Source: Polyangiaceae bacterium (lineage in GTDB: Bacteria; Myxococcota_A; Polyangia; Polyangiales; Polyangiaceae). Taken from it: DNA of 36,660 nucleotides. Position 1 is the stretch's first letter, and every line of letters starts with the position of its first letter. The notes under the pieces were generated by a model. The model did no database searches. It was not told the DNA's origin and saw only the letters and a program-made list of their open reading frames with translations. This document shows, piece by piece, positions 1 through 36,660 of this stretch. The stretch covers positions 1-36,660 of the forward strand of contig JAJDAH010000463.1 of assembly GCA_029261965.1 (NCBI GenBank), in the 5' to 3' direction. The position numbers were made by a program, and so were the translations under genes.

Positions 1-346
1 GCTGAGCGATTCGCGAAGCTCTCTGCACCGTGAAGGGCTCGTCGCCGTGGTTGATGAGCACGATGCCGACTGCGCCGCGAAAATCCGAATCGATCGTGCC
101 CGGGCTGTTCACGATCGAGATCCCGTGGCGAAGCGCGAGTCCCGACCGTGGGCGGATCTGCCCCTCGTAGCCGACGGGGATTGCCATCGCGAGCCCGGTG
201 GGGATCAGCCGGCGCTCGCCCGGCGCGATCACGACGTCGTCGGCTACCGCGGCGTGCAAGTCGAAACCCGCGGAGCCGGGGGTCTTGTATTCGGGCAGTG
301 GGACCTCCACGTCCCCCACCCGCTTCACTTTGAGCTCGAGCGTCAT
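1..346 (-). CDS. dut: dUTP diphosphatase (dUTPase), partial: C-terminus off left edge
   Basis: Hydrolyses dUTP to dUMP and PPi in the cytoplasm, keeping uracil out of DNA and feeding dTMP synthesis. Reading the minus strand from ATG at 346 gives 115 residues before the window ends. The trimeric dUTPase motifs appear in order: motif I AGFDLHA (about residues 26-32), motif II PRSGLA (66-71), motif III with the uracil-binding hairpin and catalytic Asp in GTIDSDFRG (83-91), and the start of motif IV at RIAQ. The missing part is the end of motif IV and the glycine-rich C-terminal motif V. A GGGAGA Shine-Dalgarno lies 9 bases before the ATG. The gene starts 20 bp after the MoxR stop on the same strand, so it is probably the last gene of that transcript. 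Family assignment is firm. Confidence 0.95.
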
Positions 347-365
347 CGAATTGGCTCTCCCGACC

Positions 366-1523
366 TCAGAGCTGCGAGAACCGGCCGCTCTTCAACGAAG
401 CGTCGAGCAGCTGGGCGACTCGCTGTTCGAGCGCTCGCGCCTGAGGATCGGCAAACTGGGCCAAGGCAGACTTGATTTCCCCGAGAGCTTTGAGCTGACT
501 GAACAGCTGCAAGTCCGTCGGCGGGCTCGGACCGGTGAGCACTTGCCGAATGCGGTCGACCTCGGCGCTCAGCGCCGGAAGGCCGACGCCGAGAGCTCCT
601 ACGCGCTGGCGGTCGGGGTGCTCGCGGTAAAATGCTTCGAGAACGGGTTGAACGATGGCCTCGAGGATGGAGACTTGGTCCTCGACGTTCCAAACGTGCT
701 TGAGCACGAAAAAGTCACTCGCGTCAGGCTGGCTCCGCCCGTCGAGATACGCCGACGCGGCGAAGACCTTGAGCAGCTTGACGACGCGGCGGTCGCTCAT
801 GCTGATGCCCTCTGCCCGGATTTGAAAGACCAGCCCTTTGTAGGTCGAGAGAAAATCGTCGGGGAACGACAACTTGCCAGCCAACTCCTTGGCAAACCCC
901 TGGATCTCCGCCGAGCTCACGAGCGGCTTGACCTTGTCACCGCGGAGCTTCTTGACCTCGTGCTTGACCCCCAACTGGAGCAATTCGTTGAAGTGGTAGG
1001 CGTCCAGGTTGTCCGAATGGATCCGGAGCAGAAATCGGTCGAACAACGCGGAAAGTGACTCGTCGGTGGGAACCTCGTTCGAGGCTCCGAACACGCTGAC
1101 CAGCGGGCATTCGATCACCGCGCCGCCCGACGTGTAGCGCCGCTCGTTCAGAAGCGTCAGAAGCGCGTTGAGGATCGCGCTGTTCGACTTGAACACTTCG
1201 TCGAGAAATACGATCTCCGCCTCGGGCAACATTCCCGCGGTGCGCCGGCGGTAGGTGCCGTCGCGAAACGCGGCGATGTCCACCGGTCCGAAAATTTCGT
1301 TCGGCTCGGTGAAACGCGTAAGAAGGTACTCGAAGTACTTCGTATCCAAGAGCTCGGCGAGCGTGCGAAGCAGCGCGCTCTTGGCGGTGCCGGGCGGCCC
1401 GATCAACACCGCGTGCTCGCGAGCGACGATCGCGATCAGCAATAGCCGGACGATCTCGCTCTTGCCGAGGAACTGCTGGTCGAGAGTCCCGGCAACCTGC
1501 TGGAGTCGTGCGGAGAGAGCCAT
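366..1523 (-). CDS. MoxR-family AAA+ ATPase (RavA-like)
   Basis: A 385-residue AAA+ ATPase of the MoxR class, a family of chaperone-like ATPases that remodel or activate partner proteins. Visible elements are Walker A GPPGTAKS (42-49), Walker B IVFLDEV (104-110), a sensor-1 segment FGASNE (145-150) and an arginine-finger segment FDRFLLR (161-167). The hairpin region after Walker B ([17 protein letters not shown]) is typical of RavA-like MoxR proteins. The C-terminal 200 residues form a lid and helical region. MoxR genes usually sit beside a VWA-domain or DUF58 partner. Here neither is adjacent: the upstream neighbour, 3 bp away, is an AAA/TPR ATPase, and downstream is dut. Its client is therefore unknown. 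Confidence 0.92.
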
Positions 1524-1526
1524 CGG

Positions 1527-4181
1527 TTACCCGCCTTGGTCGGCTGGGGCGACCTTGTGCCGCCCGAAGATTTCGGTCGCCATTTCGTTGAGGGTGACCG
1601 CCTCGCGCTGAATGTCGGCGTTGTGTTTGTACTGGGCGGAGTGGAAGACGAGGTCCGCGAACGCCTTGTAGCTCTTCGCGACTTCGAGCTCGTTGCCAAT
1701 CTCCTTGCAGATGGCGATCGAGCGCATGAAGTAGTCCACCGCCTTGGACTTGTGGCTTTCACCCCACGCCCCGGCGCCCGTGACCTCCCCGAGGGTTCTC
1801 AGCGCCGTGGCGAGGTGAACTTTGCTCCTCACCTGTCCGAACAAGTCGACCGCTCGTTTGATGCTGTCACGGGCGCGCTTCAGGTCTCCCTGCTTGAGAT
1901 ACGCCTTCGCGAGACCGCGCTTCACCTCGGCCAAATGCAACTTGTCCCCGAGCTCGTCGCACAACTCTTCCGCGCGAGTCAGGATTCGAACCGCTTCGTC
2001 GGTATTTCCCAACCGGTCGTGTGCCTCTCCGATGTTGGTGAGCACCACGGCGATCCGGTTTCGTTCACCGATCTCGGTGGCGACGTCGTGCGCTTCCTGA
2101 AACAGGTCGAGGGCTCTCTTGTGGTCGTTCTCGCGCGTCGCCAACCTGCCGAGATTATTGAGCGTTTGGGTAATTCCAAGGGAGTCACCGATCTCGCGGC
2201 GGATCTGCAACGACGCCTCGAACGCCTCGATCGCGTTCTGGTCGCTGCCGTGATCCATCCACACGAGCCCGATGTTGTTGAGGCTCAGAGAGATCGAACG
2301 ACGGTCGCCGATCTTTTTTCTCCGGTCCAGCGAATCGCGCATCTCGGCGAGCGCCGGCTCGTACTCCCCACGTATCCAGAGCAACTTGCCGATGTCGTCG
2401 TGGCACGACGCAATGCCGCGCTCGTCTCCGGAAGCCTCGAACAGCTCGAGCGCGGTCTGCAAGTGCTCCGATGCTTGGCTGAGAGAGCCAATGTCGCGAA
2501 ACAGGCGGCCGATTCGGTTGTGCGCTGCGGCGCCCTTGGGTCGGATGCCGAGTCGAAAGGCGATGGCCAGCATTTCGCGGAAGGCTTTGAATGCTTCGTC
2601 CGTCCGTCCGAGCAGCTGCAGCACGTCACCATGATTGTGCAGCGCATCGATCCGGCGCGCGGCGTCACGATCGCCGAGGAGCTCGAGACCGCGGGCGTAG
2701 TACTCGCTCGCCTTGTTCGCCGCGTAGGCACTACGTGCGATGTCGGCGGCATCGAGGTAGGTCAACCCCGCCCGCGCCGTCGCGGCAGCTTGCTCGAGAT
2801 GGTCCGCGAGCATGCCGAGGTACTCCTCTTGGCTGCGCACCTGCTCCATCTGCGCCAGCCAATCGGCGACCGTCTGGTGGTACTGTCGTAGCACTCCCGC
2901 GCTCGTGAGGTTGCTGACCTTCTCGCGCTCGAGGTTGTGTTTGAAGACGTACTCCTTGTCGCCGGGGAACGCCGAGTCCGGAAGCTCGAGCAAGTAGTCA
3001 CGCTCCACCAAGTCGGTCAGCTGAGCCTGGATCGTGCCGACGTCCGCGGCTTGCCCGATCCGCCATAGGTCGGGGGGCTTTTCTGCCATTCGACCAAGGG
3101 CAACGAGGCCACCAAGCCACAAGACGCTGCCCATCGCCGCAGCGTGCTCGAGCAGTCGGCGATCAGGAGCGCTGAGCGCAGCAATGCGGGCCGAAACCGC
3201 GTCGTCGACGGTCAGTGGGAGCCGCACGCTCGAGACCTTCTCGATGTTGACCTTCCACTTGCCGTCGCTTGCCGGCTCGAGAACCCCCGAATCGTGGAAA
3301 ATCCTCACCATTTGATGAAGAAGTCCCGGGGTGCCGCCGGCGAGATTGACCGCCGCTTCGACGAGAGCGTCCGGGGGACCTCCTTCGCATCGACCCAAAA
3401 GCTCCTCCATGATCGCAACCGCGGTGTCGTCCGGAACGGGTCGAAGATCGAGCTGGAGGTGACGACTGCCCCCGTAGGAGGGCCAATCCTCTCGGCGGAT
3501 CAAGAGCTCCGGACGAGCTTCGCAAAGCAAGAAGGTCTGAACCTGGAGGTTTTCCATCAGATACCGCAGGAGATCCACCGAGTCATCGTCCGCGTGCTCG
3601 AGATCTTCGAAGATCAAGAGCAGCGGGCCCTGGCTCGCGTCACTTTCGAAGAAGCTCTTGATGACTGCGCGGCCGACGAGCTTGGCTTGAACCGAGTCGT
3701 CGGCCACGGCTTTGGTCAGTGGGCTGTCGGCGAACCGCACGCCGATCATCTGTCCGAGGAAAAAACAAACGTCACCGACCTTCCGGTCGTCGAGCACCTT
3801 GGAGACTTCGGCACGCACTTTGTCGTCGGCGGCTTTAGGAGCGGTGCCTTCGAGCAGACCGAAGCGGGCTCGGAGCAAGCGTGCGAAGACCCCGTAGCTC
3901 TGGTCCGTGGCGCGCGCAGCCGCGCGATAGACTCGTGGTGCCTTCCCGGGCTGGGCTCGAATGTCATCGAGCAGCTCAGTGATGATGCGACTCTTGCCGA
4001 CGCCGGTTTCGCCGATCAAGGTCACGATCCGGGTTTGCTTTTCGTCGAACGCCCGGTTCGTTTCGGCTTTCAGAGTGCAAAGCTCGGCATCGCGACCGAG
4101 CAACGGTGCGTTGCTCGTGGCCAGCACGGCGGCTCGTCCCTTCACTCTGGCGAGTCTCGCCCCCCGCCGGAGGTGATTCAA
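1527..4181 (-). CDS. Large AAA-type ATPase with C-terminal TPR array (STAND-like regulator)
   Basis: An 884-residue predicted cytoplasmic signalling ATPase. The N-terminus has the LLGRDAEL entry motif of AAA_16-type modules, Walker A GETGVGKS (57-64) and a Walker B-like LLLIFEDLE (187-195). A winged-helix-like middle region follows at about 310-450. From about 485 to 870 there are repeated roughly 40-residue tetratricopeptide units with recurrent LNNIG/LNNLG and A..F..AL features, of the TPR_12 type. In myxobacteria such modules are often fused to a Ser/Thr kinase or an adenylate cyclase; no such domain is present here. The track start is TTG at 4181. In-frame GTG codons at 4145 and 4127 are equally possible because no clear ribosome-binding site decides. 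It lies 32 bp after the endopeptidase gene and 3 bp before MoxR. A partnership with MoxR is inference from position. Confidence 0.85.
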   Translation of the reverse strand: MNHLRRGARLARVKGRAAVLATSNAPLLGRDAELCTLKAETNRAFDEKQTRIVTLIGETGVGKSRIITELLDDIRAQPGKAPRVYRAAARATDQSYGVFARLLRARFGLLEGTAPKAADDKVRAEVSKVLDDRKVGDVCFFLGQMIGVRFADSPLTKAVADDSVQAKLVGRAVIKSFFESDASQGPLLLIFEDLEHADDDSVDLLRYLMENLQVQTFLLCEARPELLIRREDWPSYGGSRHLQLDLRPVPDDTAVAIMEELLGRCEGGPPDALVEAAVNLAGGTPGLLHQMVRIFHDSGVLEPASDGKWKVNIEKVSSVRLPLTVDDAVSARIAALSAPDRRLLEHAAAMGSVLWLGGLVALGRMAEKPPDLWRIGQAADVGTIQAQLTDLVERDYLLELPDSAFPGDKEYVFKHNLEREKVSNLTSAGVLRQYHQTVADWLAQMEQVRSQEEYLGMLADHLEQAAATARAGLTYLDAADIARSAYAANKASEYYARGLELLGDRDAARRIDALHNHGDVLQLLGRTDEAFKAFREMLAIAFRLGIRPKGAAAHNRIGRLFRDIGSLSQASEHLQTALELFEASGDERGIASCHDDIGKLLWIRGEYEPALAEMRDSLDRRKKIGDRRSISLSLNNIGLVWMDHGSDQNAIEAFEASLQIRREIGDSLGITQTLNNLGRLATRENDHKRALDLFQEAHDVATEIGERNRIAVVLTNIGEAHDRLGNTDEAVRILTRAEELCDELGDKLHLAEVKRGLAKAYLKQGDLKRARDSIKRAVDLFGQVRSKVHLATALRTLGEVTGAGAWGESHKSKAVDYFMRSIAICKEIGNELEVAKSYKAFADLVFHSAQYKHNADIQREAVTLNEMATEIFGRHKVAPADQGG

Positions 4182-4213
4182 GGGCGCAGAGCCGCCGCCC
4201 AGGGGGCCATGGC

Positions 4214-5092
4214 TCAGCCTGCGCCGCGCGAGCCCGGACGCACTTTGGCGGATGAGCGGGGCTTTTTCTCGGGGGTCTTCTCCCGCCGGGGCTTGTGGCC
4301 GGAGGGCTCCGAGACGCAGACGTCACGCTGAGCGCGGGGGCAGCGAATGCGAAGGTGGAAGTGGTCGTCGTGGACGAGCCCCTGCGAGGGTTGTTTCATC
4401 GCGATTGACGCTCGGTGTCGGACCGGAAGGTACTTGCCGTGTTTTCGAGCGTAGTTGAGCAGACGTCGCCGGAGCTGTGCGGCGACGAAGATGTGCTGCA
4501 CCCTCGCTTGAGGGTCGGTCACCCAGGCCTCTACGAGCGCCCAGTTGCGCGCATCGTCGAACCGAACCCGCGGGTCGTCGACGGCACGACCCTCCCAATC
4601 GATACGTCGAAAACCTTTCGGCTCGACCGCGGAGCCGTCCTCGCGAGCGAGGTAGAAACCGACGTCGGCGTCTCGACCACTCGTGTGTGACTTGTGGCCG
4701 CCGAGCTTCCCGCCTCGCTCGAGCGAAAGGTCGCCCACGAGAAGCACGGAGCCGGGATGCTTCCGGCGAACTTTGCGAGCGCCGCGCTCGAGCATCTTGA
4801 CCAGATGCGGCAACCCCCAGTGGGCGCCGTTGCGGCGCCGAAACTCGATGCTTCCCTGCTTTCGCCGAAGCGCGACCCCGTTTTCGAGCCGACCGTTGGT
4901 CGGTGAGCCCAGGCTCTGGGCCTTTTTCGGCGGCTCGGCCGCTTCCGATTTGGCGGATTTCTTCTCGCCCTTGGCCGGAGTCGCCTCGACTTCGACGACC
5001 GGCAGCCCGAGCCCAAGGCTCACCAAAAGCAGAACGAGCAGCCTTGGCGGGGGCTTCCTGGTCCGTCCGAGTGGTCTGCACTGCCCACGCAT
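4214..5092 (-). CDS. Exported penicillin-insensitive murein endopeptidase (M74, MepA-like)
   Basis: Predicted periplasmic zinc D,D-endopeptidase that would cut peptide cross-links in peptidoglycan. I take ATG 5092 as the start (292 aa), because it places a basic segment and the hydrophobic stretch LLVLLLVSLGLGL (18-30) as a signal peptide. The longer open frame to 5179 adds 29 residues with no signal-like character. The M74 metal-site signature is visible: SHTSGRDAD (135-143; ligands H136 and D143) and HDDHFHLRIRC (241-251). A lysine/alanine-rich linker (about 40-60) precedes the domain, and the last 35 residues are a basic, proline-containing tail. It is the first gene of the leftward operon and is divergent from folC across 147 bp. 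Confidence 0.88.
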   Translation of the reverse strand: MRGQCRPLGRTRKPPPRLLVLLLVSLGLGLPVVEVEATPAKGEKKSAKSEAAEPPKKAQSLGSPTNGRLENGVALRRKQGSIEFRRRNGAHWGLPHLVKMLERGARKVRRKHPGSVLLVGDLSLERGGKLGGHKSHTSGRDADVGFYLAREDGSAVEPKGFRRIDWEGRAVDDPRVRFDDARNWALVEAWVTDPQARVQHIFVAAQLRRRLLNYARKHGKYLPVRHRASIAMKQPSQGLVHDDHFHLRIRCPRAQRDVCVSEPSGHKPRREKTPEKKPRSSAKVRPGSRGAG

Positions 5093-5239
5093 CGATTTTT
5101 GGCTAACGAATTCGCGGATCCCGGGCCAAATTAGTGTCGGGGGACTCCCCCCCCGCGCCGGCCCGGCGTATATCGGCACATTCTGCGAAATGCGTGAAAA
5201 GCGTGACCATTTGCTAGATCATCTCCCTGGCGAGGTGCG
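5093..5239. promoter_or_regulatory. Divergent intergenic region between endopeptidase gene and folC
   Basis: This 147-bp gap separates two divergent transcripts, so promoters for both should lie here. It is less GC-rich at its ends than the neighbouring genes and contains a C-run opposite a G-run near its centre. I could not find a convincing -35/-10 pair on either strand. A GAGG at 5232-5235 sits five bases before the folC GTG and is a reasonable ribosome-binding site. Confidence 0.4.
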
Positions 5240-6469
5240 GTGACAGAGCTCAAGAGCGTTCTCGAGAGGCTGTACGGGCTGATTCCCAAGGGAAAGGGAG
5301 TCGGAGTCGACGCCGTGCGTGCGGCCTGCGACCGCCTGGGTAACCCAGAAAAGGCGTTCGAAGTCGCGCACGTCGCCGGTACCAACGGCAAGGGAAGTGT
5401 GTGCGCGTTCGTCGAGTCCATTCTGCGCACGAGCGGCAAGAAGACCGGGCTCTACACCTCGCCTCACCTCACCCGTTTTGCCGAGCGCATTCAAATCGAT
5501 GGTGAGCCCATCGGCGACGAGAAACTCGTCGAGCATCTGACGCGCGTGATGGACGAGGCCCCGGAGCTCACGTTCTTCGAGACCGCGACGGTCACGGCGT
5601 TTCTCGCGTTTCAGGACGCGGGCGTCGACATCGCAGTGCTCGAGACGGGAATGGGCGGCAGGTTGGATGCCACGAACGTCGTTCCGCCGCCACGCGTCGT
5701 CGCGATCACCCGCATCGCCTTCGACCACGTCGTTGAGCTCGGTGACTCACTCGGGGCGATCGCCGCAGAGAAAGCGGGGATCATCAAGAAGGGCAGCAAG
5801 GTCGTGCTCGGCAAGCTCCATCCCGAGGCCCGCGAAGTCATCGAAAAAGCGGCGGACGCTTGCGGCGCCGAAATCGTCGAGCTCGGCTCGCCAGAGCCGG
5901 TTCCCGGCGCCCAGATCGCTTACCCTCGCCTCGCGATGTTCGGCTCCAACCTCGCCGTGGCGGTGACCGTGGCGCGCGAGCTCGACATCGAGCCGGAGGT
6001 CATCGCGACCGGCATCGAAAACGCAGTTTGGCCGGCGCGAAATGAGCTTCTGCACAGGAACGGGCAAGAGCTCACGTTGCTCGATTGCGCGCACAATCCC
6101 GACGGTGCCGTAGCCCTGTCCCACGTTCTCGATCCCAGTTTGCTCGGCGAGATCGAGTCGCGACGCGAGGTGGCTCTCGTTTTCGGGACGCTTGCCACGA
6201 AAAACTGGCGATCGATGCTCGACCGACTCGAGCATGTCATCGGCCATCGGGTGTACGTGAAACCGAGCGTGCCAAAAGCGGTGGAGCCGAGCGTCATGGC
6301 CGAGGCCGTGCCCGGAGAAACCGCAGACACGGTGGCCGATGCTCTCGCGCGAGCCCGGTCCCTGGTCGGACCCCGCGGCGTCGTCGTCGTCTGCGGCTCG
6401 ATTTTTCTCGCTGGTGAGGCGCGGGCCCAGCTATTGGGCGTGTCCCCGGACCCGCCCGTCGATCTGTAG
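5240..6469 (+). CDS. folC: Bifunctional folylpolyglutamate synthase/dihydrofolate synthase
   Basis: Adds glutamate to dihydropteroate and/or to folates in an ATP-dependent ligase reaction of the Mur-ligase superfamily. The 409-residue protein shows the ATP-binding loop GTNGKGS (47-53), the SPHL motif shortly after (about 74-77), and the conserved ETGMGGRLDATN segment near 136-147. The DCAHNPDG element of the C-terminal domain is near 280. The start is GTG 5240. Whether it has one or both activities cannot be decided from sequence. It is followed 27 bp later by yajQ on the same strand and may share its transcript. Confidence 0.93.
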   Translation: MTELKSVLERLYGLIPKGKGVGVDAVRAACDRLGNPEKAFEVAHVAGTNGKGSVCAFVESILRTSGKKTGLYTSPHLTRFAERIQIDGEPIGDEKLVEHLTRVMDEAPELTFFETATVTAFLAFQDAGVDIAVLETGMGGRLDATNVVPPPRVVAITRIAFDHVVELGDSLGAIAAEKAGIIKKGSKVVLGKLHPEAREVIEKAADACGAEIVELGSPEPVPGAQIAYPRLAMFGSNLAVAVTVARELDIEPEVIATGIENAVWPARNELLHRNGQELTLLDCAHNPDGAVALSHVLDPSLLGEIESRREVALVFGTLATKNWRSMLDRLEHVIGHRVYVKPSVPKAVEPSVMAEAVPGETADTVADALARARSLVGPRGVVVVCGSIFLAGEARAQLLGVSPDPPVDL

Positions 6470-6496
6470 GAGCCCCCAAAGGGAGCGAGCCAACGA

Positions 6497-6982
6497 ATGC
6501 CCTCTTTCGACATCGTCTCCTCGGTCGATTGGGCCGAAGTCACCAACGCTCTCAACCAGGCGAGCAGCGAGGTGGGTCAGCGTTACGACTTCCGCGGCAC
6601 GGAAACGAGCATCGAGAAGACGGAAAACGGTCTCCTCATCACGGCGAACAGCGAGGAGAGAGCCCGCGCGGCCCTCGATGTGCTCGAATCGAAAATGGTG
6701 CGTCGCAAGGTGAGCCTGAAGTTCCTCGACAAGAAGGATCCGGAGCCCGGGCCGAAGGGTTCGAGCAAGATCCTCGTCGCCATCAAGGAAGGCATCGACA
6801 AGGAGCACGCCAAAGACCTCGTCAAGCGAATCAAGGACAGCAAGTTGAAAGTCCAAGGCAGCATTCAGGGGGACGCAGTGCGCGTGAGCGGAAAGAAACG
6901 TGACGACTTGCAGTCGGCCATCGCTCTGCTCAAGAAAGCCGAGATCGACATCGAGCTCGGGTTCATCAACTTCCGTGACTGA
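6497..6982 (+). CDS. yajQ: YajQ family nucleotide/cyclic-di-GMP binding protein
   Basis: A 161-residue member of the YajQ/DUF520 family. Founding members bind nucleotides, and some (XC_3703 in Xanthomonas) bind cyclic-di-GMP and act with a transcription factor. The sequence covers the whole family: N-terminal MPSFDIVS, the YDFRGTE segment (about 30-36), the SKILVAIKEGIDKEHAKD region and the C-terminal LGFINFRD. The AAAGGGAG ribosome-binding site lies about 11 bases before the ATG. Its last codons overlap the glmM start by 8 bp, so translation of glmM may be coupled to it. The cellular role in this organism is unknown; family membership is clear. Confidence 0.93.
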   Translation: MPSFDIVSSVDWAEVTNALNQASSEVGQRYDFRGTETSIEKTENGLLITANSEERARAALDVLESKMVRRKVSLKFLDKKDPEPGPKGSSKILVAIKEGIDKEHAKDLVKRIKDSKLKVQGSIQGDAVRVSGKKRDDLQSAIALLKKAEIDIELGFINFRD

Positions 6983-8336
6983 GCGAAAGCTGTTCGGCAC
7001 CGACGGAATTCGGGGGCGCGCGAACGTGCCGCCGATGACTCCAGAGTTCGCCCTGAGGCTCGGGCGCGCGGTCGCCTACGTGGCGCGGCGCGGCCGCTCG
7101 GGCCCGGCGCGGGTCGTCATTGGCAAGGACACCCGGTTGAGCGGCTACATGCTCGAAACCGCTATCTCTTCGGGGATCTGCGCGATGGGTGGGCACGTCT
7201 GGCTCTGCGGACCGACACCGACCCCCGCCGTCGCGAACCTCACCCAGAGCATGCGGGCCGACGCGGGGATCGTGATTAGCGCGAGCCACAACCCCTACGG
7301 TGACAACGGGATCAAGATCTTCGGCCCGGACGGATTCAAGCTACCGGACGATGAAGAGTTGGAAATCGAGCGCCTCATAGAGGGCACCAAGCTCGACGCC
7401 GGAAGCCGAACCGGCGCGAAAGTCGGGCGGGCCGAAAGGATCGACGATTCAAACGGTCGCTACATCGTCTACGCCAAGGCCACCTTCCCCCGCGAGCTCA
7501 CCTTGAGTGGGCTCAAGATCGTGGTCGATGCCGCGAACGGCGCAGCCTACAAGGTCGCCCCGACCATCTTCTCCGAGCTCGGCGCCCAGGTGATCTCCCT
7601 CGGCGTCAAACCCAACGGTCGCAACATCAACCTCGACTGCGGGGCGCTGCACCCCGGTCACGTGCAGACCGAAGTCCGGAAGCGAAAAGCCGATCTCGGG
7701 GTCGCCCTCGACGGGGATGCCGATCGGCTGATCGTCGTCGACGAGAACGGTGACGTGGTCGACGGCGATGCGGTCATGGCTATGTGCGCCCGCCGCCTGC
7801 TCGAAAAAAAGCGCCTCCCGAAACGCACGTTGGTCGCGACCGTGATGAGCAATCTCGGGCTCGAGCGCGCGGTGGAAAAGGCGGGCGGAAAGCTCGAGCG
7901 GACGCCCGTCGGGGATCGCTACGTGGTCGAGCTCATGCGCAAGAAGGGCTACGGATTCGGGGGCGAGCAGTCGGGCCACCTCGTGTTTCTCGAACATGCG
8001 ACCACCGGTGATGGCGTGATCTCCGCGCTTCAGGTGCTCGCCATCGCGGTCGGGGAGCAGCGGTCGGTGAGCGAACTCGCCAAGGTCATGACCCGTGTCC
8101 CCCAGGTGCTCGAGAGCGTGCGCCTGCCCAATCGAATGCCGCTGGAAAAGATGCCGAAGCTGCAGAAGGAAATGCGACAGGTTGAAAAGAAGCTCGGGAA
8201 GCGCGGGCGCCTATTGGTCCGCTGGAGCGGCACCGAGCCCAAGCTCAGGCTCATGGCCGAGGGCCCCGACCAAAAGGCGCTCACCTCGATGGTGCAAACC
8301 ATGGCGGACGCAGCGCGTCGGGATCTCGCTGGTTGA
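6975..8336 (+). CDS. glmM: Phosphoglucosamine mutase
   Basis: Interconverts glucosamine-6-phosphate and glucosamine-1-phosphate, feeding UDP-GlcNAc for peptidoglycan and lipopolysaccharide. I set the start at GTG 6975, giving MTERKLFGTDGIRG (453 aa). The open frame extends upstream to 6900, but that part lies inside yajQ in another frame. Motifs: SASHNP with the phosphorylatable serine at about S104, the Mg-binding DGDADR (246-251), the sugar-specificity loop GGEQSGH, and the C-terminal phosphate-binding RWSGTEPKLR. The GlmM-type opening and GEQSGH favour GlmM over phosphomannomutase. The stop overlaps the nagZ start by four bases, linking cell-wall precursor synthesis to wall recycling in one transcript. 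Confidence 0.94.
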   Translation: MTERKLFGTDGIRGRANVPPMTPEFALRLGRAVAYVARRGRSGPARVVIGKDTRLSGYMLETAISSGICAMGGHVWLCGPTPTPAVANLTQSMRADAGIVISASHNPYGDNGIKIFGPDGFKLPDDEELEIERLIEGTKLDAGSRTGAKVGRAERIDDSNGRYIVYAKATFPRELTLSGLKIVVDAANGAAYKVAPTIFSELGAQVISLGVKPNGRNINLDCGALHPGHVQTEVRKRKADLGVALDGDADRLIVVDENGDVVDGDAVMAMCARRLLEKKRLPKRTLVATVMSNLGLERAVEKAGGKLERTPVGDRYVVELMRKKGYGFGGEQSGHLVFLEHATTGDGVISALQVLAIAVGEQRSVSELAKVMTRVPQVLESVRLPNRMPLEKMPKLQKEMRQVEKKLGKRGRLLVRWSGTEPKLRLMAEGPDQKALTSMVQTMADAARRDLAG

Positions 8337-9466
8337 CCGACGGCGGGGGCCAACCGACGCCCGTCGCCCCCCAGCGCGCTCGCGGGGGGCGACTCGGCGC
8401 GGAGCTGTCGACCCGAGAGCTCGCCGGTCAACTCGTCGTCGGTGGTTTCGCCGGTACGGCGCTACCCGCCGAGGTCGACGAGGCGCTAGGCGACGGTCGG
8501 CTCGGCGGCGTCATCTTGTTCAAACGCAACGTCCCTGACATCGACACCGCGTCGGCGCTGTGTCGTTCGACTCTCCTCGCCTGCCCGGAAGATCTGCCAC
8601 CGTTCATCGGCGTCGACGAGGAGGGGGGCCGCGTGAGGCGGATGCCGCCCCCTGCCCTCGCGCTTCCGCCAATGCGCCACCTCGGTTTGCGTGGCTCAGC
8701 AGAGCTCGTGCGCCGGGCGGCGCGCGGGCTAGCGGTCGAGCTTCGGGCCACGGGGTTCAACCTGGATTTCGCTCCAGTGCTCGACGTCGACAGCAATCCC
8801 AAAAATCCAGTGATAGGCGACCGATCTTTCGGCGCGGAGCCCGAGATCGTCGTGACGATGGCTCGAGCCGTGGCGCTCGGCTTTCGCGACGAGGGTTTGC
8901 TGAGCTGCGGCAAACACTTCCCGGGACACGGAGACACGGAAAAGGACAGTCACGTCGACTTGCCGATCGTGACTCACGGCCGGGAACGGCTCGACGAGGT
9001 CGAGATGGTTCCTTTTCGCGCGCTCTGCTCGGACGTCGACGCGATGATGAGCGCTCACGTGCTCTATCCGGCGCTCGATCGCAACGCGCCGGCGACCTTG
9101 AGCTCCGCGATCGCTACAGGCCTCCTCCGCGACGAGCTCGGCTTTGAAGGCGTTCTGTTTTCGGACGATCTCGAAATGGGCGCGCTGGCGAACCGGATGC
9201 CGGTGGAGGAAAGCGCGGTCAGAGCGGTGCGAGCCGGATGCGACGTCCTTCTGATCTGCCGCCAACCGCCTTGGCAAGAGCGGGCCCGGCAAGCGCTCGC
9301 CACCGAGATAGACGGGGACCCGGCGTTTCGTACGCGGTGCGAAGAGGCCGTCGACCGCAGCCTGAGAGCCCGTCGTCGCTGCCCGCCCAGGCCCGCGCAT
9401 CGGGACCAGCTCGACTCTCTGGTGGGCGGCGCCGCATCCTTCTCGCTCGCTCGGGAGCTCGGCTGA
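8333..9466 (+). CDS. nagZ: Beta-N-acetylhexosaminidase, GH3 (NagZ-like)
   Basis: A 377-residue glycoside hydrolase family 3 enzyme predicted to remove GlcNAc from anhydro-muropeptides in cell-wall recycling. It carries the NagZ signature KHFPGHGDTEKDSH (194-207), with its catalytic His-Asp loop, and a nucleophile segment SDDLEMGA (nucleophile about D278). GVDEEGGRVRR (93-103) and DFAPVLDVDSNPKNPVIGDRSFG are also family hallmarks. There is no signal peptide, which fits cytoplasmic NagZ. The start is TTG within the TTGA overlap with glmM. The first 24 residues are a Pro/Arg/Gly-rich extension, and no ATG lies nearby. It is the last gene before a convergent neighbour. Confidence 0.92.
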   Translation: MTDGGGQPTPVAPQRARGGRLGAELSTRELAGQLVVGGFAGTALPAEVDEALGDGRLGGVILFKRNVPDIDTASALCRSTLLACPEDLPPFIGVDEEGGRVRRMPPPALALPPMRHLGLRGSAELVRRAARGLAVELRATGFNLDFAPVLDVDSNPKNPVIGDRSFGAEPEIVVTMARAVALGFRDEGLLSCGKHFPGHGDTEKDSHVDLPIVTHGRERLDEVEMVPFRALCSDVDAMMSAHVLYPALDRNAPATLSSAIATGLLRDELGFEGVLFSDDLEMGALANRMPVEESAVRAVRAGCDVLLICRQPPWQERARQALATEIDGDPAFRTRCEEAVDRSLRARRRCPPRPAHRDQLDSLVGGAASFSLARELG

Positions 9467-9504
9467 GGCTTCCACCACTCCCACCGAGCAAGTTCTTCCG
9501 GGAC

Positions 9505-9554
9505 AAAAACACAGCGGCCCCGCGGGAATCCCGCGAGGCCGGCCGTGCATTTTT
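9505..9554. terminator. Probable bidirectional hairpin terminator
   Basis: A GC-rich inverted repeat pairs 9516-9526 with 9530-9540 (GGCCCCGCGGG against CCCGCGAGGCC, with one C-A mismatch) around an AAT loop. T5 follows on the plus strand at 9550-9554, and A5 at 9505-9509 gives T5 on the minus strand. It sits between the convergent nagZ and Cys-rich genes. The T-tracts are 5-10 bases from the stem, so strength is uncertain. Confidence 0.5.
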
Positions 9555-9568
9555 GCGTTCGGGGTCCG

Positions 9569-10771
9569 TCAGCCAGCGCTGGCTTCGCCGCTCGCCGAGG
9601 CACTCGCCTCGACCGAAACGCTGATCTGGACCGAAGCCTCAGCCTGCGCCTTGATCGAACCGGCGATGCAGCCGGCGACCTTGAGTGCCGCCGAGCCCTT
9701 GCCGACCACCTGGCCGATGCCCTTGAGCGAGGCCGTCACGCTGGCCGTGAGGCCCTCGATCTTGCCACCGATGCCCGCCGTCACCTTGATGAGGGCCGGC
9801 AGGTTCGCCTGGAGCGCAGCCTTGAGCTTCATGGCTGCTTCCGCGTCGGCCGCACCCTCGATCGAAATCGAGAGCTTCGGCTCGCTGCACTCGAGCTTGG
9901 CGTTGACCTCGGCGTCGCAGTTCGCCTGGCACTCCGCACTCATCTCCGGCGGCTTCAGCTCGCCCGAGCACTTGGGTGCCTCGAGCTCGACGCTGCAGCC
10001 ACCCGAGCAGGAGCCCGAGCAATCGGCCTTGCCGCTGACCTTGCACGACGCGCTGCAGGTACCCGAGCAGGTCGCGCTGCAAGTGCCTTCGCACTGGCCT
10101 TCGCACGCGCCGCTGCTGTCCTTGCCGTCGCACTTGCCGGAGCAATCGCCTTCGCACTTGCCGGTGCAGGTGCCTGCGCATTCGCCGGAGCACTCCGCGC
10201 CCGCCTCGACCTCGCAGCTGCCGCTGCACTCGCCGGAGCACTTGCCGCTCAGCTCGCCGCCTTCGCACTCGACCTTGACGCTGCCGGGCTCGATGGTGGC
10301 GTCGCACGATGCGGCGCAGTTGGCCATGGCGTCGACCGAAGCCGAACAAACCGGAGGCTCGAAGTCGACCTTGAGCGAGCCGGAGACCTTCGCCTTGACG
10401 TCGCCGATCATCTTCGCGGCAGCGCCGCAAGCGGCCTTCGCCTTGTCGCCCGGGCCGTCGCCACCGGCGACGTCCGCTTCGCTGGCGCCGAGGTCCATCG
10501 CGAGCTTTCCGCACGCGCCGGCGACATCGGCTTCGATGTCCGCCGCGAGCTTTTTGAACGTCGCGCCGGCAGAAAGCGCCGCCTTGAAGTTCCCTTCGAC
10601 CTTCGCGTCGAGGCCAAAGTTCGCGCTCATGATTGCTGAAGGATCGCTGATGTCCGCCGGGCAGCCGCCGGGCATTCCCGGCAGTCCTGGCATGCCTCCG
10701 CAATCGACGAGCAACGGGGCCACGCCAACACACATAATCCCCAGCACCGGTCCTGAAATTCTCTTAGCCAT
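9569..10771 (-). CDS. Exported Cys-rich tetrad-repeat protein, function unknown
   Basis: A 400-residue exported protein with no recognisable catalytic domain. The N-terminus has a short basic start, a hydrophobic segment (about 7-22) and a Cys at 24. The preceding LLVD is an imperfect lipobox (Asp at -1), so signal peptidase I processing is as likely as lipidation. Residues 142-295 hold 26 cysteines, many in Cys-x-Gly-x tetrads (CSGECSGSC-type), arranged 1-3-6-6-3-1 in the core. The region after 300 is Ala/Lys/Val-rich and probably helical, ending in a Ser/Ala/Glu tail. Cys-tetrad proteins of this look occur in myxobacteria (recalled, not searched). A GGAGGA site (10786-10781) nine bases before the ATG suggests strong translation. 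It is monocistronic and could be a surface or spore-coat structural protein; that is speculation. Confidence 0.85.
   Translation of the reverse strand: MAKRISGPVLGIMCVGVAPLLVDCGGMPGLPGMPGGCPADISDPSAIMSANFGLDAKVEGNFKAALSAGATFKKLAADIEADVAGACGKLAMDLGASEADVAGGDGPGDKAKAACGAAAKMIGDVKAKVSGSLKVDFEPPVCSASVDAMANCAASCDATIEPGSVKVECEGGELSGKCSGECSGSCEVEAGAECSGECAGTCTGKCEGDCSGKCDGKDSSGACEGQCEGTCSATCSGTCSASCKVSGKADCSGSCSGGCSVELEAPKCSGELKPPEMSAECQANCDAEVNAKLECSEPKLSISIEGAADAEAAMKLKAALQANLPALIKVTAGIGGKIEGLTASVTASLKGIGQVVGKGSAALKVAGCIAGSIKAQAEASVQISVSVEASASASGEASAG
9887..10348 (-). repeat. Mirror-symmetric cysteine repeat region
   Basis: Codes for residues 142-295 of the Cys-rich protein. Successive Cys-to-Cys distances are 10,4,13,9,4,4,8,4,4,4,4,4,9,4,4,4,4,4,8,4,4,9,13,4,10, which reads the same in both directions. 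Each cysteine position n has a partner at 437 minus n. The DNA is a degenerate tetrad repeat built on TGC codons followed by Ser/Glu-Gly codons. Confidence 0.9.
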
Positions 10772-10780
10772 GCTAATTCA

Positions 10781-10786
10781 TCCTCC
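10781..10786 (-). promoter_or_regulatory. Strong Shine-Dalgarno of the Cys-rich gene
   Basis: GGAGGA on the minus strand, nine bases before ATG 10771. It is one of the best ribosome-binding sites in the window and fixes the start. A small CCGGC/GCCGG hairpin (10797-10810) lies just upstream. Confidence 0.75.
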
Positions 10787-11206
10787 TAGAGGCCCACCGG
10801 CCTCCGCCGGCACTTGGAAGGGCAGTGATCGCCCTAAAACTGTAGTTCCCATCTCGTCCCCGCCGAGTGGGCGGGTTCGCAACCTCGATGGCCGTGGAAG
10901 CAACTCTCGGTCGCCACCAAAACCATCGCGGCCAGCCAAATCGCCCCATTTCGCCCCGTTGTAAAGGGTGAAATTTTCGGGTGTGGCGGTGAGCCAAAAA
11001 CCCTGCCCCAGCCGTCCCTCGCCTTGCTCCACCACGCGACCTCTGTGGCGCAGCCCTGGAGAGCCATATTATCCATTTATTTCCATCACTTAGCCAGGCA
11101 TCAGGCGCAGTCCCTCGGGCGGCACACGAGGAGCCTTCGACCCTTGGCGGGGCCAAAGGCTCGCTCCGATCAGCCCGTTGGAAACCCGACGACTTGGTGC
11201 CGGGCG
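10787..11206. other. Gene-free stretch upstream of the Cys-rich gene
   Basis: No ORF here has credible protein content; the open frames present are shadows with Arg/Pro-rich composition. The stretch must contain the promoter and leader of the leftward Cys-rich gene. It includes an AT-rich patch at 11066-11090 with a GATAAT element on the minus strand (11073-11068) but no good -35 at the right distance. If that were the promoter, the leader would be about 290 nt. A nested hairpin lies at 11131-11162. I see no tRNA or known riboswitch motif. Confidence 0.5.
11131..11162. terminator. Possible hairpin downstream of DUF433 gene
   Basis: GAGCCTT (11131-11137) pairs with AAGGCTC (11156-11162), and an inner TTGG/CCAA pairing (11144-11156) extends it. 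It lies 45 bp past the DUF433 stop. There is no T-tract on the minus strand, so it may be a Rho-type end, a processing site or a leader structure. Confidence 0.3.
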
Positions 11207-11563
11207 CTAGCTCGACGACTTCGGCGAATCGCCGTTGAAGGGCAGATCGATCTGCTTGGTGGGGCGGACGCCTTCGGTCTTCTGGCCGCTTTTTTCCAAG
11301 AGCGTGGCTTCGCGTTCGAGGTCGGCTTCGACAACTTCGGGATTGTCCGCCGCAAACGCGAGCGCGTCGAACACCTTGGCTGGGCCGAGCTTGGGATATC
11401 GGCGCAGGATGGTCTCGACCGGCGTGCCGTTTCGGAAGAACGTCCACAGCCGTCGAACCGGCACGCGGGACCCCACCACATGGGGGCTTCCCCCGAGCAC
11501 GTTCGGGTCGACACGAACGTGGGGGTGCGGAATCAGGACGATGGGGAGGTCTACTTTTCCCAC
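11207..11563 (-). CDS. DUF433 domain protein (orphan antitoxin-like)
   Basis: A small protein of about 118 residues with a clear DUF433 core: VRVDPNVLGGSPHVVGSRVPV, then LWTFFRNGTPVETILRRYPKL, then AKVFDALAFAADNPE. DUF433 proteins are winged-helix-like and are often annotated as antitoxins paired with a DUF5615 PIN-like toxin. No such partner is adjacent here, so the role is open. A C-terminal extension rich in Glu/Lys follows the domain. I chose GTG 11563, which overlaps the end of gnd by 13 bp. The open frame continues upstream inside gnd, and no good ribosome-binding site settles the start. It is probably cotranscribed with gnd. Confidence 0.75.
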   Translation of the reverse strand: MGKVDLPIVLIPHPHVRVDPNVLGGSPHVVGSRVPVRRLWTFFRNGTPVETILRRYPKLGPAKVFDALAFAADNPEVVEADLEREATLLEKSGQKTEGVRPTKQIDLPFNGDSPKSSS

Positions 11564-12954
11564 TCGGTGTGAAACGTTCCGGACTTGTCGAGCCGCTCGT
11601 AGGTGTGCGAGCCGAAGAAGTCGCGTTGTGCCTGGATCATGTTGGCCGGCAGCCGCTGCCTGCGAAGTGCATCGTAGTACGCCAGCGAGCCCGCCGTCGC
11701 GGGCACTGCGATACCCGACCCTTGCGCCAAAGACACGACGCGACGCCACGCCGCTTGACGAACCGCGAGCTCCTCGGCGAAGGACGGGTCGATGAGCAGG
11801 TTCAGTAGTTGCGGGTTTCGGCCGAAAGCTTCCTGAATACGACCGAGAAAACCCGCGCGGATGATGCACCCCGCCTTCCAGATTCTCGCTAGTTCCCCGA
11901 GATTCACGCCCCAGGACCGGTCGTCGCTGGCCTTGCGAATGAGGTGCATGCCCTGGGCGTAGCTGACGCACTTGGCGGCGTAGAGCGCCGCACGGACGTC
12001 GGAAACGAGCTCCGTTCGCTCGGTTTTCGAGGGCGAGGGTCCGCGAAGCACTTTGGCGACCTTCAGGCGATCCTCACGCATGCCCGACAGCACACGAGCG
12101 TCCACCGCGGCGGCTATCGTCGGTACCGGCACCGCCAGGCGCGCCGCGTCCTGCACGGTCCAGCTTCCGGTGCCCTTCATCGACGCCGAATCGACGATGA
12201 CATCGAGCAGGTCCGCGTCGGACTCGTCGTCTTTGCGCGTGAAAATCTTGGCGGTGATCTCGATCAAAAACGACTCGAGCTCGCCTCGATTCCATTCGTC
12301 GAACGTCTCTGCGAGCTCGGCATTCGACAAACCACCGATGTTCTTGAGCACGTCGTAGGCCTCGGCGATCAACTGCATGTCGCCGTACTCGATGCCGTTG
12401 TGAACCATTTTGACGTAGTGCCCGGCGCCGCCGGGACCGATGTACGTGACGCAGGGGCCGTCTTCCACTTGGGCGGCGACCTTCTCGAGCACCGGCGCGA
12501 GTTCGGAATACGCCGCCTCGTCGCCGCCAGGCATCATCGACGGCCCGAGACGGGCGCCTTCAGAGCCGCCGGAGACCCCCATCCCGAAGAACCGCAACCC
12601 TCGCGCGTCGAGCTCTCTCGCCCGCCTCTCGGTGTTCTCGAAAAATTCGTTGCCTCCATCGACGATCAAGTCGCCTTCGTCGAGCAGGGGCGCGATCTTC
12701 GCGATCGTGTCGTCCACGACCTGGCCGGCTTTGACCAGAAGCACGACTCGACGCGGCCGCTCGAGCGACCGGATGAATTCTTCGAGATCTCGAAACCCCT
12801 TGATCGGTGAGCCCGCGGACTCCGAGTCGAACTTGTCGACTTGATCGGCCCACGCATCCCACCCGGCGACGGCGAATCCCTTGTCGGCGATGTTGAGCGC
12901 GAGGTTCTTCCCCATCACGCCGAGCCCGATCATTCCGACCTTGTAGTCCGCCAT
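11551..12954 (-). CDS. gnd: 6-phosphogluconate dehydrogenase, decarboxylating
   Basis: Oxidises 6-phosphogluconate to ribulose-5-phosphate and CO2, producing NADPH in the oxidative pentose-phosphate pathway. From ATG 12954 the protein is 467 residues, the usual length. It shows the Rossmann motif GLGVMG (9-14), the substrate-binding GVSGGSEGARLGPSMMPGG and the catalytic-lysine segment KMVHNGIEYGDMQ. The C-terminal AQRDFFGSHTYER is also typical. The frame is open upstream to 13089, but those residues lack family similarity. It diverges from zwf across about 100 bp and overlaps the DUF433 gene at its 3' end. Confidence 0.95.
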   Translation of the reverse strand: MADYKVGMIGLGVMGKNLALNIADKGFAVAGWDAWADQVDKFDSESAGSPIKGFRDLEEFIRSLERPRRVVLLVKAGQVVDDTIAKIAPLLDEGDLIVDGGNEFFENTERRARELDARGLRFFGMGVSGGSEGARLGPSMMPGGDEAAYSELAPVLEKVAAQVEDGPCVTYIGPGGAGHYVKMVHNGIEYGDMQLIAEAYDVLKNIGGLSNAELAETFDEWNRGELESFLIEITAKIFTRKDDESDADLLDVIVDSASMKGTGSWTVQDAARLAVPVPTIAAAVDARVLSGMREDRLKVAKVLRGPSPSKTERTELVSDVRAALYAAKCVSYAQGMHLIRKASDDRSWGVNLGELARIWKAGCIIRAGFLGRIQEAFGRNPQLLNLLIDPSFAEELAVRQAAWRRVVSLAQGSGIAVPATAGSLAYYDALRRQRLPANMIQAQRDFFGSHTYERLDKSGTFHTEWEK

Positions 12955-13058
12955 GCGGCGGAGCCTATCAGGCCTCTCGTAGGCACCGCGATTCCGATGG
13001 GCGGCACCGGGTTTCGCCCTTGCCTCCAACGTCGCCCGGCGTGACCATCGAGGCGCCG
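12955..13058. promoter_or_regulatory. Divergent gnd/zwf intergenic region
   Basis: About 104 bp between the divergent starts of the two pentose-phosphate dehydrogenase genes, so a shared control region is likely. I found no convincing sigma-70 promoter pair. A GAGG five bases before ATG 13059 is the best ribosome-binding site for zwf. Confidence 0.4.
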
Positions 13059-14615
13059 ATGGAAAGCATTCCCCCTCCAGGTAATCCACTTCGTTCCGGG
13101 ATGGCGACCGATCTGGCGGTGGATCCTTGCGTCGCCGTCATTTTCGGTGCCAGCGGAGACTTGGCCCGTCGAAAGCTGTTGCCGGGCATCTACAACCTCG
13201 GCCGCAATCGCCTCTTGCCCCCAGCGTTCGGCATCGTCGGGTTCGCGCGTCGCGACAAGAGCGACGACGAGTTCCGCGCCTGGATGAAAGAGAGCGTCGA
13301 GCAGCATTCGCGCCACAAACCCATCGACTCCGCGGTTTGGGACGACCTCGCTCAATCGATGGTCTACGTGCAGGGCAACTTCGACGAGCCGGCCGCCTAC
13401 CAGCGGTTGTCGGAAAAGCTCGAGCAACTCGACGAGCAGCGCGGGACCCGCGGCGGCAGAGTTTTCTATCTGTCAGTGCCGGCCGCGTCGGTTCGGCCGA
13501 TCGTCGACAACCTGCACGCCGCCGGTCTCTGCCGGGCGCCGAAGTCTGCGCCGGAAGGCACGTATCCACGGGTCATCGTCGAAAAGCCGTTCGGAGTCGA
13601 TCTCGAAAGCGCGCGCGCACTCAACCGCGACCTGCTCGCCAAGCTGGAAGAGAAGCAGATTTTCCGAATCGACCACTACCTGGGCAAGGAGACGGTGCAA
13701 AACCTCCTGGTTCTGAGGTTCGGCAACACGATCTTCGAGCCGCTTTGGAATCGCGATCACATCTCGCACATCGAGATCACGGCTGCCGAGCACATCGGCA
13801 TGGAAGGTCGCGGAAAATTCTACGAGGCGACCGGGTTGATGCGCGACATCATTCAGAACCACGCCCTGCAGCTGCTTTGCATGGTCACGATGGAGGCTCC
13901 CATCTCTTGGGCGGCCGACGCGGTACGCGATGAAAAGGTGAAGACGCTCCGCGCTCTTCGCCCCATCGTCGGGCACGAAGCAGCACGGTTGAGCACGGTT
14001 CGGGCGCAGTACACCCGCGGCGTCGTGCGTGGCGACGAAGTGCACGGCTATCGCGACGAGCCGGACGTGGCTGCGGAGTCGCAAGTCGAAACCTACGCGG
14101 CCCTCGCCATGCATCTGGACAACTGGCGATGGGGCGGCGTGCCGATCTACTTACGGGCGGCCAAGCGTCTAAAAAAGAAGGTGACGGAAATCGCCCTCAA
14201 CTTCCGAGCACTGCCCCATCCACTGTTTCGGGACGTTCCCGGTGCGGCCGAGCAACCCAACGCGCTCCTCTTGCGTATACAACCCGACGAAGGCATCGCC
14301 ATGCGTTTCGCCACCAAAGTGCCAGGGCAGACCACGGCGATTCGAGAAGTAGCGATGGACTTTCGATACGGGACGGCGTTCGGCGAGGAGAGCCCGGAGG
14401 CGTACGAACGTCTGCTCCTAGATGCGATGCGAGCGGACGCCACCCTGTTCACCCGAGATGACGAAGTCGAGGCCCAGTGGACCTACGTCGACCCCATTCT
14501 CGCGGCATGGCGAGACGGCGAGCCCCGACTCTCGACCTACGAGTCTGGCAGTTGGGGTCCGAGCGAAGCCAAAGCCCTGCTCGCCGTCGAAGGGCACCGC
14601 TGGAGCAAGCCTTGA
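13059..14615 (+). CDS. zwf: Glucose-6-phosphate 1-dehydrogenase
   Basis: Oxidises glucose-6-phosphate to 6-phosphogluconolactone with NADP, the entry step of the oxidative pentose-phosphate pathway. The Rossmann motif FGASGDLARRK is near the N-terminus, and the active-site block RIDHYLGKETVQN is present, followed by RFGNTIFEPLWNRDHI. From ATG 13059 the length is 518 residues. ATG 13101 is an alternative that would start MATDLAVD, 15 residues before the GASGDL motif. The frame also opens at TTG 13020. The stop overlaps the TTG start of opcA (TTGA), and pgl follows, forming a tight three-gene operon. Confidence 0.95.
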   Translation: MESIPPPGNPLRSGMATDLAVDPCVAVIFGASGDLARRKLLPGIYNLGRNRLLPPAFGIVGFARRDKSDDEFRAWMKESVEQHSRHKPIDSAVWDDLAQSMVYVQGNFDEPAAYQRLSEKLEQLDEQRGTRGGRVFYLSVPAASVRPIVDNLHAAGLCRAPKSAPEGTYPRVIVEKPFGVDLESARALNRDLLAKLEEKQIFRIDHYLGKETVQNLLVLRFGNTIFEPLWNRDHISHIEITAAEHIGMEGRGKFYEATGLMRDIIQNHALQLLCMVTMEAPISWAADAVRDEKVKTLRALRPIVGHEAARLSTVRAQYTRGVVRGDEVHGYRDEPDVAAESQVETYAALAMHLDNWRWGGVPIYLRAAKRLKKKVTEIALNFRALPHPLFRDVPGAAEQPNALLLRIQPDEGIAMRFATKVPGQTTAIREVAMDFRYGTAFGEESPEAYERLLLDAMRADATLFTRDDEVEAQWTYVDPILAAWRDGEPRLSTYESGSWGPSEAKALLAVEGHRWSKP

Positions 14616-15667
14616 GCGAGAGCGGACGCGTCAGCGACAAAATCGCCGAGCTCGAGCGAGCGATGCGCGGCATCTGGAGTGATACGAGCGAGCAGGCCAA
14701 GGTGCGCGCTCACACGCTCAACCTCGTGGCAGTTTCCGGCAAGCGGGCCCTGCCGTCTTTCATCCCACTGCTCGACGAAGTGAGCGCGAACCTGTCTGCT
14801 CGCACGGTGCTCATCACCGTGGACCCAACGCTGCCCCCTTGGCAGATGAACGGGAATGTCGAAGCCGTTTGCCGTTTGGATCCCTCCGGGAGCCGCCCGA
14901 CCGTCTGCGCGGATCGCGTCGAACTCGAGCTGGGCGTCGTGGTGACCAAGCGCGCTGGAAGCATCGTCGAGGCGCTGACCGATGCTCGGGTGCCGTCGGT
15001 GCTCTACGTCGGCCCAAACGCCCACGACCACGTCGTCGACGCGCTGGCGCCCTCGGTCGACCGGCTGATCTTCGACAGCGTGGAGCTCGGCGTCGACCGG
15101 GCCGCCGACATCTGCTCGATGTCGGCGGGCCGAATCGAGGACCTCGCCTTCCTTCGCATGCATCGATGGTGCGATCTCGTCGCACGCTTTTTCGACGACC
15201 CGGACCGTCGCCCGGCGGCCCAAGCGATCCGCGCCATCGAGCTGACCCACACGTCGGGAGATCTCCCCGGCTCGAGCGCCCAGACCGACCTTCTCGTGAG
15301 CTGGCTCGGAAGCAAGCTGGGCTGGACCCATCGGGACGAGAAGTTGCTCGACGGTTCGGGCCTAGCCGTCGAGGTGACCGTTCGCACCTCCGAACGTCAG
15401 GATGTTCGCCCGGGAACACTCGACTCGGTGCGAGTAGATGCCGAGGCCGCCGGTAGCCGCGTCCGCGGCGTCATTCAGCGTGAGGCCAATCCCCTGCGCG
15501 CCGCCTGGACGTTGGAAGTCGATGGCGCGCCGCACGCCACGAGGCAGTTCGCTTTCCCGAAACGTCCGGACGCAGACATGGCCTGTCGCGCGGCGGTCGC
15601 GCAGGATGCGAGCTCGCTCGCCCGCGAGGCGCTCGAATTCGTGAAGTCAAAAACGAGGGCGGCATGA
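14612..15667 (+). CDS. opcA: Glucose-6-phosphate dehydrogenase assembly/effector protein OpcA
   Basis: A 351-residue OpcA-family protein. OpcA is known from cyanobacteria and actinobacteria, where it binds and activates or assembles G6PDH and can transmit redox control. The N-terminal helix ELERAMRGIWSD, the LNLVAVSG segment, the nucleic-acid-like LELGVVVTKRAGSIVEAL stretch and the central RMHRWCDLVARFFDDP block are consistent with the family. Position directly between zwf and pgl strongly supports the call. The start is TTG 14612 within the TTGA overlap; the next in-frame ATG would cut into the conserved N-terminus. Cysteines at the middle and C-terminal part could serve redox regulation, but that is inference. 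Confidence 0.85.
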   Translation: MSESGRVSDKIAELERAMRGIWSDTSEQAKVRAHTLNLVAVSGKRALPSFIPLLDEVSANLSARTVLITVDPTLPPWQMNGNVEAVCRLDPSGSRPTVCADRVELELGVVVTKRAGSIVEALTDARVPSVLYVGPNAHDHVVDALAPSVDRLIFDSVELGVDRAADICSMSAGRIEDLAFLRMHRWCDLVARFFDDPDRRPAAQAIRAIELTHTSGDLPGSSAQTDLLVSWLGSKLGWTHRDEKLLDGSGLAVEVTVRTSERQDVRPGTLDSVRVDAEAAGSRVRGVIQREANPLRAAWTLEVDGAPHATRQFAFPKRPDADMACRAAVAQDASSLAREALEFVKSKTRAA

Positions 15668-16446
15668 ATCGAGCGGGCCAGCTACTCATCCGCGCGGACG
15701 GTGCCGAGGTGGCGAAGGAGGCCGCGGCGCTGATGGTCGACGCCATGCAAACCGCGATCGCCGAGCGAGGCGTGGCCAGGGTCGCACTGAGCGGCGGTTC
15801 GACGCCGGGTCCCGCCTACAACGCGCTTGCCGACGCTCGGGGCGTGGATTGGTCGAAGGTTCATTGGTTCTGGGTCGACGAACGTTGCGTGCCCGCCGAC
15901 GATCCTCGGAGCAACTTCGCTGCAGCGAAACGCGACCTTCTCGACAGGATCGGCGCCGCGGCGTCGACGGTTCATCGGATGCGCGGGGAGCTACCACCGA
16001 GTGCGGCGGCGACGACATACGAGGCGACGCTGTGTGCCAAGTTCGGAGTTTCCAGAGAGCGCGCGCTCGATCTCGACGCGGACGGTCGCGCGGGGCTGAG
16101 CTTCGATCTCGTGGTCGCGGGAGCCGGCACCGACGGCCACACGGCTTCGCTTTTTCCGGGAACCGGCGCGGTCGGTCACACGAGCTCTCTCGTGACGGAC
16201 GTGGAGCCCGGTGGCGACCTCGAGCCGCGGGTGACGCTCACTCGACCAGTCCTCGTCGGCGCCCGGAGGACCCTCGTACTGTGCCGCGGCCGACTCAAAG
16301 CCCCGGTCATTCGCGCCGCGCGCGAGGCGGGCGACGAAGAATCGATACCCGCGCGCCTCTACCTCGACGCCCGCCCCGGGTCGGTCACGTGGATAGCCGA
16401 CCGTGACGCCGAGCCGAGGGACAGTATTCCCCCCATGGGAATATAA
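15664..16446 (+). CDS. pgl: 6-phosphogluconolactonase
   Basis: Hydrolyses 6-phosphogluconolactone to 6-phosphogluconate, between the zwf and gnd steps. The 260-residue protein has the DevB/Pgl signatures: ALSGGSTPGPAY (about 40-51), WFWVDERCVPADDPRSNF (about 68-85) and GAGTDGHTASLFPG (about 155-168). It starts at ATG 15664 in an ATGA overlap with opcA, so expression is likely translationally coupled. It is the last gene of the rightward pentose-phosphate operon and faces convergent tkt over an AT-rich spacer. The C-terminal tail beyond the domain runs into that spacer. Confidence 0.94.
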   Translation: MNRAGQLLIRADGAEVAKEAAALMVDAMQTAIAERGVARVALSGGSTPGPAYNALADARGVDWSKVHWFWVDERCVPADDPRSNFAAAKRDLLDRIGAAASTVHRMRGELPPSAAATTYEATLCAKFGVSRERALDLDADGRAGLSFDLVVAGAGTDGHTASLFPGTGAVGHTSSLVTDVEPGGDLEPRVTLTRPVLVGARRTLVLCRGRLKAPVIRAAREAGDEESIPARLYLDARPGSVTWIADRDAEPRDSIPPMGI

Positions 16447-16512
16447 ATACTAGCTATATGGAGTACTCATACTCCCAGCTAGAGTCCATAAATACTCCCC
16501 GGTAAAGAGTAT
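16441..16512. repeat. AT-rich palindromic element between convergent pgl and tkt
   Basis: A short AT-rich island in GC-rich surroundings. One stem-loop spans 16451-16481: outer TAGCT/AGCTA and inner GGAGTA (16460-16465) with TACTCC (16470-16475) around CTCA. A second pairs ATACTC (16492-16497) with GAGTAT (16507-16512). The motif TACTC or its complement recurs several times, and ATAAATACT occurs twice (16443-16451 and 16488-16496). It may terminate both transcripts or be a degenerate repeat element. Confidence 0.6.
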
Positions 16513-16539
16513 CTGCGATCTACTGCGACGCCTCGAGAA

Positions 16540-18519
16540 TCAGGTGGTCGCGCCGAGTGCGGCTTCGGCAACCTTCTCTGCCGTCAAACCAAACTCGACC
16601 TGGAGTCGCTCTGCCGGAGCCGATGCGCCGAAACGGTCGACACCAATCGCGACCCCTCCAAAACCTGTGACGCCCTTCCACGGGGTCGTTCGCCCAGCTT
16701 CGATCGTCACGCGGGGGATGCCCTTGCCCAAGACCGCCTCCTGCTCGCCAGGTGGCAGTCGCTCGAAGGCGCTCCAGTTTGGAGCGGACACGACCCGGAC
16801 GCGTTTCCCTCGGGCTTCGAGGATCGTTTTCGCCTCCGCGGCGACATGCACCTCGCTGCCGGTCGCGATGAGCACCAGATTGGGGTCGTCGGCATCGGAA
16901 ACGATGTAGGCCCCTTGCAGCATCTGTCGGGGTTCGAAGGTCGCCGGGCGGTCGAGCGCCGGCAGCTTTTGGCGCGACAGTGCAAACGCCGTCGGGCCGT
17001 CGCGGCGCGTGAGGGCGTGCGCCCACATCGCCGCGCACTCGAGTCCATCCGCCGGCCGGACGACGTCCAAGTTGGGGATGAGTCGAAGCGCCCAAACCTG
17101 CTCTACGGCCTGGTGGGTCGGCCCGTCCTCGCCGAGGTAGATCGAGTCGTGAGTGAAGATGAACAGCGCCTGCTGCTCCATGAGTGCGGCGAGACGCATG
17201 CTCGGGCGCATGTAGTCGCTGAAAATGAGGAAAGTCGAGCCATAGGGAATGAAAAACCCGCTCAACGCCAGGCCGTTCACGATCGCCCCCATGGCGTGTT
17301 CGCGAACGCCGAAGTGAATGTTGCGGCCGGAGAGCTCTCCCCGTGCAACGTCCCCGCCACCTTTGATCGTCGTCTTGCAGGATGCGGCGAGATCCGCCGA
17401 GCCACCGACGAGTGACGGCACGAGCGCTGCCACTTTCTGCTGGACCGCCGACGACAGCGATCGCGTCGCGTCAGTCTTCTTCTCGTCACCAAGGATGAGT
17501 TGCTCGAGCAAGTCCTCGGGCACGCTCCGGGCGCTGAGCGCTTTCCACTTGGCCGCGCGATCGCCACTCAATGCCGTAGCATTCTTCTCCCACGCCTCGC
17601 GGCGCGCACGATTTTCCTTCGCCCAGGGTTCGAAGTAGCTCTTTGCCGACGGCGGCACGTGAAACGGATCGAGCGGCCACCCCGCGGCTTTCTTGGTCGC
17701 CGCGACCTCGTCTTTTCCGAGCGGCGCGCCGTGAGCCGCTGCCGTATCTTGTTTGGTCGGTGCGCCGATCGCGATGTGAGTTCGAGCCACGATGAGGGAT
17801 GGCCGGCCCTTCTCCTGGATGGCGGCGTCGAGCGCCCGCCGAACTCGTTCGGGATCGTGACCGTCTACGCTCTGCACGAACCAACCGTAGGCCTCGTAGC
17901 GCTTGGCCCGGTCTTCGGTGAATGCAATGTCCGTGGAGCCGTCGATGCTGATCTTGTTGTCGTCGTAGATGGCCACGAGGTTGTCGAGGCCGAGATGGCC
18001 CGCCAAGCTCGATGCCTCGCTCGCCACGCCCTCCATGAGGTCGCCGTCGGAGGCGAGCACGAACACGCGGTAGTCGATGATCGGGTCGTCTGCCGTATTC
18101 ACTTCGGCGCCGGCCAGCTTCGAGGCGAGCGCCAGGCCAACGGCGTTGCTGATACCTTGTCCGAGTGGCCCAGTGGTCGTCTCGATACCCGGAGCATGAC
18201 CGATCTCCGGGTGCCCCGCCGTCTTCGAGCCCCACTGCCGGAAGTTCTTCAGCTCGTCGAGGGACAGATCGTACCCGGCGAGATGTAGCACCGAGTACAG
18301 CAGCATCGAGGCATGCCCGCACGACAACACGAACCGGTCGCGATTCGGCCAGTCCGGGCGCTCGACGTCGTACCGCAGATATCGAGAATAGATATCGACG
18401 GTGATCCCCGCCAACGCCATCGGCGTGCCGGGGTGACCGCTGTTGGCCGCTTCCACGGCGTCGACCGAGAGGAACTGCACGGTGCGGACGGTGTCTTCGA
18501 ACGCGCTCATGCGCGCCAT
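16540..18519 (-). CDS. tkt: Transketolase
   Basis: Thiamine-diphosphate enzyme moving two-carbon units between sugar phosphates in the non-oxidative pentose-phosphate pathway. The 659-residue protein has the N-terminal SGHPGTPM (catalytic His), GPLGQG, the ThDP motif SDGDLMEGVASEASSLAG ending near DDNKISIDG, and the pyrimidine-domain glutamate in YLGEDGPTHQAVEQ. Length is normal. ATG 18519 and ATG 18510 (MSAFEDTVRTV) are both possible. It follows mltG by 41 bp on the same strand and may be cotranscribed. It sits 3'-to-3' with the zwf-opcA-pgl operon, completing most of the pathway locally; no transaldolase gene is in the window. Confidence 0.95.
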   Translation of the reverse strand: MARMSAFEDTVRTVQFLSVDAVEAANSGHPGTPMALAGITVDIYSRYLRYDVERPDWPNRDRFVLSCGHASMLLYSVLHLAGYDLSLDELKNFRQWGSKTAGHPEIGHAPGIETTTGPLGQGISNAVGLALASKLAGAEVNTADDPIIDYRVFVLASDGDLMEGVASEASSLAGHLGLDNLVAIYDDNKISIDGSTDIAFTEDRAKRYEAYGWFVQSVDGHDPERVRRALDAAIQEKGRPSLIVARTHIAIGAPTKQDTAAAHGAPLGKDEVAATKKAAGWPLDPFHVPPSAKSYFEPWAKENRARREAWEKNATALSGDRAAKWKALSARSVPEDLLEQLILGDEKKTDATRSLSSAVQQKVAALVPSLVGGSADLAASCKTTIKGGGDVARGELSGRNIHFGVREHAMGAIVNGLALSGFFIPYGSTFLIFSDYMRPSMRLAALMEQQALFIFTHDSIYLGEDGPTHQAVEQVWALRLIPNLDVVRPADGLECAAMWAHALTRRDGPTAFALSRQKLPALDRPATFEPRQMLQGAYIVSDADDPNLVLIATGSEVHVAAEAKTILEARGKRVRVVSAPNWSAFERLPPGEQEAVLGKGIPRVTIEAGRTTPWKGVTGFGGVAIGVDRFGASAPAERLQVEFGLTAEKVAEAALGATT

Positions 18520-18560
18520 CTACCGCCGCTACGGCCAAAGGGGAACCCACGCCGAGCAAT

Positions 18561-19730
18561 TCAGCGCGCTTGGTCGATGGCGGCTTCGTGCTCGGCGAGA
18601 GTACGGCTGAAAACGTGCTGTCCGTCCCGCGACGCGACGAAGTAGTAGTACGGGGTATCGGCCGGCTCGAGCACGGCTTCGATGGCGGCTTCTCCAGGGT
18701 TGGCGATGGGTCCTGGCGGAAGCCCGGCGTGTCGGTACGTGTTGTAAGTGTTCGTCGCGTCCCTGAGCATCTCGGGGGTCACCTTGCGCTTGTCGTATTT
18801 ACCGCATGAAGGCACACGTGTGCCGAGGACGAGGCACCCGTAGCCGGCGGTGGGATCCGACTGAAGCCGAGCGCGCGGTAGAAAGCTCTCGTCATCGAGG
18901 CGGTTGAAGAAAACGCCGGCAATCGTGCTCCGCTCCTTGGGATTGGCCGTCTCTTTTTCGATGATCGACGCCAGCGTGAGGATTTCGTGTTCGCCCCAGT
19001 CCCGCTCTCGTCGCAAGCGCTCGAAACTCTTGCCGTTGACGGCTTCCATCGCCTTCAGGCGATCTCGGAGCTCTTCGACCAACCTGGCGATCACACGTGC
19101 GGGGGAGCCGTTCCGGCGAAGGCCGTACGTCGCCGGAAACAAGTAGCCGTCGAGTGTCGGTCCGCGAATTCCGTGCTCGCGGCGGAGCGCCTCCGTTTTT
19201 GCTGCGACGAGAAAAGCGCTTGCCGTGCAAACGCCCTTTTCCTCGAGCCGCCGTGCAATTTGAAACTGGTTCCACCCTTCGGGAACCGTGACTTTCACGC
19301 TCGGCCTGGCCGCGCTGCGGCTCACCCACGAGATCAACTTTCGTGGCGAGAGTCCGGTCACGAGGAGGTGTTGACCTGCCTCGATTTTCGCGCCGGGTCG
19401 GAACAACGACAGGTACAGCGAAAATGCGCGTGGGCTGCCGAGCAGTCCCGCTTGCTCGAGCGCATCGACCGCGGCCTCACGCTCACCCGGCAACTCGACG
19501 ACGAGAGCGCTGCCGTCACCCGGGCCACTGAGCTCGGCCCAGACGACGAACCCGACGACCGCCGCGATCAGTGCTCCGATGAACCAGCGTGACAGACTGA
19601 GCACTCGCCAAGCGAGCAGGCCGGTCCTCTTCCGTCGGCGTTTGGCGGTTTTCTTGGTCGAGCGTTTCTGATTCGGCACAATCGAACGTTTTGGCCGCTT
19701 CGCCGGCCGGCGTGCGCTCGTTTTGCTCAC
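18561..19730 (-). CDS. mltG: Endolytic murein transglycosylase
   Basis: Membrane-anchored lytic transglycosylase that cuts nascent glycan strands and so helps set their length. I start at GTG 19730, overlapping the ruvX stop as GTGA (389 aa). The cytoplasmic N-terminus (1-45) is extremely basic, followed by one membrane helix (about 48-65) and the YceG domain. The catalytic Glu is in ASIIEKET (about E258). ARLQSDPTAGYG and NTYNTYRHAGLPPGPIANPG are conserved substrate-site segments. The Lys/Arg-rich tail is longer than in typical MltG and could bind nucleic acid or membrane. GTG 19760 is an alternative start lying inside ruvX. Confidence 0.93.
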   Translation of the reverse strand: MSKTSARRPAKRPKRSIVPNQKRSTKKTAKRRRKRTGLLAWRVLSLSRWFIGALIAAVVGFVVWAELSGPGDGSALVVELPGEREAAVDALEQAGLLGSPRAFSLYLSLFRPGAKIEAGQHLLVTGLSPRKLISWVSRSAARPSVKVTVPEGWNQFQIARRLEEKGVCTASAFLVAAKTEALRREHGIRGPTLDGYLFPATYGLRRNGSPARVIARLVEELRDRLKAMEAVNGKSFERLRRERDWGEHEILTLASIIEKETANPKERSTIAGVFFNRLDDESFLPRARLQSDPTAGYGCLVLGTRVPSCGKYDKRKVTPEMLRDATNTYNTYRHAGLPPGPIANPGEAAIEAVLEPADTPYYYFVASRDGQHVFSRTLAEHEAAIDQAR

Positions 19731-20149
19731 GTGGACGGTCTCGAGCGCGCATCCAACCACGCCTGGAGCAAAACGGCCGCGGCGGCACTATCGACACGAT
19801 GACGCGCCCTTCGCGAATCGTGCCCACCTTCGCGAAGGCGCGCCGCGGCTTCGACCGTGCTCAACCGCTCGTCGACGAGCTCGACCGCGCGGCCGGATTT
19901 TTGACCCAGAGCCTCGGCGAAGTCGCGGGCGCGTCGGGCCGCCTTGCCTTCGCTGCCGTCCATCGACCGTGGAAGGCCGACGAGAAAAACCTCGATGCCT
20001 TCGTCGTCGGCAAGGCGGCGCAAAAGGGCAATGAGCCTGGGCCTATCTCGCCCGTCCAGCGCGTCCCGCGGATGTGCCAGCATGCCCAGGTCGTCAGCGA
20101 CGGCCAGGCCGACTCGCACGGACCCGAGGTCGATAGCAGCAGCGCGCAT
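19727..20149 (-). CDS. ruvX: Putative pre-16S rRNA nuclease / Holliday junction resolvase-like (YqgF)
   Basis: A 140-residue RNase H-fold protein of the YqgF/RuvX family, implicated in 16S rRNA 5'-end maturation. ATG 20149 gives MRAAAIDLGSVRVGLAV, with the first catalytic Asp at position 7. LVGLPRSMDGSEG, VDERLST and the C-terminal DSAAAAVLLQAWL supply the remaining active-site elements. The frame is open to 20329, but that extension overlaps the divergent hisS start and has no family similarity, so I reject it. Its stop overlaps the mltG start. Adjacency of ruvX and mltG is seen in other bacteria (recalled). Confidence 0.92.
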   Translation of the reverse strand: MRAAAIDLGSVRVGLAVADDLGMLAHPRDALDGRDRPRLIALLRRLADDEGIEVFLVGLPRSMDGSEGKAARRARDFAEALGQKSGRAVELVDERLSTVEAAARLREGGHDSRRARHRVDSAAAAVLLQAWLDARSRPST

Positions 20150-20257
20150 CCCGCTTCGTCTAGCAAGGGCTCCCCGCGAGGGCCCGAAAAGCGCCAATGG
20201 TGGCTTCTGATGCTGATCCGCGGCGGAATCCTGGGTAGATCGGGCTCTGCCCGGAGC

Positions 20258-20286
20258 TTGACCCGACCCCGCCCAGCCTGCATAAG
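20258..20286 (+). promoter_or_regulatory. Sigma-70-like promoter of hisS
   Basis: TTGACC (20258-20263) and CATAAG (20281-20286) are separated by exactly 17 bases on the plus strand. This matches 5/6 and 4/6 of the consensus. The -10 ends 29 bases before the hisS ATG, implying a short leader. It lies in the 166-bp ruvX/hisS divergent gap, the rest of which shows nothing else I recognise. Confidence 0.5.
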
Positions 20287-20315
20287 CCCGGTCGACCGCC
20301 CGCCTGAGCCTCTCC

Positions 20316-21611
20316 ATGGGAAAACCCACACGGTTTCAAGCGCCTAAGGGGATGCACGACATCCTCCCGGCCGAGATTTGGCGTTGGCAACGGCTCGAGG
20401 CCGCGTTCATCGAGGCTGCGACACTGCACGGCTATTCGGAGATCCGCACGCCCATCCTCGAGCCGACCGATCTTTTCGTCCGGTCGATTGGGGAATCCAC
20501 CGACGTCGTGCAAAAGGAAATGTACACCTTTCAGCGCCACGACGACTCGCTCACCCTCCGTCCCGAGGGCACCGCCAGCGCAGCCAGAGCGTATGTTCAG
20601 CACGCGGTGCAAGCGCTCGAGCCCATCAGCCGATGGTACTACCTCGGTCCCATGTTCCGCGCCGAGCGGCCCGCGCGCGGTCGTCAGCGCCAGTTTCACC
20701 AGGCCGGGTGCGAGATTTTCGGCGACCCGGGCCCGACGTGCGACGCCGAGATGATTTCGATGCTGGTGTCGATGTTCGTCGATCTCGGCATCGGCGAGCT
20801 CGAGGTCAGCATCAGCTCGCTGGGCGGTCCCGAGACACGGCCGAAGTACCGCAGTGTGCTTTTGGACTTCCTCCGGCCGAAAGCCGCCGACTTGAGTGAG
20901 CACTCGCGGGCTCGAATCGAGGTGAACCCGTTTCGCGTGCTCGATTCGAAGGACGAAGGCGATCGAGCCGCCGTCGAAGGCGCCCCGTCGATTCTCGATT
21001 ACCTGTCGGACGAGGACCGAGCGCACTGGGACGCACTCAAGACTCAGCTCGAGGCCCTCGAAGTTCCGTTTCGAGTGTCCCCCGGGTTGGTGCGAGGGCT
21101 CGACTACTACAACCGAACCCTGTTCGAAATCAGCTCGAGCGCAGGCGAGCTAGGAGCGCAGAACGCTCTCGCCGGCGGGGGCCGGTACGACACGATGGTC
21201 GAAGACCTCGGCGGCCCGAAGATCCCCGCCATCGGGTTTGCCATGGGGCTCGAGCGCATTCTTCTAGCCATGGGGGAGAGCGAACGTGTGGTCGAACCGT
21301 CGTGCTTCGTCGTGCCGATGGGCGAAAAAGCCACCATCGACGGACTCGTGCTCGCGCGGGAGCTACGGCAGCTCGGCGTGCGAGTCGACGTGGACGGGCG
21401 ACAAAACTCGCTCAAGAGCAAGCTCCGACGCGCCAATTCTTCGGGGGCACGGGTTTGCGCCATCATCGGAGAGAGCGAGATCGAGACCGGCACCGTGCAA
21501 CTCAAGGACCTGCTCCAGCACAGCCAAGAGCAAGTGCCCCGAGATCGGGCGACGCGGATCATCGCCGACCGCCTGCTCGGCTCGACCCCCCGAGCCGGAG
21601 GGAACGATTGA
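20316..21611 (+). CDS. hisS: Histidyl-tRNA synthetase
   Basis: Class II aminoacyl-tRNA synthetase that charges tRNA-His. The 431-residue protein shows the N-terminal GMHDILP, class II motif 2 (FRAERPARGRQRQFHQ), and the histidine-specific blocks LVRGLDYYNRTLFE and ALAGGGRYD. Motif 3 (IGFAMGLERI) and a C-terminal anticodon-binding domain with ARELRQLGVRVDVD follow. All signatures are intact and the length is usual. A promoter-like pair lies just upstream. Its stop overlaps the start of an exported repeat-protein gene by four bases, an unusual partner for a tRNA synthetase. Confidence 0.96.
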   Translation: MGKPTRFQAPKGMHDILPAEIWRWQRLEAAFIEAATLHGYSEIRTPILEPTDLFVRSIGESTDVVQKEMYTFQRHDDSLTLRPEGTASAARAYVQHAVQALEPISRWYYLGPMFRAERPARGRQRQFHQAGCEIFGDPGPTCDAEMISMLVSMFVDLGIGELEVSISSLGGPETRPKYRSVLLDFLRPKAADLSEHSRARIEVNPFRVLDSKDEGDRAAVEGAPSILDYLSDEDRAHWDALKTQLEALEVPFRVSPGLVRGLDYYNRTLFEISSSAGELGAQNALAGGGRYDTMVEDLGGPKIPAIGFAMGLERILLAMGESERVVEPSCFVVPMGEKATIDGLVLARELRQLGVRVDVDGRQNSLKSKLRRANSSGARVCAIIGESEIETGTVQLKDLLQHSQEQVPRDRATRIIADRLLGSTPRAGGND

Positions 21612-23350
21612 GACAATCGTTGCGGCGCCTTCGGCGCGCCGGGCTCGTCGCCGTCGCCCTGTGGACGGGTGCGGGGGGCGCGCTCGGGCAAGCCACGCCC
21701 TACGGCGGCGGCCAGGGGTTCAGCCCCGGTCAGCGGCCACGTCCGGCACCCAAAAAAGCCGATCCTCAGCCCCAGCTGCCCCCGGGTACGCCGGAGCCGC
21801 ACGCTGCCGGCGGCGGCGAGAGCTTGCTCCCGCCGTCGCAAGCACCGTCACTGCCGCGGGATCCACTCAAGGTCAAGAAATCGATCGAGAAGCGGATTGG
21901 CACCGACACCGATCCGGACGACGCCGAGCTCGGACGGGACGAAGAGCTGACCAAGCGCCGCTTTTACGGTCTCTACTATTCGGAGCAGAGCGGGGGGTAT
22001 CGCCTCCGCGTAGGGTTTCCAGTTTGGTTCGAGCGGACCAAACCTTCGCTCACCGATCCCAGCAAACCCGACCGCGCATCTCTGTTCGGCGGCGTCTACT
22101 ACAACCGTAGGAGCGCGACGCGCGCCGACGACATCCTGTTCCCGATCTTCTGGAACCTCCGGGAAGGAAAGAGCCGCACGACGGTGGTTGGGCCGTTCGT
22201 CAATCGGCGTACCCCGGAAGAACGAGACGACTGGCTCGCCCCATTGTACTTCCATGGCAAGCGTCCGAGGGGCGGCTACACCGTCATCCCGCCGCTTCTC
22301 ACGTATCTTCAGAACGACGCCGAGGGTGGTTTCAACCTCGTCGGTCCGGGGTTTTGCAAATGGGAGGGCGGACCCACGTGCGACACCCGCACCTCGCACA
22401 ACCTCGATTTCGGGATCGCGCCGTTCTACTTTTACGGTCAGAACGAGGAACGGAAGTACGAGGTCATTCCGCCGCTCCTCCACTACTACCGGTACAACGA
22501 CCGCGATCTGAGCTGGGTGAACGTCTGGGGGCCATACATCCGCGCCCACAATCAGAAGCAGGACAAGCTCCACCTGTTTCCGTTCTATTGGAGCGTGTGG
22601 GGCAAGAACGAGCGCCACACGACGATCTTCCCGCTCTTTCACTACGGCCGGAAGGGCAACTCCTCGCTTCTCATCAACCCGTTTTTCGTTCGCTCGAAGA
22701 GCGAAGAGGGCGCGACGTCTTTCGCGACCTGGGGGTACGCGCGCTACCGCGGACGAACCGAGCTCGACATGATCACCCCGCTTTGGTGGCACTACCGCGA
22801 CGCCGACGCGGGGCTCGACCAGAAGCTACTCTTCCCGTTTCTGTTCCTTCGGGAAAGCCCGAGGGAGTCGACGAAGGTCATATTCCCGTTCTACGCCCGG
22901 TCGACGCGCTACGGCATCAGCAAAGAAACTTGGATCACGCCGTTCTTCCAGCACAAACATCATTTGAGGGGATGGAACACGAACATCCACCCGATCCTGT
23001 ACCTCGGACGGAATGGACACGACTCGCACACCGTCGTCGCGCCCTTCTTCTGGGACTTCGCCGAGCAAAACAAGCGGACGACCGTCGCGTTCCCGTTCTA
23101 CTGGCGCTTCGCCAATCGTGACAGCGTCTCTCAACTGGTCGGCAACGTGTATTACAACGAGACCAAGGTCACCGGCGGGACCGACTGGCAAATCCACCTG
23201 TTCCCGGTCTTCTCCTACGGTGAGACGCCGGACGGCCATTGGTGGAACGTGCTCTACGGACTGGCGGGCTATACGCGACGCGGCGAGATGACGAAGATGC
23301 GCTCGTTTTGGATCCCCATCACGCTCTCCGAAGGCGCAAAAACCAAGTGA
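21608..23350 (+). CDS. Exported protein with 17-residue Pro-aromatic repeats, function unknown
   Basis: A 580-residue protein that I do not recognise. From the TTG at 21608 (TTGA overlap with hisS) there is a basic start, a hydrophobic core and a likely cleavage after GGALGQA (about residue 29), so it is exported. Residues 30-85 are a Pro/Gly-rich linker. From about 135 to 540 a motif of hydrophobic-x-Pro-hydrophobic-aromatic (LFPIF, APLYF, FPFYW, FPLF, TPFF, APFFW) recurs with a period near 17, mostly in alternating beta-like patterns with charged turns. This suggests a beta-solenoid, barrel or propeller-like structure at the envelope. The longer open frame from 21302 lies inside hisS and is rejected. 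Confidence 0.82.
   Translation: MRQSLRRLRRAGLVAVALWTGAGGALGQATPYGGGQGFSPGQRPRPAPKKADPQPQLPPGTPEPHAAGGGESLLPPSQAPSLPRDPLKVKKSIEKRIGTDTDPDDAELGRDEELTKRRFYGLYYSEQSGGYRLRVGFPVWFERTKPSLTDPSKPDRASLFGGVYYNRRSATRADDILFPIFWNLREGKSRTTVVGPFVNRRTPEERDDWLAPLYFHGKRPRGGYTVIPPLLTYLQNDAEGGFNLVGPGFCKWEGGPTCDTRTSHNLDFGIAPFYFYGQNEERKYEVIPPLLHYYRYNDRDLSWVNVWGPYIRAHNQKQDKLHLFPFYWSVWGKNERHTTIFPLFHYGRKGNSSLLINPFFVRSKSEEGATSFATWGYARYRGRTELDMITPLWWHYRDADAGLDQKLLFPFLFLRESPRESTKVIFPFYARSTRYGISKETWITPFFQHKHHLRGWNTNIHPILYLGRNGHDSHTVVAPFFWDFAEQNKRTTVAFPFYWRFANRDSVSQLVGNVYYNETKVTGGTDWQIHLFPVFSYGETPDGHWWNVLYGLAGYTRRGEMTKMRSFWIPITLSEGAKTK
22129..23218 (+). repeat. Region coding the 17-residue Pro-aromatic repeats
   Basis: Core prolines fall at residues 179, 196, 212, 229, 247, 272, 289, 309, 325, 342, 358, 391, 410, 427, 445, 462, 479, 496 and 533. 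Eight intervals are exactly 17, most others are 16-20, and the 33- and 37-residue gaps are about two periods. Confidence 0.75.
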
Positions 23351-23488
23351 CCATCCAGCACGTTCCTGTCTGGCTGAAGTCGTGTGGCACCGCCGGAATC
23401 TAGGCTCCGTGCAGGTTCGAATCGGGTCCTCGCACACCGAGTTTCATGCCACCTTGCGGCGCACCCCTTCTTTGCTCGGAGTACCCCA

Positions 23489-24025
23489 ATGACCAAAAGG
23501 ACCCTGGCTCTGTTGACCGCTTTGGGCGCCGCCGCACTGGCCGCTCCGGCATGCGGCGGCAGCAGCAACACCTCGAGTGACGGCCAGAACGACGGTTCGG
23601 CTGGATCGGGTCCAGTGGGGACGCCCGGGTGCTCGACCGCTCCGGATTGCGCGCAGTGCTCGACGTGCTTCGAAGAGTGCACCTGCATGGGCACCGACGC
23701 CAACGCCTGCCTGACTCAGTGCAGTCAGGGTGCCGGTGGTGGCCCGAGTGGCACCTGCGGCAATGGCGTCGTCGATCAGGGGGAAATGTGTGACGGCGCC
23801 AACATCAACGGCGAGACCTGCGCGAGCGCCACGGTCAACTCCATGCCGAACGGCACGCTGATCTGCTCGGCGGCGTGCACCTTCGACACGAGTCAGTGCA
23901 CGGGCGGCCCCGGTGCGGGCGGGGGCCCTGGAACCGGTGGCGGACCTGGAACCGGCGGCGGCGGCGGCCTCGGTGGCGGCGGCGGCTTCGGTGGCGGCGG
24001 CGGCTTCGGCGGCTTCGGCCCCTGA
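23489..24025 (+). CDS. Putative lipoprotein with myxobacterial Cys-rich repeat and Gly-rich tail
   Basis: A 178-residue predicted lipoprotein. ATG 23489 gives a basic N-terminus, a hydrophobic Ala/Leu segment and Cys22 after APA as the likely lipidation site. A Ser/Gly linker leads to a Cys-dense segment (about 45-75) and then one copy of the DUF4215/myxococcal Cys-rich repeat: CGNGVVDQGEMCDG, then SAACTFDTSQC. This repeat is common in secreted myxobacterial proteins. The last roughly 40 residues are almost all Gly with Pro, Thr and Phe. GGAG lies a few bases upstream of the start. The frame continues upstream to 23384 without coding signs. The role is unknown; surface attachment or matrix is plausible. 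Confidence 0.82.
   Translation: MTKRTLALLTALGAAALAAPACGGSSNTSSDGQNDGSAGSGPVGTPGCSTAPDCAQCSTCFEECTCMGTDANACLTQCSQGAGGGPSGTCGNGVVDQGEMCDGANINGETCASATVNSMPNGTLICSAACTFDTSQCTGGPGAGGGPGTGGGPGTGGGGGLGGGGGFGGGGGFGGFGP
23904..24022 (+). repeat. Low-complexity GGC/Gly-rich tract
   Basis: Codes the Gly-rich tail of the lipoprotein with runs of GGC and repeats of GGTGGCGGC-type units. Such tracts are prone to slippage and length change. Confidence 0.85.
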
Positions 24026-24103
24026 TCGATCGGCGCCGGACGACGGTTTCGCCGTCAGCTTCCATTGCAGGGGTTTTTTCAGCACCCTGCTAGGCTCCGT
24101 TGG
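24026..24103 (+). other. Hairpins and T6 tract between lipoprotein gene and argC
   Basis: GACGG (24042-24046) pairs with CCGTC (24052-24056) around TTTCG. Next, GCAGGG (24067-24072) pairs with CCCTGC (24085-24090), with T6 (24074-24079) in its loop. These could form a weak terminator of the lipoprotein gene or a small leader structure before argC. No ARG-box or riboswitch pattern is evident. Confidence 0.35.
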
Positions 24104-25153
24104 GTGACGAGCTACAAGGCGGTCGTTTTCGGCGCGACCGGATACGCGGGAGCCGAGCTCATCCGGAGGCTCCTGGGGCACCCGTCGGTGGACTTGCTCC
24201 GCGCGTGCGCCGTAGACCATGTGGGAGAGCCGCTCAGCCGCGCTCACCCCAATCTCGAGGCGATGACCGAGCTCAGGTTCGAGGACCTGTCGCCCAAAGA
24301 CGCGGCGGCGGGCGCCGATGTCGTTCTGCTCGGGCTGCCGAGCACGGTGAGCGCGCGAGTCATGCCACAGCTTCTCGACGCTGGCGTGAAGATCGTCGAC
24401 CTCTCAGGGGCCTATCGTCTGAAGGATCCGGCGCTCTACGCCGAGTTCTATGGCGAAGAGCACCCCCACCCCGATCTGCTCGACGAGTTCGTCTACGGGC
24501 TTCCGGAGGTAGCGGCGGACCGCATCTCCCGCGCCCGTGCGGTCGCTTCTCCCGGGTGCTTCGCCACGACTGTCGAGCTCGGGCTGATCCCGCTCGCTCG
24601 GGCTGGTCTGCTCACCGGAGACGTGCCCAGCGTCGGTATCACTGGATCGAGCGGTAGCGGAGCGATGCCGTCGCCCACCACCCATCACCCGACGCGTTCG
24701 GGAAATCTACGTGCATATCGACCGCTCTCACATCAGCACGCGCCGGAGATCGACCACACCTTGCGACAAGCCGGCGGGTCGGCGCGAATCCAATTTGTCC
24801 CCGTGTCCGCCCCGCTCACCCGCGGCATCCTCGTCACGAGCTTCGTTCGCGTGCCGAGCGAGACCAGCGAGACGGAGATCTCCGCGGCGTTCGACGCCGC
24901 GTACGACGGAGCCCGGTTCGTACGCCGTCCCAAAGCTCGGCTTCCGGAGGTCATCGCCGTCGCGGGCTCGAACTACGCCGAGGTGGGCTACACCCTCGGC
25001 CAGCCTGAAGGCGAAGAGACCCGCGTGCTCACCTGCTTCAGCGCCCTGGACAATCTGGTCAAAGGCGGCGCGGGCCAAGTCATTCAGAACATGAATCTGA
25101 TGCTCGGGCTCGACGAAGGATCGAGCCTCGAAGAACCCGGCAGCTACCCCTGA
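24104..25153 (+). CDS. argC: N-acetyl-gamma-glutamyl-phosphate reductase (ArgC/LysY family)
   Basis: NADPH-dependent reductase that makes N-acetylglutamate semialdehyde in arginine synthesis. From GTG 24104 the protein has 349 residues. The Rossmann motif GATGYAGAEL (10-19) is at the N-terminus, the catalytic Cys is in SPGCFAT (C152), and the catalytic His block HQHAPEI follows. The segment SGSGAMPSPTTHHP differs from the GAGRK-type loop I associate with many ArgC proteins. A LysW-dependent LysY-type role in lysine synthesis cannot therefore be excluded, but no lysW or lysZ is nearby. It stands alone, convergent with the SUMF1-type gene 25 bp away. The frame extends upstream to 24065 without support. 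Confidence 0.85.
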   Translation: MTSYKAVVFGATGYAGAELIRRLLGHPSVDLLRACAVDHVGEPLSRAHPNLEAMTELRFEDLSPKDAAAGADVVLLGLPSTVSARVMPQLLDAGVKIVDLSGAYRLKDPALYAEFYGEEHPHPDLLDEFVYGLPEVAADRISRARAVASPGCFATTVELGLIPLARAGLLTGDVPSVGITGSSGSGAMPSPTTHHPTRSGNLRAYRPLSHQHAPEIDHTLRQAGGSARIQFVPVSAPLTRGILVTSFVRVPSETSETEISAAFDAAYDGARFVRRPKARLPEVIAVAGSNYAEVGYTLGQPEGEETRVLTCFSALDNLVKGGAGQVIQNMNLMLGLDEGSSLEEPGSYP

Positions 25154-25178
25154 GCTGGGGGGGCACGAGGAGGAGGGT

Positions 25179-26009
25179 CTACTCGGGATCCGAGCAGCAG
25201 CGGAAACCGGTCTCCGTGCCGTTGTAGTAACGGTCGTGAGCGGTCTGCGCCGCGCGGCAGTGATTGCGGCCAGGCTGCCAGTACGCGCCCTTCATCGCCG
25301 GGCGCTCGGGGGTCGTGCGGTCGATGGTGGTGAACTCTTCGAGGTTGCCGGTGAGATTGCGGACGCCGAAGGGGCTGACACACCTGGGATAAGCGTCCGC
25401 GGGAGCGCGCATGTCCTTGAGGGTGCCGCCGGCGGTAGTGATGTCGGTGTGATCGGCGTTGCAGGCGGTGGCGTCCCGCTTCCAGCCGTAGGGGTACGGA
25501 CGCATTTCTTCCCCCTCGCAAGCAAAGTTCCATTCACTCTCGAGGCAAACGCGCTTCCCCAAGCTGTCGCAAGTGTCGCGCGCGTGCGTCCACGACCTGA
25601 AGTTCTCGGGCAGCGCCTCGCCTTCGGGGGTGTACTCGTCACGATCGATGCAAAACCGCTTGGTCACCGTTTCGGCGAGACACTTGGCCGGCTGCCGGTA
25701 CTCCGTGCAGCGGAAGTATTCGTAGGTCCCTTTCGGGTCCATGTAGTCCTTGCAGCTGTGTCGCACCTTCGGGCAGTACTCGCCTTCGACGAGAACCATG
25801 TTGGCCGGGCACGGCGCTTCGGGCTCGGGCGCGGTGAGCGGCGTCATCGCCGCGATGGCGGCGGGCGCGGCGGCCTGGAGAACCGGCATCTGGCTGACCG
25901 GCTCTTGTTCGAGATCCGGTGGGGGCTGAACGACCGGCTGGCTCCGGTCACAGGACAGGACGCCGAGCGCCGAAACTGCCCCGATCCCGAGGGTTGTCCA
26001 CAGTCGCAC
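25179..26009 (-). CDS. Lipoprotein with Cys-rich SUMF1/FGE-like domain (copy 1)
   Basis: A 276-residue predicted lipoprotein from GTG 26009, with lipobox VLSC (Cys20), a Pro-rich linker and a formylglycine-generating-enzyme (SUMF1) fold. Fold landmarks are NMVLVEGEYC, RVCLESEWNFACEGEE, SPFGVRNLTGNLEEF and the terminal TGFRCCSD. Compared with FGE, the CxxxxC catalytic pair is broken: the segment reads QPGRNHC, so the first Cys is Pro. It shares 14 cysteines in register with its neighbour, fitting a disulfide-stabilised extracytoplasmic domain. An FGE activity is therefore unlikely and a binding or structural role is more plausible. No sulfatase gene is nearby. The start to 26102 is open but lacks the signal at the right place. 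Confidence 0.85.
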   Translation of the reverse strand: MRLWTTLGIGAVSALGVLSCDRSQPVVQPPPDLEQEPVSQMPVLQAAAPAAIAAMTPLTAPEPEAPCPANMVLVEGEYCPKVRHSCKDYMDPKGTYEYFRCTEYRQPAKCLAETVTKRFCIDRDEYTPEGEALPENFRSWTHARDTCDSLGKRVCLESEWNFACEGEEMRPYPYGWKRDATACNADHTDITTAGGTLKDMRAPADAYPRCVSPFGVRNLTGNLEEFTTIDRTTPERPAMKGAYWQPGRNHCRAAQTAHDRYYNGTETGFRCCSDPE

Positions 26010-26055
26010 GGCCCGACTTTCCAGGTAGGGGCCGCCTCCGTCAAGACGGGTTTTG

Positions 26056-26079
26056 CCGACATCTGTCGGGAAATGTCGG
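26056..26079. promoter_or_regulatory. Putative operator: CCGACA/TGTCGG cluster
   Basis: Three hexamers fall within 24 bp: CCGACA (26056-26061), TGTCGG (26064-26069) and TGTCGG (26074-26079). They form an inverted pair two bases apart plus a direct copy. The cluster lies 47-70 bp upstream of the GTG of SUMF1 copy 1, in the 169-bp gap between the two paralogs. It may be a repressor site or an attenuator hairpin. The rest of the gap shows nothing recognisable. Confidence 0.35.
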
Positions 26080-26178
26080 ACCAAACCGCCACGAAGCGCC
26101 AATAATCAAGCACTTAGCGACCGGCCAGCGCGAGCATTATCTCAAAGCCCAGGGGCCGGAAACCGTCGCGAATGGTGT

Positions 26179-27084
26179 TCAACCGGTCGGGTTTGGCGGC
26201 GAGCCCGGGGCGTCAGCGCAACAACGAACGCCAACCTGGATGCCTTCGTAATAGTCGTCGTGCGCCGTCGTCGCGGGGCGGCAGCGATTTCGTCCAGCCA
26301 TCCACCAGCCCCCTTTGAGCGCGTTGCGATAGGGCCGATTGTGCTCGGCGCCGGTGCGCTGCACGGTTTCGTCGACATTGCCCACCATGTTGTACACGCC
26401 GAACGGGCTGACGCATTCGAGATTCCCCGTGGACGGCGCGCGCAGGTCGCGAAGCACCTTGCGTCGAGGGTTCTGCTCGAAGAGGTCCTCGCGATCCTGG
26501 TTGCAGACCGGCTTGCGCTCGAACCCGTAGGGGTACGGGCGCAATTCTTCGCCCTCACACGCGAAATTCCACTCGGACTCGGTACAGAGCCTCTTGCCCG
26601 ACTCTTTGCACAGTTTGGCGGCGGTGACGAAGCTCTGATGATTCACGGGCAGTCCGTCTGACCCGGCCATTTCGTGAGCGGCGATGCAGTAGCGCATCTT
26701 GACTTTCGCCCCGGCGCAGCGCGGCGTTCTTGCGTATTCCGCGCAACGCGCAAAAGGCAGCGAGCGATCGTCGAGCCAGCGAGTGCACTCTTGGCGAACG
26801 TCGGTACAGTATTCGCCCTCGACAAGGACCATGTCCTCCGCGCATGCCGACGCCGCGATCGTCGTGTCGTGGGCGTCGGCAACAGTCGACGACGGTGACG
26901 GATCCGTCCGCACCGGCGTTACGCTACTGTGACGGTGACTCGACGGGGCACCGGCGGACGTCGGCGTTTGTGCCGCCGCGGGAGGGGTAGTCGACGGGGG
27001 AGTCGGATCGTCTGCTGAAGCTTCGGCGAGGGCCAAAGGCAGGGCAAAACTGGCGAAAATCGCGATAGTGAGGCGTCGAAACAT
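26179..27084 (-). CDS. Exported Cys-rich SUMF1/FGE-like protein (copy 2)
   Basis: A 301-residue paralog of the downstream copy. ATG 27084 follows an AAAGGTAAG ribosome-binding region and gives a signal peptide (FRRLTIAIFASFALPLALAEASA) cleaved near residue 24, with no lipobox. A Pro/Thr/Ser linker of about 60 residues precedes the SUMF1 domain: DMVLVEGEYC, RLCTESEWNFACEGEE, SPFGVYNMVGNVDE, and terminal VGVRCC. The FGE catalytic region reads MAGRNRC, so the first Cys of the CxxxxC pair is Ala. All 14 domain cysteines match copy 1. Tandem duplication with different anchoring (soluble here, lipidated in copy 1) suggests divided roles. Function is unknown. Confidence 0.84.
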   Translation of the reverse strand: MFRRLTIAIFASFALPLALAEASADDPTPPSTTPPAAAQTPTSAGAPSSHRHSSVTPVRTDPSPSSTVADAHDTTIAASACAEDMVLVEGEYCTDVRQECTRWLDDRSLPFARCAEYARTPRCAGAKVKMRYCIAAHEMAGSDGLPVNHQSFVTAAKLCKESGKRLCTESEWNFACEGEELRPYPYGFERKPVCNQDREDLFEQNPRRKVLRDLRAPSTGNLECVSPFGVYNMVGNVDETVQRTGAEHNRPYRNALKGGWWMAGRNRCRPATTAHDDYYEGIQVGVRCCADAPGSPPNPTG

Positions 27085-27222
27085 CTTACCTTTACCTACA
27101 TTGTCCCCTGCGACGCACGACCTGAGCAACTTTCTTCGGGAGCCCCCAGCGCGGCGGCGTCGAGCAACAGCGAGAATCACGAGAACTCCCGTGCACGCGC
27201 CGTGCCGGCGCCCGACGCGCGG

Positions 27223-28083
27223 CTACTTTTGATTTCGGATGCCGTCGCCGAGGAACGGCACGAAACGCACGCCCATGAGCTTTTCGACTCGGAAGGCATC
27301 TGGCTCGGAGCCGGCTCTCTCGCGGGTGTATCGCTCGAGCTCTTGCGCGCCATGCTCGGCGCCAACCGGGATGACGAGCGAACCCAACGTGGCGAGTTGC
27401 GCAAGCAAGGGGCTCGGAACCTTTTCCGGCGCCGCCGTGACGAGAATCACGTCGAACGGAGCCGCCTCCGGCCAACCGGCATAGCCGTCCCCCACCCTCA
27501 GCTTCACTCGATCTTCCCCGTAGGCGAGTCGCCGGAGATTGTCCGCGCCGGTTTTGGCCACCTCCGCCAGGTATTCGATGCTGTAGGTCTCCCGACAGAT
27601 TTCTGCCAGCACCGCGGCTTGGTAGCCGCTTCCCGTACCGATCTCGAGGCACTTGGATTTCGCAGTGGGGCGCGCCGCCTGGGTCATGAACGCCACGATG
27701 TATGGCTGGCTGATCGTCTGCCCGTGCCCGATGCGGAGCGGCCGGTCCGCATACGCGTCGCTGACTGCGCTCGTGGGGACGAAGGCATGCCGGGGCACTT
27801 TCAGCATCGCCGAGAGCACTTTCGCATCGTCGACGTCGCGCGCGGCGATCTGATCAGTCACCATTTTCTTGCGTTCTTCGCCGCGTTTGGCGAACGCCGA
27901 AACTCCGAACGGACTCGTTCGTGCAGCCGGTCGCTCCGGACCGCGCTGCGCGGACGGAGCCTCAGCCGCGCGATCGCTCGCCGCGGCGCGCCCGGTGGAC
28001 TGCGTCTCGTTCTTCGTGCAGCCTAGCGGGCCCAGCAGTGGGCCGAGCGCACCGATGAGCGCTAGCCCGCGCCGCCAATTCAC
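27223..28083 (-). CDS. pcm: Protein-L-isoaspartate O-methyltransferase with lipoprotein-like N-terminus
   Basis: SAM-dependent methyltransferase that repairs isoaspartyl residues in aged proteins. The PCMT core is clear: GHGQTISQPYIVAFMT, the SAM motif I LEIGTGSGYQAA, GDGYAGWPEAAPFDVILVTAAPE and the terminal LMGVRFVPFLG. The 286-residue protein has about 70 extra N-terminal residues: a short basic start, a hydrophobic stretch and Cys22 after PLG, resembling a lipoprotein signal, then an Ala/Arg/Pro linker. If this is used, the enzyme would sit outside the cytoplasm, where SAM is not expected. GTG 28083 overlaps the M50 stop as GTGA. An internal start near the KMVTDQIAARD segment (about 74) would give a normal cytosolic enzyme. 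Confidence 0.88.
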   Translation of the reverse strand: MNWRRGLALIGALGPLLGPLGCTKNETQSTGRAAASDRAAEAPSAQRGPERPAARTSPFGVSAFAKRGEERKKMVTDQIAARDVDDAKVLSAMLKVPRHAFVPTSAVSDAYADRPLRIGHGQTISQPYIVAFMTQAARPTAKSKCLEIGTGSGYQAAVLAEICRETYSIEYLAEVAKTGADNLRRLAYGEDRVKLRVGDGYAGWPEAAPFDVILVTAAPEKVPSPLLAQLATLGSLVIPVGAEHGAQELERYTRERAGSEPDAFRVEKLMGVRFVPFLGDGIRNQK

Positions 28084-29516
28084 GTCGAGCCGCCATCGGT
28101 GGCCGCCCCCGTTGCCAGGACGCCGGCCAATGCCTTTTCGAACCTGTCGTCCGAGCTCACCGTACGAAGATCCTCGTCCGCCCGCGCTTGCTCCGGGTCG
28201 TGCCCGGCGCTTACCGCGCGGTCGAGCGCCGCGAGCGCCAGATCGACGTCCCCGGCCCGGGCAAAGCCCCGCGCGGCGTCGTACGCGTCCTGGGGCTCGC
28301 CGTCACGCTCGAACGCTTTCATGAAAAGCATCGCCGCGGCGAGACTCGCCCCGCCCTCAAAGGCCTCGGCGGCGACCCGTCGGGCTTCGTCGGACTCGGT
28401 GCTCTCGAAAATGTCGATGGTAACCCGCGCAGCTTTCTCGAAGTTGCCGACTGCGAGCAGCACCCGTACCCATAGCGCGGTGACCTCCAGTCGAGTGTCG
28501 CCTCGACGTCGCAGCTCGGCCAACACCTCGGCGGCGTCCGCATGCTTCCCCTCGGCTTCGAGCACGCTCGATTCCAGGAAACCATCCACGCGCTCGCCTC
28601 TGGGCAATCGCTCGAGCGCGGCCCGGGCGCTAGTCGCGGCCCCAGACATCAGTGCGGCCCACGCGATCACCTCGATGGCCAAGCGTTTGATGTCGGGCTC
28701 GCGCGCGCCCTCGTATACCGCGCGTGCGATCGCTGCAGCTTGCTCGAGCTGACCTTCGGCGAGGTTTTGCTGCGCTCGTTTCAGCGCGCCAAGCAGCGCT
28801 TCGGGTTTTGGGCCACTCGAAGACTCACGCTCGGCAGCCAGCAGGCTCGATAGTCCGCCGGAAAAGAAAATGACCGCGCCGAGCAGCGACCCTGCCGAGA
28901 ACAGCCACAGCGCCACGACGAGCGCGAAGCCGAACGACGCGCGGGCCGCGAGCTTGCGCCGCGCGGGCCCGAGGGCGGACGCCAGCACCTGCCCGCCGTC
29001 GAAGGGCAGCACGGGCATGAGGTTGACGATGCCCCAGAAGAAGTTGACCCACACGAGGAGCGCGAGGCCCTTGCCGAGTGTCACCCCTTCCATCGATGCG
29101 GCAGTCAGCAGGGTCTGCATCGGAGTGAGCTCTTTGGCATCGAAACCTGCCGCGCTCTGCCCGCCGGAGACGATGGCAAAGAAAACCAAAAGGCCGACGA
29201 GTCCCAGTGCAAAACCCGCGAAGGGCCCCGCCAGGCTCACGAAGATGTGACGGAGCCGGCCGATGTCGCCGGTCGGCGTCCACCGCGTGGTACCGCCGAG
29301 CATGTGCAAGGCGATGGCCGGCGTCTGACCGAACGTACGCGCCAGGGCAGCATGACCGAGCTCGTGAACACAGAGCGACACAAAAACCACCGCAACCCAC
29401 AGCGCCACTCCTGGGACCCCCGCCCCCTCCCGCAAGCCCAGGTAGAGCGGCAACAACCAGAACCCCGCGTGGATTTCCGTCGGAACGCCAAGAAGCTGAA
29501 AACGGAGAATGCCCAT
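28080..29516 (-). CDS. Site-2-type M50 metalloprotease with C-terminal TPR-like region
   Basis: A 478-residue integral membrane protein. The M50 active site HELGH is at 51-55, and the third zinc ligand lies in NLMPVLPFDGG (165-175). Several membrane helices flank them (about 20-50, 92-118, 150-170, 195-225). Residues about 235-475 form Ala-rich helical repeats resembling TPR, with pairs of short helices and a final segment containing AGHDPEQARADEDLR, likely cytoplasmic. M50 proteases cut within the membrane and often release regulators; the substrate is unknown here. I use ATG 29516. The frame is open to 30182, but that part lies inside otsAB in another frame. It is 35 bp after otsAB and overlaps pcm. 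Confidence 0.88.
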   Translation of the reverse strand: MGILRFQLLGVPTEIHAGFWLLPLYLGLREGAGVPGVALWVAVVFVSLCVHELGHAALARTFGQTPAIALHMLGGTTRWTPTGDIGRLRHIFVSLAGPFAGFALGLVGLLVFFAIVSGGQSAAGFDAKELTPMQTLLTAASMEGVTLGKGLALLVWVNFFWGIVNLMPVLPFDGGQVLASALGPARRKLAARASFGFALVVALWLFSAGSLLGAVIFFSGGLSSLLAAERESSSGPKPEALLGALKRAQQNLAEGQLEQAAAIARAVYEGAREPDIKRLAIEVIAWAALMSGAATSARAALERLPRGERVDGFLESSVLEAEGKHADAAEVLAELRRRGDTRLEVTALWVRVLLAVGNFEKAARVTIDIFESTESDEARRVAAEAFEGGASLAAAMLFMKAFERDGEPQDAYDAARGFARAGDVDLALAALDRAVSAGHDPEQARADEDLRTVSSDDRFEKALAGVLATGAATDGGST

Positions 29517-29551
29517 GCGGTCGGAGACGATGTTCAGGGAGCGGTGGCGAT

Positions 29552-31804
29552 TCAGGAAGTGGTGCTCGAGCGTCGGGACGATCTTTTCTTCGACGATCGG
29601 GTGCGGCTGGGTTTCTTTTCGCCGAACACCCGGGCCAGCTGTTCGAGCTGACCGATGAGGTCCATGTTCGATTGAACCCAATAGTGTGCGTGGGCATTTC
29701 GCTGCCCCACCCAGCACGTCACCGCACGCGAATGCCACGACTTGGGAATGGCATCCATCATTTCTTCGTCCGTGCGATCGTCTCCTGCGACGAAGAGGAA
29801 ATCCGCGTCGCTGTGGGTCTTGAGTAGCTCTCGGGCCGCGTGGCCCTTCGTGTTCTCGGCGTAGCGCACTTCGATGACCCGTGCTCCCCGGAGAACCGAA
29901 AAAGGCTTTTTCCGCAAACTGTCCTCGAGCAGCGCAAGAAGCTCCTTGGCCTGGAAGGTGCCGAACTCGGGGTCCGCTCCGCGATAGTGCCAGGCGAGGG
30001 CCGCCGTCTTCTGCTCGATCGTGCTGCCGGGGGTGCGCTGGGTGAACTCCTCGAAGAGCGGTTGAACGATCTTCTTGAGGGTCGGTCCACTCACCCCCTT
30101 GTTTCTGAGCCACTCCCCATGGGGCGGTTTGATCGCCAGGCCGTGCTCGCAGACGAGCCCGACCGGCAAGTCCCCGAGCCACTGCTCGAGGGTCGACGCC
30201 GTTCTGCCGCTGACGATATACACCGTGGCCCGCGCGCCGAGATCTGTGAGCATTTTCCGCACACGATCGCCCGGCGTAGCGTCGTCGGGCTTGAGCACGT
30301 ACGAGCGCAGGGTGCCATCGTAGTCGAGGAAGAAGAGTGGCTTAGTCGCTTTCGACACCAGCTTGCTGATCGGCGGCAGCTCGACGTCGAGCCGTTCCAC
30401 CGGCGGCCTAGGCTCGACGGCCGCGGCCTCGAGCTGATCGAGAAAGCTGTTGGACCACGTCATTGCCGTATTGGTTTCGACGAACTCGCGCATGTGGCGG
30501 AAAGACGCTTCGGTCGGCCGCTTTTCGAGTGCCTCATTGAGCGCCTCGGCGACCTGCATGACGCTGTGCGGGTTCACGAGCCGCGCACCGGGCAAGCAAT
30601 GCGCTGCTCCAGCAAATTCACTCAAGATGAGCGAGCCAGGGTTCGAGCCACGCGCCGCGATGTATTCGAGCGCCACGAGATTCATTCCGTCGCGAACCGG
30701 CGTGATTAGGGCGATTTCTGAAGCTTGAAACAACCCCACCAGGCGCTCCCTCGACACGTTCTGGTTGACGTACACGATAGGTGCGCCCGCGGAGGTGCCG
30801 TAGCGACCGTTGATTCGGCCGACGAGTTCGTCGACCTGCCGCTTGAGCTGTTGGTATTCGCTCACGGCGGTACGCGATGGAGCCGCAATCTGGATCAGGA
30901 CTACCCGATTGCGCCACTTCGGGTGGGCCCGCAGCAACTCTTCGAAGCCGAGCAGCTTCTGCGGAATGCCCTTGGTGTAGTCGAGCCGGTCGACGCCAAT
31001 GATGAGGGTCTTGCCGGGATGGCTCGCGCGCACGCTCTCGTACTCGTTTTTCGCTTCCGCCCCTCGAGCCATTTCCGTAATTTCGGCTGGGTCGATTCCG
31101 ATGGGCAGCTGCGCAAGCCTCACCGAATGTGAAGACAGGCGAATCAGCTCGGGTTCGCTCTCGATACCGAGAACCCGAAGGCACGCGTTGCGAAAATGGC
31201 TGATGTACTCGTAGCTGTGAAACGCCAGTAGATCCGCACCGAGCAGGCCGTTGAGGATCGAGCCGCGCACCGGCAAAGAGCGATACGTCTCCGCCGAAGG
31301 AAACGGAATGTGGAGAAAGAATCCTATCGGGCACGTGACGCCTCGCAGGCGGAGCAACTCCGGAACGCGCGCCAGCTGGTAGTCGTGGACCCAGATGAAA
31401 TCCCCGGGCTCGGCAGCCTTTTCAATCGCCTTGGCGAACTTCTCGTTGACCGCCTTGTAGGCGCGCCAGCCCTGGGGGTCGAAGTGAGTGCGATCCCCGA
31501 GATTGTGGAACAGGGGCCAGAGCACCCGATTGGAAAACCCCTCGTAAAAGCCTTCGGTTTCGCTCTTCGTGAGAAACACGGGCAAACTGCCGTGCTTGGC
31601 CAAGACCTTGCGGACCCGCTTGTGCTCGGCTTCGGGGACCGGGGTTCCGGGCCAGCCGAGCCACGTGAACGGCCGGCGCTCTGCGACACTCTTCAGCGCC
31701 GTCACCAGGCCGCCAGTGCTCGTAGCGGCTTCCCAACTGTCCTGCCGTCGTGACATCGTCACGGGAAGCCGCGCCGAGGCGACGATCAGCTTCGGCTTTC
31801 GCAT
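29552..31804 (-). CDS. otsAB: Fused trehalose-6-phosphate synthase/phosphatase (OtsA-OtsB)
   Basis: Makes trehalose from UDP-glucose and glucose-6-phosphate in two steps on one 750-residue chain. Residues about 1-470 are the GT20 synthase, with WVHDYQL, VDRLDYTKGI, TPVRDGMNLVALEY and an N-terminal TGGLVTAL glycine loop. Residues about 490-725 are the HAD phosphatase, with FLDYDGTL and GDDRTDEEM. The tail after 728 is strongly basic with repeated KKRS/RRSS. An AAGGAG site (31815-31810) five bases before ATG 31804 supports the start. It is divergent from a GH15 trehalase-type gene across 52 bp, implying linked control of synthesis and breakdown, and it leads an apparent operon with the M50 protease and pcm. 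Confidence 0.94.
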   Translation of the reverse strand: MRKPKLIVASARLPVTMSRRQDSWEAATSTGGLVTALKSVAERRPFTWLGWPGTPVPEAEHKRVRKVLAKHGSLPVFLTKSETEGFYEGFSNRVLWPLFHNLGDRTHFDPQGWRAYKAVNEKFAKAIEKAAEPGDFIWVHDYQLARVPELLRLRGVTCPIGFFLHIPFPSAETYRSLPVRGSILNGLLGADLLAFHSYEYISHFRNACLRVLGIESEPELIRLSSHSVRLAQLPIGIDPAEITEMARGAEAKNEYESVRASHPGKTLIIGVDRLDYTKGIPQKLLGFEELLRAHPKWRNRVVLIQIAAPSRTAVSEYQQLKRQVDELVGRINGRYGTSAGAPIVYVNQNVSRERLVGLFQASEIALITPVRDGMNLVALEYIAARGSNPGSLILSEFAGAAHCLPGARLVNPHSVMQVAEALNEALEKRPTEASFRHMREFVETNTAMTWSNSFLDQLEAAAVEPRPPVERLDVELPPISKLVSKATKPLFFLDYDGTLRSYVLKPDDATPGDRVRKMLTDLGARATVYIVSGRTASTLEQWLGDLPVGLVCEHGLAIKPPHGEWLRNKGVSGPTLKKIVQPLFEEFTQRTPGSTIEQKTAALAWHYRGADPEFGTFQAKELLALLEDSLRKKPFSVLRGARVIEVRYAENTKGHAARELLKTHSDADFLFVAGDDRTDEEMMDAIPKSWHSRAVTCWVGQRNAHAHYWVQSNMDLIGQLEQLARVFGEKKPSRTRSSKKRSSRRSSTTS

Positions 31805-31856
31805 GGTCTCTCCTTATGTCACATCGCCTTTACGCTTTCTACCGAGCTAGCGCCGG
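31805..31856. promoter_or_regulatory. Short divergent otsAB/GH15 control region
   Basis: Only 52 bp separate the two ATGs, so the promoters must overlap each other or the coding ends. Apart from the AAGGAG ribosome-binding site of otsAB (31815-31810), I see no confident promoter or operator. Confidence 0.45.
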
Positions 31857-33629
31857 ATGAAGTACGGGCTCATCGGAAATTGTTCGTATCAGGCATTGCT
31901 CGACGAACGCGCGCGCGTCGTCTTTCTATGCTGGCCGCGCTTCGATTCGAGCTTCGTGTTCGGCTCGCTGCTCGACGAGGAGCAGGGTGGCGAGTTCTCG
32001 ATCCTTCCCGCCGAAGGTCCCGTCGCACCCGAGCAGAGCTACCTGCCGAATACGAACATCCTGCGGACCGTCTTCGAATCCCCCACCGGCTCCTACGAGC
32101 TGACGGATTTTGCGCCGAGGTTTCAGCAGTACGAGCGGTACTTCAAGCCCACCATGCTCGTGCGCCGGATCAAACCGCTGAGTGGCGCGCCGCAAGTTCG
32201 GATCCGATGCAACCCCGTTTACGACTACGCGCGAATCAAGCCAGCGCTCTACCAGGCGAGCAATCACATCCAATGGCTGATCCCCAACGCGCAGCTGCGG
32301 CTGACGACGAACGTGCCGCTTTCCTACATCACGGAGTCTCGGTCCTTCGCCCTCGAACGAACCGCATACGTCGTCGTCACCTGGGGAACCCCCCTCGAAG
32401 CGGCGCTCGAGGAAACTTGTGAGAGCTTCCTCGCCCGGACACGCCGGTATTGGGAATCGTGGGTCAAGCACACCGCTCTACCCGGCGTGTTTCAGACCGA
32501 AGTGATTCGTTCGGCCTTGGCGCTCAAGCTCCATCAATACGAAGACACGGGCGCAATCACCGCTGCCACGACGACCAGTCTTCCGGAGTACCCGAACTCC
32601 GGGCGAAACTGGGACTACCGTTATTGCTGGCTCCGGGACGCCTACTTCACGTTGCGGGCCATGCGGCGTTTGGGGCACTTCGAGGAGCTCGAAGCCTACG
32701 CTTCCTACATGCGCAACCGCGCCGAGGCTTCTCCCGACCGCATTCAACCCGTCTACGCCATCTCCGGCGAGAGCGATCTGCACGAGGTCGTGCTCGACCA
32801 CCTGTCGGGATACCGCGGCAATACTCCGGTGCGCGCCGGAAACGCGGCCTACCTCCAGGTTCAGCACGACGTGTACGGCGAGCTCTTGGCCGCGATTGCA
32901 CCGCTCTATCTGGACATCCGCTTCAGCGGTACCGCCAGCGAGCTCAGCGACAGGCTCGTTCGTCGCCTCGTCCAGGGCTCGACCGACACCCTCGAGTCGC
33001 CCGACGCGGGCATTTGGGAGTACCGGGGCGAGCAACGCGTGCACACCTTCTCGCTGTTGATGCATTGGTTCGGCGCACGCATCGCCGAACGCGTCGCCGA
33101 GCGCGTCGGTGACGCTGACCTCGGGAGGATGGCGACCGATCTCGAAAAAAGAGCCCGCGGTTTGATGGAAGACAAGTGCTTTCGCAAGGACCGCGGCTAC
33201 TACGCCGATGCCCTCACGACGGACAACGCCGACGCTTCGCTCATGATGATGGTCAACCTCGGCTATCTCGATCGAAACCATCCGAACGCCGAGTCACACA
33301 TCCGCGCTCTGGCGAAGGATCTCAGTCTGAAGGACTACCTCATCCGCCGCTACCGACACCACGACGGCATCGGCGAGACCCACGCCACCTTCACGGTTTG
33401 CGGCTTCTGGTACGCCGAGGCCCTCGCTCGGCTGGGTCATTTCGACGAGGCCATACGCGCCTGTGAACAGATCATCTCGTACGCGAATCCGCTCGGATTG
33501 TTCAGCGAGGACGTCGACCCGGCGACGGGTGAGCAGTGGGGAAACTTTCCGCAGACCTACTCGCACGTTGGGCTCATCAACGCCGCGTTCGCCATCAGCC
33601 CCGCGCCGAACGAAGTCGGCGATCCCTGA
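31857..33629 (+). CDS. GH15 glycoside hydrolase (trehalase or glucoamylase type)
   Basis: A 590-residue glycoside hydrolase family 15 protein with the N-terminal beta-sandwich (about 1-210) and the (alpha/alpha)6 barrel. The bacterial GH15 signature SGRNWDYRYCWLRDA is near 257-271. The catalytic acid is in DAGIWEYRG, and the base in LFSEDVDPATGEQWGNFPQTYSHVGLI. There is no signal peptide, so it acts in the cytoplasm. In mycobacteria such GH15 enzymes are trehalases. With otsAB divergent next door, a trehalase role is the best inference, although alpha-1,4-glucan hydrolysis is possible. Its stop lies 4 bp from the convergent L,D-transpeptidase stop. Confidence 0.9.
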   Translation: MKYGLIGNCSYQALLDERARVVFLCWPRFDSSFVFGSLLDEEQGGEFSILPAEGPVAPEQSYLPNTNILRTVFESPTGSYELTDFAPRFQQYERYFKPTMLVRRIKPLSGAPQVRIRCNPVYDYARIKPALYQASNHIQWLIPNAQLRLTTNVPLSYITESRSFALERTAYVVVTWGTPLEAALEETCESFLARTRRYWESWVKHTALPGVFQTEVIRSALALKLHQYEDTGAITAATTTSLPEYPNSGRNWDYRYCWLRDAYFTLRAMRRLGHFEELEAYASYMRNRAEASPDRIQPVYAISGESDLHEVVLDHLSGYRGNTPVRAGNAAYLQVQHDVYGELLAAIAPLYLDIRFSGTASELSDRLVRRLVQGSTDTLESPDAGIWEYRGEQRVHTFSLLMHWFGARIAERVAERVGDADLGRMATDLEKRARGLMEDKCFRKDRGYYADALTTDNADASLMMMVNLGYLDRNHPNAESHIRALAKDLSLKDYLIRRYRHHDGIGETHATFTVCGFWYAEALARLGHFDEAIRACEQIISYANPLGLFSEDVDPATGEQWGNFPQTYSHVGLINAAFAISPAPNEVGDP

Positions 33630-33633
33630 ATCG

Positions 33634-35442
33634 TCACTCGTGTACGGAAACGAGCGTGCCCATGCCCATGTCGGGGCCGATGTTCACGCCATGCCAGCCG
33701 TTCGGCACTGGCGGATCCGTCCACATGAAGGCGATCCGGGCGTCGATCGGGGACAGGTTCACACAACCATGACTTCGTGGAATGCCGAACACGTCGTGCC
33801 AATAGGCTCCATGGATCGCATATCCGGACGCGAAGTACTGGATCCACGGCACGTCCCGAAGCTCGAAGTCGCCAGCGCCGCGGCGCATCGTCACGCCGTA
33901 TTCGGGATGACGACCTTTTTTGATGTTCAATAGACGGCGCCGGTCGTCCTCACTCAGCCTGGTCCCCGCCTTTTCGGCCTTCTTCAGCCGATCGATGGTG
34001 GCCTGCGCCTCGGCGCTCCAAGTCTTGCGTCGTCCGGTTCTAGCCCCGCCAATGACCTTCGTGTTTTCTTCCGAGTCCATCGCCGCCGCGATGTGCTTGC
34101 TCTTGAGGCGAAACTCCCCCTGCGGCGTCGCGAGGGACTTCTCCGGATCTCCGAGGCGGTCTCGACCGGTGGAAACGAGGGTCGCGTACCAGGGTCGCTT
34201 GCCTTCGTAGAGCACCACAGTCTGTTGACGGAGCGAGATGTCGATCCACTTCTCGCCTTTTAGGGCACTCTCGGGCCAACGTTGCGGCTTCACGACGACG
34301 CCGAGATCGCTGCCTTGTAGCCACCGAGTCTTGTTCCTGAGCGTTTGGTAGAAGCGCCGGCCGGCTTTGACACGGGCTTTGCCGCTCAGCGGGACGATCG
34401 AGCGATGTGGAACGGCTTCGGCTCCCCGCGCTTCGTCCTTGCCCTTGATCAGTTTCCAGAGTTTCGTGTCTTTCTTGATCACGAACGCGAACGGAAAAGG
34501 GAATTTCTCGGTGAGCTCGACGCCGTGCCAGGCGGATCCGGTATCCGGCTTGACCTTGGTCGTCGGCACGAGTCGCAGATCGACGGTCACTCCGAAACGT
34601 CGTTCGATCCCCTTGTGCACGGCCTTGAACGCATCGACGAAGCTGAGACCCGTGTGCCTCCGAACCCGGTCGGCAAAAACGGCGTAGTCGGGAACGGCGA
34701 ACCCCGAGATGTTCGGGATCTTGCGCCCTCCTTCGAGCCACCACGGCAACTGGCTGTCGTCTTTTCCGCCGCCGAAAATTTCGTTCAGGTTCATCTGGGA
34801 GGACGTCTTGTAGGTCTCCCGGTGCCGAAGACCGCGTCGCGCAACGCCCCGGCGATCCAATGGGATGTCGTTCGCCCCGATGTCGACCGTCTGCCATTCG
34901 TCGAACTTCTCCTGGAACGTCTTCAGGTGCTCGGCGAGCTTGAACTCGTGTTTCAATTGCTCGTCCGCCGTGGGCACGCGTAGGTACTGAGGCGCGGTGG
35001 CTCGAACGAAGCCGTAGGCATAAGGCAGAGGTTTGGCGAGATCCGGAGGAGTATTGGCGGCCCGGACCAACGGTTTGTCGAGATCCGTCGTCGCTTCTTC
35101 CATGCAGACGTGACCCATCGGGTAGATGCGGTACCAGTCTTCTTCGCACCCTTCGCCCTTCACCGGCTGCGAGTCGCGGCTCACGACGCTACCGACGCGA
35201 AGGTAGCCGAGCCGACGGGACTCCTTGTTCGGTAGCTTGTAGATGGTGGCCGCCACGACGGTGGCAGCGAGCTTCGGGGAATCGTCGGGGGTTTCGGTGT
35301 CGAGCTCCCCGTGGTCCACCCTCGGAGACTTCGATACGGCCGACGACGCTCCGGCGGGCTCGGCATCACTCAGAGCGTCGTCCCCTGCTTTCTCGGAGCA
35401 GGCGGCGACGAGAATGCCGAAAATCACGGTTCGTCGAAGCAC
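33634..35442 (-). CDS. L,D-transpeptidase (YkuD) lipoprotein
   Basis: A 602-residue envelope protein predicted to form 3-3 peptidoglycan cross-links or attach proteins to the wall. GTG 35442 gives a lipoprotein signal with a perfect lipobox VAAC (Cys15). Next come an acidic low-complexity stretch and an SH3-like segment (about 58-115). A long middle region of about 300 residues that I cannot assign is followed by the YkuD domain from about 405. The active site is complete: AIHGAYWH (His544) and SHGCVNLS (Cys560). A helical Lys/Arg-rich insertion (about 465-510) splits the YkuD domain. The protein is much longer than common L,D-transpeptidases. It follows the VanW gene by 50 bp on the same strand. 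Confidence 0.9.
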   Translation of the reverse strand: MLRRTVIFGILVAACSEKAGDDALSDAEPAGASSAVSKSPRVDHGELDTETPDDSPKLAATVVAATIYKLPNKESRRLGYLRVGSVVSRDSQPVKGEGCEEDWYRIYPMGHVCMEEATTDLDKPLVRAANTPPDLAKPLPYAYGFVRATAPQYLRVPTADEQLKHEFKLAEHLKTFQEKFDEWQTVDIGANDIPLDRRGVARRGLRHRETYKTSSQMNLNEIFGGGKDDSQLPWWLEGGRKIPNISGFAVPDYAVFADRVRRHTGLSFVDAFKAVHKGIERRFGVTVDLRLVPTTKVKPDTGSAWHGVELTEKFPFPFAFVIKKDTKLWKLIKGKDEARGAEAVPHRSIVPLSGKARVKAGRRFYQTLRNKTRWLQGSDLGVVVKPQRWPESALKGEKWIDISLRQQTVVLYEGKRPWYATLVSTGRDRLGDPEKSLATPQGEFRLKSKHIAAAMDSEENTKVIGGARTGRRKTWSAEAQATIDRLKKAEKAGTRLSEDDRRRLLNIKKGRHPEYGVTMRRGAGDFELRDVPWIQYFASGYAIHGAYWHDVFGIPRSHGCVNLSPIDARIAFMWTDPPVPNGWHGVNIGPDMGMGTLVSVHE

Positions 35443-35492
35443 GGCCGCTGGAATACCCGCCTGTCCGGCGCGCGCAAGCTGAAAATCTCGAT

Positions 35493-36660
35493 TCAGGTAT
35501 CGTCGCGCGCCGTAGCGGATTGGGGATCGATGTCCTCGTACTCGACGCCCTCGGCGCCCTCCGGCAGCTCCGGCAATTCTTCGTCGTGGGCCGGGCCCAC
35601 CCAGAAGACCTCGGGAACTGGTTTGTAGCCGCTGTAGTACTGCGACGCCACGCGACGTTTGCCGCCCGGGGGCACGACTTTCACCACACTGATGATGTCG
35701 ATGCCCTTGCGGCCTCGTTGCCGCCGCACGCGACGGTCATCCAGCCATCGCTTGACCGTGACGCGCCGGTAGAAGTCCTCGACCTTGCGCACGGCGTAGC
35801 CGTATTCGATTTCTCCCGGAGCATCTCGCCCCAAGATTTCTACGCGTAGTGTTTTCGGATCCGCCAAAAACGCGTGGATGATGAGCGGTGTGTCGTAGGG
35901 ATTCTTGAGCTTCAGGTCGACTTCGCCGTAGATCACCGTCGCATCGAGCCCGAGCGGCGCGTAGTCGCTCGGGCGACTGTGGCTCCTCCGCTCGACGACG
36001 TCGAGCAGACCGTAGACCGCCGCGGCGTGCAGGGTCGAGGCGACCTGGCACGTGCCGCCGCCGATCCCGGGGGCAAGCTCGTCGCGAATGATCACCGGCG
36101 CCCAATGAAACCCGCGTTCGAGCTCGCGCGGACCGACGAGGTCGTTGAAGCTGATGACCTGGCCGGGAGCGATGATCGTCTCGTTGAGGTATTCGGCGGC
36201 CTTTGCGACGTTGCGGCCTCGGCCGTGTTTGGTGCCCTTGAACTTGGTTTCGAAAGCGGCCAGCACCCTGCTGACGTCGACGTCCGTGAGCATTGCACTG
36301 GTGACCCTGGCTGGGACCGGTCGCGTGCGAATGCCGAAAACGGCGTCCGGTTCGCGGTCCCCGTTCTCGATGAACCCAATCGTGGCCCACACGTCGAGTT
36401 CTTGGCCGTCTTGGTCGTCGATTCGTTCGTGCTGCAAGAGGTCCAGCCGTGCATCTACCGGCTCTCGACGGACTCGCTCGGTGAGCCGCTCCAAAGTCAC
36501 CTCGGCGCGATACCGATCGAAGGACCAACTGAGCGGTAGGTCCACGTCCCCACGCCTCGCGCTCATCCACCGGTAGAGTCGCTGCCTGAGATTGCCCCGC
36601 AGGGCTTCGGCGAGCGTGCGTTCCATCGTCACGCCCACGTCGACCACGATACCGATAACG
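35493..36660 (-). CDS. VanW family protein, partial: N-terminus off right edge
   Basis: At least 388 residues of a VanW-domain protein. The frame is open to the window edge, and upstream residues VIGIV continue the strand pattern of a PG_binding_4 (YoaR-like) domain, so the real start lies outside; GTG 36647 is not convincing. The N-terminal part (to about 110) matches the putative peptidoglycan-binding module. The VanW core follows: LNETIIAPGQVISFNDLVGP, GIGGGTCQVASTLHAAA and RRSHSRPSDYAPLGLDATV. The C-terminus is basic and then acidic. VanW occurs in some vancomycin-resistance clusters but its biochemical function is unknown. Linkage to the L,D-transpeptidase gene suggests a cell-wall role. 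Confidence 0.88.
   Translation of the reverse strand, partial: VIGIVVDVGVTMERTLAEALRGNLRQRLYRWMSARRGDVDLPLSWSFDRYRAEVTLERLTERVRREPVDARLDLLQHERIDDQDGQELDVWATIGFIENGDREPDAVFGIRTRPVPARVTSAMLTDVDVSRVLAAFETKFKGTKHGRGRNVAKAAEYLNETIIAPGQVISFNDLVGPRELERGFHWAPVIIRDELAPGIGGGTCQVASTLHAAAVYGLLDVVERRSHSRPSDYAPLGLDATVIYGEVDLKLKNPYDTPLIIHAFLADPKTLRVEILGRDAPGEIEYGYAVRKVEDFYRRVTVKRWLDDRRVRRQRGRKGIDIISVVKVVPPGGKRRVASQYYSGYKPVPEVFWVGPAHDEELPELPEGAEGVEYEDIDPQSATARDDT

Follow-up and report, generated by a model that had tools for sequence, protein, structure and literature searches.

An open reading frame at positions 9569 to 10771 (minus strand) of the window, i.e. the whole analysed stretch of 36,660 nucleotides from a Polyangiaceae bacterium, encodes a cysteine-ladder protein of 400 aa, here termed P0001. 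With a probability of roughly 0.85, P0001 is an exported, probably lipid-anchored protein in which residues 130-307 form a very long antiparallel beta hairpin with 13 nested disulfides. The nested disulfides are what we infer from the mirrored spacings of the cysteines, the mirrored length differences between family members, the register of residue covariation and the periodicity of the strands. A preliminary description of the sequence had proposed a hairpin with arms that turn at DGKDSSGA and face each other in mirror register, and this reading is supported by the symmetry among relatives, by covariation and by structure models.

Gene organization and domains of P0001

The P0001 gene is preceded by a Shine-Dalgarno-like AGGAGG (10782..10787, minus strand), located 10 bases ahead of the ATG. 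A terminator-like hairpin with a T run (9515..9541, minus strand) was detected in a hairpin scan about 28 bases past the stop codon. Due to its own AGGAGG and the downstream terminator-like hairpin, the gene may be transcribed alone; terminator-like sites in the scanned region numbered 3 compared with 2.0 expected from shuffles, and a promoter scan found 0. ORFs located nearby at 11207-14615 presumably resemble a small DUF433-type protein and pentose-phosphate enzymes, and the ladder gene is apparently set among housekeeping genes. The gene neighbourhoods of 20 relatives gave no functional clue and their recurring neighbours look like local synteny, in a comparison in which ORFs were often picked in wrong frames and neighbours were compared without family searches.

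The best Pfam match of P0001 (E 0.22, 12.2 bits) was below the cut-off of 27.9, NCBIfam gave no match, including none of the C-terminal tail to TIGR03901 (MYXO-CTERM), and no PDB sequence matched up to E 10. When a profile of three rows of the P0001 family was used against the PDB, one match was obtained at E 0.82.

All parts of the protein described here are encoded on the minus strand. A signal peptide comprising residues 1-23 (10703..10771) is predicted from the hydrophobic N-terminus, which ends in LLVDC, and from relatives, some of which show LAGC or VAAC at this place. Cys24 (10700..10702) is the probable lipidation site and P0001 is probably lipid-anchored, judging from its sequence and that of its relatives. 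The bacterial lipobox consensus is [LVI][ASTVI][GAS]C; the D at position -1 of Cys24 is non-canonical and counts against the lipid anchor. In 195 relatives the residue before the detected anchor cysteine was A, G or S in 128, N in 34 and D in 12, as reported by a detector that took the wrong cysteine in some rows, including P0001, and found none in 17. With this imperfect detector, 137 of 195 rows had an even number of cysteines in the mature protein and 58 an odd one.

An N-terminal helical domain (residues 44-128, 10388..10642) holds C87 and C115, and a C-terminal helical domain (residues 310-380, 9632..9844) holds C368, both being predicted from AlphaFold secondary structure of low confidence. 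The protein closes with a tail in which S, V and A alternate (9572..9631), which was read from the sequence and is similar in the consensus of the relatives. Between the two domains lies the putative hairpin. It would consist of a flanking beta strand at the base (residues 130-141, 10349..10384), the ascending arm with 13 cysteines (residues 142-214, 10130..10348), the tip loop DGKDSSGA (residues 215-222, 10106..10129), the descending arm with 13 cysteines mirroring those of the ascending arm (residues 223-295, 9887..10105) and a second flanking strand at the base (residues 296-307, 9851..9886) opposite the first. The arms were delimited by spacing, family symmetry, covariation and periodicity, the flanking strands by covariation and AlphaFold strands, and the tip by the central spacing among relatives.

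Six cysteines of P0001 (14, 24, 37, 87, 115 and 368) lie outside the mirror. Among 200 aligned relatives, 174 have C87 together with C115, 25 have neither and 1 has just one of them, so that they were present or absent together in 199/200, and a C87-C115 pair is probable. C37 was found in 199/200 aligned relatives, and the frequency of C368 was 1.0 after rounding (200 aligned). C368 is a possible partner of C37, a pair predicted by elimination: if Cys24 serves as anchor and Cys14 belongs to the signal peptide, 30 cysteines are left for 13 rungs, C87-C115 and C37-C368.

Mirror symmetry of cysteine spacings

P0001 contains 32 cysteines in 400 aa, 26 of which are located at residues 142-295 and mirrored about residue 218.5. 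Their spacing list, 10 4 13 9 4 4 8 4 4 4 4 4 9 4 4 4 4 4 8 4 4 9 13 4 10, is a perfect palindrome. Recomputation confirmed the initial claim that mirrored cysteines sum to 437 for all 26 residues (26/26), and the span 9887-10348 given for them runs exactly from the first to the last ladder cysteine codon. The probability of an exact palindrome is 7.7e-7 with the spacings of P0001 in random order and 5.7e-5 with independent draws from its spacing frequencies. The residues between the cysteines had been described as non-palindromic. They are indeed not mirror-identical, but 34 non-cysteine identities are shared between mirrored positions compared with 14.7 +/- 4.9 after shuffling, an excess to be expected from a common local composition (CxGxC, AxA).

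Two origins at the DNA level were considered and rejected. Direct repeats in 12-base steps are present in the gene, but a tandem repeat alone leaves the mirrored longer spacings unexplained, as had been argued from the outset. As to inverted repeats in the DNA, no more than short and imperfect arms were found, and a DNA inversion cannot mirror a protein.

The P0001 family is common in its class yet undescribed; among the matches listed in the open PMC literature no title or abstract describing it was found. A search among relatives gave matches in 56/59 genomes (including that of the window), many of which contain several P0001-like matching places, and in 212/289 sampled genomes of the same class at E <= 1e-10. 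Across the phylum, 46 of 282 sampled genomes had a match at E <= 1e-8, 45 of them being from the same class. The sole out-of-class match, in genome G511, is weak and partial and lies in a frame with a stop; this locus (L199, G511:C159) has eleven consecutive CxxxC spacings in a short frame and is not convincing as a member.

All loci were gathered by similarity to P0001, and the counts given below are no random sample. The 33 first members were counted after removal of L004, L005, L006 and L036, the last of which is on the same contig as L008, and 140 further loci were hand-picked from the matches, divergent ones being favoured. The resulting 227 unique Cys-rich ORFs were reduced to 212 by dropping 15: 11 ORFs dense in cysteines but read in the wrong frame or on the wrong strand, L004, L006, L200 and L131, a true member with an exactly palindromic list, which was lost to the filter because of two 2-residue spacings. 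The 212 family ORFs belong nearly all to one bacterial class and include P0001 itself, L037 (recorded as Proteobacteria bacterium) and L199. The number of ladder cysteines was even in 205/212 and odd in 7/212, the latter counting against the hairpin. Leaving out the 7 odd ORFs, and with them L199, which is outside the class and has an odd number, gave the set of 205.

Mirrored spacings were maintained where the lists vary, as the hairpin reading had anticipated: 30/33 first members were perfect palindromes, and so were 151/227 unique Cys-rich ORFs, with 52 distinct lists. Over the 227 ORFs the mean fraction of mirrored cysteines was 0.906 compared with 0.495 for shuffled spacings. For instance, L003 from the window's own genome has the list 10 4 6 9 9 4 6 10 4 4 4 4 4 4 [9] followed by its mirror, and L037 has 14 13 4 10 8 9 4 4 8 4 4 4 [9] followed by its mirror. 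Exactly mirrored arms were present in 150/205 ORFs, in 37 different patterns with 7-19 rungs, and arms measured up to 106 residues from first to last cysteine. When right arms were permuted among proteins, 11.4 exact cases (max 23) were obtained instead of the observed 150, and permutation within equal cysteine number gave 62.8 (max 81). Counted as distinct arm pairs, 37/69 were exact compared with 0.8 (max 5) on permuting right arms. The long, Cys-rich protein L006 (G000:C123), which has CxGxC stretches, served as a negative control and had no mirror symmetry, with 14/44 cysteines mirrored (0.32 compared with a shuffle mean of 0.34).

Asymmetric homologues had been named beforehand as evidence against the hairpin, and taken literally they exist, 55/205 ORFs being inexact, but 195/205 have at most one differing spacing. 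Mismatches affected 73/2543 spacing pairs, of which 54 differed by one residue, and were found in 8/1500 pairs with a 4 compared with 65/1043 longer pairs. The exceptions often differ by one residue at a long spacing and sometimes have extra loop cysteines, and a few rows have several differences. We read the inexact mirrors, mostly one residue off in one long spacing, as bulges. The central spacing was 9 or 10 in 155/205 ORFs and ranged from 8 to 18 with six special rows set aside. Of these six, which showed a central spacing of 4 or 5, one (L123) had been misparsed and the other five carry two additional cysteines at the tip. In these five members, at the loci L191, L192 and L198, the added tip cysteines give spacings of 3, 5 and 11 in an otherwise mirrored ladder and possibly form a small disulfide knob.

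At least 36 changes are needed by the 37 exact arm states on any tree, and 38 were required on a FastTree tree calculated from the flanking domains alone (200 rows, of which 148 were symmetric). With all rows, 61 changes were counted for the left arm alone and 66 for the right arm. The symmetric or asymmetric status changed 28 times on the flanking-domain tree, which counts against the hairpin. Compared with P0001, each arm of L036 contains one insertion of 8 residues that adds one cysteine; the second gap was aligned four residues away from its exact mirror position, inside repetitive sequence, and L008, whose contig is identical, is an exact palindrome. At L141 (G008:C330:35700-43500) four family genes lie next to each other on one contig; each is an exact palindrome, and the ladder cysteines number 32 in three of them and 28 in the fourth.

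Pairing register and competing explanations

Residue covariation was calculated as APC-corrected mutual information between variable non-cysteine columns of 103 members sharing the outer arms. An antiparallel diagonal centred on sum 437 was found, with offsets 0, -2 and +2 at z 4.9, 4.4 and 4.1; z was raised at offset +6 (4.0) and at offset -3 (3.8) too, which counts against the hairpin. None of the parallel diagonals at offsets -15 to 15 exceeded z 2.6 in these 103 sequences. The covariation extends beyond the last cysteine to residues 134-137 with 298-301, including D136-S301 at sum 437.

Within spacings of 4, 6, 8, 10 and 14 residues, 94-99% of even positions are AVILMFYWG and 82-93% of odd positions are polar, an alternation that reads as beta strand with the cysteines on the small or hydrophobic face. 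Most CxxxC units have Gly at their centre (909 and 883 of 1084). The 13-residue spacings mostly have P followed by P or G in their mid-part and the 9-residue spacings often have G or P near their ends, features that probably mark paired bulges. Facing x residues of mirrored CxxxC units had opposite charges in 164 cases and equal charges in 107, compared with 115 and 175 for non-facing ones. This charge complementarity is weak (facing product -0.026 compared with -0.0107 +/- 0.0064 for the same rung across proteins) and was counted against the hairpin. The frequent facing of Ala by Ala (73 compared with 26.7 within proteins) was discarded as a sign of coupling and is positional, as 67.2 +/- 3.7 were obtained for the same rung across proteins.

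Two AlphaFold models, both of low confidence, prefer the n/(437-n) register; they answer the initial call for a structure prediction and support the register without being proof. The full-length model, based on three sequences (mean pLDDT 42.6, pTM 0.33), has helices at 56-128, strands with one short helix at 132-305, among them 132-138, 299-305, 142-152 and 285-295, and helices at 310-380. Within residues 130-307, 94/100 of its strand residues have another strand residue opposite them at sum 437, which scored highest among the 75 sums tried; sum 436 gave 84. The ladder-only model, based on two sequences (pLDDT 60.2, pTM 0.37), has 64/76 strand residues paired at sum 437, again the best of 75 sums. 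Residues 146-156 and 279-291, at mirrored places, are helical in this model, which counts against the hairpin. A Foldseek search of the ladder-only model against the PDB returned 12 matches with E 4.5-9.6 and none at or below 0.001, the model being too weak for this to mean much.

The main structural rivals that remain are a swapped dimer and partly helical arms. An antiparallel domain-swapped homodimer would join the same n/(437-n) partners by intermolecular disulfides and predicts the spacing and the residue covariation equally, since a chain with mirror symmetry can also pair in this register with another copy of itself; in Chlamydia, Cys-rich envelope proteins crosslinked by disulfides are known. 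This arrangement is considered unlikely in view of the central spacing of 9 or 10 in 155/205 members, as a hairpin needs, the turn-like sequence of many tips (DGKDSKG, NADGS, DANG) and the entropic advantage of intramolecular closure. Slightly more doubtful is a giant twin-CX3C hairpin of the type seen in alpha-hairpinins or Hairpin Loop Peptides, with arms that are helical at least partly. CX3C spacing is compatible with helices and the ladder-only model places two of them at mirrored sites, but the two-residue alternation of small or hydrophobic with polar residues, the glycines at most CxxxC centres, the covariation at antiparallel offsets 0 and +/-2 and strands 142-152 and 285-295 of the full-length model argue against helical arms.

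Local i/i+4 or i/i+8 pairing, or metal thiolate clusters, with the mirror as a by-product of repeat expansion, is judged very unlikely. Local disulfides form easily, and the CxGxC runs resemble a tandem repeat with 12-base DNA units; such pairing, however, gives no reason for matched arms in 37 exact patterns and leaves the antiparallel covariation unexplained, and L006, Cys-rich and from the same genome, is without symmetry. That the mirror arose inside one protein by chance or by block duplication, which the preliminary description had offered as its alternative, has a vanishingly small likelihood. CxxxCDA occurs in both outer arms in the same sense, but a same-sense copy would repeat 10,4,13,9... 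and not reverse the list, the symmetry is kept in relatives with different lists, and the shuffle probability for P0001 alone (7.7e-7) together with conservation across relatives leads us to reject a chance mirror.

In the favoured hairpin, two arms of about 85 residues within residues 130-307 would turn at DGKDSSGA, and each ascending cysteine would stand opposite its mirror partner, so that nested cross-strand disulfides 1-26, 2-25 ... 13-14 would act as a zipper. One face of the ribbon would carry the cysteines along with small or hydrophobic residues and the other face the polar residues, and at the odd spacings (9, 13) glycines or PP/PG would form paired bulges that return the cysteines to the shared face. 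The N- and C-terminal helical domains would sit at the ribbon base, held by C87-C115 and C37-C368. Folding may start at the tip, where the local pair 13-14 would close, and the zipper would then proceed outward as the second arm exits the export channel, presumably assisted by a disulfide isomerase. The product may be a rigid, protease-resistant envelope spike or spacer on which the tip loop is displayed. With about 85 residues per arm and 3.3 A for each residue, the ribbon would measure about 28 nm if straight, and paralogues differing in rung number would differ in length.

Known disulfide ladders and implications for the family

A second Cys-ladder family, comprising L004 and L234-L283, is represented in the window's genome by L004 (G000:C17:55250-56191), which matches MYXO-CTERM at its C-terminus with 21.1 bits against TIGR03901 (cut-off 20). 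L004 thus scores above the cut-off for MYXO-CTERM surface proteins, whereas P0001 is without match. L004-type matches occur in 70/98 genomes of the window's family, its own genome counted. The sample examined comprised 42 ORFs from 50 loci, with the centre of each ladder chosen as the best-matching one and without permutation control; in 21/42 ORFs the arms matched within one residue over 13-15 consecutive spacings, 13/42 had an extra adjacent cysteine (spacings 3,1) in one arm and 8/42 were otherwise irregular. An offset of 9/8 recurs near the base. The L004-type family is only approximately mirrored, which was counted against the hairpin.

Mirrored cysteines with nested pairing are known from the helical hairpins of mitochondrial twin CX3C/CX9C proteins, which have four cysteines, two disulfides and helical arms. 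Theta-defensin has three rungs, with a cysteine at every second residue of two antiparallel strands. Theta-defensin is described as an 18-residue cyclic peptide with a cyclic cystine ladder (PMC6327110, PMC13408038). P0001 would share with it a disulfide ladder across two antiparallel strands but is linear, has 400 aa and 13 mirror pairs, and would carry its rungs mostly at every fourth residue. The extracellular protein HAP2 contains a cystine-ladder-like module of three parallel disulfides (PMC6327110), alike in its ladder-like disulfide motif. For Hairpin Loop Peptides of fungi and insects, mirrored cysteines and nested disulfides across a hairpin are described, the authors having seen the symmetry in the sequence and backed it with an AlphaFold model (PMC13357843). 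These highly hydrophobic peptides of about 85 aa including the signal peptide have six cysteines, three disulfides and two alpha helices and are proposed to be antimicrobial; plant alpha-hairpinins have four cysteines in two disulfides, with mirrored cysteines and nested pairing as well (PMC13357843). Mirrored cysteines and nested hairpin pairing, in P0001 a predicted one, are the common features. The P0001 family differs from Hairpin Loop Peptides in its 7-19 rungs, its beta periodicity, its symmetric length variants and the location of the ladder between two further domains of a bacterial protein of 400 aa. Compared with the four or six cysteines of both groups of small peptides, P0001 has 26 mirrored cysteines, and its beta alternation argues against their helical arms, although the ladder-only model has two short helices. 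Among the matches listed in the open PMC literature, nested mirror ladders had only two or three rungs. The P0001 family would work like the known ladders and be a member of none, being larger, bacterial, beta by periodicity and with arms that vary together.

We lean towards a wider reading of disulfide-zippered beta ribbons as a protein counterpart of the RNA stem. Since each arm fixes the spacing of the other, such ribbons would grow or shrink by paired, mirrored insertions; they would fold tip-first during export, would greatly exceed in length the ladders of two or three rungs, would form rigid envelope spikes of 25-35 nm (an estimate from residues x 3.3 A, if straight) and would occur in at least two surface-protein families of the class. 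A MYXO-CTERM tag points to the cell surface (PMC11980579). Laddered connectivity has been called topologically formidable in work on designed peptides (PMC5869988). If the hairpin reading is true, the P0001 family with its 7-19 rungs would show how cells fold laddered chains, and protein design could use a P0001-type ribbon as a covalent ruler or spike that can be tuned. Moreover, the family would be a rare case of compensatory insertions revealing protein pairing, as in RNA. For this common family, the mirrored spacing gives a testable hypothesis about the structure of a surface protein.
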